NCBI GenBank assembly: GCA_017557525.1
Contig: JAFYYN010000036.1
Span: 62,001 to 126,000, forward strand
Origin: Lachnospiraceae bacterium
GTDB taxonomy: Bacteria > Bacillota > Clostridia > Lachnospirales > Lachnospiraceae
DNA: 64,000 nt
Reading direction: 5' to 3'
Position numbers and translations under genes: made by a program. Positions 1 through 64,000 of the stretch are shown one piece after another. Numbering within the stretch: the stretch's first letter is position 1; the number at the start of each line of letters is the position of its first letter. The notes beneath the pieces were generated by a model, which was not told where the DNA came from, searched no databases, and saw nothing but the letters and a program-made list of their open reading frames with translations.

Positions 1-908
1 GAAGAAGATCCACCTCCACTGTATGAACTACCGCCGCCACTATAGCTGCTGCCTCCATCGCCTGCAGGGTAAGCGTAAACAACATTTCCGGTGTTGCTGT
101 AAGTTACTATAGGGGTAGGGCTGGGAGTTGCACTCGGCTTGGGAGTTACGGTAGCCTTAGGTTTATTGTTAGATGAAGATGGAGTGGGTGATACAGTTTT
201 GTCGCTGCCAATCTTCATTATGGGCTGCTTGTTGCTCTTATTGGTTACTTTAACGGTAATCTTGTCGGTTGTCCTGTTTATAGTGGTGCCTTCAGAGCCT
301 GCATTGAGTATAACGCTCATGTTTTTTGTTGCATCAATGTACGCGGGAACAGAGACGGTTACTTTACTGCCCTTTGCTATGGATATTATATTGACGATCG
401 CACTTTTCTTACCTTTGACTATAAGCTTTGTTTTCTTTGTGAGAGTAATATCAACAACGGACTTTTTGCCGACGTTAAGAGTTACGGATGCGTTTTTCTT
501 ATTGCAGACTATACTGGTCTCTGCGTTAGCTACTACTGTTAAAGATGTTTTCTTTGCGGAGGCATAAATGGTATTGCCTGATGCTTTTTCAGTATACGAC
601 CTGACATTTTTTATGGTAACGGTCTTAAAAGACGCATTGTTAGTGACGCGTATTTTAGGCGCGTCTATCACAAGCTTTTTATACTCGCTGCCTTTCTTAG
701 GAGAAATGGTTATCTCACCACTTTTGGCCGTTTTATAGGTTATAGTATCTACATCTGATTTTGCCATGGCAGCAAGGATCTGCTTTTTTGTTTTAACCGT
801 GACAGATTTTGTTTTTGCAGCTCTTACCGGAATAAGACCGATAGTCAGAACAAATACTAAAAATATACCTATGAAGTGTATTATCTTTTTCTTAATAGCA
901 GTATTCAT
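1..908 (-). CDS. Secreted Ser/Thr/Pro-rich protein, 3' end outside window
   Basis: The reading frame opens at ATG 908 on the minus strand and runs off the left edge (302 codons visible, no stop). A GGAGG Shine-Dalgarno sits 6 nt before the start. Residues 1-30 form a signal peptide (MNTAIKKKIIHFIGIFLVFV, then a VRA-A cleavage site). Residues about 31-230 are a Val/Thr/Lys-rich stretch of short beta-strand-like repeats with no catalytic motif that I can see. A Thr/Pro linker (TPKPSATPSPTP) follows, then a Gly/Ser/Tyr repeat (SYSGGGSSYSGGG). I infer an exported surface or cell-wall-attached protein. The family is unknown. The plus-strand reading frame across 139-567 is its shadow. Confidence 0.75.
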   Translation of the reverse strand, partial: MNTAIKKKIIHFIGIFLVFVLTIGLIPVRAAKTKSVTVKTKKQILAAMAKSDVDTITYKTAKSGEITISPKKGSEYKKLVIDAPKIRVTNNASFKTVTIKNVRSYTEKASGNTIYASAKKTSLTVVANAETSIVCNKKNASVTLNVGKKSVVDITLTKKTKLIVKGKKSAIVNIISIAKGSKVTVSVPAYIDATKNMSVILNAGSEGTTINRTTDKITVKVTNKSNKQPIMKIGSDKTVSPTPSSSNNKPKATVTPKPSATPSPTPIVTYSNTGNVVYAYPAGDGGSSYSGGGSSYSGGGSS

Positions 909-1083
909 ATGAAACCTCCATAAAAACATCCTTTAAATATATATCGGTTGATTTTAGGTTTGTTTTAACCTTGAGTTGTAAAAAGGTATAAGAAAATAAA
1001 AAATAAGTAAATTTTTACTTTTATTTATCATGAAGTTGTGGTATCATATGAAGTGGAGTATTATACAGATCGGAGGTTACGGG

Positions 1084-2781
1084 ATGAAACTTAAAACCAG
1101 GCTATTGCTGAATTCACTTGGTCCGATGCTTCTCATAATGATAATAGTATTAGCTATGCTTGCTTTTGAAATCCCTCTCTTTAATACACGTGCTACAGAA
1201 AAGGGGATGAAGGCAACTGCTTATTCGGTAGCACATGCATTAGAACTGATTGAGGGTGACTATAGAATAAATGGCGGAAAGCTGTATAAGGGTGAAACAG
1301 TCCTTACCGATGAACATAGTTTGCTTGACTCTATTAAAAATGATTCCGGTATGGAGATTTCAATCTTTTACAGTTCCATTGGTTATGCGACAACCATTAA
1401 AGATGAAGCGGGCAATTATCTCCGTCAGTTTAATATCGATGAGGAGATTGCTGATAAGGTGATCAGTCTCAACGAGGTATATTTTGACAGGGGTGCAGTT
1501 TTTAACGGAGTTGATTATTACGGATGCTATGTTCCAGTAAAGCAGAATGGCACGGAAACCAATATCGGTATGGTATTTACCGGCATGCCGCAGTCTGAGG
1601 TAAAATCAAATGTTACCTTGTGGATAATTGTTTCATTTGCAATAGTGCTCGCAATAGCTGTAGGGGCATTCATTTACTCAAGCAAATATTCGGGAGCATT
1701 GACAAAGGCTATAGTTGAATGCAATAAGGCAGCAGACAGGCTTACATCCGGAGAACTTGATATCAGACTTCCCGAGGAGCTTACCAAGAGGTCGGATGAG
1801 CTTGGTGCACTTGGGCGTTCTAATGTTAAGCTGGCATCAACTCTTAGAGATATCGTTTCTGAGGCAAAAAAATGTACCCAGGAACTCGGAGATGCTTCAA
1901 CCAACCTTAAAAAGGTTTCGATGGATACCACAGTTGCCATCAGGTCTGTTAAAAATTCAGTTAATGACATAAATAAGGCCACATCTTCACAGGCAAAAGA
2001 CACTGAAACTGCTTCGGAAAATGTTGCGGTTATTAGTACGGCAATTAATGATACATCAATGGAGGTTAAGCAGCTCGATAACAATGCAGAGCTTATGAAG
2101 GCCAAGAGTGAGGAGGCTCTGCAGATCCTTGATGATCTTAAAGGCATTACCGATGAGGCAGGAAAGGCTATCGGCGTTATCTATGAGCAGACAAACAAGA
2201 CAAACAGTTCTGCTAAATCCATTGGTGAGGCTGTAAATCTTATTTCCGATATTGCAAACCAGACAAACCTGCTTTCACTTAATGCTTCAATCGAGGCAGC
2301 CCGTGCAGGTGAGGCAGGACAGGGCTTTGCGGTGGTTGCGACAGAGATCAGTGCCCTTTCTGAGCAGACCAATAATTCGGCACATATGATCAAGACCATA
2401 ATCGATTCTCTTATGCGTGATTCCAACAATGCGGTTTCAACTATGGACAAGGTGCAGGAGATCATTGTTAAGCAGAATGAGAATGTGGACAGGACTGTCA
2501 GCATATTCAACGAGCTTGAGGACAATATCAACATTACAGTTACTACCTCTGCTAAGATTTCAGAGGATGTAAAGGCTCTTGAGGAAGCAAGAAATGTTGT
2601 TGAGGATGCATTACAGAATCTATCCGCGGTTGCTGAGGAGAATGCAGCCGGTACTGAGGAAACCTCAAATAGCATGGACAGAGTTGGCAATGTAATCAAT
2701 AAGGTTTCATCAGCAGCCCTTAATCTGTCGGATATGTCCGAAAGACTTGATCTTACGATGTCGGCCTTTAATATTGAATAG
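1084..2781 (+). CDS. Methyl-accepting chemotaxis protein with periplasmic-type Cache sensor
   Basis: A 565-residue transmembrane chemoreceptor. TM1 is about residues 8-30. An extracellular sensor of about 145 residues (35-178) looks like a single Cache domain. TM2 is 179-199, HAMP about 200-256, then a long coiled-coil signalling domain. The conserved hairpin tip is at 389-418 ([20 protein letters not shown], then [10 protein letters not shown]), which contacts CheA and CheW in this family. I chose ATG 1084 because GGAGG lies 7 nt upstream. The upstream in-frame ATG at 1030 has no ribosome-binding site and would add 18 residues before TM1. It is monocistronic and followed by a hairpin. The ligand cannot be read from sequence. 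Confidence 0.93.
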
Positions 2782-2794
2782 TAATAAAACAACA

Positions 2795-2854
2795 GGGGTC
2801 TTGGTAAATCCCACGGCAAGCTCTATGGATATACCAAGAGCCCTTGATTTTTAA
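2795..2854 (+). terminator. Terminator-like hairpin after the chemoreceptor gene
   Basis: The arms GGGTCTTGGTA and TACCAAGAGCCC pair with one bulge and are followed by TTGATTTTT. The loop is long (about 22 nt), so this is a moderate-quality intrinsic terminator. Confidence 0.6.
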
Positions 2855-2883
2855 ATGTATCATAGTTTAAACAGGAGTTTTTT

Positions 2884-4743
2884 ATGAGAAAACTGGCACT
2901 GTCGGATGAAATACTTATGAGTGTGGATAAGTCCGCGCGTTATATAGGACATGAGGTTAATGCCATCTGGAAGGATCTCGATAAGATTGACATACGTTTT
3001 TGTATGTGTTTCCCTGACGTATATGAGGTTGGTATGTCCCATATCGGTATACAGATCCTTTATGAGATGTTCAACAGGAGAGAGGACACCTTCTGTGAGA
3101 GGGTTTATTCCCCATGGCCTGATCTTGATAAGCTGATGAGAGAGAAGAATATCCCTCTATTTGCATTGGAGAGCCAGCAACCCATAAAGGATTTTGATTT
3201 CTTAGGGATCACCCTGCAGTATGAAATGTGTTATACGAATGTGCTGCAGATTTTGGAGCTTTCACAGATACCTGTTTTTGCTAAAGAAAGGACCTGGGAA
3301 CATCCGATAGTTATAGGCGGAGGTCCGTGTACATATAATCCCGAACCCTTAGCTGATTTCTTTGATATTTTCTATATAGGAGAGGGAGAAACTGTATACG
3401 ACCAGCTTCTTGATACCTATAAGGCATACAGGAAGGAAGGCAGGTCAAGGCATGATTTCCTGGTTGCTGCTTCACAGATAGAGGGGCTTTATATACCCGA
3501 ACTTTATAATGTGGAGTACAACGAGGATGGGACGCTAAAGAGCTTTACGCCGACTGAGGGTGCACCTCAGACGATAAAGCGCCAGGTGGTAGCTGATATG
3601 AGTGACACGGTATATCCTGAAAAGCCGGTGGTTCCTTATATCAGAGCGGTTCAGGACAGAGTGGCTCTCGAGATCCAAAGAGGTTGTATCAGAGGCTGTC
3701 GTTTCTGTCAGGCGGGAATGATATACAGACCTTTGAGGGAAAGAAGTCTGGAGTTCTTAAAGAAGTATGCTCTGGCTATGATCAATTCCACCGGGTATGA
3801 GGAGATTACTCTCTGTTCATTGAGCTCCAGTGATTACACTAAGCTTGCTGAGCTTATGGATTTCCTGATTTCTGAGATGGGTAAGAGAAGAATTAATATA
3901 TCACTTCCGTCCTTGAGAATTGACGCTTTTTCACTCGATGTTATGAGCCGTGTACAGGATGTCAGAAAGAGCAGCATTACCTTTGCTCCCGAGGCGGGCA
4001 CCCAGAGGATGAGGGATATTATCAATAAAGGTCTTGATGAAGAGACTATCCTTAATGGTGCTTCCGAGGCTTTCAGGGCAGGATGGGATAAGGTTAAACT
4101 ATATTTTATGCTGGGTCAGCCTTTTGAGCTTGACAGCGATGTTGAAGGCATACCGCATCTGGCAGATAAGATTGCTATGGCGTATTATGATACTGTGCCT
4201 AAGTCTGAGAGACATGGTAAGGTACAGGTTACCATCAGTACTTCTTATTTTGTACCAAAGCCTTTTACTCCTTTCCAATGGGCGGCTCAGATCACACCTG
4301 AGGAGTATCTGAGACGTAAGACTTTGCTTATGGATACTCTAAAGAAAGAGCATAACTACAAGAGCATTAAATACAACTGGCATGACAGTAATACTTCAAT
4401 CCTTGAGGGACTTTTGGCCCGTGGTGACAGAAGAGTCGGCAGGGTTATCTATGAGGCCTACAAGGACGGATGTATCTTTGATGCATGGACTGATTTCTTT
4501 AATATGAAGAAATGGGAGCAGGCGATTGAGCGTGCAGGCATCGATATGGATTTCTATACCACAAGGGAGAGGAGCACGGATGAGCTCCTACCGTGGGATT
4601 TCATCGATACCGGTATGACTAAGGTGTTTATGAAACGCGAGTATGACAAGGCTCGCAAGGGACTGACTACCAAGAACTGCCGCGAAGGCTGCGGTGGCTG
4701 CGGGTGCAACTCCTGGACTACCGGGGTATGCATTGAAACATGA
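2884..4743 (+). CDS. B12-binding-type radical SAM protein (TIGR03960-like)
   Basis: A 619-residue radical SAM protein. The radical SAM cluster cysteines are C268, C272 and C275 (RGCIRGCRFCQAG), a CxxxCxxC motif. The N-terminal 200 residues resemble the Rossmann/B12-binding-like half seen in this family. The C-terminus is cysteine-rich (CREGCGGCGC near 600), possibly for a second metal site. AGGAG precedes ATG 2884. The stop overlaps the start region of the DUF2344 gene, so the two are probably translated together. In Clostridia this pair and RNase G form a conserved trio. The substrate is unknown; a link to RNA or ribosome maturation is inferred from neighbours only. Confidence 0.88.
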   Translation: MRKLALSDEILMSVDKSARYIGHEVNAIWKDLDKIDIRFCMCFPDVYEVGMSHIGIQILYEMFNRREDTFCERVYSPWPDLDKLMREKNIPLFALESQQPIKDFDFLGITLQYEMCYTNVLQILELSQIPVFAKERTWEHPIVIGGGPCTYNPEPLADFFDIFYIGEGETVYDQLLDTYKAYRKEGRSRHDFLVAASQIEGLYIPELYNVEYNEDGTLKSFTPTEGAPQTIKRQVVADMSDTVYPEKPVVPYIRAVQDRVALEIQRGCIRGCRFCQAGMIYRPLRERSLEFLKKYALAMINSTGYEEITLCSLSSSDYTKLAELMDFLISEMGKRRINISLPSLRIDAFSLDVMSRVQDVRKSSITFAPEAGTQRMRDIINKGLDEETILNGASEAFRAGWDKVKLYFMLGQPFELDSDVEGIPHLADKIAMAYYDTVPKSERHGKVQVTISTSYFVPKPFTPFQWAAQITPEEYLRRKTLLMDTLKKEHNYKSIKYNWHDSNTSILEGLLARGDRRVGRVIYEAYKDGCIFDAWTDFFNMKKWEQAIERAGIDMDFYTTRERSTDELLPWDFIDTGMTKVFMKREYDKARKGLTTKNCREGCGGCGCNSWTTGVCIET

Positions 4744-4751
4744 GGTATAAT

Positions 4752-5594
4752 ATGTTATTTAGAATCAGATTTGCCAAATATGGCGTGGTTAAGTTTATAG
4801 GTCATCTTGATGCCATGAGATATTTTCAGAAGGCGGTCAGGCGTTCAGAGCTGCCGATTAAGTATTCTCAAGGTTTCAATCCGCATCAACTCATGGTTTT
4901 TGCTCAGCCCTTGGGTGTTGGTGTGACGAGTGACGGTGAGTACATGGATATAGAAACTGAAGACGCAGATTTTACAGGAGCTCCGCTAAATGCTGACAGA
5001 GTAGCGGGGATATTAGGCGGTGCCTTGACCGAAGGCTTTGAAATTGTGTCGATCAGGCAGATCCCTTGGCAGGAGGGCACCAAGCATCCTGAGAATGCCA
5101 TGTCTCTGGTTGCAGGAGCGGATTATGTTATGTCTTTGAAGGATGGATATTCTCTTAGTTTTGTTGATGATTTTATCCAGCATTTTTCAACTGATAGTAA
5201 AGAAAATATGTATGAAGAAAATCGGATGGGCATCATTCCTTACGTTAAACAGAAACTTGAAGATTTCATGGGACAGGAGAGTATTGTGGTACTCAAGAAA
5301 TCAAAGTCCGGTGAAAGGGATATGGATATTAAGCCATACATTTATGAGGCAGCAGTGGAGGATAACTCACAAATTCCATCTTTTATGGATGAGATTGGTG
5401 TTGCTCATGCTGACATTTATGAGCCCGGCATCAGATTTTTCTTTAGGTTGTCAGCAGGAAGTGCTGTAAATATCAAGCCTGAGTTAGTGATGGAGGCATT
5501 TCTTAAATACTGCGGAACTGAGTTTGATGAGCTTGCCTTTCAGATCCACAGGGCACAGATGTATTCTGACATAGAGCATGTGGTAGGACTATAA
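4752..5594 (+). CDS. DUF2344 / TIGR03936 family protein, partner of the radical SAM gene
   Basis: About 280 residues, beginning MLFRIRFAKYGVVKFIGHLD, the typical start of the family (FAKxGxxKFIGHLD). I chose ATG 4752 because GAGG lies 6 nt upstream. The earlier ATG at 4740 overlaps the previous stop and lacks a site, but would add only four residues. No enzymatic motif is visible. Genes of this family are found beside, or fused to, the TIGR03960 radical SAM protein, so the product is probably its partner. The gene lies in the operon 2884-6837. Confidence 0.85.
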   Translation: MLFRIRFAKYGVVKFIGHLDAMRYFQKAVRRSELPIKYSQGFNPHQLMVFAQPLGVGVTSDGEYMDIETEDADFTGAPLNADRVAGILGGALTEGFEIVSIRQIPWQEGTKHPENAMSLVAGADYVMSLKDGYSLSFVDDFIQHFSTDSKENMYEENRMGIIPYVKQKLEDFMGQESIVVLKKSKSGERDMDIKPYIYEAAVEDNSQIPSFMDEIGVAHADIYEPGIRFFFRLSAGSAVNIKPELVMEAFLKYCGTEFDELAFQIHRAQMYSDIEHVVGL

Positions 5595-5618
5595 AAGTCA
5601 TAATGAGACAATACCCAA

Positions 5619-5640
5619 AACCGACTGATGAGGTTTGAAT
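5619..5640. repeat. Relic of the groES-groEL intergenic repeat
   Basis: GACTGATGAGGTT at 5623-5635 is identical to 47818-47830 inside the hairpin-rich repeat between groES and groEL. Only this piece is present here, so it may be a remnant or chance. Confidence 0.35.
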
Positions 5641-5661
5641 ACCAGTATAAAGGGAAATAAA

Positions 5662-6837
5662 ATGGGAAACTCAATAGTAGTAGTCAGAAAAGATGATAAG
5701 ATCATGACTGCTCTTTTTAAGGAAAAAGAGTTGGTCACAATAGGACTGGAAAGTACCGGTAAAGAGGAAAGGGTTGGAGATATCTTCATCGGTAAAGTCC
5801 AGAACATTGTTAAAAATATTAAGGGGGCATTTGTTGAGATTGACAACAAAAGGGTTTGCTTTCTGCCTCTTGAAGAAAGAATAGCTCCGGTTTTCTGTGA
5901 TGGTAAAGAAAGGAATATACGTATCGGAGATGAACTGCTTGTCCAAATTTCTAAAGAAACAAGAGGCGTAAAGGCTCCACTTGCTACTGCCGGCATTACA
6001 CTTACAGGCAGGCTTCTTGTTTTGGCAAAGGGCAAGGAGAATATCGGTGTTTCGAGTAAGATATCTGATGAGAGTACAAGGGAAAGATTAAAGGATATTG
6101 TTAGGTCGTTTGTGGGAGATGGTTATGGCTTCATAGTCCGTACAAATGCTGCAACAGCTGAAAGTACTGATATAGAAAGAGAAGCCCGGGCTTTAAAGGA
6201 TCAGTATGAAAAGCTTATAAATGAGAAGATACACTGTACCTGTTTTTCTAAGATTTATTCTGCTCCGGCGGAATTTATCATGGAAGTCCGTAACGGATAT
6301 TCGTTTGAGGTAGACAGCATCCTTACGGATGATAGGGAAATTTACGATAGTATTAAAGAATACCTGGATCTGGGATCTGAGGCTGACAGGGAAAAGTTAT
6401 CCTTCTATGATGATAAAAATATTTCATTGTCTGTTTTATATGGGCTGGAGTCTAAGCTTCAAAAGGCTCTTCAGGATAAGGTGTGGCTTGATTCGGGGGC
6501 GTATCTGGTTATACAGCCGACTGAGGCTCTGGTTTCCATCGATGTTAATACAGGTAAAGCCATAGCGGGCAAACATGATACAGAGGAGACCTTTTTCAGG
6601 GTAAATTGTGAAGCGGCATTAGAGATAGCAGCCCAGCTTCGCCTGCGAAATCTTTCGGGGATCATAATTGTTGACTTTATCGATATGAAGAAAGAGGAGC
6701 ATAGAAAGCAACTGCTAAATGTGCTGAGGGATGAACTGGCTAAGGATCATATTACAACAAGGCTGATTGATATGACACCTTTGGGGCTCGTTGAAATAAC
6801 CCGCCAGAGGATACGGAAATCCATTTATGAGTTATAA
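5662..6837 (+). CDS. rng: Ribonuclease E/G family endoribonuclease, short form
   Basis: Ribonuclease of the E/G family, which cleaves single-stranded RNA in rRNA maturation and mRNA decay. An S1-like RNA-binding insert lies at about 37-105. The catalytic DNase I-like domain has D294 (SIDVNTGKA) and D338 (IIVDFID), matching the Mg-binding aspartates of the family. The protein stops at residue 391, right after QRIRKS, so it lacks the CPxCxG zinc-link and C-terminal small domain that hold E. coli RNase E/G dimers together. I chose ATG 5662 for its native-looking MGNSIVVV start; TTG 5635 is an alternative nine residues upstream. It is last in an operon with the radical SAM pair and ends at a strong terminator. 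Confidence 0.9.
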   Translation: MGNSIVVVRKDDKIMTALFKEKELVTIGLESTGKEERVGDIFIGKVQNIVKNIKGAFVEIDNKRVCFLPLEERIAPVFCDGKERNIRIGDELLVQISKETRGVKAPLATAGITLTGRLLVLAKGKENIGVSSKISDESTRERLKDIVRSFVGDGYGFIVRTNAATAESTDIEREARALKDQYEKLINEKIHCTCFSKIYSAPAEFIMEVRNGYSFEVDSILTDDREIYDSIKEYLDLGSEADREKLSFYDDKNISLSVLYGLESKLQKALQDKVWLDSGAYLVIQPTEALVSIDVNTGKAIAGKHDTEETFFRVNCEAALEIAAQLRLRNLSGIIIVDFIDMKKEEHRKQLLNVLRDELAKDHITTRLIDMTPLGLVEITRQRIRKSIYEL

Positions 6838-6842
6838 AATGA

Positions 6843-6880
6843 TGCCACCCTTTTCAATAAAGAAGGGTGGCATAAGTTTT
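6843..6880. terminator. Bidirectional terminator between rng and the alcohol dehydrogenase gene
   Basis: Perfect 10-bp arms TGCCACCCTT (6843-6852) and AAGGGTGGCA (6863-6872) with short A/T flanks, placed between two convergent genes. Confidence 0.8.
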
Positions 6881-6911
6881 AAGAGTAATATATTATTTGT
6901 TCTTTGTTTTC

Positions 6912-8087
6912 TTATAGCATCATCTTATAAATCTTTGTGCAGTCCTCTTTATCAAGTGTTACAAATCCTGAGATTGTACCCTGGCGCCCATCACCACAGC
7001 AGAGGTTTTCTACAAGTACGGGGATATCTTCTTCTTTTGCACCAAGCTCTGCAAAATTAGAAGGCATACCGATGGACTTAAGATATGCGGCAAATGCATT
7101 TATACCCTCAAGTGCTGTAACTTCAGGATGCTCAAAGTCCATACTGCAGCCCCATACCCTGACTGCCACCTGAGCAAAGCGCATCACATTGTGATTCATT
7201 ACATATTTAAATACTGCCGGCATAGTTACTGCAAGTCCTGCACCATGAGCACAATCATAAATAGCAGAAAGCTCATGCTCTATGTTATGGCTGTTCCAGT
7301 CTTGTGAACGTCCTACACCGCAGGAATTATTATGTGCCATCATACCTGCCCACATGATATTTGCCCTTGCTTCATAATTGTCAGGATCTGCGATAACTCT
7401 GGGACCTTCATGCTTCATAGTAAGCAGAAGCGCTTCGATAAGCCTGTCTGTTACCTCAACCTCAATAGAGTTTGTCAGATATCTCTCATAAAGGTGAGCC
7501 ATGATATCTGTGATACCAGCTGCCGTCTGATGAGGAGGAAGAGTCTGAGTGAGAGCAGGATTAAGGATACTGAACTTAGGTCTGATAGCATCGCCGCTTG
7601 CTCCACGCTTAAACATACCTTCTTCCTTTGTAATAACTGAGTCAGGACTGCCTTCGCTTCCTGCAGCAGCTATAGTTAAAATAGTGCCAACCGGTAATGC
7701 CTTTTCAATCCTCTTTCCGCTGTAGAAATCCCAAAAATCTCCATCATAGACCGTACCTGCTGCTATGGCTTTGGAAGAATCAATTGTACTTCCGCCGCCT
7801 ACAGCGAGTATAAAATCGATATTTTCTTTCCTACAAAGCTCGATACCTTCATATACGAGACCGCTTCTGGGATTGGGCTTAACTCCGCCGAGCTCAATAA
7901 AACTGATGCCTTCTGCCTTTAAAGAAGCTCTTACCCTGTCTAAAAGTCCTGAACGTACAACACTGCCTCCGCCATAGTGGATTAGTACTTTACTGCCTCC
8001 AAAACGCTTAACCATGCTGCCTGTCTGGTTTTCTCCGTCTTTTCCAAATACAAAATAAGTAGGTGAATAAAAATGAAAATTGTCCAT
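6912..8087 (-). CDS. Iron-containing alcohol dehydrogenase (butanol dehydrogenase type)
   Basis: A 391-residue group III alcohol dehydrogenase that reduces an aldehyde to an alcohol with NAD(P)H. The nucleotide-binding GGGS is at 97-100. The metal site is D194 and H198 (TDIMAHLYE), H267 or H271 (SHNIEHE) and H281 (CAHGAG), the usual Asp-His-His-His set. Overall it resembles the BdhA/YqhD branch, suggesting butanol or general aldehyde reduction in fermentation; the substrate is inferred. GGAGGGG lies 5 nt before ATG 8087. It is monocistronic and convergent with rng. Confidence 0.9.
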   Translation of the reverse strand: MDNFHFYSPTYFVFGKDGENQTGSMVKRFGGSKVLIHYGGGSVVRSGLLDRVRASLKAEGISFIELGGVKPNPRSGLVYEGIELCRKENIDFILAVGGGSTIDSSKAIAAGTVYDGDFWDFYSGKRIEKALPVGTILTIAAAGSEGSPDSVITKEEGMFKRGASGDAIRPKFSILNPALTQTLPPHQTAAGITDIMAHLYERYLTNSIEVEVTDRLIEALLLTMKHEGPRVIADPDNYEARANIMWAGMMAHNNSCGVGRSQDWNSHNIEHELSAIYDCAHGAGLAVTMPAVFKYVMNHNVMRFAQVAVRVWGCSMDFEHPEVTALEGINAFAAYLKSIGMPSNFAELGAKEEDIPVLVENLCCGDGRQGTISGFVTLDKEDCTKIYKMML

Positions 8088-8120
8088 ATAACCCCTCCGA
8101 TATCATTAATGTTGACAAAA

Positions 8121-8172
8121 TGACTGTAACAACAAATACTTTGATATAATTGTCTCAGTCAATATGACTGTA
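8121..8172. promoter_or_regulatory. Direct repeat TGACTGTA in the divergent promoter region
   Basis: TGACTGTA occurs at 8121-8128 and 8165-8172, 44 bp apart, between the divergent alcohol dehydrogenase and cyclophilin genes. It could be an operator, but two 8-mers in A/T-rich DNA are weak evidence. Confidence 0.25.
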
Positions 8173-8224
8173 GTTATTTCAAATAATATTTTAACATCAA
8201 TTATCTTGCCAACAATGAAATATA

Positions 8225-8253
8225 TTGCAAAATTGATGTTTCTGTGCTATCCT
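8225..8253 (+). promoter_or_regulatory. Sigma-A promoter of the cyclophilin gene
   Basis: TTGCAA (8225-8230), 17-nt spacer, TATCCT (8248-8253). Transcription would start near 8260, immediately before the structured leader. Confidence 0.55.
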
Positions 8254-8264
8254 AAATGTACTTA

Positions 8265-8318
8265 CTTGGTGTTAAAGCAGGCGTACACCTAAGAAAAAAC
8301 ACAAGTCCTGCGGAAAGG
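8265..8318 (+). promoter_or_regulatory. Pseudoknot leader with Shine-Dalgarno, copy 1 (cyclophilin)
   Basis: Stem 1 is CTTGGTGT (8265-8272) with ACACCTAAG (8285-8293), one bulge. Its loop presents GCAGG (8277-8281), complementary to CCTGC (8307-8311). GGAAAGG (8312-8318) follows directly, 7 nt before ATG 8326. The same arrangement with a different stem 1 sequence precedes four other genes in this window (12453, 46460, 50314, 53522). Confidence 0.6.
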
Positions 8319-8325
8319 TCAAAAA

Positions 8326-8844
8326 ATGCAGAATCCAGTTGTTACCATTGAAATGGAAAATGGTGATATCATCAAGGCAGAGCTTTATCCCGAGATAGCG
8401 CCTAATTCAGTTAAAAATTTTATTTCTCTTATTAACAAGGGATATTATGACGGACTTATCTTTCATCGTGTTATAGCAGGCTTTATGATCCAGGGCGGAT
8501 GTCCCGACGGTACAGGAATGGGTGGTCCCGGATACAGCATTCCCGGCGAATTCGCTCAGAATGGTTTCAAGAATGATCTTAAGCATACCCGCGGAGTTCT
8601 TTCAATGGCTCGCGCTATGAATCCTGATTCAGCAGGTTCACAGTTCTTTATCATGCACCAGGATGCGCCCCATCTCGATGGAGGCTATGCAGCATTCGGC
8701 AAGGTTACAGAAGGAATGAATGCCGTTGACAGAATAGCAGAAACAAGAGTTAATTTCCAGGACAGACCTCTTAATCCTCAGGTTATGAAAAAGGTTACTG
8801 TTGAGCTTTTCGGTGAGAAGTACGGGGAGCCCGAGAAGCTTTGA
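8326..8844 (+). CDS. Peptidyl-prolyl cis-trans isomerase, cyclophilin type
   Basis: A 172-residue cytoplasmic cyclophilin that catalyses proline isomerisation during folding. It shows the family core FHRVIAGFMIQGG, then GGPGYSIPGEF, and SAGSQFFIMH with the catalytic arginine in FHR. The loop that usually carries tryptophan reads HLDGGYAAFG. There is no signal peptide. It has its own promoter and a structured leader ending in GGAAAGG 7 nt before ATG 8326. A hairpin after the gene probably ends the transcript. Confidence 0.93.
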   Translation: MQNPVVTIEMENGDIIKAELYPEIAPNSVKNFISLINKGYYDGLIFHRVIAGFMIQGGCPDGTGMGGPGYSIPGEFAQNGFKNDLKHTRGVLSMARAMNPDSAGSQFFIMHQDAPHLDGGYAAFGKVTEGMNAVDRIAETRVNFQDRPLNPQVMKKVTVELFGEKYGEPEKL

Positions 8845-8960
8845 TGGAATGATTTGAAATTACTTATAAAACAAAAATGTGCCACCTTTCTTTTCAGAAA
8901 TGGGTGGGGAAATTTATATGCAGATAAAAGACAGATTTTTGTAAAAAATTAACATACAAC

Positions 8961-9003
8961 GCCGGGTAGAACACGGTTCAAGTGTTTTATCCGGCTTAAT
9001 TTA
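8961..9003 (+). terminator. Hairpin after the cyclophilin gene
   Basis: A 14-bp stem with two G-T pairs: GCCGGGTAGAACAC (8961-8974) and GTGTTTTATCCGGC (8982-8995), followed by TTAATTTAT. The T-run is weak. Confidence 0.55.
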
Positions 9004-9042
9004 TATATTTACCATTGACATTAGTTATAACAATATATTGCA

Positions 9043-9070
9043 TTGTGCGCAAGATAATAAATGCTACAAT
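9043..9070 (+). promoter_or_regulatory. Probable promoter of the epimerase gene
   Basis: TTGTGC (9043-9048), 16-nt spacer, TACAAT (9065-9070), 42 nt before the start codon. Confidence 0.45.
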
Positions 9071-9112
9071 GGTTTCAGTAGTTAAAAAACTGATTAACGG
9101 AGGGTACAACAC

Positions 9113-10138
9113 ATGAAAAGAGAAGCACTTTTTATTGGCGGGACAGGAACTATAAGCATGGCTATCACAAGGAGTCTGGCAAAGGATGAGGGGTGGCATC
9201 TGACACTTTTAAACCGTGGCAACCGTAAAGCTGACATACCTGAAGGGGTTGAGGTTATAAATGTCGATGTAAACGATGAGGATGCGGTTGCGAAGGTCCT
9301 CGAAGGCAGAAACTTTGATTCTGTTTGTGATTTTATCGGCTTTGTACCGACACAGTTAGAGAGGGACTACAGACTGTTTAAGGGTAAGGTTAAGCAGTTT
9401 ATGTATATCAGTTCTGCATCTGCATACGGCAAACCTGTATCAGATTATCGTATAACAGAGGGTACGGCACTGGCTAACCCCTATTGGGAGTATTCGAGAA
9501 ACAAGATAGCCTGTGAAGACTTCCTTATGAAGAAGTTTAGGGAAGAGGGGTTTCCGATAACGATAATCAGACCGAGCCATACCTATGATGAACGTTCTAT
9601 ACCTATGGGTGTACATGGCAGTAAGGGGAGCTACCAGGTTATAAAGCGTATGATGGAAGGAAAGCCGGTGATCGTTCACGGTGACGGTACATCACTTTGG
9701 ACCATGACCTTTAATGAGGACTTTGCTAAGGGCTTTATCGGGCTTATGGGCAATCCCCATACTATAGGAGAGGCATTCCAGATAACAAATGATGAGTCTC
9801 TTACATGGAACCAGATATTTAAGACAATAGCCGATGCTCTTGGAGCAGAGTACAAGCCTTACTATGTTTCGTCACTTTTCCTGGCAAAGGTTGGAAAGAA
9901 ATATGACTTAGAAGGCGGACTTATTGGTGACAAGTCCAACTCGGTAGTCTTTGATAACTCTAAACTAAAGAGAGCAGTAGCGGGTTTTGCTCCATCCATC
10001 CGTTTTGAAGAGGGAGTTAGACGCAGTCTAAGCTACATTCTTTCACATCCTGAGTGCCAGGTGGAGGATCCTGAATTTGACAAGTGGTGTGATAACATTA
10101 TAGAGGCACTTGACGAAGCGGCAGCCAAATTGTTATAA
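9113..10138 (+). CDS. NAD-dependent epimerase/dehydratase (extended SDR)
   Basis: 341 residues with an extended short-chain dehydrogenase fold. The N-terminus has a dinucleotide-binding motif (FIGGTGTIS). The catalytic set is visible as S-S-A-S-A-Y-G near 102 and Y-x-x-x-K in EYSRNKIACE. It resembles the sugar-nucleotide epimerase/dehydratase group, but the substrate cannot be assigned. GGAGGG precedes ATG 9113. It has its own promoter and no obvious operon partner, so a link to the glycan cluster 11 kb away would be speculative. Confidence 0.82.
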   Translation: MKREALFIGGTGTISMAITRSLAKDEGWHLTLLNRGNRKADIPEGVEVINVDVNDEDAVAKVLEGRNFDSVCDFIGFVPTQLERDYRLFKGKVKQFMYISSASAYGKPVSDYRITEGTALANPYWEYSRNKIACEDFLMKKFREEGFPITIIRPSHTYDERSIPMGVHGSKGSYQVIKRMMEGKPVIVHGDGTSLWTMTFNEDFAKGFIGLMGNPHTIGEAFQITNDESLTWNQIFKTIADALGAEYKPYYVSSLFLAKVGKKYDLEGGLIGDKSNSVVFDNSKLKRAVAGFAPSIRFEEGVRRSLSYILSHPECQVEDPEFDKWCDNIIEALDEAAAKLL

Positions 10139-10175
10139 TATTATTGATAAATAAAGTTGTTAATTAATTTTTTAG

Positions 10176-10204
10176 TTGACATCCCAATCAAAAATGGCTA
10201 TACT
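10176..10204 (+). promoter_or_regulatory. Sigma-A promoter of mecA
   Basis: TTGACA (10176-10181), 17-nt spacer, TATACT (10199-10204), a near-consensus promoter. It implies a leader of about 138 nt before mecA. Confidence 0.75.
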
Positions 10205-10264
10205 TCAAAATACTGTATATGCTGGTTAGGTTTTTGAACAAAAATGCCGATATATATTGCGAAG

Positions 10265-10340
10265 CCGGAATATGTATGATCAGCCGGTATCCTAAAGAGT
10301 AATTCCGGTCAAACGTACCGGAACATCAGACGGAAAGGGG
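10265..10340 (+). promoter_or_regulatory. Pseudoknot-like leader of mecA (variant)
   Basis: CCGGAAT (10265-10271) pairs with ATTCCGG (10302-10308). CCGGTA (10284-10289), in its loop, pairs with TACCGG (10316-10321). The A-B-A'-B' order is an H-type pseudoknot. GGAAAGG follows at 10332-10338 rather than directly. A competing simple hairpin, TTCCGG with CCGGAA (10303-10323), is also possible. The loop sequence differs from the GCAGG class. Confidence 0.4.
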
Positions 10341-10348
10341 GGGATGAC

Positions 10349-11080
10349 TTGAAAATAGAGAAGATTAACGACAATCAGATAAGATGCACTCTTACAAAAG
10401 AGGATCTTTATGCCAGAGAGCTTAAGATCAGTGAGCTTGCTTACGGCAGTGAAAAGGTCAAAGAGCTTTTTGTAGAGATCTGTAAAAAGGCTTTTATTGA
10501 ATGTAATTTCGATGTAGAAGGTACTCCCCTTATGATAGAGGCTATCCCTGTATCAGCGGAAGGACTGGTGCTTCTGGTGACAAAGGTTGAAAATCCTGAG
10601 GAGCTGGATACACGTTTCTCGCACTTTACGTCCATCCCTGACGAGAGTGATCCGGTCATCTCACCTGAGGAAAGGGTTTATGCCGATGAGATCATAGGAT
10701 GCATGGAGCACTTAAACAAGCTGCTTACCGATCCTTTGGCTTCAAAGATCTTTAACCACGGTGATCATCAGATTGAGATCCCAATGGAGACCATGAGCAA
10801 GGTGTTCCGCTTTGAGTCCCTGGATGAAGTTATCCGTCTGGCTAAGGTTATCAGCAAGATATACAAGGGGGAGAATACCCTTTACAAAAACAGCAGCACC
10901 GGGATTTATTTCCTGTTAGCGTCTATGTCAACGCATACTCCTGAGGAGTTTAACAAAATCTGCAATATTATCTCCGAGTATGTGACTATGGACCGTGCAG
11001 ATATAGATGTCGAATACCTTAAAGAACACTGCGAGGTCATTGTTAAGGACAAGGCAGTGCAGGTATTGAGGAAGCTGTGA
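10349..11080 (+). CDS. mecA: Adaptor protein MecA
   Basis: A 243-residue adaptor for ClpC-type AAA+ proteolysis. The N-terminal domain (MKIEKINDNQIRCTLTKEDL) is the substrate-recruiting half in MecA proteins; the C-terminal half (from about 140) matches the ClpC-binding domain. The protein is acidic, as usual. The start is TTG 10349: it gives the family's MKIEKIN start, and the ATG six bases upstream hits a stop at once. A G-rich ribosome-binding site precedes it. It is transcribed alone from a strong promoter through a long structured leader, so translation may be controlled. Confidence 0.85.
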   Translation: MKIEKINDNQIRCTLTKEDLYARELKISELAYGSEKVKELFVEICKKAFIECNFDVEGTPLMIEAIPVSAEGLVLLVTKVENPEELDTRFSHFTSIPDESDPVISPEERVYADEIIGCMEHLNKLLTDPLASKIFNHGDHQIEIPMETMSKVFRFESLDEVIRLAKVISKIYKGENTLYKNSSTGIYFLLASMSTHTPEEFNKICNIISEYVTMDRADIDVEYLKEHCEVIVKDKAVQVLRKL

Positions 11081-11148
11081 TCTGATCATTTTGTTGAATA
11101 CAGCGAAAAAATATAAATATTTTAAATCTTTAAAAATTCATTTATACA

Positions 11149-11175
11149 AAAAAAGCCCGTCTCAGGGCTTTTTTA
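11149..11175. terminator. Bidirectional terminator between mecA and the AraC gene
   Basis: AAAAAAGCCC (11149-11158), loop GTCTCA, GGGCTTTTTT (11165-11174). The AraC stop codon lies inside the hairpin. Confidence 0.9.
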
Positions 11176-12001
11176 TTGTGGTCGGAGAAACTCCGAAACG
11201 CTTTTTGAACAGTTTACTGAAGTGATAAGCATCATCATAGCCGACCTTGTCCGCTATTTCTCGTACATTTAGGTCGGGAGAAGTCTCTAAAAGCTCCTTG
11301 GCCTTGTCTAGTCTGATGTTTATAAGATATCTTATGGGCGTATCGCCTGTTACCATCTTAAAGATCTTTGAGATATAGAAGGGACTTACATACATATTTT
11401 CGGAGATGAGCTCCAGTGAAATCTTCTCAGAGTAGTGTTCCTCGAAATACAGGATGATCTCCTCAACAATCCTGTTTTTGTTAATGGACTCAAAGGCTAC
11501 ATGACCACCCGGTTCACCCGGCAGCTGCTCGTCACGCAGAACGGACAGCATATACTGCATAAGATATGACTGCATCATGTAGTAACGACCGATTTTGTAT
11601 ACGTCATTTTCAGCACTCATAGATGTGCAAAGACGCATAAGCTTCTGTTTTAGCTCGGGTCCGGTCTTGTAAACCGGGAGCTGTTTTAACATAAAATGGT
11701 TTGGCTCCATGCCTGTGAGACAGAAATCGGAAACTCCGATAAAGAACTCATATGTGGGAGTATTCTTGTTAGACACAAAGGCCTGGTGATAGCTCCCGGG
11801 GTTAAAAACCAGCAGGTCACCTTCTTCGACATCATAGAATGTACCGTCTATCTTGTATCTGCCTTTTCCTGACATGATGAAAGCAAGTTCTACATGCTCA
11901 TGGCAGTGATATCTTTCTTCGTCCTTGGTCCGGACACCCTTCCAGGTATATAGGAAAGTTGGATTGAAATCATATGCGATTACGCTGTCAGTTTTCTGCA
12001 T
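11162..12001 (-). CDS. AraC family transcriptional regulator with cupin sensor
   Basis: A 279-residue regulator. The N-terminal half is a cupin-like fold (YHCHEHVELAFIMSGKGRY). The last 95 residues are the double helix-turn-helix of AraC/XylS proteins (ISENMYVSPFYISKIFK, then VREIADKVGYDDAYHFSKLF). Proteins of this shape usually sense sugars or sugar derivatives and activate catabolic genes. GGAGG lies before ATG 12001. It is divergent from the ileS T-box with about 110 bp between. No target gene is adjacent except glgP beyond ileS, so the regulon is unknown. Confidence 0.9.
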   Translation of the reverse strand: MQKTDSVIAYDFNPTFLYTWKGVRTKDEERYHCHEHVELAFIMSGKGRYKIDGTFYDVEEGDLLVFNPGSYHQAFVSNKNTPTYEFFIGVSDFCLTGMEPNHFMLKQLPVYKTGPELKQKLMRLCTSMSAENDVYKIGRYYMMQSYLMQYMLSVLRDEQLPGEPGGHVAFESINKNRIVEEIILYFEEHYSEKISLELISENMYVSPFYISKIFKMVTGDTPIRYLINIRLDKAKELLETSPDLNVREIADKVGYDDAYHFSKLFKKRFGVSPTTIKKP

Positions 12002-12082
12002 TTTCGAATCCTCCTAAGGATATATGTATTATTCTACCATATATTACTTAAAAATACAAAACATTTTTATGAGAAAAGCATA

Positions 12083-12111
12083 TTGACTTTTCCCGCGAAA
12101 TGGACTAATAT
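12083..12111 (+). promoter_or_regulatory. Sigma-A promoter of the ileS T-box leader
   Basis: TTGACT (12083-12088), 17-nt spacer, TAATAT (12106-12111). Start near 12118, just before the T-box. Confidence 0.65.
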
Positions 12112-12130
12112 TGGATTCAATATAGAAAAA

Positions 12131-12413
12131 CCTTGATGGAGACAGTAGTGTGTAGCGGAAGGTCACAGTGAGCCCGTGACAGTGGAAAGCGGGTACTAGT
12201 ACTTATACATGAAGATCACTCCGGAGTTGTATCGTTGATTATTATGGATTGCACAATGGTAATACGCTCATAAGAGTAGACGATACCGGTTTCCCCCGTT
12301 ATAGGGATCGGCATGAAAGTGCGGAGAAATCTGACACGGAGTGCTTACAAAATGGGTGGTTAATAATACAGCGGCTGTATTCCTGTTTTGGAATATAGCC
12401 GCTTTCTGTTTTT
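12131..12413 (+). ncRNA. T-box riboswitch (isoleucine) with terminator
   Basis: Leader RNA that reads uncharged tRNA-Ile. Stem I features are CAGTGAGCCC and CAGTGGAAAGCGGG (12166-12191) and a likely specifier ATC (Ile) in GAAGATCACTCC near 12213. The T-box core GGGTGGT (12354-12360), preceded by AAAAT, would pair with the tRNA acceptor end. The terminator is AGCGGCTGTATTCC (12370-12383) with GGAATATAGCCGCT (12390-12403), then TTTCTGTTTTT. Position directly upstream of ileS agrees with the specifier. Specifier assignment is by inspection. Confidence 0.88.
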
Positions 12414-12424
12414 GAGAGGAGGAA

Positions 12425-12452
12425 AAAGATTGGAAGTATACTTCCAATCTTT
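12425..12452. repeat. Perfect 28-nt palindrome between T-box and ileS
   Basis: The half-site AAAGATTGGAAGTA (12425-12438) is followed directly by its exact reverse complement up to 12452. It sits just before stem 1 of the pseudoknot leader. It could be a third hairpin of the leader or a protein-binding site. Confidence 0.6.
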
Positions 12453-12504
12453 CATCCGTAGCGCTGCAGGCACGCTACGGATGGATACCATGCCTGCGGC
12501 AAGG
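12453..12504 (+). promoter_or_regulatory. Pseudoknot leader with Shine-Dalgarno, copy 2 (ileS)
   Basis: Stem 1 is CATCCGTAGCG (12453-12463) with CGCTACGGATG (12473-12483), 11 perfect pairs. The 9-nt loop contains GCAGGCA (12466-12472), complementary to TGCCTGC (12491-12497). GGCAAGG (12498-12504) follows directly, 8 nt before ATG 12513. This is the clearest copy of the leader family. Confidence 0.7.
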
Positions 12505-12512
12505 TATGAAAA

Positions 12513-15500
12513 ATGTTTAAAAAAGTCAACACAGATATGAACTTCGTCGAGCGTGAAAAAGAAGTCGAGAAGTTCTGGAAGGATGAAGACATCTTTAAAA
12601 AGAGCCTTAAGCTTAGAGAAGGCTGTCCTACCTACACATTCTATGACGGACCGCCTACAGCAAACGGTAAGCCCCACATCGGACATGTGCTTACCCGTGT
12701 TATAAAGGATATGATCCCCAGATACTACACCATGAAGGGCAGGATGGTTCCCCGTAAGGCAGGCTGGGATACACATGGACTTCCTGTTGAGCTTGAGGTT
12801 GAAAAGCTCTTAGGCCTTAACGGCAAGGACCAGATTGAGCAGTACGGTATGGAGCCTTTCATCAAGAAATGTAAGGAATCCGTATGGAAATACAAGGGAA
12901 TGTGGGAGGATTTCTCAGGCACAGTCGGTTTCTGGGCTGATATGGAGAATCCTTACGTTACCTATGATGACAATTTTATCGAGTCCGAGTGGTGGGCTTT
13001 AAAGGAAATCTGGAACAAGGGTCTCCTATATAAGGGCTTTAAGATTGTTCCTTATTGTCCCCGGTGCGGAACCCCTCTTTCTTCGGCAGAGGTTTCTCAA
13101 GGGTACAAGACAGTTAAGGAGCGTTCTGCAGTAGTACGTTTCAAGTGCGTTGGTGAAGATGCATATTTCCTTGCATGGACAACAACCCCCTGGACTCTTC
13201 CTTCAAATGTTGCACTCTGTGTAAATCCTTCGGATACTTATGTAAAGGTTAAGTGCGTTGACGGCTATACTTATTATATGGCAGAGGCACTTTTGGATAC
13301 AGTACTTTCCAAGGCTAAGACTGCTAACGGAGCTGATGAGGAAGCAAAGAAATATGAAATCCTTGAGACCTATAAGGGCAAGGATCTTGAATATAAGGAA
13401 TACGAGCCTCTCTTTGCATGTGCAAGGGCAGTTGCTGACAAGCAGAACAAGAAGGGCTTCTTTGTAACATGCGATGATTATGTTACCATGTCAGACGGTA
13501 CCGGTATTGTTCATATCGCACCTGCATTCGGTGAGGATGATGCAAATGTCGGAAGAAATTATGACCTGCCATTTGTTCAGCTGGTAAACGGCAAGGGTGA
13601 GATGACCGAGGATGCTCCTGCAGCAGGAATGTTTGTAAAGAAGGCTGATCCCGAGATATTAAAGCTCTTGGATGCAGAAGGAAAGCTTTTTGATGCTCCC
13701 AAGTTTGAGCATGAATATCCTCACTGCTGGAGATGTGACACTCCTCTTATCTACTACGCAAGAGAGTCCTGGTACATCAGGGAGACTGCAGTAAAGGATG
13801 ACTTGGTAAGAAACAACAACACGGTTAACTGGGTTCCGGAGTCAATAGGTAAGGGACGTTTCGGTAACTGGCTTGAGAATATACAGGATTGGGCAATTTC
13901 ACGTAACAGATACTGGGGTACTCCTCTTAACATCTGGGAATGTGAATGCGGGCACCTGGAGTGCATAGGCTCACGTGCTGAGCTTGCTGATAGGTCTGGC
14001 AATCCTGAGAATGCCAAGGTTGAACTTCACAGGCCTTATATAGATAATGTAACATTTACCTGTCCTGACTGCGGCAAGGTAATGCACAGGGTTCCCGAGG
14101 TTATCGACTGCTGGTTTGATTCAGGCGCAATGCCTTTTGCACAGCATCACTATCCTTTCGAGAATAAGGAGCTTTTTGAGCAGCAGTTCCCTGCAGATTT
14201 TATCTCAGAGGCAGTTGACCAGACAAGAGGCTGGTTCCATTCACTTATGGCTGAGTCGACACTCCTTTTCAATAAGAGCCCTTATAAGAATGTAGTTGTA
14301 CTTGGTCTTGTACAGGATGAGAACGGTCAGAAGATGTCTAAGTCCAAGGGCAATGCTGTAGATCCCTTCGATGCTCTTGAAAAGTTCGGTGCAGATGCTA
14401 TCCGCTGGTATTTCTACATAAATTCGGCACCCTGGCTGCCTAACCGTTTCCATGATAAGGCAGTTACCGAAGGCCAGAGAAAGTTCATGGGTACCCTTTG
14501 GAATACCTATGCATTCTTTGTACTTTATGCTAATATAGATAATTTTGATCCTACTAAATATACACTTGAATACGATAAGCTTCCTGTTATGGATAAGTGG
14601 CTGTTGTCACGTCTTAACTCAGCAGTTAAGGAAACTGATGAGAATCTTGCAGGCTATCGTATCCCTGAGGCAGCAAAATCACTTCTCGCATTCGTTGATG
14701 AGATGAGTAACTGGTATGTACGCCGCTGCCGTGAGCGTTTCTGGGCAAAGGGAATGGAGCAGGACAAGATAAATGCCTACATGACCTTATATACTGCACT
14801 TGTTACCATATCAAAGGCAGCAGCTCCCATGATACCTTTCATGACAGAGGATATCTACAGAAATCTTGTTTGCAGCGTTGACCCTAAGGCACCTGAAAGC
14901 ATTCATCTCTGTGATTATCCTGTATGTGATGAGGCTTTAGTTGACAAGCAGCTCGAAAAGGATATGGAGCTTGTTTTGGAAGCAGTTGTTATCGGACGAG
15001 CTTGCAGAAACGAGGCAAATACCAAGCAGCGCCAGCCTCTTGCAAAGATGTATGTTAAGTCAAGTAATTCCTTAAGTGAATTCTATCAGGATATCATCAA
15101 GGATGAGCTTAATGTAAAGGCTATCGAGTTTACGGATGACGTAAGCGGATTTACAAATTATACGTTTAAGCCCCAGTTAAAGACCTTAGGACGCAGATTC
15201 GGCAGCAGGCTTAATGCATTAAAAGAAGTACTTGCAGGTCTTGATGGATCAAAGGCATTTGCAGAGCTTAACGAAAAGGGCAGCATCACTGTAGAGGTTA
15301 CCGGAGAGCAGGAAATACTTGAAAAGGATGATCTGCTTATCGAGGCAGCAAAGCGTGAAGGCTTTGTTTCGGGCGAGGATAACGGTATCACAGTAGTGCT
15401 CGATACTAACCTTACTCCTGAACTGATAGAGGAAGGTTACGTAAGAGAGCTTATCAGCAAGGTTCAGACCATGCGTAAGGATGCAGGCTTTGAGGTTATG

Positions 15501-15680
15501 GACCGCATCACCGTTTACGTATCCGGCAATGATAAAATAAAGGAAGTTGCAGAAAAGAATGCCGAGACCATAAAGAAGGTAGTATTAGCGGACGAAATCG
15601 TATATGATAAGACGGAGGGTTCGGTAAAAGACTGGAACCTTAACGGTGAGGACGTAACTTTAGGAGTACGCAAGAATTAA
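12513..15680 (+). CDS. ileS: Isoleucyl-tRNA synthetase
   Basis: A 1055-residue class I aminoacyl-tRNA synthetase charging tRNA-Ile. HIGH is residues 55-58 (GKPHIGHVL) and KMSKS about 607-611 (GQKMSKSKGN). The editing (CP1) domain lies between them, with TTTPWTLPSN. The C-terminal anticodon-binding and extension region lacks the bacterial zinc-finger cysteines at its end, and the overall length fits the IleS2 (eukaryote-like) type, often associated with mupirocin tolerance; that assignment is an inference. Control is doubly structured: the T-box attenuator, then a pseudoknot at the ribosome-binding site. ATG 12513 is set by GGCAAGG. Confidence 0.96.
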   Translation: MFKKVNTDMNFVEREKEVEKFWKDEDIFKKSLKLREGCPTYTFYDGPPTANGKPHIGHVLTRVIKDMIPRYYTMKGRMVPRKAGWDTHGLPVELEVEKLLGLNGKDQIEQYGMEPFIKKCKESVWKYKGMWEDFSGTVGFWADMENPYVTYDDNFIESEWWALKEIWNKGLLYKGFKIVPYCPRCGTPLSSAEVSQGYKTVKERSAVVRFKCVGEDAYFLAWTTTPWTLPSNVALCVNPSDTYVKVKCVDGYTYYMAEALLDTVLSKAKTANGADEEAKKYEILETYKGKDLEYKEYEPLFACARAVADKQNKKGFFVTCDDYVTMSDGTGIVHIAPAFGEDDANVGRNYDLPFVQLVNGKGEMTEDAPAAGMFVKKADPEILKLLDAEGKLFDAPKFEHEYPHCWRCDTPLIYYARESWYIRETAVKDDLVRNNNTVNWVPESIGKGRFGNWLENIQDWAISRNRYWGTPLNIWECECGHLECIGSRAELADRSGNPENAKVELHRPYIDNVTFTCPDCGKVMHRVPEVIDCWFDSGAMPFAQHHYPFENKELFEQQFPADFISEAVDQTRGWFHSLMAESTLLFNKSPYKNVVVLGLVQDENGQKMSKSKGNAVDPFDALEKFGADAIRWYFYINSAPWLPNRFHDKAVTEGQRKFMGTLWNTYAFFVLYANIDNFDPTKYTLEYDKLPVMDKWLLSRLNSAVKETDENLAGYRIPEAAKSLLAFVDEMSNWYVRRCRERFWAKGMEQDKINAYMTLYTALVTISKAAAPMIPFMTEDIYRNLVCSVDPKAPESIHLCDYPVCDEALVDKQLEKDMELVLEAVVIGRACRNEANTKQRQPLAKMYVKSSNSLSEFYQDIIKDELNVKAIEFTDDVSGFTNYTFKPQLKTLGRRFGSRLNALKEVLAGLDGSKAFAELNEKGSITVEVTGEQEILEKDDLLIEAAKREGFVSGEDNGITVVLDTNLTPELIEEGYVRELISKVQTMRKDAGFEVMDRITVYVSGNDKIKEVAEKNAETIKKVVLADEIVYDKTEGSVKDWNLNGEDVTLGVRKN

Positions 15681-15734
15681 AAAATAGTTAAATGCTTTAG
15701 GATTATACAAAATAACAGAAATTGTTTGATGTAT

Positions 15735-15756
15735 GCCTTCCCCTTGAGGGGAAACT
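15735..15756. repeat. Relic hairpin of the groES-groEL type repeat
   Basis: TTCCCC-TTGA-GGGGAA (15738-15753) has the same TTGA tetraloop and layout as the first hairpin of the repeat at 47783. Probably a remnant in the 118-bp ileS-glgP gap. Confidence 0.35.
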
Positions 15757-15798
15757 TTGAATGTAGATGATTGTGAATTTATATAAGGGAGGAACATC

Positions 15799-18255
15799 AT
15801 GAAACTCAACAAAAAAGAATTCAAGGCCAGCGTTGAAAACTATCTGATGACATTATACCGCAAGACTGCAGAAGAGGCTACCAAGCAGCAGATTTTTCAG
15901 GCAGTTTCCTATGCCATCAAGGAATATGTAGTTGATGACTGGTTCGAAACACATAAGGAATTTGAAAGAAAGGACGGAAAGGTAGTTTATTACATGTCCA
16001 TGGAGTTCCTTATGGGACGTGCTCTCGGAAATATCCTTATCAACCTTAAGGCAAACAAGGAAGTGGCTGCAGTTCTTGATGAACTTGGCTTTGACTTAAA
16101 TGCTATAGAGGATGAGGAGCCAGATCCCGCACTTGGTAACGGCGGTCTGGGCAGACTTGCAGCATGTTTCCTTGATTCACTTGCAACACTCGGCTACCCG
16201 GCTTGTGGATGCGGTATCCGTTATAAGTACGGTATGTTCAAGCAGAAGATTGAAAACGGTTTCCAGGTAGAGGTACCCGATAACTGGTTAAAGGACGGAT
16301 ATCCTTTCGAAATGTGCGATCAGGATAATTCACAGATTGTTAAGTTTGGCGGATATGTACGTATGATCAGAAAGGACGACGGCAGAGAGTACTTTATCCA
16401 GGAGGGATACAGCTCGGTAGAGGCAGTACCTTATGATATCCCGATCGTCGGTTATAATAACCACTTTGTAAATGACCTTCGTATCTGGGATGCGAGAGCA
16501 ATTGATACCTTCCAGCTTGATTCATTTGACAAGGGTGATTATCATAAGGCTGTTGAACAGCAGAACCTTGCAAATACTATAGTTGAGGTCCTTTATCCCA
16601 ATGATAATCATTATGCAGGTAAAGAGCTTCGTTTAAAGCAGCAGTATTTCTTTGTATCTGCTTCAGTTCAGCTTGCTGTAAAGAAATACTTAGAGCATCA
16701 TGATGATATAAAGAAATTACCTGAGAAGGTTTGCTTCCAGCTTAATGATACCCATCCTTCGGTTACCGTGGCAGAACTTATGAGAATCCTTATGGATGAG
16801 CATTATCTTACATGGGATGAGGCTTGGGATATCACTACAAGGGCATGTGCTTACACAAACCATACCATCATGAGTGAAGCTTTGGAGAAATGGCCGTTAG
16901 AGCTCTTCTCAAGACTTCTTCCCAGAATTTATCAGATTGTTGAAGAGATCAACCGTCGTTTTATCCGTGAGATCCAGGTTAAGTATCCCGGAGATTACAA
17001 GAAGATTGAAAAGATGGCTATTGTTTATGACGGACAGGTACGTATGGCTAATCTTGCCATCGTCGGCGGTTTCTCGGTAAACGGTGTTGCCCGTCTTCAT
17101 ACAGAAATATTAAAGAACCAGTCACTTAAGGAATTTGCAGATTACTTCCCCGGCAAGTTCAACAACAAGACAAACGGTATTACACAGAGAAGATTCCTGC
17201 TACACGGAAATCCTCTGCTTGCTGACTGGGTAACCGAAAAGATCGGTGCTGACTGGATTACAGACCTTTCAAAGATGGATAAGCTCAGCCTATACGCAGA
17301 TGATGAGAAGGCTCAGCATGAATTTATGAATATCAAGTATAAGAACAAGGTACGTCTTGCTCAGTATATCTTAGAGCATAACGGTATCGAGGTTGATCCC
17401 CGTTCAATCTTTGATGTTCAGGTTAAGCGTCTGCATGAGTATAAGCGTCAGCTCCTTAACATTATGCATGTAATGTATCTGTATAATGAGTTAAAGGCTG
17501 ATCCTGAGATGGATTTCTATCCCAGAACCTTTATCTTTGGTGCAAAGGCATCTGCAGGCTACCGCAGAGCCAAGGCTATCATCAAGCTTATTAACAGTGT
17601 TGCGGATGTGGTTAATAACGATCCTACAATCCGCGGCAGGATCAAGGTTGTATTTATCGAGAATTACCGTGTTTCAAATGCTGAAATGATATTTGCCGCT
17701 TCGGATGTTTCAGAGCAGATATCTACTGCTTCCAAGGAAGCTTCAGGTACAGGTAACATGAAGTTCATGCTTAACGGTGCTATCACTTTAGGTACAATGG
17801 ATGGTGCTAACGTTGAGATTGTTCAGGAGGTTGGTGAGGAGAACGCTGTAATCTTCGGACTTTCAGCTGATGAGGTTATCAATTACGAGAACAACGGCGG
17901 ATACAATCCTAAGGAAATATACAATACCGATACCGAGCTCCGTATGGTAATGACCCAGATGATCAATGGTTACTACTCACCTCAGAATACAGAGCTCTTC
18001 AGAGAAATTTATAATTCACTGTTAGAACAGAATGGCGGCGAGAGAGCAGACCAGTATTTCATCTTAAAGGACTTCCGTTCATATGCGGATGCTCAGAAGA
18101 GGATTGAGGAGATGTACAGGGACGAGAAGCGCTGGGCTAAGTCAGCTATGCTGAATGTAGCTAAGTGCGGTAAGTTCTCATCTGACAGAACTATCGAGGA
18201 ATATGTAAAGGATATCTGGCACCTTGAGAAGCTTACTGTAAAGCCCGGGAAATGA
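15799..18255 (+). CDS. glgP: Glycogen/starch/alpha-glucan phosphorylase
   Basis: An 818-residue GT35 phosphorylase that releases glucose-1-phosphate from storage glucan with phosphate. The N-terminal domain has YYMSMEFLMGR and PDPALGNGGLGRLAACF. The PLP-binding lysine is about K655 in EASGTGNMKFMLNG. Length fits the family. AAGGGAGGAA precedes ATG 15799. Monocistronic, ending at a long hairpin terminator. The 3' flank holds an unusual palindromic element. Confidence 0.96.
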   Translation: MKLNKKEFKASVENYLMTLYRKTAEEATKQQIFQAVSYAIKEYVVDDWFETHKEFERKDGKVVYYMSMEFLMGRALGNILINLKANKEVAAVLDELGFDLNAIEDEEPDPALGNGGLGRLAACFLDSLATLGYPACGCGIRYKYGMFKQKIENGFQVEVPDNWLKDGYPFEMCDQDNSQIVKFGGYVRMIRKDDGREYFIQEGYSSVEAVPYDIPIVGYNNHFVNDLRIWDARAIDTFQLDSFDKGDYHKAVEQQNLANTIVEVLYPNDNHYAGKELRLKQQYFFVSASVQLAVKKYLEHHDDIKKLPEKVCFQLNDTHPSVTVAELMRILMDEHYLTWDEAWDITTRACAYTNHTIMSEALEKWPLELFSRLLPRIYQIVEEINRRFIREIQVKYPGDYKKIEKMAIVYDGQVRMANLAIVGGFSVNGVARLHTEILKNQSLKEFADYFPGKFNNKTNGITQRRFLLHGNPLLADWVTEKIGADWITDLSKMDKLSLYADDEKAQHEFMNIKYKNKVRLAQYILEHNGIEVDPRSIFDVQVKRLHEYKRQLLNIMHVMYLYNELKADPEMDFYPRTFIFGAKASAGYRRAKAIIKLINSVADVVNNDPTIRGRIKVVFIENYRVSNAEMIFAASDVSEQISTASKEASGTGNMKFMLNGAITLGTMDGANVEIVQEVGEENAVIFGLSADEVINYENNGGYNPKEIYNTDTELRMVMTQMINGYYSPQNTELFREIYNSLLEQNGGERADQYFILKDFRSYADAQKRIEEMYRDEKRWAKSAMLNVAKCGKFSSDRTIEEYVKDIWHLEKLTVKPGK

Positions 18256-18334
18256 TATTTTTGTTCTATATCCCTTGATACTGTAATGTCCAACATAAAA
18301 ACTTTTCCTTTGAGGGGATATATCATACGTCGAA

Positions 18335-18404
18335 CGTTAAAGCATTCAACGTATGATGCCCTTTATGGCGAAGGGATGGGTAACATCAATACGTTCGTTG
18401 GATG
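18335..18404. repeat. Palindromic intergenic element in the glgP 3' region, copy A
   Basis: CGTTAAAGCATTC (18335-18347) recurs exactly at 59764. In both places the next 8 nt differ, then ATGCC follows at the same distance, then a similar (G)TG/GCGAAGG segment. In this copy CATTCAACGTATGATG (18343-18358) is nearly complementary to CATCAATACGTTCGTTGGATG (18384-18404), giving a long imperfect hairpin. Likely a dispersed small repeat. Confidence 0.45.
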
Positions 18405-18432
18405 AAGTGAAAATTAAAATGAATAGCAAACT

Positions 18433-18482
18433 AAAAACCCAAGTTAAACGAAATAGCAATGTTTCGTAACTTGGGTTTTTTA
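18433..18482 (+). terminator. Terminator of glgP
   Basis: AAAAACCCAAGTTA (18433-18446) pairs with TAACTTGGGTTTTT (18467-18480). An inner stem CGAAA/TTTCG lies within the loop. Confidence 0.85.
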
Positions 18483-18544
18483 TAATCTTAAATCGTATGT
18501 ACTTATAATATAGAAGTTTTATACCGGAAAGATGTCCGAATTTT

Positions 18545-20752
18545 TTACCCTACCGCATCGGAATATGCATCAAGATATCCGAACCCATCATCTGTTATGG
18601 AGTATTTTTCGTCACCGTTGAAGTATTCGGGATAAATATCCTTTAGTGTTACATTCTGGTCGCCGGTATAGTATCTGTCAAGCATCTTCAGCTTATATTC
18701 CCAAATGGTTTCTTCAGGCCAGTTGGTCGTATCAAAGGACTTTCTCAAATACTCGAAGTAGGTATGGAGTTTGGTTCTTGTATGCTCACTTTCGAAATAT
18801 TCCGTTCCGTCATAGCGCATGAGATACTCGAACAGCCGTGCTCTGTCCTCTGAAGGCATAGAAAGTGAATAAGTGTCTGTAAAGTAGTAGTTGTCGATAT
18901 TTGAGGTATATTTATAAACATACCTTGAGAATGGGCTGGTAACATTATAATCATTCATATAATAGAAGCCCTCGGGATTGTTTCCATTCCAGACTTCTTC
19001 AAAATCAAATTCACTGGTCAGAGTCCCGTAATATTCTATCTTTTTATCAAGCCAGTGTGAAATCTCATGGATGATGTTGCGGCGCAGGTCTCCCCAGTAG
19101 GAAATGTCCAGAGCCAGGAACCGCTCATATCCGTCCTTGCCGGCAAGGGCAACCGCGTTGTCTATACCATAGGAACTCTGTTTTGTAAAACCGCTGCACA
19201 GATAAATGCCGATGGTTTTTAGCCCACCGAATTTCAACTGCTCAAAGATATCCTCCGGATACATTGAAAAGATTTCGTCAAGCAAATGAAGTGTTTCATA
19301 CTGTTTGTAGAAATCATTGGAGTAGGACAGCGTGTAACTATGCTCCGTGGCGAATATCTCTGTGCCGAGATAGATGAAAATCTTATATTTTTCCTCCAGT
19401 TCCTTCCTGTATGAGTCGAGATATTTTGGAATATGATCGTATCTCACAAAGGATGCACTTTCGTTTTCGAAGGTGTCGTTTGCATAATCCCATGCATAGC
19501 AGTATGACTGTTTCAAAATGCAGCCGGAAATGAGTATGTACCCTTTATCAGAGTCGAATGACAGGATGGGGTCCTGATTAACGGGACTTTCCAGGGGAAG
19601 AATGCAGTTTGAAACCGGCTCACCTGTGTCGAGACTGTAACAGGTGAGTAACTTGATCATTGTGCCATTCTTGTGGTAATTGTCCGTCGTTATGAGCATT
19701 CGCCGCTCCCAGTCAATATAGCTGGTTCCAAGTTCTGACGGAGAATTGATCTTGATATCAGTTTTAGGTTCGGCATCGGGCAGCTTTTCTCCGGAGTTTA
19801 ACAGGTAAGTAAAGTCGTTTAACTGCTCATCCGTATCGTACAACCGAGCTAAGCCTTGGGTTGAACTTGATATCAGAATTTCCTTTTTGTCCGGCGAGAT
19901 AGTGTAGTGATAAGTATATGTGTAATTTTCAGGATAGACGAGCTCTTTTGCTTCCAGATCAAAGAAATGGTTAGTATAATAGCCGGTTCTCCTTGTATAA
20001 ACACTCATCTTTAGATATTTGCCGTCGGAACTGACTTCTAACGGGTAAGCCTCGGCAAATTTCAGATCTGTTTTAAGTTCTTGCTCGATGCCTGTTCTTG
20101 TGGCACATTCGTAAAGAGTTCTGTTTTTTATATAATAAATCCTGCTATAGTCGTTGCTTTCTACATATTGGGGATGTACCGACTCTATCGGAACCGTAAA
20201 GGAGTATAGCTCGTTCAGATTCTCATCTAAAAAGGTCATCATCCGGTTATCGTTGATCACGACGATGTACTTACCCTCGATAATTTTATAACGATAGTCC
20301 TGCGGATCAATATCTTCAAAGGTTTTCTCCTTGCTTTCACCGGTGGATATGCAATAGGAGATGATCTTCGGAGGTGTGTTTATTCCTTCGTTTTCAAAGT
20401 ACAGGATTTTATCGTGGAATGTATGTACATTCAGGAAATATCCCTCGTAGCTGTCATCGGGTACACCATATAACCCGGGCTCGTCTGTCTCGGTTATGAT
20501 ATCTTCAAAAACCGGGATGGGTGTCGGAGTAGGGGTGGGTGATGGCGACGGGGACGGTGAAGGTGTCGGTGTCCCGGTTGGAGTAGGTGTAACACTCGGT
20601 ATATGGGATGCGATTGGTCCTAAAGTAACCCGGTTGCCTTCGTCGTCAATTGGTCCCTTGTCGTCCCGCTTTGCCGAACAGGCCGAAAGGAGACAGAGGG
20701 CTATGATGATACTAAGCAGCCATATGCATTTATTTCTAAAATTTGTTGTCAT
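18545..20752 (-). CDS. Lipoprotein with beta-propeller-like region and HExxH peptidase-like domain
   Basis: 735 residues. A lipoprotein signal peptide ends in the lipobox LSAC (Cys24). A Pro/Thr/Ser linker spans about 50-81 (TPTPTGTPTPSPSPSPSP). The middle (about 85-440) has repeated short beta-strand units that look like a propeller. The C-terminal third has HEISHWLD at 562-569, a zinc HExxH motif, with E635 (PSEDRARLFE) a candidate third ligand. I infer an anchored extracellular protein with a possible metallopeptidase domain; no family name is certain. A weak GAGG site precedes ATG 20752, 6 nt after the DJ-1-like gene, so the two form an operon. Confidence 0.7.
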   Translation of the reverse strand: MTTNFRNKCIWLLSIIIALCLLSACSAKRDDKGPIDDEGNRVTLGPIASHIPSVTPTPTGTPTPSPSPSPSPTPTPTPIPVFEDIITETDEPGLYGVPDDSYEGYFLNVHTFHDKILYFENEGINTPPKIISYCISTGESKEKTFEDIDPQDYRYKIIEGKYIVVINDNRMMTFLDENLNELYSFTVPIESVHPQYVESNDYSRIYYIKNRTLYECATRTGIEQELKTDLKFAEAYPLEVSSDGKYLKMSVYTRRTGYYTNHFFDLEAKELVYPENYTYTYHYTISPDKKEILISSSTQGLARLYDTDEQLNDFTYLLNSGEKLPDAEPKTDIKINSPSELGTSYIDWERRMLITTDNYHKNGTMIKLLTCYSLDTGEPVSNCILPLESPVNQDPILSFDSDKGYILISGCILKQSYCYAWDYANDTFENESASFVRYDHIPKYLDSYRKELEEKYKIFIYLGTEIFATEHSYTLSYSNDFYKQYETLHLLDEIFSMYPEDIFEQLKFGGLKTIGIYLCSGFTKQSSYGIDNAVALAGKDGYERFLALDISYWGDLRRNIIHEISHWLDKKIEYYGTLTSEFDFEEVWNGNNPEGFYYMNDYNVTSPFSRYVYKYTSNIDNYYFTDTYSLSMPSEDRARLFEYLMRYDGTEYFESEHTRTKLHTYFEYLRKSFDTTNWPEETIWEYKLKMLDRYYTGDQNVTLKDIYPEYFNGDEKYSITDDGFGYLDAYSDAVG

Positions 20753-20758
20753 GTTTCA

Positions 20759-21415
20759 TCAGCCTCGATATATAGACGCCTCAACCTTGATTGCCGCATC
20801 CTTGCCTAATAGAGCCTCGGTAACAGCAAGCCCAAAGGTGACAGCGGACCCCATAGATTTGCCGGTAACGATATTACCATCGATAACTGCACCGGTATTT
20901 ACTATGGTAGCACCCTCGAGCTTATCCTCAAAACCCGGGAAACAGGTGGCTTTCTTGCCTTTAAGAAGCCCATTTTCTCCAAGTACAGATGGGGCTGCGC
21001 ATATGGCAGCAACCACTTTGCCGGCTTCATTATATGCCTTGATAAGCTTTATAATATCGGCACTTGCTGCCAGATTTTTTGTGCCGGGCATCCCACCGGG
21101 GAGTATGATACAGTCACCATCCATCAGGTCGGAGACTTCAGTGTCAAGTCCAAGGGTGAGGTCGGGTTTGATCCTTATATTATGTGAGCCACGGACGGAC
21201 CTGCAGCCACTACCATGGTTTCCGTTATCAGCATTGATTTTGTAGGTATTCTTCTCATCGTTGATGACAGATGCAATTGGACTATTAATGGCTTTGTTTA
21301 TATCGGTCAGAACTTTGACAAGTTTAACGTCAACGCCTGCTCTTATCAGGATATCTGCAGTTGTAAGCGCTTCGACTTCCTCAAAGCCGTCTGCGAGAAA
21401 TAGGTATGCGGTCAT
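20759..21415 (-). CDS. DJ-1/PfpI family protein
   Basis: 218 residues. The nucleophile elbow AAICAAPSVLG carries the conserved cysteine, and ILPGGMPGTKNL is the usual upstream loop. It is closest to the DJ-1 (YajL-like) branch, whose members act in protein or metabolite repair; the exact activity is not predictable. It is about 30 residues longer than usual because of a polar insert (about 40-75, containing NDEKNTYKINADNGNHGSGC) before the GSHNIRIKPDL strand. TTAAGGAGG precedes ATG 21415. First gene of a two-gene operon. Confidence 0.85.
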   Translation of the reverse strand: MTAYLFLADGFEEVEALTTADILIRAGVDVKLVKVLTDINKAINSPIASVINDEKNTYKINADNGNHGSGCRSVRGSHNIRIKPDLTLGLDTEVSDLMDGDCIILPGGMPGTKNLAASADIIKLIKAYNEAGKVVAAICAAPSVLGENGLLKGKKATCFPGFEDKLEGATIVNTGAVIDGNIVTGKSMGSAVTFGLAVTEALLGKDAAIKVEASIYRG

Positions 21416-21509
21416 GGTAATTTGCCTCCTTAATGCTGTGGTATTAAATGTCTATTATCAAATAGTATGGATTCTTTGTGTTAATCTGGATAAAAGTCCT
21501 TCAAAAAAA

Positions 21510-22586
21510 TTATGACGGCTTACGCCCTGTGTCCGACAGCATTTCGTCAATTTTTAACTCGACTAATAATTTAATGCCAAAACTCACGAGATGATATAAA
21601 TGAAATCTCATACAGAAAGCAAAAACAGAGATAAATACCCTATATACTCTGGAAGGGGTTCCTTTTATTCCGGAAGGGTGTGACAAGAGCTTAAAGCAGG
21701 ATGCAGCCAGTGGATCAATGGCGTATTGCTTTAGAAGCCTTACTACACCCGAAGTTTTTCTGCCGAAATGAAGATATTCCATTTTGCAGTCAAAGAAACA
21801 GCCAAAGAAAATAGTATATGCGGTAATCCTTTCCCACATGGGCGGGATAAAACCTTCATCCTTAAAAGTATCTTTGATGTTACGAGCTATGTCAAGCCAT
21901 ATTAGGTGTGAATGGATACGGTAACTGTTAGATACGGAGTCAGGATTATTCCTGTGTACATAAACTTCTCTGTTTATAAAAGAATAAACAGCGTTTTTGG
22001 CACTACACTGTAGAGTGAAAAGCTTGTCTTCGGCATACCTGCAATCTGCGAATCTAAGCCCATTGTTCATTATGAAACTTTTTTTGAAAAGCTTTGCCCA
22101 TACATAGGACAGAATATCAACGGAAAAGAAGCCCGTAAAAAGGAAACGGTTACCATTTTGCGGATATTTGCTGAAGGTTCTGTGGGAGGTGGCATGCAAA
22201 AGTTTATCTCCCCAAAGCCTGCTGAAATTACCTACGCAGATATCGGATGATTTGGCCATGGACTTCCTTAACATATCATGCAGTACCAGACTGTCGGGAA
22301 GGAAATCATCCGCATCAATGAACATGATATATTCTCCGGTAGAATGTGCAAGGCCGAAATTTCTGGCACCACCGATTGAACAAATAGAAATATCGTAAAC
22401 CTTTATAAAACTATGGTCTTTAGCGTAATTACGGCATACTTTAAGGGTGTCATCGGTAGAACCGTTATTGATCAGCAAAACCTCCATATTTACTGAACGC
22501 TGAGCTACTATGCTATCCAGACATTCGTAAAGATAAGGCAATCCGTTATATATTGGTATGATGATTGAAATCTTTGTTTTCGTCAT
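21510..22586 (-). CDS. Family 2 glycosyltransferase
   Basis: A 358-residue GT-A enzyme. The N-terminus (ISIIIPIYNGLPYLYECLDS), NNGSTDDTL and the DxD-like FIDADDF are typical of GT2. The C-terminal 120 residues have hydrophobic patches. I chose ATG 22586 because GAGGTG lies just upstream; GTG 22595 is the alternative. The acceptor and sugar are unknown. It marks the left end of the glycan gene cluster and is divergent from the GT4 gene. Confidence 0.85.
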   Translation of the reverse strand: MTKTKISIIIPIYNGLPYLYECLDSIVAQRSVNMEVLLINNGSTDDTLKVCRNYAKDHSFIKVYDISICSIGGARNFGLAHSTGEYIMFIDADDFLPDSLVLHDMLRKSMAKSSDICVGNFSRLWGDKLLHATSHRTFSKYPQNGNRFLFTGFFSVDILSYVWAKLFKKSFIMNNGLRFADCRYAEDKLFTLQCSAKNAVYSFINREVYVHRNNPDSVSNSYRIHSHLIWLDIARNIKDTFKDEGFIPPMWERITAYTIFFGCFFDCKMEYLHFGRKTSGVVRLLKQYAIDPLAASCFKLLSHPSGIKGTPSRVYRVFISVFAFCMRFHLYHLVSFGIKLLVELKIDEMLSDTGRKPS

Positions 22587-22697
22587 AAGCCACACCTCAT
22601 TAATCTGCTTTCCTGAGATAAACGTAGGACATTTAGTATGATTTATTACAATTATGATAGAATTCTACCACAAAAATCAATTTAAGTCAAAATATAC

Positions 22698-22727
22698 TTG
22701 ATTTATTTGGCAAAATAATATTATAAT
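22698..22727 (+). promoter_or_regulatory. Promoter of the GT4 gene
   Basis: TTGATT (22698-22703), 18-nt spacer, TATAAT (22722-22727), in the A/T-rich gap between divergent glycosyltransferase genes. Confidence 0.5.
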
Positions 22728-22831
22728 ATATAAGGGTTTTTATGTGTTTCTGTTAGAGAATAACGGATGATATAAAATGCTTTACAGATTGTATTTGAGT
22801 ATTTTATTTTATAGATTTGGAGTCTGGTTTT

Positions 22832-23965
22832 ATGAAGATAGTTTTCTTTAGCGGTGATATGAGCAGAAGTGGAGGAACCGAGAGAGTTCTTTCTCTGATA
22901 GCTAACGGGCTTGCGGCGCGTGGACATGATATAAGGATATTTAGTCTTACGGGAGAAGGCTCTTCTTTTTATGAACTTGATGAAAGTATAAAAATCCACT
23001 GGATAGGTTCACGTGGTTTAGAAACTGATATTATTCACAATCTGAGAGTGCTAAACAGGCTAATGAAAGAAGAAAAGCCGGATTTCTTGATAGATGTTGA
23101 TATAATACTCTGTTTTTATTCAGTACTTTTGAAGGCAAGATTCCCCAAGACTCACTGGATTTCTTGGGAGCATTTTAATTTCTATACCAGATTTCCGGTA
23201 AATCATAATTTAAGGAAAGTTGCCCGATTGATTGTCAGCAGGTTCTCTGAATGTCTGGTAGTGCTTTCTGATGAGGATAAGGGCTACTATCGGAGCAATA
23301 TGAGGCTCAAATGCAGGATTGAGCGTATCTATAATCCTACACCATATGAAGAAATGTGGGAAAATAAGAATGGGATTAGTGACGAGGATCAGGACATTTC
23401 GTTAAATGAGATCAACAGTCAGAGAAATGGGAAAATTGCTTTAGCTGTTGGACGTCTTACTCGCATCAAAGGTTACGACATGCTGTTAAAGAGCTGGCGA
23501 CCGGTGGAGAAAAAGCATCCGGATTGGACACTTCGTTTTGTAGGTGATGGCGAAGAAGAAGAGTCCCTGAAAAAAGAGGCTGAGGACCTGGGCCTTAAGA
23601 ATGTCGAATTTGTAGGCAGAGTAGAGGATGTAAGGGATTATTACAAATCCGCAGATTTTCTGGTTCTATCTTCCAGAAATGAAGGTTTTGTCATGGTTCT
23701 TCTTGAAGCGATGGCCTATTCATTACCTGCTGTGGCTTTTGCTTGCAAAGCAGGCGTTAAAGAGGTTGTCTTTGATGGAGTAAATGGATATCTTGCTCCC
23801 CCTAATGATATGAAAACTCTTGCTAAAAAGATGGACAAAATAATAAGCGACGATAAAAATCGCCGCCTGATGGGCAAAAGAGCCGAAGAGATCATAAAAA
23901 GATTTCGCCGGGACAGGATACTCGATGAGTGGGAGAAACTGTTTAGTGAGATGAAAAACCACTAA
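22832..23965 (+). CDS. Family 4 glycosyltransferase
   Basis: A 377-residue GT-B retaining glycosyltransferase. The N-terminus FSGDMSRSGGTERVLSLIAN is the acceptor-side Rossmann domain. The C-terminal domain has AVGRLTRIKGYD and the E-x7-E motif in EGFVMVLLEAMA. ATG 22832 has GGAG upstream; TTG 22817 was rejected. Its 3' end overlaps the convergent gene at 23943 by 23 bp. Confidence 0.9.
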   Translation: MKIVFFSGDMSRSGGTERVLSLIANGLAARGHDIRIFSLTGEGSSFYELDESIKIHWIGSRGLETDIIHNLRVLNRLMKEEKPDFLIDVDIILCFYSVLLKARFPKTHWISWEHFNFYTRFPVNHNLRKVARLIVSRFSECLVVLSDEDKGYYRSNMRLKCRIERIYNPTPYEEMWENKNGISDEDQDISLNEINSQRNGKIALAVGRLTRIKGYDMLLKSWRPVEKKHPDWTLRFVGDGEEEESLKKEAEDLGLKNVEFVGRVEDVRDYYKSADFLVLSSRNEGFVMVLLEAMAYSLPAVAFACKAGVKEVVFDGVNGYLAPPNDMKTLAKKMDKIISDDKNRRLMGKRAEEIIKRFRRDRILDEWEKLFSEMKNH

Positions 23966-24872
23966 GCCAGTGCTCAAAACCAATCTCGTATAACTGTTCA
24001 TTGGTATATGGAATAAAGGGTTTTGCAACAAAAGCTTTTATCTCATCGACAGTGGGTAGTTTATTTATATCGAAGACAAGAATATTATTTGTATTGTAGA
24101 AACTTGTCTGCTTTACTAAAGGGTTATTGGTTATCAGCTTTTTTGAATAAATTACAGATTCAAGTACTCTGAATGTAAAAGCAGCTTGGCCTTTTTGGGT
24201 AATGTCGAGAAGAATTCCGTAGGTTTTAATTTCGTTTATATAATCATTATAAGGGATTACAGAGGGAATTAAAATCTCTGAAATGCTTTTGCGATAGTTG
24301 GGATCCTTATTATCTGAGAATAGTTTTATATTACAGGTTAATCCCGATTGCTGAAGTATCTTTTTGAATTCTATTACTTTGTAGGCTCGACCTTTATCAC
24401 TAGATAGATAATAAAGGTTGTTTCTGTAGGATTCATTCCAGATAGAATGTAACTCGGTTGGATAGAATATATGGTTAAATTTTAAATTGTACTTTTTACA
24501 GTCTTTTATATCTGTAGAATAAATATTGCTTTTTATGGTAAAGTTGAAAATGCTGTTATAAACTTTGCTTACTTTATTCCAACAGAATAAGTAAACCTCA
24601 CAAGACGGATTGTGTTTTTTTATGTATTTTTCCATACCGTTTTGGTATCCATAATCAAAAATAATGACTTGCTTTACTGTGCGTAGCTGTTTTTTCCAGC
24701 TACCCCAAAAAAAAGAGCTTATGGAAAGTTTGCAGATGTTCATACACCGATAAATATAATAAAGGATAGTTCCTTCACGATGTTCATATGGTGGGTATAC
24801 AATGTCTTTAAAGAATGGGAAAAAATAATTATCAGGGTTGTGGAAAATAAGCATTAAATCATTTTTTTTCAT
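23943..24872 (-). CDS. Putative glycosyltransferase or glycan-assembly protein
   Basis: 309 residues, rich in Lys, Asn, Tyr and Phe. No clear named family. The C-terminal third (DITQKGQAAFTFRVLESVIY, then KKLITNN) resembles the donor-binding end of GT-B proteins such as CgeB-like or capsule glycosyltransferases (F-R-x-L-E-S). ATG 24872 has AAAGGTG upstream; the earlier ATG codons lack one. The last 23 bp overlap the convergent GT4 gene. The low G+C of this gene is marked. Confidence 0.55.
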   Translation of the reverse strand: MKKNDLMLIFHNPDNYFFPFFKDIVYPPYEHREGTILYYIYRCMNICKLSISSFFWGSWKKQLRTVKQVIIFDYGYQNGMEKYIKKHNPSCEVYLFCWNKVSKVYNSIFNFTIKSNIYSTDIKDCKKYNLKFNHIFYPTELHSIWNESYRNNLYYLSSDKGRAYKVIEFKKILQQSGLTCNIKLFSDNKDPNYRKSISEILIPSVIPYNDYINEIKTYGILLDITQKGQAAFTFRVLESVIYSKKLITNNPLVKQTSFYNTNNILVFDINKLPTVDEIKAFVAKPFIPYTNEQLYEIGFEHWLSGFSSH

Positions 24873-24993
24873 ATGGTCACCTTTTTCTTGATTTTTATGT
24901 ATCATTATAATAACTTTCATTAATTTAATTATATCAGTTTTTAATATATTTGTACATATAGTTTTTTGATAGTTTTATTTGGAGATGCTCAAT

Positions 24994-25974
24994 ATGGAAA
25001 TGATCAGTATAATAATACCTACATATAATGCAGAAAAATATATTAGAAAATGTCTAGATAGTGTTGTGACACAAAGTTATAAAAACATTGAAGTTATTGT
25101 GGTTGATGACGGATCTAGTGATGAGACGGGCTGTATCGCAAAGGATTATGCGGCCAAAGACACCAGAATAAAATATTTTTATAAAGAAAATGGTGGAAGC
25201 TCAGATGCCAGAAATTTCGGACTTAATGTTTCACATGGGGAATTGATAACATTTACTGACTCAGATGATTATATGGATCCTGATTATTGTAAAGTGTTGA
25301 TTGAAGGAATGCATAAGTTTAATGCAGATATATGTTCTTGTAGGGCTACTGACCATCATCTGGCTAATGAGGGTGATGACAGAAATTTTCCAGAGGATGA
25401 CAATCCTACAGTTATAAATATTGAGAACTTTAGTTTTTTTAACGACAGATATCCTAAAGGTTCTGTTTGTGTTCTGTTTAAAAGAGAATTAATATCAGGA
25501 CTCTCATTTGCAAAAGATATATTTGTAGGGGAAGATACGCTTTTTTTTGCGCAGGCATTGCATAAGGCAAAGAAAATAGCTATGCTGCACAAAAACCTGT
25601 ATCATTATATCATTTATGATGAATCAACATGTCATGGTGCTTATGACAGAAAAAAGCGAACAGAATTTGTAGCATGGAAAAAAATCGCAAAAGTCTTTAA
25701 AGATATACCAAACGTGTACGACACCTGTAGGGCAAGATATGCTGATCGTTGCCTAAAAGTAATTAGAAAATATCATTTTGATTTAGGGGTTGATTATCTG
25801 TTTTATAAGAAGATGGTAAAAGAATACAGGAAAAATGTAAAATATATTATTAAATGTTCGATGAAGAAGCATCATTTAATGGATTTAATTTCTTGCTCAG
25901 CATATATTTTATTTGCATTGTTCCCTAGTTTATATCCAAAATATTATAAATTCAGATACAATGAGATTTCCTGA
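24994..25974 (+). CDS. Family 2 glycosyltransferase
   Basis: 326 residues, inverting GT-A fold. ISIIIPTYNAEKYIRKCLDS at the start, VVDDGSSDETG, GGSSDARNFG and the DxD-type TDSDDYM identify GT2. The C-terminal half ends in a short hydrophobic stretch, suggesting membrane contact. ATG 24994 is preferred (GGAG 9 nt upstream) over TTG 24979. First of a run of four GT/flippase genes on this strand. Confidence 0.88.
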   Translation: MEMISIIIPTYNAEKYIRKCLDSVVTQSYKNIEVIVVDDGSSDETGCIAKDYAAKDTRIKYFYKENGGSSDARNFGLNVSHGELITFTDSDDYMDPDYCKVLIEGMHKFNADICSCRATDHHLANEGDDRNFPEDDNPTVINIENFSFFNDRYPKGSVCVLFKRELISGLSFAKDIFVGEDTLFFAQALHKAKKIAMLHKNLYHYIIYDESTCHGAYDRKKRTEFVAWKKIAKVFKDIPNVYDTCRARYADRCLKVIRKYHFDLGVDYLFYKKMVKEYRKNVKYIIKCSMKKHHLMDLISCSAYILFALFPSLYPKYYKFRYNEIS

Positions 25975-26032
25975 TTAGTACAATGATATATGTCACAATA
26001 TTTGACTGTAAAACGACCGGGAGACTATTGAC

Positions 26033-26989
26033 ATGTTAGACGGAAAAAAAATATCTGTTGCTGTAGCAACATATAATGGGGAAGATTTTATAATTGAGCA
26101 GCTTGATTCTATAATAAATCAAAGTGTTAAGCCTGATGAAATAGTAGTGTGTGATGATTGCTCATCAGATAATACCGTAGTAATTCTAAAAGAATATGCA
26201 GAGAAGCATTCTATAGTTAAGGTGTTTAAAAATGAGTCTAACCTGGGTTTTATAAAAAATTTTGAGAAGGCAGCAAAGCTTTGTTCAGGAGACTATATTC
26301 TTTTCAGCGATCAGGATGACATATGGACAAAGGATCATATTGAGATACTGGTTAAAAACTCGTCAGAAGCTGACCTTGTTTGTGCTAATGCAGAGTATAT
26401 GACTTATGATGGAAAACTTACCGGGAAAACCATGAAACCGCTATATTTTCACCAGAGTAAGGATATTCGCATAGCTTTTAGGGCTATGATATACACACAT
26501 TATGCTCAGGGTGCTGTTACGCTTATAAAACGTGAAATGCTTCAGAAAATTCTCCCATTTCCCCCAAAAATGTATCATGACATATGGATGGGGTTTGCGA
26601 CCTATCTTGCGGGAGGAAAAGTAAAATATGTTCCCAAGGTTATACTTCACTATAGACGATGGGGCGGGAACGTTTCAACTATAAACAATGAACGTCTAAG
26701 TCGGATGCAAATAGTGAAAAAAATCAGATTTTTACTCTCCGATGGAGAGGTTTTTGATCAACTACTTGTTAAGATAAAAACTGGCATATATTTTATAAAG
26801 AAATATCAGAAAACTCCAGAGAAAATTAAGTCGGAACTAGTTCAGGCATATTGGTTTGCGTATGATTTGACTCATAAAAAGAACATTAAAACGTTAAAGT
26901 ATTTTATTAAGAATCATAACGTTATTTTTTTGACAAATGATAGGCGAGGCATGCCATTAAGAATTTTGCGTTATTTTATTTTTAATTGA
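26033..26989 (+). CDS. Family 2 glycosyltransferase (rhamnosyltransferase-like)
   Basis: 318 residues. Starts ISVAVATYNGEDFIIEQLDS, with DDCSSDNTV, the DxD motif FSDQDDIW and a later RRWGGNVST segment. This pattern (VATYNGExFIxEQLxS, SDQDDIW) is typical of rhamnosyl- and galactosyl-transferases of O-antigen or capsule clusters. The sugar is inferred weakly. GGGAG precedes ATG 26033. Confidence 0.88.
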   Translation: MLDGKKISVAVATYNGEDFIIEQLDSIINQSVKPDEIVVCDDCSSDNTVVILKEYAEKHSIVKVFKNESNLGFIKNFEKAAKLCSGDYILFSDQDDIWTKDHIEILVKNSSEADLVCANAEYMTYDGKLTGKTMKPLYFHQSKDIRIAFRAMIYTHYAQGAVTLIKREMLQKILPFPPKMYHDIWMGFATYLAGGKVKYVPKVILHYRRWGGNVSTINNERLSRMQIVKKIRFLLSDGEVFDQLLVKIKTGIYFIKKYQKTPEKIKSELVQAYWFAYDLTHKKNIKTLKYFIKNHNVIFLTNDRRGMPLRILRYFIFN

Positions 26990-27047
26990 TTAAAAAAAAC
27001 AATCAAATTAATTGAATTTATGCAAATGGTTTAAATGGGGAATTGAA

Positions 27048-27977
27048 ATGGGGAAATTTAAGATTAGTATAATAATACCGTGTTATAATGTAGAGAAATA
27101 TGTTGAAAGATGTATCGATTCCGTTATTCAACAAACATATAAAAATACAGAGATAATTTTGGTTAATGATGGATCCAATGATAAAACCGGAGACATCTGT
27201 GATACTTACTCTAAAAAGGATGGGAGAATAACAGTAATTCATAAAAGAAACGGAGGCGCATCTTCTGCCAGAAATTTAGGAATGAGCGTAGCTACGGGCG
27301 ACTATATTTATTTTATTGATTCTGATGACTGGATTTCAAAGAGAACATTGCAGTATCTTATGGGTTTATTACTAAAGCATGACTGTCAATGTGCTATAGG
27401 ACGTACAGTAGCAGTAAAAATGAGAAATGGAAGGTTAGAATATGGAGCGAGAATTACCCTGCCTGATAAGATAATAGGGCCTAATGAAGCCATAAAAATG
27501 GTGCTTCAAACTGGAAGTGGTGCGGTAAATAAATTAATAAAAAAAGAACTAATAGAGGGTATAAAGTTTAAAGAAGGGTTAACAAACGAAGATGAACCAT
27601 TTATGATAGCCATTTATGATAAAACAGAGAAAATTATATTTGGGGGTAAACAGACATATTTTTACAGAGTACGAGAAAATAGTGTAACGACGTCAAATTT
27701 TTCTGTGAATAATCTTGGTTTTTATTTTAACTCAGGTGATAATGTAGAATTTATAAGGAAGAATAGACCGGAGTTACTTGAATATGCGATGGCAAGACAC
27801 TTCAAAGCAGCTGCTTATTGTTCAGCAAAACTTCATTTTAACTTAAAGGGAAAAGAAGGAGATTTATACAGACGAACAATAAAAAAAGAACTAAAAAACA
27901 ATAGAAGACAGATTATATCTAATAAAAATCTGAGTCTTCTATATAAGATTGTTGCTTTGTTTTGTAGTGTAATTTAG
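27048..27977 (+). CDS. Family 2 glycosyltransferase
   Basis: 309 residues with KISIIIPCYNVEKYVERCID, VNDGSNDKTG, GGASSARNLGM and FIDSDDW, the standard GT2 motif series (EpsJ-like). ATG 27048 is chosen with GGGGA upstream; TTG 27012 would add 12 residues before the conserved start. The flippase gene begins 8 nt after its stop. Confidence 0.88.
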   Translation: MGKFKISIIIPCYNVEKYVERCIDSVIQQTYKNTEIILVNDGSNDKTGDICDTYSKKDGRITVIHKRNGGASSARNLGMSVATGDYIYFIDSDDWISKRTLQYLMGLLLKHDCQCAIGRTVAVKMRNGRLEYGARITLPDKIIGPNEAIKMVLQTGSGAVNKLIKKELIEGIKFKEGLTNEDEPFMIAIYDKTEKIIFGGKQTYFYRVRENSVTTSNFSVNNLGFYFNSGDNVEFIRKNRPELLEYAMARHFKAAAYCSAKLHFNLKGKEGDLYRRTIKKELKNNRRQIISNKNLSLLYKIVALFCSVI

Positions 27978-27985
27978 GATAAAAG

Positions 27986-29509
27986 ATGAAAGAAACAAGA
28001 ATTAAAAATACTTCAAGGAATATAGTTTCGGGTATTGCTTTAAAATTATCAAGTGTTCTATTTCCATTCATTGTTAATACTATTATTATAAAAACTTTGG
28101 GAGTAGAATATTTAGGTCTTAGTTCTCTTTTTGCTTCAATTTTTTCAGTACTTAGTCTTACGGAACTTGGATTTGGTACTGCTATGGTGTTCAGTATGTA
28201 CGAACCTGTAGCCAAAAATGAATTCGCGAAAGCTTCTGCCTTGTTATCCATGTATAAGAAAGTATATGTGATAATAGGGATTGTTATTTTGGGTGGTGGA
28301 ATGTTATGCATTCCTATTCTTCCACTTGTTATAGAAGGAGATGTCCCGGATAGCATAAATATTTATCTTCTTTTTCTTATATGTCTCACCAACACGGTAA
28401 TATCTTATTTCCTGTTTGCTTATCGATCAGCAATATTTATGGCAAATCAAAGGAAGGATATTGTAGATAAGATAAATATTGTTATTGAGATTGGTTTAAA
28501 TCTTTCTAAAATATTGGTATTACTCATCACTAAGAATTATTATTTATTTTGTGCCCTTCAGCCTATATATACGGTGATAAACAGTTTGCTGACACTCTAC
28601 ATTTCAAAAAAAATGTATCCGGAATATAAATGCTATGGAAATGTTTCTAAAGCAGAAAGAAAATCTATTTTTTCCAGAGTTTTCGGCCTTTCAATACATA
28701 AAATATGTAATGTTATAAGTAACTCGTTTGATAGTGTAATTATATCAAGTTTTCTTGGCTTAACAATTCTTGGACAGTATTATAATTATTTTGTTATAGG
28801 TAATGCAATAATGCTATTTATGGACAATGTTACCGCGAGTGCAACATCAAGTATTGGTAATTCAATGGTTTGCGAGAGTGTTAAAAAAAATTACGAAGAC
28901 TTCAAAACTATACAGTTCGGATATAATATTATTTTGGGATGGGCTTCAGTATGCATGCTTTGTCTTATTCAACCCTTTATTAAAATATGGCTTGGAGAAG
29001 AACTCCTTTTTGACAATTCTGTTGCAATAACTATTTCAATATATATATATGCCATAGTGTCCAGCTCTGTTTTTGTGGCATATCGTTCTGCGGCTGGAAT
29101 TTGGGCGCATGATAAGATACGCCCTTTTGTAGAAGCGGGAATTAATCTGATCTTGAATATTATTCTCGTGCGGTCCATTGGTGTATGTGGGGTTATGATT
29201 TCTACAATACTGACAATGGGTATTATGCGAACTATTTGGGGCTCATACTATTTATTTGATGAGTATTTTAAAGAGTATAGCCATCTGAAATATTTAGCCA
29301 CCATGCTTGTTTGTTTTTTGATAGTATTGGTGAGCGGTGTAATAACATTTAGTATTTGTAACTTGATTAATTTGGATGGAATATGGGAATTAGTTGCTAG
29401 ATTGGGAGTATGCATTGTAATTCCCGGAGTTATATTTTTTGTTTGTTTCTTTAGAACAGTTGTATTTAAAAGGTGTATTGGATTGGCAAAATCAATTATA
29501 AAACACTAA
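27986..29509 (+). CDS. Polysaccharide flippase (Wzx/RfbX type)
   Basis: 507 residues, largely hydrophobic, about 12-14 predicted transmembrane helices. The start NIVSGIALKLSSVLFPFIVNT and the early ...YLGLSSLFASIFSVLSLTELGFG segment are typical of the polysaccharide branch of the MOP/MATE superfamily. It would move lipid-linked oligosaccharide across the membrane. TAGGA precedes ATG 27986. No Wzy polymerase was found beside it. Confidence 0.88.
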   Translation: MKETRIKNTSRNIVSGIALKLSSVLFPFIVNTIIIKTLGVEYLGLSSLFASIFSVLSLTELGFGTAMVFSMYEPVAKNEFAKASALLSMYKKVYVIIGIVILGGGMLCIPILPLVIEGDVPDSINIYLLFLICLTNTVISYFLFAYRSAIFMANQRKDIVDKINIVIEIGLNLSKILVLLITKNYYLFCALQPIYTVINSLLTLYISKKMYPEYKCYGNVSKAERKSIFSRVFGLSIHKICNVISNSFDSVIISSFLGLTILGQYYNYFVIGNAIMLFMDNVTASATSSIGNSMVCESVKKNYEDFKTIQFGYNIILGWASVCMLCLIQPFIKIWLGEELLFDNSVAITISIYIYAIVSSSVFVAYRSAAGIWAHDKIRPFVEAGINLILNIILVRSIGVCGVMISTILTMGIMRTIWGSYYLFDEYFKEYSHLKYLATMLVCFLIVLVSGVITFSICNLINLDGIWELVARLGVCIVIPGVIFFVCFFRTVVFKRCIGLAKSIIKH

Positions 29510-29528
29510 GCGTGAAGGGTGGCACTGT

Positions 29529-30605
29529 ATGATTCCTAAGGTGAGCGTTATCATTCCGGTATATAAGACAGAAAAGTATATTGATGAGTGTGTGGCAAGT
29601 GTATTGGCACAGGACTATAAAAATCTTGAGATAATTCTAGTTGATGATGGGTCACCTGATAACTGTCCCCGAATATGTAATGACTATGCAGGAAAGTATG
29701 ATAATATTTCTGTTGTCCATAAAGCTAATTCCGGGTTGGGACTTTCGAGAAATGCCGGTGTAAAAGCATGCTCAGGAGATTATGTGTTTTTTGTTGATTC
29801 TGATGATAAGATGGACGGAGAGCATGCTATTTCATATCTTGTGGAAGCCGCTGTTAAGGCAAATGCTGATTTAGTGGTAGGATGTTATCGCCGATTTAAT
29901 GATGAAGGATGGATAAGTGAGATAAATAATCATCATCTGATAAACGGGGAGGATACCTTGAGTCCAGATTTCAGGTTCAGAGGATTTTATCAGTATGGTC
30001 ATCTTTCGTATGATTGGGGAAAATTATACCGCAAGGGATTTATGATTGAAAATAGAATAAAGAGGGGCAGTTATCCATTTACCCAGGACAAAGCATTCAA
30101 TATGAGATTTTATGCATGTAATCCCAAGTATGCCTTTATCGATGAGAGTGTCTGCTACTATAGGGTTAATGAGGGATCGGTTACCTATAAATATAAGGAA
30201 AACTATATACATGTTTGGACTCATATTGCGTCTGATTTCTCAAAGTTTATGAAGAAGAGAGATATTAGAAGAGATATAGAAGATCTGCCGGCTTTTCATA
30301 TTTATTTTGGCAGTTTCTTTTTAGCAAAGCAAGAACTTCAGGCAGGCAAGTCGATCATTGAAACATCTGCAAAGATAAAGGAATATGCAGAAAACAAGTA
30401 TGTCAAAACTTCGATGAAAAAAATCATAGCCCGTGACTTCACAAAGGGCATAAAGACACGGAGCTGGAGATGGATGATTTGGGGGTCAACGATGCTATTT
30501 AATCTCCATTTGTATTTCCTGTTTGCACTTGGAATTGCTGCACTTAGAAAATTTAGTGTTGATGAGAAGATTACAAGAAGGCGGTATAACAGGAAATATA
30601 GTTAA
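29529..30605 (+). CDS. Family 2 glycosyltransferase
   Basis: 358 residues with VSVIIPVYKTEKYIDECVAS, VDDGSPDNCP, GLGLSRNAG and FVDSDDKM. Base composition is less A/T-rich than in the preceding four genes. The C-terminus carries a hydrophobic segment near 320-340. It lies 20 nt after the flippase with only a weak AAGGGTGG site. Confidence 0.88.
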   Translation: MIPKVSVIIPVYKTEKYIDECVASVLAQDYKNLEIILVDDGSPDNCPRICNDYAGKYDNISVVHKANSGLGLSRNAGVKACSGDYVFFVDSDDKMDGEHAISYLVEAAVKANADLVVGCYRRFNDEGWISEINNHHLINGEDTLSPDFRFRGFYQYGHLSYDWGKLYRKGFMIENRIKRGSYPFTQDKAFNMRFYACNPKYAFIDESVCYYRVNEGSVTYKYKENYIHVWTHIASDFSKFMKKRDIRRDIEDLPAFHIYFGSFFLAKQELQAGKSIIETSAKIKEYAENKYVKTSMKKIIARDFTKGIKTRSWRWMIWGSTMLFNLHLYFLFALGIAALRKFSVDEKITRRRYNRKYS

Positions 30606-30611
30606 GACGGA

Positions 30612-31328
30612 TTATATGTTGTTTTTCATACCTTTCTTTAACTTTCGGAAATCTCCTAATGCCTTCCATCCAATCTTGATAATCTTTGGAATATTGATGG
30701 AGTTCTTTCCAGCGCGTCTGGGCTTAAAACTTATTTCTCTAAAGACCATACTCTCTTTATAGTAGGAAAAGTATGTCGTCATCATGATATTAGGTAAGTT
30801 ATAATCCGGGTCAAGTCTGTATAAATATTTCTTTACTACATTTGTTCGCATAAGCCTAAAAGGTGCATTAGCATCGGGCACCTTTACTTTAAAGTAAATT
30901 TTTAGCAGAAAGCAAACAACTTTCTCAACAAAAGCGCGGGACTTGCCATCTCCCCTTACTGTTCGGTTACCAAATATGCCATCAAAATCTTTTCTTTCTT
31001 CCCAAAAAGCATTAAACTCCTTTGGGTTAGTCTGCCCGTCAGAATCAGTTTGGAAAATGTAGTCGGCCCCATTTTTTATAGCATAATCATATAAAGCAAT
31101 GACCTTTGGACCATGCTGACGATCGGTATTTTCCAGTATTTCAAGCTGAGGATGTGTACTTTTATACTTTGAAAGTATATTGTGAGTTGCATCCTTGCTT
31201 CCGCTGTCTGCTACAACCAGTCTGGAATCCGAATTCTTATCCTCAAGTATGCCATACCACGAGTCAATTACGCTTAGTATATTGGCTTCTTCGTTATAGG
31301 CCGGCATAACGATATATAAAGTGTCCAT
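30612..31328 (-). CDS. Family 2 glycosyltransferase (dolichyl-phosphate mannosyltransferase-like)
   Basis: 238 residues. TLYIVMPAYNEEANILSVID, ADSGSKDAT and QTDSDGQTNP are motifs of the DPM1/GtrB/AglD group, which transfer a sugar to a polyprenyl phosphate or add it to a glycan. No C-terminal transmembrane domains. AGGAG precedes ATG 31328. Convergent with the preceding GT2 gene, 6 nt between stops. Confidence 0.87.
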   Translation of the reverse strand: MDTLYIVMPAYNEEANILSVIDSWYGILEDKNSDSRLVVADSGSKDATHNILSKYKSTHPQLEILENTDRQHGPKVIALYDYAIKNGADYIFQTDSDGQTNPKEFNAFWEERKDFDGIFGNRTVRGDGKSRAFVEKVVCFLLKIYFKVKVPDANAPFRLMRTNVVKKYLYRLDPDYNLPNIMMTTYFSYYKESMVFREISFKPRRAGKNSINIPKIIKIGWKALGDFRKLKKGMKNNI

Positions 31329-31509
31329 CTTTTTCTCCTGCGATTATATGATTGAAGTTAATTCAAAAAGTCTCTATAAATTTATAATCTTTATCTAGTA
31401 TAATACAATTGTAAGAAATTTTCAATAATATATAGAATTTTCTGTAAAAAAATGTTATACTATAGCATAATCGTATGAAAATATAAACAAAGGAGAAGTC
31501 ATCTGCCTA

Positions 31510-32838
31510 ATGAAGAGAAATGAAAAATTTGTAGTAGAGAGAATCAATGATTCAATATACCTGCTTCCTGTAGGCCAAATGATAGCTGAATACAATAAGG
31601 GGATAAAGATAAACGAAACCTGTGAGTTTATCTGGAAACAATTGGAACATGATGTATCCTTTGAAGAACTGATTGATAAATGCGCACAGTATTTTGACGC
31701 CAAAGAAGACGATATGGAAAGTCTCATAACAGATATTGAAGCTTTAATAAAATCTCTTAGGGACAGAGGTATGCTTGAAGGCAGCAGAAACATCTTTAAA
31801 TGTAATTGCAGTCTATGCAGGAATGGAGCCCCTGTATTATCTCCCAGGTATGAAAGTATCAAAGATGAAAAATCACTAAATTTGATTGTCGGCAGATATT
31901 TAATAGGCGGTCTTCCTATAGAATATTATGGTGATAAAGAGTATTTATATGAATCTTTTGAAGATTTTAAAGTGGATACGCATTTTCCCGAGGAAAAAGT
32001 TAAAACTACATCTGTAATGAAAATACAAGTGTCAGATATAACAACGTTGCCTTTATCAATCAAAAACAACGACGAATATATTGACGCTGATGACGATGAA
32101 ATATCCGTGGAAAATACCGAAACAGAGCTAGGACAAAATTGCAAAGAAACTGCGACCGTACTTATACATCATAATGAATTGACGGTTTTAGATTATTCTG
32201 AAGAGTATGTGCTTTTCTTTCATTTGTTAGAAGGCTTAGATGAGCTCCATTTATCAAAGGATGGATCGTATGCACATTTTTACTGTAAAAAAACATCTGA
32301 TGAAGTCAGATTCAACCTTTTCCACGCCATACGGATAGCTTTTCTGATTTTTGCACTAAAGAACAGAAAGGTTATGTTGCATTCTTGTTCACTATTATTT
32401 AATGATAAAGTTTGGGCTTTTTCTGCTCCTTCAGGGACAGGGAAAAGTACTCATTGTGAAATTTGGAAAAAACTGTTTGATACTCCTGTAGTTAATGGAG
32501 ATCTGAACTTAATTGGCATAGAGAATGGTATTCCATATGTTTATGGGACTCCGTGGTGTGGAACCTCGGGAGTCTTTGAAAACAAAAAAAGAATACTTGG
32601 AGGCATCATTCTGCTAAAGCAGGCTTCACTTAACAGAATCGAAGAATTAGGCGAAGAGAACAAGATACTCTATGTACAGCAAAGATTAATAACATCTGTT
32701 TGGGATAAGGCTATGCTCGAAAAAACACTGGAGATTGTTTCTGAAATCGTTAATAAAATATACGTTAAACGACTATATTGCAATATGGAAGATGATGCAG
32801 GATATCTGATTCATGACGATATAATGAAATCCTGCTGA
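31510..32838 (+). CDS. PqqD domain fused to HPr-kinase-like ATPase domain
   Basis: 442 residues. Residues about 5-90 match a PqqD/RRE-type peptide-recognition domain (INETCEFIWKQLEHDVSFEE). A CNCSLC motif lies at 98-103. About 140-215 is an acidic variable segment. Residues 270-440 resemble the C-terminal kinase domain of HPr kinase, with Walker A APSGTGKS at 306-313 and NGDLNLI near 329-335. Proteins with these parts occur in ribosomal-peptide pathways such as some lasso peptides, where the kinase modifies the precursor. No precursor or cyclase is visible here. AGGAG (31491-31495) is an unusually long 14 nt from ATG 31510. Confidence 0.75.
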   Translation: MKRNEKFVVERINDSIYLLPVGQMIAEYNKGIKINETCEFIWKQLEHDVSFEELIDKCAQYFDAKEDDMESLITDIEALIKSLRDRGMLEGSRNIFKCNCSLCRNGAPVLSPRYESIKDEKSLNLIVGRYLIGGLPIEYYGDKEYLYESFEDFKVDTHFPEEKVKTTSVMKIQVSDITTLPLSIKNNDEYIDADDDEISVENTETELGQNCKETATVLIHHNELTVLDYSEEYVLFFHLLEGLDELHLSKDGSYAHFYCKKTSDEVRFNLFHAIRIAFLIFALKNRKVMLHSCSLLFNDKVWAFSAPSGTGKSTHCEIWKKLFDTPVVNGDLNLIGIENGIPYVYGTPWCGTSGVFENKKRILGGIILLKQASLNRIEELGEENKILYVQQRLITSVWDKAMLEKTLEIVSEIVNKIYVKRLYCNMEDDAGYLIHDDIMKSC

Positions 32839-32851
32839 TAAGGAGGCGTAT

Positions 32852-33298
32852 ATGCAGGAAAAGACAAATCTGGAAAAACTTCTAAGAGCAGGTACTCCTG
32901 TCGGGTTTTATCCCCAAGGGACCAGCATGTATCCTACTATTGTGCCCGGACGAGATAATGTAATAGTTGAACCGCTTGCCGATACGATTCCCAAAAGAGG
33001 GGATGTTCTCCTTTTTAGACGCCCCGATAATGCTCCGGTTTATCCTGGTAAGTTGATCCTTCATCGTGTTTGGAAGGTAAAGAATGACGGTATATATATG
33101 GTTGGAGACAATGAAAAAATGGTTGAGGGTCCATTGCCCATAGAATGCTTTATAGGCATTATGACCGAGCTTAACAGAAAAGGGAAAAAAATTAATGTAA
33201 CCGGTTTGTTTTATCGTATCCTTACAAAAAGTTGGCTTTTTATACGACCTATCAGATTTGTTGTTGCAAAACCGTTAAAGATATTCAAAAGAAAGTAG
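32852..33298 (+). CDS. S24/S26-type signal peptidase-like protein (Ser-His type)
   Basis: 148 residues. The nucleophile region is GTSMYPTI (S25). The usual general-base position reads LILHRVW (H71) instead of the lysine of bacterial type I signal peptidase, as in SipW and ER-type enzymes. GDN at 85-87 supplies the conserved aspartate. No N-terminal transmembrane anchor is visible; the C-terminal region (about 117-140) is moderately hydrophobic and basic. Strong AAGGAGG before ATG 32852. In this operon it could release a leader peptide from an exported substrate; this is inferred from context. Confidence 0.75.
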   Translation: MQEKTNLEKLLRAGTPVGFYPQGTSMYPTIVPGRDNVIVEPLADTIPKRGDVLLFRRPDNAPVYPGKLILHRVWKVKNDGIYMVGDNEKMVEGPLPIECFIGIMTELNRKGKKINVTGLFYRILTKSWLFIRPIRFVVAKPLKIFKRK

Positions 33299-33304
33299 GG
33301 ACCT

Positions 33305-34012
33305 ATGGCAAAATTACTGTTTATAGATGATGATACAGAAGTTTTGGAAATTAACATGAAGTACATGAGGAATTCCGGTTTTGAGGTATTCGGGAGTGAC
33401 AAAGCTGTATTAGGGATAAAGATAGCCAAAGATAAGAAACCTGATTGTATAGTTTTGGATATAATGATGCCTGATATGAATGGATTTGATACCGCATTAA
33501 AGATCCGAGAGTTTTCTGATGTTCCCATCATATTTCTTACCGGCAGGAGTTCGGAAGAGGATAAGCTGAAAGGCCTGATGCTAGGGGGAGATGATTACAT
33601 CATTAAGCCATACAGTTTAAAAGAATTGAAGGTTAGGATAGATGTTGTATTGCGCAGATTTTCAAAAACTAATGCAGCTCAAATGACAGATGCTAATATC
33701 ATAGAATATGGCAAGGTCAAAATAAACCGTTTAGAACACAAAGTTTTTTTTGACGAGGAAGAAATTTTACTTACAAAGAGAGAATATGAAGCATTGATCT
33801 TTCTTTCAGATAATCCCGACAGGACTGTAACCTTTGAAGAAATTGGAAAGAAACTGTTTGGTCAATACCTAGATACTGACCGGCAGACGATAATGGTCAT
33901 AATGAGCAGGCTAAGGAAAAAGATGAGAATCAGTGAGCAGTTTTCTAATATGATAGAAACAGTATGGTCAAAGGGATACAAGTTTATTTCCGGTAAAAAG
34001 ACTGGACTATAA
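33305..34012 (+). CDS. OmpR/PhoB family response regulator
   Basis: 235 residues. The receiver domain has acidic D8-D10, phosphorylation site D52 (LDIMMPD), T in FLTGRSS and K in IIKPYSLKEL. The C-terminal winged-helix domain starts about 130 (KVKINRLEHKVFFDEEEILL). Six nt after the peptidase gene and 12 nt before the kinase gene, so it forms one operon with them and probably controls it or the glycan genes. Confidence 0.93.
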   Translation: MAKLLFIDDDTEVLEINMKYMRNSGFEVFGSDKAVLGIKIAKDKKPDCIVLDIMMPDMNGFDTALKIREFSDVPIIFLTGRSSEEDKLKGLMLGGDDYIIKPYSLKELKVRIDVVLRRFSKTNAAQMTDANIIEYGKVKINRLEHKVFFDEEEILLTKREYEALIFLSDNPDRTVTFEEIGKKLFGQYLDTDRQTIMVIMSRLRKKMRISEQFSNMIETVWSKGYKFISGKKTGL

Positions 34013-34023
34013 AGGAAAAGATA

Positions 34024-34842
34024 ATGAGCAATAAAACATTTGTATTACCTGGAATAGAAAAAAATACTATAGAAGAGCTGTCCAGACAGCTTATAAAGGC
34101 TAATGCAGAATTAAAAGAGCTTCAGGAAGAACGTGAGATAATGTTTGCGAATATCTCACATGATTTAAGGGCACCCATGACTGCTATCAGGAGTGCTGTA
34201 GATCTGGCATTGAGCGAAAAAAATCCTTCAAATGAGGAATTACTTTCAATAATTGAACTTATAGATAGGAGATCAAAAACCCTTGAATCTCTCGTAAATG
34301 ATATGTATTATTTATACAGCGTAAACAATGTTCCAAAATCATTTGAATTTGAAGAAATAGAAGCAATTCCTTTTCTTGAAGAATATTTTTTTGATTTGCA
34401 GACAGATTCAAGATTTGATAGTTTTGACACTACTCTTGATATAGAACCCGGAATTGACTGTGTAATAAATATCGATGTCCAGAAAATAATTCGTGTGCTT
34501 GACAATCTGTTTTCTAACGCAATTAAGTATTCTAAAAAAGAAATCGATAAAACTGTAACTGAGAAATCAACAATAAAATTGAAAGTGCGTCTTGAGAATG
34601 AGAAACTAAAAATATCAGTTATAGATAATGGGCCGGGTATCCCTGAAAAAGATATACCATATGTTTTTATGCGCACGTATACAGTATCAGATGCAAGGAC
34701 TCCCGGGAATGGAAAAGCGGGAAGTGGTCTAGGCCTTGCTATAGCGAAAGCTATTGTAGAAAAACATAAAGGTAATATAGAATGTAGAAGTATGCAAGGC
34801 AGGGGAACGGAGTTTATGATTTCATTGCCAATAAACATTTAA
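34024..34842 (+). CDS. Soluble sensor histidine kinase
   Basis: 272 residues with no transmembrane segment and no recognised sensor domain. The first 40 residues are a coiled coil (ELSRQLIKANAELKELQEER). DHp box FANISHDLRAP with H46. The ATPase domain has N-box LDNLFSNAIKYS, G1 DNGPGIP and G2 GSGLGLAIAK. It must receive its signal through another protein or inside the cell. Partner of the response regulator just upstream. Confidence 0.92.
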   Translation: MSNKTFVLPGIEKNTIEELSRQLIKANAELKELQEEREIMFANISHDLRAPMTAIRSAVDLALSEKNPSNEELLSIIELIDRRSKTLESLVNDMYYLYSVNNVPKSFEFEEIEAIPFLEEYFFDLQTDSRFDSFDTTLDIEPGIDCVINIDVQKIIRVLDNLFSNAIKYSKKEIDKTVTEKSTIKLKVRLENEKLKISVIDNGPGIPEKDIPYVFMRTYTVSDARTPGNGKAGSGLGLAIAKAIVEKHKGNIECRSMQGRGTEFMISLPINI

Positions 34843-34860
34843 TTTTTGGAGGATGAATCT

Positions 34861-35952
34861 ATGTCAACAGAAACACCTACTAAAGAAAAGATTGCATCAT
34901 TACAGGCATTAAGGACATTTGCTTTTTTGGGAATTTTTCTTAGGCATGCAGACTGTCGGTTAAATTGGCCTTCATTAGGTGTTTCTATTTTTTTTGTTAT
35001 GTCAGGTTTTTTGATGATGTATAGATATTATGATAAAAAGATATCGGTAACTTTAACGGATAATCTGAAGTTTGCAATAAACAAAATTAAAAAGTTATAC
35101 CCATTGCACCTGATAACAATGGGTTTTATGTTATTACTTAGCATTATTATATTTTTATATCAGGGAAATCTGGCCCAAAATATATTGAATCTGATATTTA
35201 AAATAGGTTTAAATATTTCGCTAACACAATCCTGGGTTCCTAAAAGTGATTTAAATGTATCGTTAAATGGTGTTTCATGGTATTTGTCTGCAACACTATT
35301 TATGTATTTTATGTTTCCTTATATTAAAAAACTAATTGTTAGTACTAAAAGAACAACACTTTTATTTTGGGGGATAATCACTCTTTTATTGCAAGTTGTG
35401 CTATGTATTCCGATGCTTTATATATTTGGCGATAATAGCGAGGCTTACATATGGTTTATGTACCAGTTTCCCATTTTTCGTCTCGGAGATTTTTTTGTTG
35501 GATGTATAATGGGGAAAATTTTTAGGGAAAAAGGGAATTTTGAACAAGATAAAAATAATATAGTTTTATGGACAGTTATCGAGTTTGGATTTGCTGTTGT
35601 TTCTTTGATTATCTTGCTATGGCCAGTAAATATTGATTTTGTACTTTTGAAAGTAGCTAAAAACTGGACAACACGTTATATACTGCTTGCTGCCGGGTGG
35701 ATATATTTATTTGTTATAAAAAAAGGTTTATTTACTAAACTTTGCGATAATAAAGTTTTTGTTTTCTTGGGGAATATTAGCGCATATATGTTTTTGATTC
35801 ATTATGTTATTATTAGATATACAAGCAATATATTAGAATATATGGATATATCTCTAAATGTATGGGAAAAAAGCGTGGTTATAATAGGAGAGCTGATAGT
35901 AACGATTGCTTTGAGTACACTTTTTTCTCGTATTCGGATAAAAAAAGAATAA
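34861..35952 (+). CDS. Membrane acyltransferase, family 3 (OafA-like)
   Basis: 363 residues, about ten transmembrane helices. The start SLQALRTFAFLGIFLRHAD carries the arginine and histidine typical of the acyltransferase 3 family, which O-acetylates surface glycans. ATG 34861 has GGAGG upstream; TTG 34846 lies before that site and was rejected. Last gene of the operon 31510-35952, ending at a terminator shared with the opposite operon. An acyl-decorated glycan is the likely product, but a peptide or lipid acceptor is possible. Confidence 0.85.
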   Translation: MSTETPTKEKIASLQALRTFAFLGIFLRHADCRLNWPSLGVSIFFVMSGFLMMYRYYDKKISVTLTDNLKFAINKIKKLYPLHLITMGFMLLLSIIIFLYQGNLAQNILNLIFKIGLNISLTQSWVPKSDLNVSLNGVSWYLSATLFMYFMFPYIKKLIVSTKRTTLLFWGIITLLLQVVLCIPMLYIFGDNSEAYIWFMYQFPIFRLGDFFVGCIMGKIFREKGNFEQDKNNIVLWTVIEFGFAVVSLIILLWPVNIDFVLLKVAKNWTTRYILLAAGWIYLFVIKKGLFTKLCDNKVFVFLGNISAYMFLIHYVIIRYTSNILEYMDISLNVWEKSVVIIGELIVTIALSTLFSRIRIKKE

Positions 35953-35978
35953 CAGCGAGCTGATTAACTCGCTGTTAT
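35951..35978. terminator. Bidirectional terminator between two convergent operons
   Basis: AACAGCGAG (35951-35959), loop CTGATTAA, CTCGCTGTT (35968-35976). Stop codons of both flanking genes fall in or at the hairpin. Confidence 0.8.
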
Positions 35979-36809
35979 TCCGTCTAATAGACCTTTGAAG
36001 AACATTTTGAGTTTTTTGGTTTTGTCTTTTTCGTATAGGCAGAGTCTGAAAAATAATTCACATTCCCTATAGATAAGATTGGGTAAGCTGTATTCTTGAT
36101 GTTTTTTAAAAAGCTTAAACTTGTTTCTTGTCATGTAGTAAATGCGCGTAGGGTTTTCATTGAAAATTATTATGTTTTTGAATAAAAATCGTCTGTTTTC
36201 CCCGTGTCCAACCTCGTGTAACAAACCTATTCGATTAATACGATATATTTTGTAACCTTTTTCACGTAATGTAAAACAAAAATCGAAGTCAACGGCATCT
36301 ATGAAAAATGACTTGTCATATCCGGATGTTTCATTGTAAGCTTTAACTTTAGTCAAAGATCCAGAAGTAATACAGCAGGGAACTTTTGTAATAGCTTTTT
36401 TGCTGGAGTTGTCAATATTTTCATGAAAATTGCGATCGGTTCTCTGACATGTAAACATACCAGCCAGAGGGCACTTATTTATGGCTTTTCTGTAATAATT
36501 GATAATTCCTGGCTGAAGAACAGAATCCTGATCTAGAGCGAGTACCCAATCATAATGATTTGTTGAGGCAAATTCCATTATATTATGTAAGGCAGTAGCA
36601 ATACCATCATTACAACTATTTTTATATAAGATTACTTGACTTTCGTATTTTTTTAGGAGAAGTTGTATCTGGTCGATATTCTGTGAAGCATTGTCAAATA
36701 TATATACATTATCAATCTGTTTTAGTACTGCTTCTAAACATTCTGTAAACTTATCTAAATCAGGATTATAGGTTACAATTCCTGCTAGTATAGTACAATT
36801 ATCAGTCAT
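35964..36809 (-). CDS. Family 2 glycosyltransferase (rhamnosyltransferase-like)
   Basis: 281 residues with AGIVTYNPDLDKFTECLEA, FDNASQN, NDGIATALH and ALDQDSV. This VTYNPD / DNAS / LDQDS pattern is characteristic of dTDP-rhamnosyl transferases of capsule and O-antigen clusters. TTAGGAG precedes ATG 36809. Third gene of the minus-strand PqqD-ABC-GT operon, 21 nt after the ABC gene. Confidence 0.87.
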   Translation of the reverse strand: MTDNCTILAGIVTYNPDLDKFTECLEAVLKQIDNVYIFDNASQNIDQIQLLLKKYESQVILYKNSCNDGIATALHNIMEFASTNHYDWVLALDQDSVLQPGIINYYRKAINKCPLAGMFTCQRTDRNFHENIDNSSKKAITKVPCCITSGSLTKVKAYNETSGYDKSFFIDAVDFDFCFTLREKGYKIYRINRIGLLHEVGHGENRRFLFKNIIIFNENPTRIYYMTRNKFKLFKKHQEYSLPNLIYRECELFFRLCLYEKDKTKKLKMFFKGLLDGITAS

Positions 36810-36830
36810 GTTATATTTCTCCTAAGTGTT

Positions 36831-38504
36831 TTATGTTTGGCTTTGGATATATGTTGGTGATACTTTTTTATCTACAATAACCAGCTCCTGCGTACAGTAC
36901 TTCAAAATACTTTTCCTATGTGTGATTATAAGACATGTAGGTTTGGGAGTCAGCTGCTGCAGGCCGCTGATAACCTTTTGTTCGGTAGCCTCATCCAAAG
37001 CAGAAGTAGCCTCGTCCAGTATAAGGAACGGGGCTTTTTTGATGAAAGCTCTGGCGATGGCAACTCTTTGAGCCTGGCCCTCTGAAATGCCGAAGCCTTT
37101 TTCTCCGATCACTGTATCGATCCCGTCAGGAAGCTCGCTTATGAAATCATAAGCTGAGGCAAGCTTTAAGGCATCTTCAATCTCAGTGTCTGTAGCGTCA
37201 TGTTTGCCTGCCAAGATATTTTCTCTTATAGTTCCACTGAAAAGTGTATTTCCCTGCGGGACATATGCGATATGCTTTCTGATCCCTGCAGAACCGGGAG
37301 CTTCTTCACCTTTGGGGTTGTAGAAAGTAATATTCCCTTCGGTAGGCTTTACAAAAGACATGACAAGCCTGATAAGTGTAGTTTTGCCGATACCGGATTC
37401 ACCCATAACAACTGCCGAATCGCCGGGCTCGATCTTGAAAGAAGTATTTTCAAGTACGGTCTCGGTATCATAAGCAAAAGTAAGGTTGTCTACCTTTAAC
37501 CCAAGGTTTGTCGTATCGATATTTACCTCAAGCTTTTCCTCGGCAGGGATTTCGGACAATTCCATAATTCTCTCTGCAGATGTAAATAGTGAAACAAGCT
37601 TAGGTATCTGGTGAGCCAGCTGTATTATAGGTCCCTGTACTCTGTTAACGAGGGTCAGGAAAACGGACATTGTTCCGTAGGTTATGGCCTTTTTGGAAAT
37701 CTGAAGGGCTCCGTATGTGAAGGCTGAAAGATAGCCTATCTGGAAGGCCAGTCCGATGGAGGTTGAGCCTAACAATCCGGTTTTAGATCTTTTAAATACC
37801 CACTTGAACCTTTCTTTCCTTAGCTCAGTCAGTTTATCAACAGAATAATCTTCATTGGTGAAAGCCTTTACTATCAGCAGGTTTGCGAGACTTTCCTGAA
37901 GAAAGGAATGATAGGCAGATTCGGACTCCTGAACCTTCTTCTGAAGTCCCTTGAGCCTTCTGGCAAAAAGCCATGAAACACCCACTGAAACAGGGGCTAC
38001 GACCAATGCCAAAAGAGCAAGAAAATGGGAATAGTAAAAGAGGGTAAAGAATACCATTATTACCTGGATAGAAAGCTCTATAATGCCCGGCAGAGTGTAG
38101 ATAACACCATCCGCAACATTGCCCGCATCCGAGGTAAGCCTGGTTACGATATCGCCGGTATGATATTTGTTGACAGTATGCCAGGATGCGCGTATGATCT
38201 TGTCATAAACGGTTTTTCTGATCCCGAAAGAAACTTTTTCTTCAATAAGCGTAGACAAAAGAGACCCTGCGGCAGAGATCAGCTGCATGGCCAGCATAAT
38301 GATAATATATAATATAATGATACCGGTAATGCTTAAGCTTAAGGAAGCATTGTCGATGATACGTTTTGAAAGTATAACGGTATAAAGGGATGCTCCCATT
38401 ACCGCCAGGTTAAATACTAGCATCAGCAGGATGCGGAAACGGTATTCCTTGGCATTCCCCAGTACCCATTTTAAAGAGTGAAGATATTTTTTTAACCGTT
38501 CCAT
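36831..38504 (-). CDS. ABC exporter (fused membrane and ATPase domains)
   Basis: 557 residues. The N-terminal half has six transmembrane helices of a type IV ABC exporter (residues about 20-290). The ATPase half has Walker A GESGIGKTT near 365-373, a modified signature ISEGQAQR near 471 (family consensus LSGGQ), Walker B FLILDEATSAL near 490 and an H-loop ITHRKS. There is no C39 peptidase domain. Its ATG overlaps the stop of the upstream PqqD gene (ATGA), a sign of coupled translation. It probably exports the product of this locus, a peptide or a lipid-linked glycan. Confidence 0.9.
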   Translation of the reverse strand: MERLKKYLHSLKWVLGNAKEYRFRILLMLVFNLAVMGASLYTVILSKRIIDNASLSLSITGIIILYIIIMLAMQLISAAGSLLSTLIEEKVSFGIRKTVYDKIIRASWHTVNKYHTGDIVTRLTSDAGNVADGVIYTLPGIIELSIQVIMVFFTLFYYSHFLALLALVVAPVSVGVSWLFARRLKGLQKKVQESESAYHSFLQESLANLLIVKAFTNEDYSVDKLTELRKERFKWVFKRSKTGLLGSTSIGLAFQIGYLSAFTYGALQISKKAITYGTMSVFLTLVNRVQGPIIQLAHQIPKLVSLFTSAERIMELSEIPAEEKLEVNIDTTNLGLKVDNLTFAYDTETVLENTSFKIEPGDSAVVMGESGIGKTTLIRLVMSFVKPTEGNITFYNPKGEEAPGSAGIRKHIAYVPQGNTLFSGTIRENILAGKHDATDTEIEDALKLASAYDFISELPDGIDTVIGEKGFGISEGQAQRVAIARAFIKKAPFLILDEATSALDEATEQKVISGLQQLTPKPTCLIITHRKSILKYCTQELVIVDKKVSPTYIQSQT

Positions 38505-38767
38505 CAGATAAATTCCGCCTCTTCTAGTTTTTCAAGGAATTCAATGACTGACTGCTCGCATTCACTGCGTGAAACATCGTACTCTGTAAGGAGTCTTTCG
38601 ATAATCTCGTTAACGCTTATCTCGCTTTCCAGCATATCGAGGATAATGTTGCCAACACCCTTAATGACATAATAATTCCCGGTGGCAAAATCCAGTATGA
38701 CCTTTTCACCGTTAAGTATTGTAACATCTATTTTTTTCTTGGATCTTACAATTGTGTTTTTGTCCAT
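38504..38767 (-). CDS. Free-standing PqqD family protein
   Basis: 87 residues. It has the PqqD/RRE pattern: beta strands (VTILNGEKVILDFATGNYYV), a V-G-N-I-I-L-D-M-L-E turn, then helices ending EFLEKLEEAEFI. Proteins of this type bind leader peptides and hand them to modification enzymes or exporters. Its stop overlaps the ABC exporter start, so the two products are made together. It is the second PqqD domain of the locus (the other is in the gene at 31510). No precursor peptide gene was recognised in the 320 bp upstream. Confidence 0.85.
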   Translation of the reverse strand: MDKNTIVRSKKKIDVTILNGEKVILDFATGNYYVIKGVGNIILDMLESEISVNEIIERLLTEYDVSRSECEQSVIEFLEKLEEAEFI

Positions 38768-38947
38768 TATCTGTCTGATTCCTTTACTGTATCGTTTTAC
38801 TCTGTAATCAGGCTAATTTTATCATATATTTTCATTTATTACAAGTATAACATATAAAACTTGACCGAAAACGTGGGGATATTAAATCTCTTTTCGATTT
38901 TCCCGGCAATATCTAACATATAATTAATATTTCAAGCAATAAAGTGC

Positions 38948-38976
38948 TTGCCGACTTTATAAATTAATGGTATAAT
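38948..38976 (+). promoter_or_regulatory. Sigma-A promoter of hpf
   Basis: TTGCCG (38948-38953), 17-nt spacer, TATAAT (38971-38976). Implies a leader of about 104 nt. Confidence 0.7.
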
Positions 38977-38982
38977 ACAGTT

Positions 38983-39086
38983 TGGGATGTAATGGGGGTA
39001 CTATGCCCTTTTGTATGTTGGCGGTACCTGAAAAAGTCCCGGTGCCATGAGTAACATGGCAATAATATTCACAGGGAGGTATTTGT
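38983..39086 (+). promoter_or_regulatory. Structured 5' leader of hpf
   Basis: Two stems are visible: GGTAC (38998-39002) with GTACC, with GCC/GGC inside the loop, and TGCCATG-AGTAA-CATGGCA (about 39042-39060). It is too short for a raiA-type RNA of about 200 nt. It may control hpf translation; function unknown. Confidence 0.35.
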
Positions 39087-39617
39087 ATGCGTTATATTAT
39101 CACAGGAAAGAACATCGATGTGACAGAGGGTTTAAAGAACGCTATCTATGAGAAAATCGGAAAACTTGAAAAATATTTCAAGCCCGAGACAGAGGTAAGG
39201 GTCACCTTCAGCGTACAGAAAAAAGATAAGCACAAGGTAGAAGTTACCATACCGATAAAGGGTACCGTTATCCGTGCGGAAGAGGAAAGCACGGACATGT
39301 ATGTATCCATAGATCTTGTTGAAGAGATCATTGAGAGACAGATAAAGAAATTTAAGAATAAGATCATTGATTCAAAACAGACCACATATGGTCTCAGCGA
39401 AGCATTCTCAACCGAGGCTCCCGAAGAGGAAGAGGAGATTGTCATCACCAGGACCAAGAAATTCCCCATGAAGCCGATGGATCCCGAAGAAGCATGCATT
39501 GAGATGGAACTTACCGGGCATAATTTCTTCGTATTCAGGAATTCGGAGACAGAGGAAGTTAACGTTGTTTACAAGAGAAAGGGCAATACATACGGTCTTA
39601 TCGAGCCTGAGTATTGA
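39087..39617 (+). CDS. hpf: Long-form ribosome hibernation promoting factor
   Basis: A 176-residue long HPF that joins 70S ribosomes into inactive 100S dimers in stationary phase. The N-terminal HPF/YfiA domain (RYIITGKNIDVTEGLKNAIY) spans 1-100. The C-terminal dimerisation domain (from about 118) has the KKFPMKPMDPEEACIEMELTG pattern. GGGAGG lies before ATG 39087. The CvpA-like gene follows 10 nt after the stop. Confidence 0.95.
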   Translation: MRYIITGKNIDVTEGLKNAIYEKIGKLEKYFKPETEVRVTFSVQKKDKHKVEVTIPIKGTVIRAEEESTDMYVSIDLVEEIIERQIKKFKNKIIDSKQTTYGLSEAFSTEAPEEEEEIVITRTKKFPMKPMDPEEACIEMELTGHNFFVFRNSETEEVNVVYKRKGNTYGLIEPEY

Positions 39618-39627
39618 TACATGAGAT

Positions 39628-41256
39628 ATGATACCTAGTATACTTTTAGCGCTGACAGTCATTGTCGTAATGATAGATGTGCTCGTGGGCATACATCGAG
39701 GCTTTGGCTACAGCGTGGTAAGGCTTCTGATATGGATAGCCGGTTCATTTATCTGTGCACTGTTCGCCAGGTCATTCACAGTGTGGCTTTTACTGAAAAT
39801 GGCCAAGGTTCCTGATATGAAGGCATTTGCCTTAGACACATTCGGGTCGATGCTTACGGATACCACAGGAGCGGTCGGTACTCATCTGACAGGAACTTTT
39901 ATTTCTTTCATGATACCGGTCGTGTTTGTTGGAATGTTTATAGCCAGCAAGTTTATTACCTGGATTATCTATTGTATAGTAAAACAGCTGATTAAAAAAG
40001 CTGCTAAGCGTGCAGAGGCTCATAATGCTGCGGTAGATGCGGTAAAGGCTATCCAGAGTTCGGAAATGCCTGATGCGGAAGCTGTCGAACAGCAGCCGAT
40101 ACCCCAGCCGTCATTTGGTTCTCCTGATCAGAGTTCTGATTTTGGAACTTTCGGTATTTATCCGAAAGAAGATGAAAGTACCGAAGACGATGACGAAGAA
40201 GAGCAGGTTGTAGAGGTTGTCGATGCAGCAGTAGTAAATGATGGCTTTGAGATGGTAGCTGAAGCGACGGAAGCTGTAACAGAGGCTACAGAAGAAGATA
40301 CTGCGGTAGTAGACAGCAGTGACGGATTCGAGGTCATAGCAGCTTCGAGCGAGGACGGATTTGAATCACTTGCAAGAGAGCAGAAGTTTGAAGAGAAAAA
40401 AGAAGTTAAGCCTGTCAAGGAGAAAAAACTTAAAAAGAAGCATTCTTTATCGATGCTTATTATCAAAAAGTCTGTTTTCTCAAGTGTGCTCGGAGGCATT
40501 TTAGGAGCATTTATTTCGCTTTATGCCTGTGCTATCATGTTCTCTCCGATTTCGGAGATGGTTAAGATCATATCCGAGAAAAGATCCGGAGAACCTCTTG
40601 TTGAACTGGTTACTACAGTAACCGGGACTGATATGGAAACTCTTATCAAGAACGGGTTCAGAAAAGATGCACAGCCGATAACCGGTATAGACAGGGATTT
40701 TGAGATTACGAGTGATATCAGTATCAGACCTGAGGACTTTGCAGAAGCTATTGATGATCATGAAGATACGGTGATTTATTATATTTACAAGTATTCAGGG
40801 GCTTCGGGGGCAGCATCCTTTATATACAATAAGTTGACTCCTGTTAATGTAAAGGCTACAGGACTTGATAACCTTGGGATTACGATCTACAATTTCCCGG
40901 ATACCTTAAGAAGCTATCTGAGTCTTTTGGATCCTGCCAATAATCTGATTGATTATATGTGCTCGGGCAAGGGGTTTGATATCGAGATGCTCGATAAGTT
41001 AGAGTCATTCTTTGGAGCTCTGCTGCAAGAAAAGGTTAAAGGGGAAATACTTACATCAGCCGACAAGACAGCGATTGTAAACAGTCTTGTTATCAAACTC
41101 AATGACAAGATTGAAGAAATACAATATAATAATACAATACCGGTAAATATCGAGCCGATACAGCAATTTGAGGATATAGATGATGCCAGAACAGGTCTTT
41201 CAAATATATTCGAGCGTATGAGAATGCTTATCCGTGCAGGATTGCTTGATTACTAA
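39628..41256 (+). CDS. CvpA-like membrane protein with acidic linker
   Basis: 542 residues. The first 125 residues carry about four hydrophobic segments and a CvpA-like start (IDVLVGIHRGFGYSVVRLLI). About 150-255 is an acidic, low-complexity stretch (EATEAVTEATEED). Another membrane segment lies near 285-310 (SVFSSVLGGILGAFISLYAC), followed by a large C-terminal domain of unknown type. CvpA proteins are linked to envelope integrity and secretion; here the long extension is not recognised. Start ATG 39628 has only a weak site and is probably coupled to hpf. Confidence 0.65.
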   Translation: MIPSILLALTVIVVMIDVLVGIHRGFGYSVVRLLIWIAGSFICALFARSFTVWLLLKMAKVPDMKAFALDTFGSMLTDTTGAVGTHLTGTFISFMIPVVFVGMFIASKFITWIIYCIVKQLIKKAAKRAEAHNAAVDAVKAIQSSEMPDAEAVEQQPIPQPSFGSPDQSSDFGTFGIYPKEDESTEDDDEEEQVVEVVDAAVVNDGFEMVAEATEAVTEATEEDTAVVDSSDGFEVIAASSEDGFESLAREQKFEEKKEVKPVKEKKLKKKHSLSMLIIKKSVFSSVLGGILGAFISLYACAIMFSPISEMVKIISEKRSGEPLVELVTTVTGTDMETLIKNGFRKDAQPITGIDRDFEITSDISIRPEDFAEAIDDHEDTVIYYIYKYSGASGAASFIYNKLTPVNVKATGLDNLGITIYNFPDTLRSYLSLLDPANNLIDYMCSGKGFDIEMLDKLESFFGALLQEKVKGEILTSADKTAIVNSLVIKLNDKIEEIQYNNTIPVNIEPIQQFEDIDDARTGLSNIFERMRMLIRAGLLDY

Positions 41257-41264
41257 AAAAATTA

Positions 41265-41309
41265 GTCCTTCAGAAATGAGAAAATCTCTTTCTGAAGGAC
41301 ATTTTTTTA
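41265..41309. terminator. Bidirectional terminator between the CvpA-like and lipoprotein genes
   Basis: GTCCTTCAGAAA (41265-41276) with TTTCTGAAGGAC (41289-41300), then ATTTTTTT. A run of A precedes it, so it can act both ways. Confidence 0.88.
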
Positions 41310-42356
41310 ATCATCTTCCAGGTATCCGCATCCGATCTTAAGCTCCTGGCCGCTAAATTCAACATGACATTCAAAACGGTCATCGTTTATTGCAATGTAC
41401 CAGATTGTCCCATCGGACTCACCTTCATCTTCAACATAGATATAGCCCTTTTGTTTTACGGCTTCTATATAGGAAAGAACATCATCCTTTGAAACATCAG
41501 TATAAACGATGCTGGAGTACATGGTGCTGTCAGATCTGGTATCGGATGAGACATAGGTACCTTTTGTGAATTTCGGCACATATTGCAGCATAGTCGTTGA
41601 ATAAAGAGATTCAGCCTTGTCTTCCTTTTCGCCCGCATCATCATTAAAACCTGAGCCAAGTACCAGAGTTTCACCTGTAAAAGTAACGCGTACTTCCCAT
41701 GAATTGTCGTTAGTAGCTATAAAAGCAATAGCATCCCCGGAATAATTTTCAATACTGATATTTTTAAAACCGGAATTTTTAAGCGTGCCAATATATGTTT
41801 TTATATCATCTGCAGACACATTATTGAAGGTAGCATAATCATATGTCCCGGCATAATCAATATTGTCTAATCGGCCGGCAGTAAACATCGGCAGCCAGAT
41901 CAGAAAAGTTTTATCCCAGTATTCGTTGCGGTCGAGTCCTGTATTTATAATCTCAGGTGAAGGAGTAGCAGGATCTGTGGTTATGACAGGCTCTGTATCT
42001 GGAGTTTTGGTAATATCACTCGCCGATTCTGCCGGAGTAACTGTGGAGACATCGTTTGTATCGGTATTTGTCTTGGCATCAACATCATCAGTACTCTTAT
42101 CCTTGGATGTATCTGATTCGTTTACAGAACTCGGTTTGTCCTCAGCTGTCTTTACAGCTGTGTCAGGATCTATCTTGATATTATTATCGGAAACAGTATC
42201 AGGCTGTGGCTTGTCAGATTGTGTAATGTCTGTCCCGTTCCCGTTATCAAAGGGAGTACCTTTTAGGTGATCTTCGTTACAGGCGGATAGAATGCAAAGA
42301 GCCGCAACGATCAAGAGGATGCTTATTATGTGTTTCTTCTTATTATATATAATCAT
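41307..42356 (-). CDS. Lipoprotein with two tandem copies of a small domain
   Basis: 349 residues. Lipobox ILSAC (Cys about 26), then a long Asp/Thr/Ser-rich linker to about 150. Two related units of about 80 residues follow: (WLPMFTAGRLDN...DDIKTYIGTLKNSGF...VTFTGETLVLGSGF) and (YVPKFTKGTYVS...DDVLSYIEAVKQKGY...VEFSGQELKIGCGY). I recognise the shape from other clostridial lipoproteins but not its function. AAGGA precedes ATG 42356. Monocistronic. Confidence 0.7.
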   Translation of the reverse strand: MIIYNKKKHIISILLIVAALCILSACNEDHLKGTPFDNGNGTDITQSDKPQPDTVSDNNIKIDPDTAVKTAEDKPSSVNESDTSKDKSTDDVDAKTNTDTNDVSTVTPAESASDITKTPDTEPVITTDPATPSPEIINTGLDRNEYWDKTFLIWLPMFTAGRLDNIDYAGTYDYATFNNVSADDIKTYIGTLKNSGFKNISIENYSGDAIAFIATNDNSWEVRVTFTGETLVLGSGFNDDAGEKEDKAESLYSTTMLQYVPKFTKGTYVSSDTRSDSTMYSSIVYTDVSKDDVLSYIEAVKQKGYIYVEDEGESDGTIWYIAINDDRFECHVEFSGQELKIGCGYLEDD

Positions 42357-42606
42357 AATTCGTAAATATCCTTAGATTTTATACTGCAGATCTGTGCTGC
42401 CATGCTCACAGACCGGGAGGGTGGAAAAATTAAATATTTCACCTACCATCCTGTTTTATAGTTACGGATTAATGATACTACCCTTTATCGTCAAATGCAA
42501 GGGTTGTTTCATGAAATTATATACAAATAAAATATAACCTGTGAATCCAAGCACATTTTTTTAGGTTACTTATAGAAAAGAGCAGGACAGTTCACCAAAA
42601 AAACAC

Positions 42607-42635
42607 TTGCGAAATTCACCAAATGCTGATACAAT
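42607..42635 (+). promoter_or_regulatory. Sigma-A promoter of the purO-purH operon
   Basis: TTGCGA (42607-42612), 17-nt spacer, TACAAT (42630-42635). No PurR box was recognised. Confidence 0.55.
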
Positions 42636-42663
42636 AACCCATAGTATTGTATAAAAATTCACA

Positions 42664-42695
42664 GCGTGCGGGGCCACCCGTACTACGCGGAAAGG
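42664..42695 (+). promoter_or_regulatory. Structured leader and Shine-Dalgarno of purO (nested variant)
   Basis: GTGCGGG pairs with CCCGTAC (42667-42683), and GCGT (42664-42667) can alternatively close with ACGC (42685-42688). GGAAAGG (42689-42695) follows directly, 7 nt before ATG 42703. The spacing and the GC-GGAAAGG junction match the pseudoknot leaders, but the pairs here are nested and the loop differs. Confidence 0.4.
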
Positions 42696-42702
42696 ATTAA
42701 AG

Positions 42703-43470
42703 ATGGGTATCTACGATATACAGAAGTTTGACGAACTTGTAAAGGGAAATTCATATGTTGGCCGCGGTATCATAGTCGGCAAGAGCGAGGATGGCAAAAA
42801 GGCCGTAACTGCTTATTTTATCATGGGCAGAAGCACTAACTCAAGAAACCGCGTATTTATTGAAACACCTGACGGCATAATCATTAAGCCTTTTGATCCT
42901 TCAAAGCTCGAGGATCCTTCACTGGTTATTTATTCCCCGGTTCGTGAGTTTAAAAACTACATGATAGTTACAAACGGAGATCAGACAGATACCGTTTATA
43001 AGGTACTGGAAAAGTGGGAGTCAACTTTTGCACTTAATCCTATCCAGGTTGTAGATATGAGCTACGCATTTGAGGTTGGCCTTTCGGCTCGTGAGTTTGA
43101 GCCCGACGGTCCTAACTTTACACCTCGTATCAGTGCAATGCTCAGCTTCTTAAAGGCAAATGATTTTACCTATAAAATGAGCATCTTAAAGAGTGCTGAC
43201 GCAGAGGGTTCAACATGTAACAGATACACCTTCTCATATAACTCTATAGCAGGTCTTGGACATTTCATCCATACCTACAATCATGACGGAAATCCCATCC
43301 CCACCTTCACCGGTGAGCCTGAGCGTGTATTTGTACCTAATGATATCGATGAGTACACTAACACCATCTGGAACGGACTTGATGAGAATAATAAGGTTTC
43401 ACTCTATGTAGCTTATGTTGATCTTGCTACAGGTCAGAAGGAAACAAGGATTATAAATAAGAATGCTTAA
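42703..43470 (+). CDS. purO: IMP cyclohydrolase, PurO-like
   Basis: 255 residues resembling the PurO-type IMP cyclohydrolase (family known first from archaea), which closes FAICAR to IMP, the last step of purine synthesis. Family-like segments are NSYVGRGIIVGKSEDGKKAV, FIMGRSTNSRNRVF and the later ARISAML-type FTPRISAMLSFLK. The next gene supplies the preceding step as a separate protein, which supports the call: the usual bacterial PurH fuses both. Starts at ATG 42703 with GGAAAGG 7 nt upstream. Confidence 0.88.
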   Translation: MGIYDIQKFDELVKGNSYVGRGIIVGKSEDGKKAVTAYFIMGRSTNSRNRVFIETPDGIIIKPFDPSKLEDPSLVIYSPVREFKNYMIVTNGDQTDTVYKVLEKWESTFALNPIQVVDMSYAFEVGLSAREFEPDGPNFTPRISAMLSFLKANDFTYKMSILKSADAEGSTCNRYTFSYNSIAGLGHFIHTYNHDGNPIPTFTGEPERVFVPNDIDEYTNTIWNGLDENNKVSLYVAYVDLATGQKETRIINKNA

Positions 43471-43482
43471 GGAGATATAGTC

Positions 43483-44667
43483 ATGACAAGATTTGAATTA
43501 AAATATGGTTGTAACCCTAATCAGAAGCCTGCTGAAATCTATATGGAAAACGGAGCAGAGCTCCCCATCGAAATCCTTAACGGACGTCCCGGATACATCA
43601 ATTTCCTTGACGCGTTCAATTCATGGCAGCTTGTAAAGGAGCTTAAGGAAGCTACAGGAAAGTGCTGTGCTACATCCTTTAAGCATGTATCCCCCACCTC
43701 TGCAGCAGTAGGAAATAAGCTGAGCGATAAGTTAAAGAAAGCAGTTTTTGCTGATGACATCGAGGGCCTTGATGATTCACCCCTTGCATGTGCTTATGCA
43801 AGAGCAAGAGGTACCGACAGAATGTCTTCCTTCGGTGATTTCATCGCTCTTTCAGATGTATGTGACCTTACAACCGCTAAGATTATCAAGCGTGAGGTTT
43901 CCGACGGTATCATAGCTCCCGGCTATACAGACGAGGCCCTTGAGCTCTTAAAGAGCAAGCGTAAGGGCGGTTACAACGTTATCAAGATCGATCCTAACTA
44001 CATTCCTGAAGTACAGGAGAAAAAGCAGGTATTTGGCGTAACATTTGAGCAGGGCAGAAATAACTTTAAGATTGACAACGAGCTTTTAAATAATATCGTT
44101 ACTGAAAACAAGGCTTTAACTGATGAGGCCCGTACAAATCTTATAATCAGCCTTATCACCTTAAAGTATACACAGTCCAATTCAGTTTGTTTTGCAGCAG
44201 ATGGACAGGCTATCGGTGTTGGCGCTGGCCAGCAGTCAAGAGTACATTGTACAAGACTTGCAGGAAATAAGGCTGACAACTGGAATCTCCGTCAGTGGGA
44301 CAGGATCCTTGAACTTCCTTTCCTTGATTCTATCGGACGTCCCGACAGGGATAATGTTATCGATCAGTACATTACAGGCGAAGGCGAGGATGTTGCGGCA
44401 GACAGCAACTGGCAGCAGTATTTCACCAAGCAGCCCGCACCTCTTACAAAGGAAGAAAAGCAGGCATACCTTGATACCATCAAGGGTGTTGCACTCGGCA
44501 GTGACGCATTCTTCCCGTTCAGCGACAATATCGACCGTGCTAAGAAGAGCGGCGTAACCTACATTGCTGAGCCCGGCGGATCTGTAAGAGATGATCTGGT
44601 TATCAATAAGTGTAATGAGTACGGAATGGTTATGTGCTTTACAGGAATGAGATTGTTCCACCATTGA
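43483..44667 (+). CDS. Phosphoribosylaminoimidazolecarboxamide (AICAR) formyltransferase, stand-alone
   Basis: 394 residues equal to the C-terminal (AICAR transformylase) half of PurH: FELKYGCNPNQKPA at the start, and SFKHVSPTSAAVG carrying the conserved Lys-His pair. The N-terminal MGS-like cyclohydrolase domain of PurH is absent and is replaced by the PurO-type enzyme encoded 12 nt upstream. It transfers a formyl group from 10-formyl-THF to AICAR. AAGGAG precedes ATG 43483. Confidence 0.92.
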   Translation: MTRFELKYGCNPNQKPAEIYMENGAELPIEILNGRPGYINFLDAFNSWQLVKELKEATGKCCATSFKHVSPTSAAVGNKLSDKLKKAVFADDIEGLDDSPLACAYARARGTDRMSSFGDFIALSDVCDLTTAKIIKREVSDGIIAPGYTDEALELLKSKRKGGYNVIKIDPNYIPEVQEKKQVFGVTFEQGRNNFKIDNELLNNIVTENKALTDEARTNLIISLITLKYTQSNSVCFAADGQAIGVGAGQQSRVHCTRLAGNKADNWNLRQWDRILELPFLDSIGRPDRDNVIDQYITGEGEDVAADSNWQQYFTKQPAPLTKEEKQAYLDTIKGVALGSDAFFPFSDNIDRAKKSGVTYIAEPGGSVRDDLVINKCNEYGMVMCFTGMRLFHH

Positions 44668-44695
44668 TCCGGCATTACCAAATGAGGATAAAATA

Positions 44696-45571
44696 TTGAA
44701 AGAAAAAGTAATACGAACCTTGAATAAAGCGTGCATTTATACTGCCACCCTTTTGGTGGCAGTACTTGTGTTTATTGCGTTTGCTTGTAATACGCCTGTA
44801 AATGCGGCTTCGCCCATGTCTTCGCTCGACAAAATAGCAGGTAAGATCAAGAATTCAGACAAATACTACAAGAAGAATTCTAAGAGTACCAAGTCTGGCA
44901 CCGAGGCTAATGCTGACAAAGATGCCAAGGATAATACAGATTCCGGAAAGGACTCTCAGGCCGAGGCCACCCCGGGTAACAATACTGATACAGGTAATGT
45001 TGCTGATACGGATAAGGACACTCAGACCGGAAATGATACGAATACAGGTAATGACACTGGTGACGGTAATGATACAAGTGCAGACACCGATACCGAAAAC
45101 TCCAATAACTCTGACATCATGTGGAATGAAAGTTACACCGAAGCAGAGCTTCGCATGATGTCCGGTATCATTTACTGCGAGGCAGGCAGCATGAGCGAGC
45201 CGGCGAGGATCGCGGTAGCAAACGTCATTATTAACAGGGCAAACAGCAAAACTGACTGGGGACATGTAAATACCATAAAAGAGGTAATCTATGACCAGAA
45301 ATGGGGTGTGCAGTTTTCACCTATAAAGGGAAGTCCCAGTTCTTTAGATCAGGCTATGGATATCTATGATCACCTTGAGGATTACAAGGGCAACTGGAAA
45401 TATGACCAGATGCAGAACTGCATAACCGCTGCTAAAAAGGCGTTCAACGGTGAAAAGGCCATTCCTGATACATTTATGTATTTTAACGGATCTATAGAGT
45501 CATCCAAAAAGAAATGTGAAGAAAAGGGCAGGAATTACCTTATTATCGATCACCATATTTATTTTGAGTAA
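44696..45571 (+). CDS. SleB-type cell wall hydrolase
   Basis: 291 residues. A signal peptide (to about 40, NTPVNAAS) is followed by a Thr/Asp/Asn-rich linker (about 55-140) and the Hydrolase_2 domain at about 150-291. The catalytic glutamate lies in IIYCEAGSMSEPARIAVANV. This domain cleaves the glycan strand of peptidoglycan, as in spore-cortex lytic enzymes, but similar proteins occur in non-spore growth. Start TTG 44696 with GAGG upstream. Short gaps to both neighbours. Confidence 0.85.
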   Translation: MKEKVIRTLNKACIYTATLLVAVLVFIAFACNTPVNAASPMSSLDKIAGKIKNSDKYYKKNSKSTKSGTEANADKDAKDNTDSGKDSQAEATPGNNTDTGNVADTDKDTQTGNDTNTGNDTGDGNDTSADTDTENSNNSDIMWNESYTEAELRMMSGIIYCEAGSMSEPARIAVANVIINRANSKTDWGHVNTIKEVIYDQKWGVQFSPIKGSPSSLDQAMDIYDHLEDYKGNWKYDQMQNCITAAKKAFNGEKAIPDTFMYFNGSIESSKKKCEEKGRNYLIIDHHIYFE

Positions 45572-45585
45572 AATAGGAGGGCGGA

Positions 45586-46446
45586 ATGGCAGATATACTT
45601 TCAGGACTTGAGTCCATGGGGCTTGGCGGGCTGAGCAATGTTGATCTTTTCCATGATAAGGCCAAAACTCCCGCACCTAAAAAGGAGCCCGAGAAAAAAG
45701 AAGAAAAAAAGACGATTGAAGAGAAAGATCTTTTATACGACAGGAATGTCGAGTGTAACTGCTGTGGATATACTTTTAAGGAAAAGACCATAAGGATGGG
45801 CAAGGCCAGGATGGTATTCCAGGATATGGATCTGCGCCCACGTTACGATGATATTGATTCCCTGAAATACAATATTACTGCGTGCCCTAAATGCGGATAT
45901 GCGGCCCTGACAAAGGAGTTTTCACGTCTGTCTTACGGTCAGGCACGCATGATAAAGGAAAAGATCAGTATTAATTTCACGGGGCTTAAGACTGATTGTG
46001 AGACTTATTCCTATGATGATGCTATCTCAAGGAGCAAGCTGGCTCTGGTCAATTCAGTGGTTAAAAAGGGAAAGGTAAGCGAAAGAGCCTATATTTGCCT
46101 TACTCTTGGCTGGCTTACCAGAGGAAAATCTGAGGCAATCACTGAAAACACTCCTAACAGGGCGATGTTTACCAAGCAACTCGCCGAGGAGGAAAATGAA
46201 TACCTCAAAAAGGCAGCAGAAGGTTTTACCGAGGCACTTCAGAAGGAATCCTTCCCAATCTGCGGACTTGACGAGTATACCTTCTTTTATCTGCTTGCGG
46301 CTCTTAATTATGAAACCGGGAATTACAAGGATTCCTTGAAATATGTAGAAAAAATCCTCATAAACAGGGCTTTGAGCGACAGGATAAAGGATAAGGCCAG
46401 AAGGATAAAGGATGCAATAGCTGAGATCAGTGAATCCAACCTTTAA
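45586..46446 (+). CDS. DUF2225 family protein
   Basis: 286 residues, cytoplasmic. Two zinc-ribbon-like cysteine pairs: CNCCGYTF (about 46-53) and ACPKCGYAAL (about 102-111). The C-terminal half is helical with TPR-like spacing (LAALNYETGNYKDSLKYVEK). A Lys/Glu-rich linker spans 25-45. Function unknown. GGAGGG precedes ATG 45586. Operon with the upstream hydrolase and the downstream DUF6062-like gene. Confidence 0.85.
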   Translation: MADILSGLESMGLGGLSNVDLFHDKAKTPAPKKEPEKKEEKKTIEEKDLLYDRNVECNCCGYTFKEKTIRMGKARMVFQDMDLRPRYDDIDSLKYNITACPKCGYAALTKEFSRLSYGQARMIKEKISINFTGLKTDCETYSYDDAISRSKLALVNSVVKKGKVSERAYICLTLGWLTRGKSEAITENTPNRAMFTKQLAEEENEYLKKAAEGFTEALQKESFPICGLDEYTFFYLLAALNYETGNYKDSLKYVEKILINRALSDRIKDKARRIKDAIAEISESNL

Positions 46447-46459
46447 TGAGTTTTAACTG

Positions 46460-46524
46460 CTCGGTGCGGTGCCTATGCAGGCAGGACACCGGGGCAATTC
46501 ACAAATTTTATGCCTGCGGAAAGG
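46460..46524 (+). promoter_or_regulatory. Pseudoknot leader with Shine-Dalgarno, copy 3 (DUF6062-like gene)
   Basis: Stem 1 is CTCGGTG (46460-46466) with CACCGGG (46487-46493), one G-T pair; a second CGGTG at 46467 could compete. The loop holds GCAGGCA (46477-46483), complementary to TGCCTGC (46511-46517). GGAAAGG (46518-46524) follows directly, 7 nt before ATG 46532. It lies within an operon, after the DUF2225 stop. Confidence 0.6.
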
Positions 46525-46531
46525 TTTGAGA

Positions 46532-47254
46532 ATGGACGAACAATTATATGCGATCCCGGTCAACGACGCTTTTAACGAGGATACAGAATGCCCGGTGTGT
46601 TCTATGTACGCATCTCTTCAGAAGAATGCGATAGAATTTACCATGGGTCCCTCATACATGGAGGATGATGTACGTATGGAGACCAATGAGGTTGGTTTCT
46701 GCGCAAAGCATGTGGAGATGATGTATGGAAATCAGAACCGTCTGGGACTGGGTCTTATGCTTCACACCCATATGCAGAATCTGATCAAGGAGACCGAGAA
46801 GGCTCAGAAAAAGGGCAGGAGCTCGGGCGGCGGATTCTTTAAGAAAAATACCGAAGGCTCAGCTGTTTCGGCATATATGCGCCAGGTAAAGAACAGCTGC
46901 TATATCTGTAACCGCATCGAGAATATTTTCGAGAGGTATATCGATACCATTTTCTACCTATATGAAAAGGATTCAGCTTTTAAGGCTAAATTTGATGCCT
47001 CAAAGGGCTTCTGTGTTGATCATTATCAGGTGCTCTATGATGCAGCGGAATCTCACATGAGCGGCGGAGCATTAAAGGATTTCACCGCTAAGATCGATAA
47101 GCTTTTCCTTGAGAATATGAAGCGTGTATGTGACGATGTGGAGTGGTACACAGATAAATTTGATTACAGAAATAAGGATGCTGACTGGAAAAATTCCAAG
47201 GATGCTCTTATACGTGCAATAAAGAAGCTTGATAGTATCGAATTACAGCTTTGA
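46532..47254 (+). CDS. DUF6062-like protein with paired cysteine motifs
   Basis: 240 residues. Several CxxC-type pairs: TECPVCSMY near 18-26, EVGFCAKH near 55, NSCYICNRI near 125 and GFCVDHY near 165. The repeated C...C...H layout suggests two related metal-binding halves. I recall similar clostridial proteins as DUF6062 but cannot confirm it. ATG 46532 is right because GGAAAGG lies 7 nt before it; the earlier in-frame ATG 46469 falls inside the leader structure and would add 21 residues encoded by it. Confidence 0.75.
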   Translation: MDEQLYAIPVNDAFNEDTECPVCSMYASLQKNAIEFTMGPSYMEDDVRMETNEVGFCAKHVEMMYGNQNRLGLGLMLHTHMQNLIKETEKAQKKGRSSGGGFFKKNTEGSAVSAYMRQVKNSCYICNRIENIFERYIDTIFYLYEKDSAFKAKFDASKGFCVDHYQVLYDAAESHMSGGALKDFTAKIDKLFLENMKRVCDDVEWYTDKFDYRNKDADWKNSKDALIRAIKKLDSIELQL

Positions 47255-47260
47255 TAGGGT

Positions 47261-47288
47261 AAAAAGGTCTTTTCGAAGACCTTTTTGA
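47261..47288 (+). terminator. Terminator after the DUF6062-like gene
   Basis: AAAAAGGTCTT (47261-47271), stable TTCG tetraloop, AAGACCTTTTT (47276-47286). A strong intrinsic terminator. Confidence 0.93.
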
Positions 47289-47360
47289 GTGTCTCGAGGT
47301 ACTTTTGGAGCCACTTGGCATATAAAATAATAAAAAAAAGATAAATTTTTAAAAAAGTAC

Positions 47361-47388
47361 TTGCATTTTTGAAAATTCGTGGTATGAT
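47361..47388 (+). promoter_or_regulatory. Sigma-A promoter of groESL
   Basis: TTGCAT (47361-47366), 16-nt spacer, TATGAT (47383-47388), followed by the CIRCE operator. Confidence 0.75.
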
Positions 47389-47401
47389 ATCATTTAGTTG
47401 G

Positions 47402-47428
47402 TTAGCACTCAAAAAGTTTGAGTGCTAA
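47402..47428. promoter_or_regulatory. CIRCE operator (HrcA binding site)
   Basis: TTAGCACTC, 9-nt spacer, GAGTGCTAA: an exact match to the CIRCE consensus, between the promoter and groES. HrcA repression of the heat-shock operon is established for this element. Confidence 0.97.
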
Positions 47429-47463
47429 CAAAATAGAAAAAGATTATTTAGGAGGCAAGAGTC

Positions 47464-47748
47464 ATGAAATTAAGACCTTTAGGTGACAAAATTGTTTTAA
47501 AGCAGCTTGAAGCTGAAGAGACTACAAAGTCGGGTATCATTCTTACACCCAAGGCACAGGAGAAACCCCAGCAGGCTGAAGTAATCGCAGTAGGCCCCGG
47601 CGGAGTTATCGACGGCAAGGAAGTTAAGATGCAGGTTAAGGTAGGAGAAAAGGTTATCTACTCCAAGTACGCAGGCACAGAAGTTAAGCTTGACGGCGAG
47701 GAATACATCATCGTAAAGCAGAACGATGTTATCGCAGTTGTTGAGTAA
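47464..47748 (+). CDS. groES: Co-chaperonin GroES
   Basis: 94 residues, the 10-kDa lid of GroEL. MKLRPLGDKIVLKQLEAEET, the mobile loop KSGIILTPKAQEKP and GEKVIYSKYAGTE are canonical. TAGGAGG precedes ATG 47464. First gene of the CIRCE-controlled operon. An unusually long, hairpin-filled gap of 199 nt separates it from groEL. Confidence 0.98.
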   Translation: MKLRPLGDKIVLKQLEAEETTKSGIILTPKAQEKPQQAEVIAVGPGGVIDGKEVKMQVKVGEKVIYSKYAGTEVKLDGEEYIIVKQNDVIAVVE

Positions 47749-47782
47749 TAATGATAAAATGATAGTGATTGCCTTGATATAG

Positions 47783-49567
<1,785 letters not shown>

Positions 49568-49569
49568 AG

Positions 49570-49613
49570 GCATTACGAGAGCACGAAGTGCGAAGTAATG
49601 CGTCTGCTTTTTA
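49570..49613 (+). terminator. Terminator of groEL
   Basis: GCATTAC (49570-49576) with GTAATGC (49595-49601), inner stem GCAC/GTGC, followed by GTCTGCTTTTTA. Confidence 0.75.
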
Positions 49614-49711
49614 TATATGGAAAGGCAAGTAAGCAAAAGTATGAGTATAAAAGCCTCGCGAACATTTACAGCGCGGTAGCTTTTATAGATTATAAACAAG
49701 GAGACACGCAT

Positions 49712-50218
49712 ATGACAGGCTCTTACACGGAGAACTCGGTCAAAAGAAAAACCTCGCCGGCTACGTATTTTGCGAAGTTTGGCATAATCCTGATGGTAGT
49801 TGTTCTGTTCGCCTTTGGCTTCCTGATAAACCAGCAGCTGATCGTAATAGGCAGCATAGCATTAGGATGTGTAGCGGGATATGTCCTGTTCCCAAGATTC
49901 AGTGCGGAATATGAATATATCTTCTGCGACGGGCAGATAGATTTTGACAGGATAAACGGTGGAGAAAGCAGAAAGCATATATTAAGAGTCGATCTTGATA
50001 ATGTCGAAGTGCTGGCTCCGGAAACCTCACACGAGCTTGATAAATACAATAATTCAAACATCAAGGTAAGAAATTTTTCATCCCATGACCCTAATGCAAA
50101 GAAATACTGTATTGTCACCAGCGATGAGGCAAACCGTGTAAAGATAATATTTGAGCCTTCAGAAAAGATGCTTGAGCTTGCTAAAGCAAAATCTCCGAGA
50201 AAAGTAATAATCGAATAA
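49712..50218 (+). CDS. Small membrane protein (DUF6106-like)
   Basis: 168 residues. Two transmembrane helices at about 21-61 (FGIILMVVVLFAFGFLI and IGSIALGCVAGYVLF), then a soluble domain of about 100 residues (YEYIFCDGQIDFDRINGGES). I recall similar Lachnospiraceae proteins as DUF6106, but only tentatively. ATG 49712 is chosen for AAGGAG upstream. An earlier in-frame ATG at 49598 lies in the groEL terminator and adds an unlikely 38-residue extension. Confidence 0.6.
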   Translation: MTGSYTENSVKRKTSPATYFAKFGIILMVVVLFAFGFLINQQLIVIGSIALGCVAGYVLFPRFSAEYEYIFCDGQIDFDRINGGESRKHILRVDLDNVEVLAPETSHELDKYNNSNIKVRNFSSHDPNAKKYCIVTSDEANRVKIIFEPSEKMLELAKAKSPRKVIIE

Positions 50219-50223
50219 ATCAC

Positions 50224-50260
50224 AGGGCTGTCCCTAAAACGGATAGCCCTTTTATTATTT
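50224..50260 (+). terminator. Terminator after the small membrane protein gene
   Basis: AGGGCT (50224-50229) with AGCCCT (50245-50250), then TTTATTATTT. It overlaps the next gene's -35 region. Confidence 0.7.
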
Positions 50261-50287
50261 GACAAATCCTTGCAAATGAAGTAGAAT
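50259..50287 (+). promoter_or_regulatory. Sigma-A promoter of the amidase-like gene
   Basis: TTGACA (50259-50264), 17-nt spacer, TAGAAT (50282-50287). The transcript would start near 50294, about 20 nt before the pseudoknot leader. Confidence 0.8.
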
Positions 50288-50313
50288 ATACGATGAGTGA
50301 TTATGGACCTTTT

Positions 50314-50376
50314 CGGTTTGCGGAGCAGGCACCGCAGACCGGGATCCTATTGGAAAACCAAAACAGCCTGCGAAAG
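50314..50376 (+). promoter_or_regulatory. Pseudoknot leader, copy 4 (amidase-like gene)
   Basis: Stem 1 is CGGTTTGCGG (50314-50323) with CCGCAGACCG (50332-50341), ten pairs including one G-T. The 8-nt loop contains GCAGGC (50325-50330), complementary to GCCTGC (50366-50371), which ends 15 nt before ATG 50387. GAAAG (50372-50376) replaces GGAAAGG. A small TTGG-AAAA-CCAA hairpin sits between stems. Confidence 0.65.
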
Positions 50377-50386
50377 TGTAAGGATT

Positions 50387-50920
50387 ATGACAAAGAAAGA
50401 ATGGAAAAGGCGTAAAAGAAGAATGATCATAGCGGTAATATCTGCGACAATCATTGTCTTGGCAGGTATTACGGCTCTGGTATATATCGTTATGGGAGAG
50501 CTTAAGAAATCGACAGGTAATTCGGTACGTGACGACAGCTTGTACCTGTCTGTAAACGGAGTCACAAGGACCGGAGAAAAAGCGCCTCTCATAGGCATCA
50601 TATATGTACAGAATAGCGGTTTTACCGGACTATCTGCCCTGGAGCTCAGAAACAGGTATGAGCGTGCAGATCTGGTAAATCCCCTGCTTAAAAATCCTCT
50701 GGAAAAAAGCGCGCATTATGCCGTTGGAGTTGACGGGGTATGCATAGAGATGATACCCCTTACGGAAAAGGCACCGGGCGGAGACGACCGTATAATTATT
50801 ACCTACAGTCCCGACGCAGACGGAAACTTTACAGAGGCTGAGGAGAAGGCTTTAAACGATCTGATAGAGGATTTGATGGATGAGTATTCCATCGGTTCGG
50901 AAAATGTAATCATGGGTTAG
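50387..50920 (+). CDS. Membrane-anchored, degenerate N-acetylmuramoyl-L-alanine amidase-like protein
   Basis: 177 residues. One N-terminal transmembrane helix (about 13-36) after a very basic start (MTKKEWKRRKRR). The rest resembles amidase_2/PGRP proteins: SAHYAVGVDGVCIEMIPLTE and a later SPDADGNFTEAEEKALNDLI. The first zinc ligand position reads GIIYVQN instead of the usual I-H-Y/H-T, and the protein ends before the final zinc-binding segment, so catalysis looks lost. It may bind peptidoglycan. ATG 50387 is chosen because the earlier ATG codons fall in the leader hairpin. Confidence 0.55.
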   Translation: MTKKEWKRRKRRMIIAVISATIIVLAGITALVYIVMGELKKSTGNSVRDDSLYLSVNGVTRTGEKAPLIGIIYVQNSGFTGLSALELRNRYERADLVNPLLKNPLEKSAHYAVGVDGVCIEMIPLTEKAPGGDDRIIITYSPDADGNFTEAEEKALNDLIEDLMDEYSIGSENVIMG

Positions 50921-50973
50921 AAAAAGATAATGCCTGGCATTAAATATAATACGTTGATATTAAGGAGCAGAAA

Positions 50974-52212
50974 ATGGACGAGATTCAATTCAGAAGCATA
51001 ATGGAACAGTACGAGCAGCACAAGGTGCTTGAAAAGTTTGATACAATGAACGAGAGGGACAAGGAAAGGATCCTTAAGCAGTGCGATTTCCTTGATTTTA
51101 GTTTCTTAAACGCCCTTTCAAACCATGATCAGAAGCGTGGAAAGATAGAGCCCATCCGTACAATGAAGCTTGCTGAGATATTTGATAACCGTGAGAAATA
51201 CGAAAAGATCGGTACCGAGGCCTTAAAGGCAGGAAAGGTTGCAGCCCTTGTACTTGCAGGCGGTATGGGCACAAGGCTTGGCAGCGAGCATGCAAAGGGC
51301 ATGTATGATATCGGTATCACAAAGCCTGTATATATTTTCCAGAGAATGTTCGAAAATATGCTGGATGTAGTTGAGCAGACGGGCGCTGAAATACATCTCT
51401 TTATCATGACGAGCATTATAAATGACAGAGAAATTAAGGAATTCCTTTATGAGCATAAGTGCTTCGGTTATAACCCCAAGCTCGTGCATTTCTTTGTACA
51501 GGATATGTCTCCATGCATAGATTACGAGGGAAATATCATGTTTGTAAAGCCCGATGAATTTGCAATGTCTCCCAACGGAAACGGCGGATTCTATTCATCC
51601 ATGATGAATGCCGGGCTTGATGAGTTCTGCAGGGAACAGGGTATTGAATACATCAACGTATTTGCAATAGACAATGTACTCCAGAGAATTGCCGACCCTG
51701 TATTTGTTGGAGCTACCATAGACAGCGGCTTTGCCACAGGCGCAAAGGTTGTAAAGAAGGTTGATCCCGGTGAGAAGGTCGGCGCAATCTGCTTAGAGGA
51801 CGGTCAGCCTTCAGTAGTTGAATACTATGATATGACCGATGAGCTGCTTGAAGCTAAGGATGAAGAGGGCGAGCCGGCATATGAGTACGGAGTTATCCTC
51901 AATTACCTCTTTAGATTAAAAGAAATGGACGGTATTGTTAGAAATGAGATGCCCGTCCATATAGTAAAGAAAAAGGTGCCCTACCTTGCTGAGTCGAGCA
52001 CCTCTGAAACCGGATATATAACAGTAAATCCCGATAAGCCCAATGCATTCAAGCTCGAAACATTAACCCTTGATTTTGTAAGGATGATGGGAAGCTGTCT
52101 GCCTTTCGAGGTAGTGCGTGAAAAGGAATTTGCTCCGATCAAGAATCCTATGGGTGTTGATTCGGTTGAAAGCGCGAGAAACATGCTTTTGGCATTAGGC
52201 TACGAGTTATGA
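50974..52212 (+). CDS. UDP-sugar pyrophosphorylase (UDPGP family)
   Basis: 412 residues. LVLAGGMGTRLG at 93-103 is the nucleotide-binding loop of the eukaryote-type UDPGP family (UDP-N-acetylglucosamine/UDP-glucose pyrophosphorylase), which makes a UDP-sugar from UTP and a sugar-1-phosphate. NGNGGFYSSM and FAIDNVLQRI are further family motifs. GlcNAc-1-P is the likelier substrate, by resemblance to UAP1-type proteins. AAGGAG precedes ATG 50974. It could feed wall synthesis or the glycan cluster. Confidence 0.87.
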   Translation: MDEIQFRSIMEQYEQHKVLEKFDTMNERDKERILKQCDFLDFSFLNALSNHDQKRGKIEPIRTMKLAEIFDNREKYEKIGTEALKAGKVAALVLAGGMGTRLGSEHAKGMYDIGITKPVYIFQRMFENMLDVVEQTGAEIHLFIMTSIINDREIKEFLYEHKCFGYNPKLVHFFVQDMSPCIDYEGNIMFVKPDEFAMSPNGNGGFYSSMMNAGLDEFCREQGIEYINVFAIDNVLQRIADPVFVGATIDSGFATGAKVVKKVDPGEKVGAICLEDGQPSVVEYYDMTDELLEAKDEEGEPAYEYGVILNYLFRLKEMDGIVRNEMPVHIVKKKVPYLAESSTSETGYITVNPDKPNAFKLETLTLDFVRMMGSCLPFEVVREKEFAPIKNPMGVDSVESARNMLLALGYEL

Positions 52213-52716
52213 TCATTTCTTGCCGCAGCAGAATTTGTATTTCTTTCCTGAACCGCAGGGGCAGGGGTCGTTACGGCCGGGCTTTTTCTCAACGTGGATA
52301 GTGCCCGAAGCCTTCTGCTCCTTATAGAGTTCCTTACGGCGCTCTTCGGAGAGGATATCGTTCCACTCGGGTAAACCGTAAAGCCAGTCAGCCTTTGCGG
52401 CTACCATGTTGTAGTAGAGCTTTTCAGGATTGTAGTCAAGGCTTACCTCGGTATCCTCGGTCATTTCTTCAATAGGATTGGGGGTTTTAAGACTGTCGTT
52501 GATACCATCGAGGAAACCGGTCATGATACCGATCTTGGTACCGAATTTCTCGGCAAGAGCTTTAACGGTGCCGGTTACAGGTGTTCCGTTCTGCGAAAGA
52601 ATTTGTGAATAGATGTCTTTTTCAATGCCGAAATAGTTTCCCCAGAAAAGGTCATTGTCACGAGGGGTTCTTTCTGTTTCATAGGCAGCTTTGCGCCAGT
52701 CGGTTAATAAACTCAT
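52213..52716 (-). CDS. SEC-C motif protein
   Basis: 167 residues. A mostly helical N-terminal domain of about 140 residues that I do not recognise, then a C-terminal SEC-C zinc motif [19 protein letters not shown], like the tail of SecA. Such small proteins often act in protein or RNA quality control, but the role is unknown. The stop abuts the stop of the convergent UDPGP gene with no base between (TGATCA). Confidence 0.8.
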
Positions 52717-52845
52717 AGATTATGCTCCGTTCCGCAGCTGTTAATCTGCTGCTAATATAGTTTTATTATAAATTGTTTTCAATTTCTTGTATTATATATG
52801 CTTTGTTCGGATATTGCAACAAAAGATTTTTAAAATGAGGGATAA

Positions 52846-53508
52846 ATGAGCTTTTTTTATACAGTGGAAGACGAAGCGGTAGCAGAGCTTACCGAGAAAA
52901 AATCAAGATTCATAGCTACCGTGCGGCCTGTAAAAAGCGAGGCGGAGGCTCTTGATTTTATCCGTGAAATGAAGAAAAAATACTGGGACGCAAGGCATAA
53001 CTGTTCAGCGTATATTGTCTTAGAGGACAATAACGAAGAGGCGGCTAAAGAACGAAGCTTTAAGGTGATAGAAAAGGCAAACGACGACGGGGAACCGTCA
53101 AAGACTGCCGGGAGTCCGATGTTAGAGGCTATTAAAGGAGCCGAGTTAAAAAACGTCGCAATAGTAGTGACGAGGTACTTTGGAGGTGTGCTGCTGGGTA
53201 CGGGCGGATTGGTCAGAGCCTACAGCGGAGCGGCACAGCTTGGGATAGAGGCTTCAAGCAAAGTTAAGATGGAGCTCTTAAACAAGATCCGCGTCATTAC
53301 CGATTATAATAGCTTTGGAAGGCTTAAGAATATAGCCGAAAATACAAGTGCTAAAGTGGAAGATACAGAATTTACCGATGAGGTTTCAACCATCTGCCTT
53401 TGCGATGATGCGGGTTTTGGCGTCATACAGGCGAGGATGAACGAAGCAACAGCCGGTAAATGTAAGATAGAGCTTTTGGATAGAAATTTCTATCCTTGGG
53501 AAATGTGA
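52846..53508 (+). CDS. yigZ: YigZ/IMPACT family protein
   Basis: 220 residues. IMPACT N-terminal domain with KKSRFIATVRPV, HNCSAYIV, NDDGEPSKTAGSPML and RYFGGVLLGTGGLVRAY, all hallmarks. The family binds ribosomes or nucleic acids in other organisms; the bacterial role is unclear. A weak GAGGGATAA site precedes ATG 52846. The PBP1A gene follows after 74 nt that hold a pseudoknot leader. Confidence 0.93.
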   Translation: MSFFYTVEDEAVAELTEKKSRFIATVRPVKSEAEALDFIREMKKKYWDARHNCSAYIVLEDNNEEAAKERSFKVIEKANDDGEPSKTAGSPMLEAIKGAELKNVAIVVTRYFGGVLLGTGGLVRAYSGAAQLGIEASSKVKMELLNKIRVITDYNSFGRLKNIAENTSAKVEDTEFTDEVSTICLCDDAGFGVIQARMNEATAGKCKIELLDRNFYPWEM

Positions 53509-53521
53509 AAAACTAGTTTTT

Positions 53522-53568
53522 CAGACGGTTTGCCCGGCAGGCAGACAGACCGTTTGATACATGCCTGC
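53522..53568 (+). promoter_or_regulatory. Pseudoknot leader, copy 5 (PBP1A gene)
   Basis: Stem 1 is CAGACGGT (53522-53529) with ACCGTTTG (53549-53556), one G-T pair. The loop presents GCAGGCA (53537-53543), complementary to TGCCTGC (53562-53568), which ends 14 nt before ATG 53583. Unlike the others it lacks GGAAAGG and any clear Shine-Dalgarno. A 16-nt palindrome, GAAAAACT-AGTTTTTC, directly precedes stem 1. Confidence 0.6.
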
Positions 53569-53582
53569 AAAATGATCAGAAA

Positions 53583-56345
53583 ATGGATTACAGTAGAATT
53601 GGTATTAGTGACAAGCGAAAAGAATTAAAGTCCGTATCCAGACGTATGGGGAGCAAGTTCCTCATTACGGGTTTCAGGATATTTATCCTGGCCGTGGTTG
53701 CAGTCGGGGTAATAGGCGTGGTAGCGGCTTTCGGAGCGTTCAGAGGGATACTCGATACCACTCCCGATATAGAGATAGTAGAGCTTGAAGTACAGGGCTA
53801 CAGCTCAAAGTCCGTATTTTCAGACGGCTCTTTAGCTCAGAATTTTGCAGGTAATTCCGCAAACAGAATATATGTCGAGATCGCAGATATTCCGCAGCAT
53901 GTAAGAAATGCCTTCCTGGCAGCTGAGGATTGGCGTTTTTATGAGCACAGCGGTGTAGATATCAGGACGCTTTTCCGTTCAGGTTACTCACTCGTTACTT
54001 CTGAGTTTGAGGCGGGTGGTTCAACCATTACCCAGCAGTTGATAAAGAACCAGATATTCGGCGGCGGTCGTGAAAAATATACCCTCGATAAGGTACTCAG
54101 AAAGATACAGGAGCAGTATATAGCCATAAACCTTGAGCATGTAATGTCAAAGGACCGGATCCTTGAATATTACATGAATCTGGTAAACCTGGGAAATAAT
54201 TCTTATGGTGTTGAGACTGCAGCCAGAGGTTATTTTGGAAAGAAAACCAGTGAGCTTACAATCTCAGAGGCGGCAGTAATAGCAGGTATACCGCTTTCGC
54301 CTACAAGACTTAATCCTCTCCTTCATCCCGATGAGAATGTCGAGAGACGTAATAAGATTCTGGGCAATATGCTAAAGTATGAATTCATCACTCAGGAAGA
54401 ATACGATGAAGCTATGGCCGATACCGGAGTTTACGACCGTATAGTCGAAAACAGCAATAAGGATGACAAGGTTCAGATAGGTACCTATTCATACTTTACC
54501 GATGCCATGCTTGAGCAGTTTTATGATGATTTTCAGAACCGTCTGGGCTACACCCGTGCGGAAGCTGAGCATATGCTGTTCTACGGCGGACTTACCATTT
54601 ATACAACGCAGGATCCCGAGATCCAGGGAATAGTTGACAGGTATTATCAGGACGAGAACAATTTCCCTAAATTCGGCTTTGACAGCTCACACGGTTCATG
54701 CTATGAGCTTTCCGAATACAAGCTTTCCGTTAGGCATGCTGACGGCAAAGAAGTACATTATCAGAAGAATGATTTCTTAAATTATTTCTCGGAATATGAG
54801 GACAGAAAAGGCCTTTACTACCATGCTAGCGGTGAGAAAAAGGGTATTAATTCACTTTTCCTGGATATGGACGATCTTGAAGAAAAGATTGAACAGTTTA
54901 AGGCTGCAAAGGTTGATGAAGAGGCAGGAGATACCTATATCGAGAAAAAGGAGATCAATCCTCAGCCCCAGTCGTCTATGACGATCATCGAGCAGTCAAC
55001 CGGTAAGGTTGTAGCTATTTACGGCGGCAGAGGAGAGAAGACCGGCAGCTTGACGCTTAACCGTGCATCAGGTACTACACGTTCCGTAGGTTCGACCTTT
55101 AAGGTACTTGCTTCATTCCTTCCTGCTCTTGATGCAGGCGGACTTACTCTGGCTTCCGTGCAGGATGACTCACCTTTCTTCTACCCTAACGGTGGTAAGG
55201 AAGTTATTAACTGGTATAAGACAGGCTTCAGAGGCTTGCAGTCCATCAGAACCGGTATTGCGAATTCGCTTAATATCGTGGCTGTTAAGACTCTTGATCA
55301 GATTGGAGCTCCTTTAGGCTTCGAGTACCTGGAAAAACTAGGGTTCAGCACTCTTGTTAAGTATTATGTAGATCCCGATACCGGTAAGTCCTATTCAGAT
55401 GTCAATCTGGCTATTGCACTCGGCGGTCTTACAAAAGGTGTTACTAATACTGAGATTACTGCTGCATATGCTGCAATAGCTAACGGTGGTATGTATAACA
55501 AGCCCATCTACTATACAAAGATTGTGGATCACGAGGGCAATGTGATCCTCAGCAACAAGCCGCAGAACAGTCAGATCATGAAGTCTTCGACAGCCTGGCT
55601 GCTTACCGATGCTATGCATGATGTTACGACAAGCGGTACCGGTACAAGGCTTGCTTTCAGGAATTACAAGATGCCTGTTGCGGGTAAAACCGGTACGGCA
55701 AGTAAAAATACGGACCTTTGGTTTGTTGGTTTTACTCCTTATTATACCTGTGCGGTATGGACCGGCTTCGATCAGCCGTTTAGCCAGTGGAATAAGTCGT
55801 ATCAGCAGGATCTCTGGCGAAACATTATGGAGGACATTCATTCCTACTTGGAGCTTGAATACAAAGAGTGGGAAAAGCCTGATTCGATTGTTGAGGCTAC
55901 GATCTGTACGAAATGCGGTAATCTGGCTGTTTATGGTCTGTGTGATCATGCTGCAGGTGGGTCATGTATTTCTACTGAGTATTTCGCTAAGGGTACTGTT
56001 CCTACTAAGAAATGTACCTGTCATACAAGGGTTCAGGTATGTAGGGAGTCAGGAATGATTGCTACGGAGAACTGTCCTGAGAGCGATAAGGCTTGGGTTG
56101 TGCTCCTGGTTAAGGATGAGAATTACCACAAGTATGATGGGTATCCGGGATATACTAATGGATGCTGGGTTTCAACCTATGATACTCCTTATGTTTATCA
56201 TCCGGGCAATACCTGTAATGTTCATCATCCCGGTGACGCCGACAGTGACGGTGAAGACGGCGAAGGTGGCGACAGTGGAGATGGAGACGATCTCTTCGAA
56301 GAGGTTAGACATGACGGTCCTGAGGACGATGTCTATGACGAGTAA
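53583..56345 (+). CDS. Class A penicillin-binding protein (PBP1A type)
   Basis: 920 residues, bifunctional. One transmembrane helix at about 30-50. The glycosyltransferase (GT51) domain has catalytic E115 in FLAAEDWRFYEHSG and later GGSTITQQLIKNQ. The transpeptidase domain has S504-T-F-K507, SxN in GIANSLNIVAVK, and K702-T-G. After it comes a cysteine-rich region (about 770-840: CTKCGNLAVYGLCDH and CRESGMIATENCPES) and an acidic tail (DADSDGEDGEGGDSGDGDD). It polymerises and cross-links peptidoglycan. No Shine-Dalgarno is visible before ATG 53583. Confidence 0.95.
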   Translation: MDYSRIGISDKRKELKSVSRRMGSKFLITGFRIFILAVVAVGVIGVVAAFGAFRGILDTTPDIEIVELEVQGYSSKSVFSDGSLAQNFAGNSANRIYVEIADIPQHVRNAFLAAEDWRFYEHSGVDIRTLFRSGYSLVTSEFEAGGSTITQQLIKNQIFGGGREKYTLDKVLRKIQEQYIAINLEHVMSKDRILEYYMNLVNLGNNSYGVETAARGYFGKKTSELTISEAAVIAGIPLSPTRLNPLLHPDENVERRNKILGNMLKYEFITQEEYDEAMADTGVYDRIVENSNKDDKVQIGTYSYFTDAMLEQFYDDFQNRLGYTRAEAEHMLFYGGLTIYTTQDPEIQGIVDRYYQDENNFPKFGFDSSHGSCYELSEYKLSVRHADGKEVHYQKNDFLNYFSEYEDRKGLYYHASGEKKGINSLFLDMDDLEEKIEQFKAAKVDEEAGDTYIEKKEINPQPQSSMTIIEQSTGKVVAIYGGRGEKTGSLTLNRASGTTRSVGSTFKVLASFLPALDAGGLTLASVQDDSPFFYPNGGKEVINWYKTGFRGLQSIRTGIANSLNIVAVKTLDQIGAPLGFEYLEKLGFSTLVKYYVDPDTGKSYSDVNLAIALGGLTKGVTNTEITAAYAAIANGGMYNKPIYYTKIVDHEGNVILSNKPQNSQIMKSSTAWLLTDAMHDVTTSGTGTRLAFRNYKMPVAGKTGTASKNTDLWFVGFTPYYTCAVWTGFDQPFSQWNKSYQQDLWRNIMEDIHSYLELEYKEWEKPDSIVEATICTKCGNLAVYGLCDHAAGGSCISTEYFAKGTVPTKKCTCHTRVQVCRESGMIATENCPESDKAWVVLLVKDENYHKYDGYPGYTNGCWVSTYDTPYVYHPGNTCNVHHPGDADSDGEDGEGGDSGDGDDLFEEVRHDGPEDDVYDE

Positions 56346-56363
56346 TATGTGAATACTAGTGAT

Positions 56364-56612
56364 TATACCGGACGGAAGGGTAACCTATTCGTCCGGTTTT
56401 CTATTATCGCTACCGCAGGGATATGCTAAACGGGTTCGCTGTACCTTCTCTTTGGACGCTTGCAACCGGGTGTCCGATTGATATCGGACACCCTAGGCTG
56501 CGCTCAAAAATCGGTTTGGTTAACCGATTTTTGCCTTTGAGAAGTTACATCCGAACCCGTGCATATCCTCTGCCGCTTTATGAAAACCGGCCAAACAGGT
56601 TACCCTTCCGTC
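56364..56612. repeat. Large nested palindromic intergenic element
   Basis: The 300-bp gap after the PBP gene is almost wholly self-complementary. Outer arms GGACGGAAGGGTAACCT (56367-56383) and AGGTTACCCTTCCGTCC (56596-56612) match perfectly. Inside, GGATATGCTAAACGGGTTCG (near 56419) is nearly complementary to CGAACCCGTGCATATCC (near 56551). Within that are GTGTCCGAT-TGAT-ATCGGACAC and AAAAATCGGTT-TGGTT-AACCGATTTTT. It could be a MITE-like element or a structured RNA. Its first 35 nt can also fold as a terminator (ACCGGACG...CGTCCGGTTTTC). Confidence 0.6.
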
Positions 56613-56651
56613 CTTGTGTCATTCTATAAGACACAAAAAGGCTTCCCCAAA

Positions 56652-56936
56652 TCATTTGTCTTTATTAGAGAACATTTTAAATAAATATATTACAATTGGT
56701 ACAAATATAGTCGCAGCAAGTGCTCCGGTAAAAATACCGAAAGAATTCTCCCAGTCAGACAATGCTGCTACGAGAGACAGGATATAGAGTCCTGCGATGA
56801 CGATGAGACCAATTATGGCAAATATTCTCGTGAAAGCACTGGTTTTCTGATGCTGCAACTCTGAAGACTTGTTCTCCGGAGTATTTTCCTGCTTATTGAC
56901 GTTGTTTTTATTTTGCGTATTATTTGTTGTTGTCAT
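56652..56936 (-). CDS. Small two-helix membrane protein
   Basis: 94 residues. A polar, Asn/Gln-rich N-terminus (1-34), then two transmembrane helices (about 38-61, IFAIIGLIVIAGLYILSLVA, and about 68-87) and a short basic tail. No family recognised. It lies downstream of rarA on the same strand after an 80-nt gap. Confidence 0.6.
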   Translation of the reverse strand: MTTTNNTQNKNNVNKQENTPENKSSELQHQKTSAFTRIFAIIGLIVIAGLYILSLVAALSDWENSFGIFTGALAATIFVPIVIYLFKMFSNKDK

Positions 56937-57015
56937 CTATTGTACCTTTCTTATAATATAACTTTTTAACAATTTTATACAACAATATTATATTCATTAA
57001 CCATATTGATTGCTG

Positions 57016-58350
57016 TTACTCAAAGGCTTCCCCGGCCTCACCCTTAATCTTCTTTAAATACTCCTTGAGCTTCTTCTCATACCCCATATCTGTAGGGTGG
57101 TAGAATACTTTATCTTTTATCTCATCCGGAAGATACTGCTGTGAAACATAATGGTTTGTGAAATCATGAGCGTATAGATAGCCCTGTTCCCTTTCTTCAC
57201 CGAAGGAGTCGGCATGCTTATTTTGCAGATGCCTTGGTACCGGAAAGACGCCGCCGTTCTCGACAAAGTGCATTGCTTCGCCTATTGCCAGGTAAGACGC
57301 ATTGCTCTTTGGTGCACAGGCTACATAACAGGCTGCCTGGGCAAGGATTATCCTTGCTTCCGGCATACCTACGCGCTCTACCGCCAGTGAAGCGGATACA
57401 GCCAGCTGCAGAGCCTGCGGATCTGCCATGCCAACATCTTCCGATGCGCATATCATTATCCTTCTGGCGATGAATTTGATATCTTCACCGGCAGTAAGCA
57501 TTCTTGCGAGATAATAGATTACTGCATCGGGATCTGATCCACGCATGCTTTTAATAAAGGCGGAGATATTATCGTAGTGGTTGTCTCCGGTCTTATCGTA
57601 TTTAAGGACTCTTTTCTGTATGCATTCCGAAGCGGTATCAAGGTCGATATGGATATAGCCGTCTGTATTCCTTTCAGTGGTGAGTATGCCGAGCTCAATG
57701 GCATTAAGGGCTGTACGTGCATCTCCGTTGGCATTTATACTTAAAAACTCGAGCGCATCGTCATCCAGCTTTACCTTAAATGCCCCCATACCCTTTTCGT
57801 TGTCGTTTACCGCACGCAGCAACAGCTGTTTTATGTTATCGGAGCTTAAGGGTTTAAGTTCAAATATGTGCGAACGCGAAAGCAGTGCTCCGTTTACTTC
57901 AAAGTATGGATTTTCTGTAGTGGCTCCGATAAGGATTATTGTTCCGTCCTCGACAAAGGGGAGGAGATAATCCTGTTGTCCCTTATTGAAGCGGTGTATC
58001 TCGTCTATGAAAAGAATGGTCCGTTTTCCATATCCTCCGAGATTCTTCTTTGCCGCCTCAACTACTTCCTCCATATCTTTCTTTCCGGCAGAGGTTGCGT
58101 TTATCTGGCAGAATTCGGATTTTGTGGTAGCAGCAATAACCTTTGCCAGTGTGGTTTTACCTGTCCCGGGAGGTCCATAGAAGATTACAGAGCTGATCCT
58201 GTCTGCTTTTATGGCACGATAAAGGAGCTTGTCTTTGCCGATGATATGTTCCTGACCTACTACTTCGTCTAACGAGGCAGGTCTCATCCTTGAGGCAAGC
58301 GGGGCTTCCTTTTCCTTGTTTTTATCTTCCATAAAGCTAAATAAATCCAT
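57016..58350 (-). CDS. rarA: Replication-associated recombination protein A (RarA/MgsA)
   Basis: 444-residue AAA+ ATPase acting at stalled replication forks. Walker A GPPGTGKTT at 59-67, Walker B LFIDEIHRF at 113-121 followed by NKGQQD, sensor 1 GATTENP. The C-terminal tetramerisation region has AASYVACAPKSNASY-like residues (QAACYVACAPKSNASYLAI), typical of the family. It lies 14 nt downstream of the GH-like gene in one operon. Confidence 0.96.
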   Translation of the reverse strand: MDLFSFMEDKNKEKEAPLASRMRPASLDEVVGQEHIIGKDKLLYRAIKADRISSVIFYGPPGTGKTTLAKVIAATTKSEFCQINATSAGKKDMEEVVEAAKKNLGGYGKRTILFIDEIHRFNKGQQDYLLPFVEDGTIILIGATTENPYFEVNGALLSRSHIFELKPLSSDNIKQLLLRAVNDNEKGMGAFKVKLDDDALEFLSINANGDARTALNAIELGILTTERNTDGYIHIDLDTASECIQKRVLKYDKTGDNHYDNISAFIKSMRGSDPDAVIYYLARMLTAGEDIKFIARRIMICASEDVGMADPQALQLAVSASLAVERVGMPEARIILAQAACYVACAPKSNASYLAIGEAMHFVENGGVFPVPRHLQNKHADSFGEEREQGYLYAHDFTNHYVSQQYLPDEIKDKVFYHPTDMGYEKKLKEYLKKIKGEAGEAFE

Positions 58351-58364
58351 GATCGTTCCTTTAA

Positions 58365-59750
58365 TCAGTCTTTCTCTAAAGCGTCTTCAGTATAGTTAAC
58401 CCCCGCATTCCACAAAAACCACTGGGAATAACCGGCGTCATATACTGCTCTAATCTCATCACGTACTTCGGTCTTTCCGTATTTTAAGTGGTGCGAAACC
58501 CAGGTAGCCGTAAAATCCTGCAGCCATGGACGTACCTCGGCCTTGTTTTCTTCGGGGTCCAGCATATAGAGTACCTTCTGAGAATCCATAAGTGCGTTAT
58601 AAACCAGCTCGTAAGGGTGTGTATCGGGGTAATCAAGCCCGTAATATCCGTTTCCGTAGTGGGAAGGATATACCATAGGACAGATATAATCAAGATACTT
58701 GGACATATTGAAATAGCTCTGTCCGACTATCCTTGCGTCCACTGAGCTTGATATGATGGCTCCGTATACATCACATGAAACAAATACGCCCATCGGTTTA
58801 ATGGTTTCGCAGATCCTTCTTATGCCGTCGGTTATTACTTCTATCCTTGTCATTTCGTCAGCTTTAGGTCCGAAATCGACGTTTGACATTCCCTTGTCGG
58901 TAGAGAAACGGATATAGTCGAGGTTGACCTCGTCAAATCCGACCTCTGCACATTGCTTACAGACTTCTATCAGATAATCCCAGACTTCATCCTCGTATGG
59001 ATTAACCCATGCAAGTCCCGAGGAATCTCTGAACAGTGATCCATCCTTGTTTTTGAGAGCCAGCTCTCTTTTCTTATCTGCAAGAACAGGGTCTTTTAAG
59101 GTAACTATACGGGCTATCGTGTAGATGCCATGATCCTTTAGTTTCTTTATAGTAGCGTTGATATCGGAAATTGTTGAGGTGCACGCACCGATTTCCTTAG
59201 CAACATCATAATCCATGCGGTATGTGATATAGCCGGCATCACTTTTGACATCTATGACGATTGCATTAAGCTCGGTCCTGTCTATCAGCGCAATGGCATC
59301 ATCAAGCTTTTTGTTGATATAGGCAGAGGAAACATAGATGCCCTTGGCTTTTACACGTTCCCTTGTATCGACAAAGTCGCCCATCCATTTTACATCTTCG
59401 TCATCGGTAGCCTGAGTAACTGTAGGAGCCTCGGTAGGTTTGGGCTGTGTCCAGAGACCGTAAACATCGCTGTTCCCAAGCTCGGTGTCACGGTTTGTCC
59501 AGACAGCGGTAAAGCCTTCCCCATCGGGATTCCCTTCTAACTCAGCAATCTGCCAGCTCTGGCTGTCGATTGAGTCAGCTCCGGCCTCTGTATCGGTCAG
59601 TCTGTTTTCATTTATCTTATTAACTATAAAATACACTCCGAAACCGATACCGATAGCCAAAAGCAGTAAAATAAGAAGAACCGGCCCCTTCTTGCGCCGT
59701 CTCCTTCGCCTTGAGCTTTTTATATCCATTCCGTAAAATAAATTTTCCAT
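58365..59750 (-). CDS. Membrane-anchored glycoside hydrolase-like protein (DUF4015)
   Basis: About 461 residues. A very basic N-terminus (SSRRRRRRKK), one transmembrane helix (about 24-46), a spacer, then from about 130 a TIM-barrel-like domain (RVKAKGIYVSSAYINKKLDD, AIVIDVKSDAGYITY, VNLDYIRFS). This is the DUF4015 family of putative glycoside hydrolases; the substrate is unknown. The start is uncertain: ATG 59750, ATG 59729 (seven residues shorter) and TTG 59762 all lack a good Shine-Dalgarno. First gene of the operon with rarA. Confidence 0.82.
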   Translation of the reverse strand: MENLFYGMDIKSSRRRRRRKKGPVLLILLLLAIGIGFGVYFIVNKINENRLTDTEAGADSIDSQSWQIAELEGNPDGEGFTAVWTNRDTELGNSDVYGLWTQPKPTEAPTVTQATDDEDVKWMGDFVDTRERVKAKGIYVSSAYINKKLDDAIALIDRTELNAIVIDVKSDAGYITYRMDYDVAKEIGACTSTISDINATIKKLKDHGIYTIARIVTLKDPVLADKKRELALKNKDGSLFRDSSGLAWVNPYEDEVWDYLIEVCKQCAEVGFDEVNLDYIRFSTDKGMSNVDFGPKADEMTRIEVITDGIRRICETIKPMGVFVSCDVYGAIISSSVDARIVGQSYFNMSKYLDYICPMVYPSHYGNGYYGLDYPDTHPYELVYNALMDSQKVLYMLDPEENKAEVRPWLQDFTATWVSHHLKYGKTEVRDEIRAVYDAGYSQWFLWNAGVNYTEDALEKD

Positions 59751-59763
59751 AATTATTGTCAAC

Positions 59764-59808
59764 CGTTAAAGCATTCGATGAGCAATGCCTCCGTAGTGAA
59801 GGAAAGCT
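59764..59808. repeat. Palindromic intergenic element, copy B
   Basis: CGTTAAAGCATTC (59764-59776), 8 variable nt, ATGCC, then GTGAAGG, the same order and spacing as 18335-18373. GCATT and AATGC form a small hairpin here. Confidence 0.45.
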
Positions 59809-59901
59809 TGTTAATAAGGCATTAATAGCATTGTATTTGCAACTGGTATATCCCTCATAATAGAATAAAAAAACAAGTTTGTCAAATTTTTTGCTAAATA
59901 T

Positions 59902-59930
59902 TTGACATTTGGACTTTTTGATGATAGAAT
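59902..59930 (+). promoter_or_regulatory. Sigma-A promoter of tRNA-Leu
   Basis: TTGACA (59902-59907), 17-nt spacer, TAGAAT (59925-59930), 14 nt before the tRNA. Confidence 0.85.
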
Positions 59931-59944
59931 AGCATAGTGTCTAA

Positions 59945-60024
<80 letters not shown>

Positions 60025-60030
60025 CTAAGA

Positions 60031-60060
60031 GGGGCAGCGCAAGTACTGCCCCGTGGATTT
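60031..60060 (+). terminator. Hairpin after tRNA-Leu
   Basis: GGGGCAG (60031-60037) with CTGCCCC (60046-60052), followed by GTGGATTT. Weak T-run. Confidence 0.5.
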
Positions 60061-60075
60061 AAGGCAAAATAATGC

Positions 60076-60103
60076 TTGCTTTTATTTGTTTTATGTGTAT
60101 AAT
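60076..60103 (+). promoter_or_regulatory. Promoter of tRNA-Gly (and possibly ddl)
   Basis: TTGCTT (60076-60081), 16-nt spacer, TATAAT (60098-60103), 21 nt before the tRNA. No other promoter or terminator is evident before ddl. Confidence 0.6.
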
Positions 60104-60124
60104 TAATCTATACGGAAAATTTAT

Positions 60125-60195
60125 GCGGATATAGTACATCGGTAGTACATGAGCTTCCCAAGCTTAGGAGGCGGGTCCGACTCCCGTTATCCGCT
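60125..60195 (+). tRNA. tRNA-Gly (anticodon CCC) with altered T-loop
   Basis: Acceptor GCGGATA (60125-60131) with TATCCGC (60188-60194), discriminator T. D-arm GTAC-ATCGGTA-GTAC keeps G18 G19. Anticodon arm TGAGC-TTCCCAA-GCTTA gives CCC. Variable loop GGAG. The T-loop reads TCCGACT, where TTCGACT is expected: position 55 is C, not T. CCA is not encoded. The ddl start codon is 97 nt downstream. Confidence 0.88.
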
Positions 60196-60292
60196 TATGA
60201 AAAAAATGGTGTCAGTAGGAGGGTTCTTATTGGCGCCTTTTTCTTACGAGTATAAAACAAAATTTAAGCAGATCAAAAACCGGAGGAAATCA

Positions 60293-61324
60293 ATGAAAAT
60301 AGTAGTTTTATGCGGCGGAGTAAGCACAGAAAGAGATGTATCGCTTGTCACAGGTTCACAGGTATATAGGGCATTAAAAGGAAAAGGACATAAGGTTATC
60401 CTGCTGGACATTTTCTTAGGGTATACCGGAGAAATAGAAGGTTTATTTGAAAAGGACATTGACTGGGATGCAAAGATATCAGGAGTAAAAAGCATTGCTC
60501 CCGACCTTGAGGCTATTAAGGCTATGCGTAAGAATCCGGAAGTGCTTTTCGGGGAGAATGTTATAAACATCTGCAAGATGTCGGATATCGTTTTCATGGG
60601 ACTTCACGGCGATTACGGCGAGAACGGAAAGGTTCAGGCTGCATTTGACCTTTACGGCATTAAATACACCGGAACTGACTATATCAGCTCTGCAATGGCT
60701 ATGGATAAGTCGATAACCAAAAAGGTATTCGAGATGGAAGGCGTAAAGACACCTGCATCCATAGTATTACGTAAGGGCGAAGGTGAGGGTATCCCGGAGT
60801 TCCCCTGCGTTGTGAAGGTTTGCTCAGGCGGTTCCAGCATCGGAGTATACATTGTCAGAAATCAGAAAGAATATGACATGGCGATCAACGATGCCTATAA
60901 CTATGATGACAAGCTCTTAGTTGAGCAGTACATAAAGGGCCGTGAGTTCACTGACGGCGTAATTGACGGACAGGCACTTCCCGTAGTGGAAATAGCTCCC
61001 AAGGAAGGCTTTTACGATTACAAGAACAAATACCAGGAGGGCTCAACAATAGAGACCTGCCCTGCAAAGCTCACCGATGAGCAGACGTTGGCCATCCAGG
61101 GTCTTGCAGTAAAGGCATACAAGGCATTAGGCATCCTGGCTTACGCGAGGATGGATTTCGTTATGGATGAGAAAACCGGCGAGATCTACTGCCTGGAAGC
61201 AAATACACTTCCCGGCATGACACCCACAAGCCTTATCCCTCAGGAAGCAGCAGCAGTCGGAGTGGGCTTCCCCGAGCTTTGCGAGTGGATAATCAATGTA
61301 TCGCTTAAGAAGTATAACAGATAG
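60293..61324 (+). CDS. ddl: D-alanine-D-alanine ligase
   Basis: 343-residue ATP-grasp ligase joining two D-alanines for the peptidoglycan stem. N-terminus VVLCGGVSTERDVSLVTGSQ, GLHGDYGENG, SGGSSIGVYIV-like CSGGSSIGVYIVRNQ, and C-terminal EANTLPGMTPTSLIP are canonical. ATG 60293 has GGAGG 8 nt upstream. An in-frame ATG at 60149 lies inside the tRNA-Gly gene and was rejected. Followed by murF after 39 nt. Confidence 0.96.
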   Translation: MKIVVLCGGVSTERDVSLVTGSQVYRALKGKGHKVILLDIFLGYTGEIEGLFEKDIDWDAKISGVKSIAPDLEAIKAMRKNPEVLFGENVINICKMSDIVFMGLHGDYGENGKVQAAFDLYGIKYTGTDYISSAMAMDKSITKKVFEMEGVKTPASIVLRKGEGEGIPEFPCVVKVCSGGSSIGVYIVRNQKEYDMAINDAYNYDDKLLVEQYIKGREFTDGVIDGQALPVVEIAPKEGFYDYKNKYQEGSTIETCPAKLTDEQTLAIQGLAVKAYKALGILAYARMDFVMDEKTGEIYCLEANTLPGMTPTSLIPQEAAAVGVGFPELCEWIINVSLKKYNR

Positions 61325-61363
61325 TCCTATACCAAATACATATTATACAAGAGGAAAAACGAA

Positions 61364-63568
61364 ATGAGAAATATGACCCTGCCTGAGATTGCCGCCGCTG
61401 TAGGTGGCAGACTGTATATAAACGGGGCCGAATTAAAGATATCCAGGGAAAAGGATATTACGGATGAGGACCTCAAAAAGGAAGCTCAAGGCGTGGTCAT
61501 AGATTCCAGGCTTTGCGGAAAAGACGGCATTTTTGTCGCTATCAAGGGTGAAAAGACGGACGGACATGACTACATAGAAAAGGTCCTTGATAACGGAGCC
61601 TTAGGTGCAATATGCGAAAGACTGCCCGAAGGCTATGAAAACAGGAAAAACGGAGCCTACATCCTTGTTGATAATGTACTATGTGCATTAAGAAAGCTTG
61701 CAGCATATTACAGAAAGCAGCTTACCTGTAAAATAGTAGGAATAGTTGGAAGCGTAGGAAAAACAAGTACTAAAGAGCTTGTGGCATCCGTACTTTCACA
61801 GGATTTTGAAACACTGAAAACTGAGGGTAATTTCAATAACGAGATCGGCGTGCCGCTTACTATATTTAAGATCAGGGCCGAACATACCATGGCAGTAGTC
61901 GAGATGGGCATCAGTGGATTTGGCGAGATGGACAGGCTGGGAGAAATCGTAAACCCGGACATAGTCGTAATGACCAATATTGGGCCCTGCCATCTGGAAA
62001 ATCTGAAAGATCTGTCAGGCGTATTAAGGGCAAAATCAGAGGTCTTAAGACATATCAAAAAAGACGGACTTCTGGTGATAAACAGCGATGATCCCAAACT
62101 GTTGTCACTAAAGGAGCTTAAGGAAAACACAGCCAACAACATAAATATAATAGATGAAGTTGACAGGTGTGCACTGGAACATTTAAGGATTGCCTGTTAT
62201 GGAAGTCATCCTGTAAGTGAAAACAAAGCCGGAAAAAAGAGTTTGTCGGGGAATGCAGAAAACTCAGGAATTGTGAGCGGACAAACAAGCTCAGGTACAC
62301 TTGGGAAAATGAGTGTACAGGGAAATTACACGGTTTCATATACGAACTTGGAATTGATGGGTGTTGAGGGCAGCACCTTTGACATGGTTATCAGCTGTAA
62401 GGGTAGTGAAGCTGACTCCAAAACTTCGACGAATAGTATTAAAGACAAGAACGAAGGCTGTAAAACAGAGATTTGTAAAACCGGTACATATAGGACAAAA
62501 GTAAATATGCAGGGTACACATCAGGTCATGAACGCCATGGCAGCCTGCATAGTAGGACTTGAAAACGGTATGAGCCCCGAGCACATAGTAAAAGGAATCG
62601 GAGCTACAGTACCCATGAAAGGCCGCTGCTGTCCGATAAAAACGGACAGGTTCCTGGTAGTAGATGACTCATATAATGCAAATCCCAAATCCATGAAAGC
62701 CGGCATAGACTTAATGTCCGAAAGCAGCGGGCGCAAGGTGCTGATACTGGGCGATATGTTTGAGCTGGGTACTGATGAAAAGGAACTCCACGCAGAAGTA
62801 GGAGAGTATGCCGCAGAGAAAAATATGGACCTGGTAGTATGTGTAGGCGCATTATCTGAAAACATGTACGAGGGTTATCTGAAAAAATCAGGCTTGAACT
62901 CAGAGAATACTGTACCATCTACAGATGCAGAGAAAGTAACCTCTATATGTGAAAATGTAACAGATAGAAACGAGGTATGTAAAAATAGCATATTTGTAAG
63001 GGATAAAGTAAGATATTTCAAGGATCGTACAGAGCTCCTGGAAAACCTTAACACCCTCGGGCTACAGGACGGAGATACCATACTTGTCAAAGCATCCCAC
63101 GGGATGGGCTTTGCCGAAGTGGTTGATAAGCTCGTAGAAATGGGAACAAAGTACCGCTTCGTAAAGGGCAGGGAGTACATGCAGATTGATGATATCATGA
63201 ATCTCCTTTCTCAGACGCACTGGGCATGTAAGAGAAGCAGGGAAACTGTGGAAAAAGCAATCGAAAACTCACTCTGCTTTGGCATAATCGATGAAAACGG
63301 CAGGCAGATAGCCTTTGGAAGAACAGTAACCGATTACGCAACCATGTTTTATGTATCGGATGTCGTAGTGGACAAGGATATGCAAAAGCATGGCCTTGGC
63401 GGCCGTTTTGTTGAATTTATCAAATCCGCAGAGGAATTAAAATATCTCTGGGGCTTCCTCGGAACAACCAAGGCAAAGGGCTTTTACTCCAGATTCGGCT
63501 TTGAACCCAAGGATGATTTCTTTATGGCCATGCCAAAAACGAACATAAAGGGTATATTTAATGTGTAG
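61364..63568 (+). CDS. murF: MurF ligase fused to a GNAT acetyltransferase domain
   Basis: 734 residues, against about 450 for MurF. Residues 1-600 are MurF (UDP-MurNAc-tripeptide:D-Ala-D-Ala ligase): P-loop GSVGKTSTKE at 129-138, FNNEIGVPLT, and C-terminal DDSYNANPKSMKAG. A polar insert at about 285-350 (SLSGNAENSGIVSGQTSSG) and another near 505-545 interrupt it. Residues about 606-734 are a GNAT domain (LCFGIIDENGRQIAFGR, then KHGLGGRFVEFI, GFYSRFGFEP). The frame is open throughout. ddl lies just upstream, so the operon makes and then attaches D-Ala-D-Ala. GAGGAAAA precedes ATG 61364. Confidence 0.9.
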   Translation: MRNMTLPEIAAAVGGRLYINGAELKISREKDITDEDLKKEAQGVVIDSRLCGKDGIFVAIKGEKTDGHDYIEKVLDNGALGAICERLPEGYENRKNGAYILVDNVLCALRKLAAYYRKQLTCKIVGIVGSVGKTSTKELVASVLSQDFETLKTEGNFNNEIGVPLTIFKIRAEHTMAVVEMGISGFGEMDRLGEIVNPDIVVMTNIGPCHLENLKDLSGVLRAKSEVLRHIKKDGLLVINSDDPKLLSLKELKENTANNINIIDEVDRCALEHLRIACYGSHPVSENKAGKKSLSGNAENSGIVSGQTSSGTLGKMSVQGNYTVSYTNLELMGVEGSTFDMVISCKGSEADSKTSTNSIKDKNEGCKTEICKTGTYRTKVNMQGTHQVMNAMAACIVGLENGMSPEHIVKGIGATVPMKGRCCPIKTDRFLVVDDSYNANPKSMKAGIDLMSESSGRKVLILGDMFELGTDEKELHAEVGEYAAEKNMDLVVCVGALSENMYEGYLKKSGLNSENTVPSTDAEKVTSICENVTDRNEVCKNSIFVRDKVRYFKDRTELLENLNTLGLQDGDTILVKASHGMGFAEVVDKLVEMGTKYRFVKGREYMQIDDIMNLLSQTHWACKRSRETVEKAIENSLCFGIIDENGRQIAFGRTVTDYATMFYVSDVVVDKDMQKHGLGGRFVEFIKSAEELKYLWGFLGTTKAKGFYSRFGFEPKDDFFMAMPKTNIKGIFNV

Positions 63569-63603
63569 TTATTAACTATTTTTGGTAATTTGTCTGATTT
63601 TCT

Positions 63604-63632
63604 TTGACAGAATGATAAATTGATAGTAAAAT
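63604..63632 (+). promoter_or_regulatory. Sigma-A promoter of the EAL gene
   Basis: TTGACA (63604-63609), 17-nt spacer, TAAAAT (63627-63632). Confidence 0.75.
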
Positions 63633-63679
63633 AAAGAAAAAGGAATTATAGTAACTTTGGGGGTACAAGGAGGTGCGCT

Positions 63680-64000
63680 ATGATTTACTTTGACCATCTT
63701 CCTTTGGAAAAGGACATATTAGAGGCCTTGGCCGAACTTACCATAAATTATGTGTTCCAACCGATCTTTTATCCTGACGGGAAAACGATATATGCATACG
63801 AAGCATTGATGCGCCCTACCAACATGAAGGTAACGGAGCTTATAGCGGAGTATGAGAAACAGGACAAGCTCCATGTACTCGAGGTAGCAACATTTTTTGG
63901 AGCAACACAGGAGTTTCAGCTGCGGGGATACACAGAGCTTTTAAGTATGAACTCCTTCCCATCGGAAGCATTCACCATAGGAGAGGGAAGGGTCTATCAG
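63680..64000 (+). CDS. EAL domain protein, 5' end only
   Basis: 107 codons, cut by the right edge. The frame opens at ATG 63680 with AAGGAGG 7 nt upstream and reads without a stop to the end. YVFQPIFYPDGKTIYAYEAL followed by MRP is the start of an EAL domain, with the signature E in the YEALMRP position. EAL domains hydrolyse c-di-GMP, or bind it when degenerate. The catalytic metal ligands further on are outside the window, so activity cannot be judged. It starts almost directly with EAL, without a sensor domain. Confidence 0.85.
   Translation, partial: MIYFDHLPLEKDILEALAELTINYVFQPIFYPDGKTIYAYEALMRPTNMKVTELIAEYEKQDKLHVLEVATFFGATQEFQLRGYTELLSMNSFPSEAFTIGEGRVYQ

Follow-up and report, generated by a model that had tools for sequence, protein, structure and literature searches.

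A large family of pseudoknot RNA elements lies about 15 nt upstream of start codons in Lachnospiraceae

Five gene leaders in a 64,000-nt stretch of a Lachnospiraceae bacterium genome (hereafter, the window) are members of a large RNA family that has dozens of copies per genome. The core of the family is an H-type pseudoknot in which both stems covary, and confirmed copies are found only in Lachnospiraceae, in lineage-specific bursts. Judged from aligned leaders, the family appears to be a dispersed, recently inserted element and not a leader conserved along with its genes. Our preferred reading, to which we assign a probability of roughly one half, is that the element is a copy-spreading pseudoknot cassette that would dock at the mRNA exit of the 30S subunit and promote initiation in cis.

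An initial annotation of the window described five leaders built to one plan, and all five were found where it placed them. Each consists of (i) a stem 1 hairpin, (ii) the motif GCAGG(CA) in the loop of that hairpin, and (iii) a (TG)CCTGC strand 14 or 15 nt before the ATG. Measured from the end of CCTGC, the distance to the ATG is 14 nt for the cyclophilin, DUF6062 and PBP1A genes and 15 nt for the ileS and amidase-like genes, as had been claimed; similarly, two copies do have GGAAAGG 7 nt upstream of the ATG, and the ileS copy has GGCAAGG 8 nt upstream of its ATG. In the ileS copy (here and below, window features are on the forward strand), stem 1 and its loop occupy positions 12453–12483, with 12453–12463 pairing with 12473–12483, and the 5' strand of stem 2, GCAGGCA, lies at 12466–12472 (both assigned from sequence and covariation). 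The 3' strand of stem 2, TGCCTGC, lies at 12491–12497, 15 nt from the ATG at 12513 (assigned from covariation and start-codon position), and is followed by a weak local Shine-Dalgarno (SD) sequence, AAGG, at 12501–12504, 8 nt before the ATG (assigned from sequence).

The remaining four copies are arranged as follows. In the cyclophilin copy (8265–8311), stem 1 has ~8 paired bases around one bulge (~8265–8272 with 8285–8293) and stem 2 has just 5 bp (GCAGG at 8277–8281 with CCTGC at 8307–8311; ATG at 8326). The DUF6062 copy (46467–46517) pairs 46467–46474 with 46484–46491 in stem 1, and 46477–46483 with 46511–46517 in stem 2 (ATG at 46532). Stem 1 of the amidase-like copy (50311–50371) is formed by 50311–50323 and 50332–50344, and stem 2 by 50325–50330 and 50366–50371 (ATG at 50387); this copy is essentially the 61-nt stretch that is absent in congener G004. 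Finally, the PBP1A copy (53521–53568) pairs 53521–53534 with 53544–53557 and 53537–53543 with 53562–53568, and has no SD between stem 2 and the ATG at 53583. The ileS leader also contains, at 12343–12408, a GGTGG-type antiterminator and a terminator-like stretch, reminiscent of a T-box, which are conserved in congeners and were not reported by Rfam at gathering score.

The initial annotation had suggested searching with a covariance model of the copies. Such a model, R1, was built from 16 copies found via a pattern scan of the genome to which the window belongs (G000; 3.93 Mb, 196 contigs), with the start codon included. All five window copies are among these 16 and hence score well by construction (40–84 bits, versus 14.3 for the next best window match). 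R1 gave at least 81 matches in G000 at E ≤ 1 and at least 67 at E ≤ 1e-3; these counts are lower bounds, because the candidates scored were 150 of the 1047 from the first look. The simple pattern GCAGG-N20-50-CCTGCGG matched G000 29 times (28 distinct sites, of which ~16 are family members by eye), while the reversed pattern gave 0 matches. Across genomes, the parser could not handle 2 of 221 rows and read some others wrongly (the cyclophilin copy included), with about 50 rows entering as counts alone; removal of the 13 rows in which CCTGC or the parse was unclear left 208 parsed copies from ~20 genomes.

The leaders had not been recognised as a named family, and comparison with Rfam bears this out. 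In the window, a scan against 4227 families at gathering scores returned two tRNAs alone and no family at any element; at gathering thresholds, 20 further element loci gave no match at the elements, the sole matches (L153, L204) being a tRNA and a GA-cis RNA lying away from them. The latter (Rfam RF02987) is at L204:6030-6117, in a relative. A permissive Rfam scan of the ileS leader yielded weak, implausible matches alone, and no description of the element was found in Rfam or in the literature searched, which lay mostly outside subscription journals.

The family core comprises a stem 1 of 8–13 bp, a loop of 1–3 nt, stem 2 (GCAGGCA/TGCCTGC), and a third loop of ~5–37 nt. The sequence of stem 1 is free, and that of stem 2 is almost invariant. 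Among 72 distinct G000 copies, 16 of the 18 pairs have changed on both sides; double-change cells number 139, compared with 36 in shuffles (0/500 shuffles as high), and paired cells make up 89.9% of the true structure versus 23–41% of slid versions. In stem 2, double changes occur in five of the seven pairs, most of them being single sequences. R1 aligns stem 1 using its structure, which is a lean toward pairing, and does not model stem 2 as pairs; two sequence-only alignments (A1 and A3) agree that there is covariation in both stems, the last stem 2 pair having been set one column off in one sequence-only alignment. The H-type pseudoknot with covarying stems proposed in the initial annotation is thus upheld, with compensatory changes in stem 1 and stem 2 alike.

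The third loop varies in length and sometimes holds a whole perfect hairpin. One minus-strand copy (L144:3323-3423) has a perfect 12-bp hairpin in this loop, and several R1 matches of ~100–126 nt in the same genome (G420) suggest that further hairpin-bearing loops exist there. Elements can also occur in tandem: two lie before a fabG-like gene (L035:1501-1573 and 1584-1655, minus strand); stem 2 of the upstream one is degenerate, and that element lacks a start codon.

The position of the element was examined with a second model, R2, which spans stem 1 to stem 2 alone, without the start codon; it is not wholly independent, because it was trained on copies found by the start-codon-containing R1. 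All 47 R2 matches in G000 at E ≤ 0.01 end 10–16 nt upstream of an ATG that begins a reading frame of 80 codons or more, and 33 of the 47 end exactly 15 nt before it. In 800 kb of the congener G017, all eight matches at E ≤ 0.05 sit 13–16 nt before an ATG, and 141 of the 208 parsed copies are at 15 nt. Loose spacing, or copies lying away from start codons, would have spoken against the leaders as first described; instead, the spacing is fixed and 0/47 R2 matches lie off a start codon. Together with the covariation in the sequence-only alignments and the zero count of the reversed-pattern control, this position makes it barely credible that the family consists of chance hairpins or is an artefact of pattern-picking, even though the motifs are short and the models were trained on picked copies.

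Elucidation of the sequence between the knot and the gene revealed a less uniform picture. Of the 120 scored copies with AAGG after stem 2, 101 have it 8 nt from the ATG. However, no SD 4-mer is present between stem 2 and the ATG in 29 of 55 scored G000 copies (spacing 12–17 nt), and stacking of stem 2 on the SD, as the initial annotation envisaged, therefore cannot be the general rule. In relatives, an SD 4-mer is absent after stem 2 from 16 of 119 scored copies and present in 103/119, so SD loss is mainly a feature of G000. A common subclass has GGCATGATACG in place of GGCAAGGTACG. Copies of the GGCATGATACG subclass (in G000, for example, L031, L035 and L036) have a further ATG, 3 nt downstream of stem 2, which is mostly in frame with the main ATG. 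The in-frame upstream ATG of the CATGATAC subclass was considered as the true start and rejected, the frame being broken in some copies.

Three types of comparison bear on the origin of the copies. Firstly, orthologous leaders were tested across the genus under relaxed settings that recover 173 of 203 known copies. The element was detected in 2/19 ileS leaders (G000 and G004), 1/23 PBP1A leaders, 1/21 DUF6062 leaders, 1/24 cyclophilin leaders and 1/11 amidase-like leaders; the single carrier in each of the last four cases is G000. G017 orthologs of other G000 element genes, within 800 kb, carry the element in 0 of 15 cases. For ten G000/G017 gene pairs with the same upstream gene, the G000 intergenic gap is longer by 63–85 nt in five, by more still in two, and by 36 and 2 nt in two others; it is 41 nt shorter in one (i.e., 2/10 are without length gain).

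Secondly, two insertion sites can be read from alignments. At ileS, an 81-nt insertion (12432–12512; present in G000 and G004, absent from G017, G006 and G020) separates the host stretch GGAGGAAAAAGATT from the ATG, and GGAGGAAAAAGATT directly precedes the ileS ATG in G017, G006 and G020. The 81-nt figure comes from a multiple alignment and coordinates, pairwise MAFFT having misplaced the ileS gap. This insertion lies 3' of the intact host SD (GAGGAGG, 12416–12422), which is probably ancestral, standing directly before the ATG in element-free congener ileS leaders, and it brings its own AAGG. At the amidase-like gene, 61 nt are missing in G004; on the left flank 27/30 nt are identical, and on the right comes the gene start, with the 17 bases from insertion to ATG matching G004 just in part. 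Here, the insertion is 5' of the host's last pre-ATG bases. Both knots nonetheless end 15 nt from the ATG despite the different insertion points, which suggests that selection acts on the knot-to-ATG distance. In the PBP1A leader, the bases after the knot resemble, by eye, the pre-ATG bases of G002, minus the GGAG of G002. A general flank test of 65 element/empty pairs was near the shuffled level (4.97 versus 4.49); the case for insertion therefore rests on the ileS and amidase-like alignments and on presence/absence.

Thirdly, copies resemble others in their own genome. For 68.8 of 177 copies, the core has its nearest neighbour within its own genome, against a mean of 30.0 and a maximum of 45.3 in 1000 label shuffles; this test kept 177 of the 208 copies (copies of unassigned genome or odd length were dropped), and the copies from named genomes are biased toward the exact search pattern. 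In G000, 22 copy pairs, involving 14 copies, are at least 0.90 alike (as a fraction of alignment score). Given the freedom of stem 1 to vary, stems that are nearly identical before unrelated genes point to a common recent origin. Orthologous copies in common do exist: the ileS copies of G000 and G004 differ by three compensatory changes, with none broken, and across the 20 orthologous copy pairs examined, some base pairs are broken or cannot be aligned and others are compensatory.

Many copies have an additional hairpin, P0, directly 5' of stem 1, which the initial annotation had not noticed. A P0 score of 16 or more was reached by 123 of 208 copies, and by 2.7% of shuffled and 4.3% of coding sequences. 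In the ileS copy (L033), it is a 12-bp hairpin with no mismatch and a 4-nt loop (12425–12452), the first 7 bases of which match the G017 host spacer; a P0-like hairpin, GAAAAAC-TA-GTTTTTC, is also found 5' of the PBP1A copy (53507–53522), its last two bases overlapping the longest reading of stem 1. A comparison of window positions 12425–12436 with L268 indicates that the first bases of the ileS P0 5' arm are identical to the host spacer before the ATG in element-free G017, and the inserted 3' arm is therefore complementary to host sequence. Just 5' of P0, an SD-like sequence (duplex energy ≤ -4) is present in 71% of 118 copies; the same test is positive for 22% of 114 stretches used as controls and for 85% of 33 ordinary genes of the window. 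Where P0 is missing, the upstream SD enrichment is missing as well (29% versus 25%). The simplest reading of the upstream SD-like sequence is that it is a relic of insertion beside an SD. Neither this sequence nor the insertion history features in the initial annotation.

The upstream SD enrichment can be read in another way, namely that the fold acts as a bridge and brings the old upstream SD next to the ATG. A fold bridging an upstream SD to the ATG has reportedly been described for T4 gene 25, and the cyclophilin leaders of G002, G017 and G004 (L388, L389 and L390, respectively) carry a hairpin between an upstream AAAGG(A/G) SD and the ATG, with no SD after the hairpin. We consider bridging very improbable for the element, given that (i) the ~15 unpaired nt from knot to ATG exceed a normal SD spacer, (ii) the enrichment is confined to copies with P0, and (iii) a local SD is present in most of the relatives' copies.

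Recent insertions and bursts would equally be produced by a selfish miniature mobile element, whose knot serves mobility or is tolerated, is neutral to the host gene, and survives wherever insertion leaves the gene translatable. P0 hairpins and upstream SD-like relics in many copies fit such an element too, the lack of enrichment without P0 looking as if relics decay. Two observations render selfishness of this kind improbable: two sites that differ in insertion point share the 15-nt spacing, and the PBP1A leader, inspected by eye, retains the knot but has lost the SD region present in G002. Inspection by eye of the ileS and amidase-like sites showed no terminal inverted repeats, duplicated target or partner transposase.

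The distribution of the family is patchy. Within the genus, R1 matches occur in 12 of 24 genomes (67, 27, 27, 18, 10 and fewer), and several nearly complete genomes have zero; carriers tend to have an ileS at least 95% identical to that of G000, with exceptions. A coarse scan of the family (12 candidates per genome) was positive for 8 of 397 genomes, and a fuller look at the seven other than G000 gave 1–5 matches each, some of them doubtful. Among 84,980 species genomes, a pattern scan returned 65 stretches, 63 of which are titled Lachnospiraceae or Eisenbergiella; three pattern-scan loci (two proteobacterial, one Eisenbergiella) had no model match and were taken as chance. Named carriers include the isolate Lachnospiraceae bacterium AD3010 (4 matches) and metagenome-assembled genomes with 44, 23, 60 and 17 matches. 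A viral origin was considered and rejected: two pattern scans of viral contigs gave 0 and 8 stretches, the best family E-value among the eight being 1.3.

The genes downstream are diverse. Of ~70, the proteins of 15 were read with Pfam: cyclophilin, ileS, DUF6062, a transglycosylase (PBP1A-type), DnaB, HisB, PurE, dihydroorotate dehydrogenase, peptidyl-tRNA hydrolase, D-Tyr-tRNA deacylase, a GTPase (presumably Der), an HD-domain protein (which we take to be relA-type), a helicase (UvrB-like, we assume) and, below the Pfam cut-off, the amidase-like protein and a class-II glutamine amidotransferase (presumably purF). No common pathway was seen among these 15, the rest of the ~70 having been viewed as sequence alone; this agrees with the initial annotation, which found no shared pathway and on that ground argued against a metabolite riboswitch. 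A metabolite riboswitch is disfavoured.

The main rival to initiation promoted in cis is a regulatory site, at which a trans-acting protein, small RNA or ligand reads the knot (above all, stem 2) and switches a dispersed regulon, the element having spread by bringing genes under control. An almost invariant stem 2 beside a free stem 1 is what recognition predicts, and the fixed position beside the initiation site fits as well. Moreover, an alternative SD-sequestering hairpin over the 3' strand of stem 2 and the SD (TGCC-tgc-GGCA, extended) can be drawn in common subfamilies. That hairpin was, however, rejected for weak covariation, little beyond shuffles: its covariation score was matched by 28/500 shuffles and its both-side changes by 88/500, with paired cells at 0/500. 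The genes read share no pathway, and no unpaired core is conserved, the third loop varying and taking in whole hairpins. We thus regard a trans-factor switch as possible, if on balance doubtful; the strong conservation of stem 2 keeps it a serious rival. That the knot enhances or switches translation, as the initial annotation proposed, is possible.

Under the preferred reading of a cassette that promotes initiation, the element would be copied within Lachnospiraceae genomes and settle just upstream of start codons, placing the folded knot where mRNA leaves the 30S subunit. The knot would dock there, possibly via platform proteins or S1, and docking may promote initiation in cis, keeping the gene translated even where its SD is weak or missing. 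The mRNA held upstream of the P codon is ~15 nt long, so that a knot at this distance would sit at the mRNA exit. This position, taken together with two Escherichia coli precedents, leads us to favour a 30S-docking, initiation-promoting knot: the rpsO pseudoknot docks on the 30S platform near S2, S7, S11 and S18, where S1 melts it (PMC3858243), and 30S and S1 binding require the tisB pseudoknot (PMC7708055).

A more far-reaching version, which we advance tentatively, is that the cassette is a mobile bacterial RNA module of a new kind that may dock the 30S subunit ~15 nt upstream of the AUG by itself, replace SD pairing as the main signal for dozens of genes, and spread in a transposon-like manner. 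If true, initiation signals would propagate across a genome as transposable elements do; the results suggest, at least, that signals for starting translation can be spread by copying. So far, pseudoknots that aid or hinder initiation have been known from single genes, one by one. With at least 67 matches that vary in stem, loop, SD and spacing, G000 offers a natural mutational series, which could be used to ask whether structured RNA at the mRNA exit of the ribosome can replace the SD. Description of this hitherto undescribed RNA family in rumen bacteria would also improve start-site annotation.

Three sets of known systems invite comparison. The preQ1 and SAM-II riboswitches are H-type translational riboswitches in which a compact pseudoknot precedes the start codon, a layout that the element shares. 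Unlike theirs, stem 2 of the element ends before the SD region and AAGG and does not contain it, and the element has no conserved ligand core, gene theme or Rfam match at gathering score; indeed, of the features that mark riboswitches (a curated Rfam match, a stem containing or covering the SD, and genes of one pathway), the element displays none. REPINs (see PMC3116915) and MITEs resemble the element in their many short, structured copies per genome and lineage bursts, and the element likewise has dispersed, near-identical copies and empty orthologous sites. In contrast to these, the element has a single orientation and a fixed distance to start codons, and its structure would, by position and covariation, act as RNA. 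The third comparison is with the two E. coli pseudoknots. That of rpsO (S15) also lies at a ribosome-binding site and docks on the 30S platform (PMC3858243), but it serves a single, S15-autoregulated gene and includes coding sequence, whereas the element is dispersed and lies upstream of the initiation stretch of unrelated genes. The tisB standby pseudoknot, required for 30S/S1 binding and translation (PMC7708055), lies ~100 nt upstream of a sequestered ribosome-binding site in one toxin gene, while the element lies ~15 nt from the ATG of many genes. As expected of 30S-docking leader pseudoknots of this kind, the element has a knot near the initiation site that compensatory changes support.
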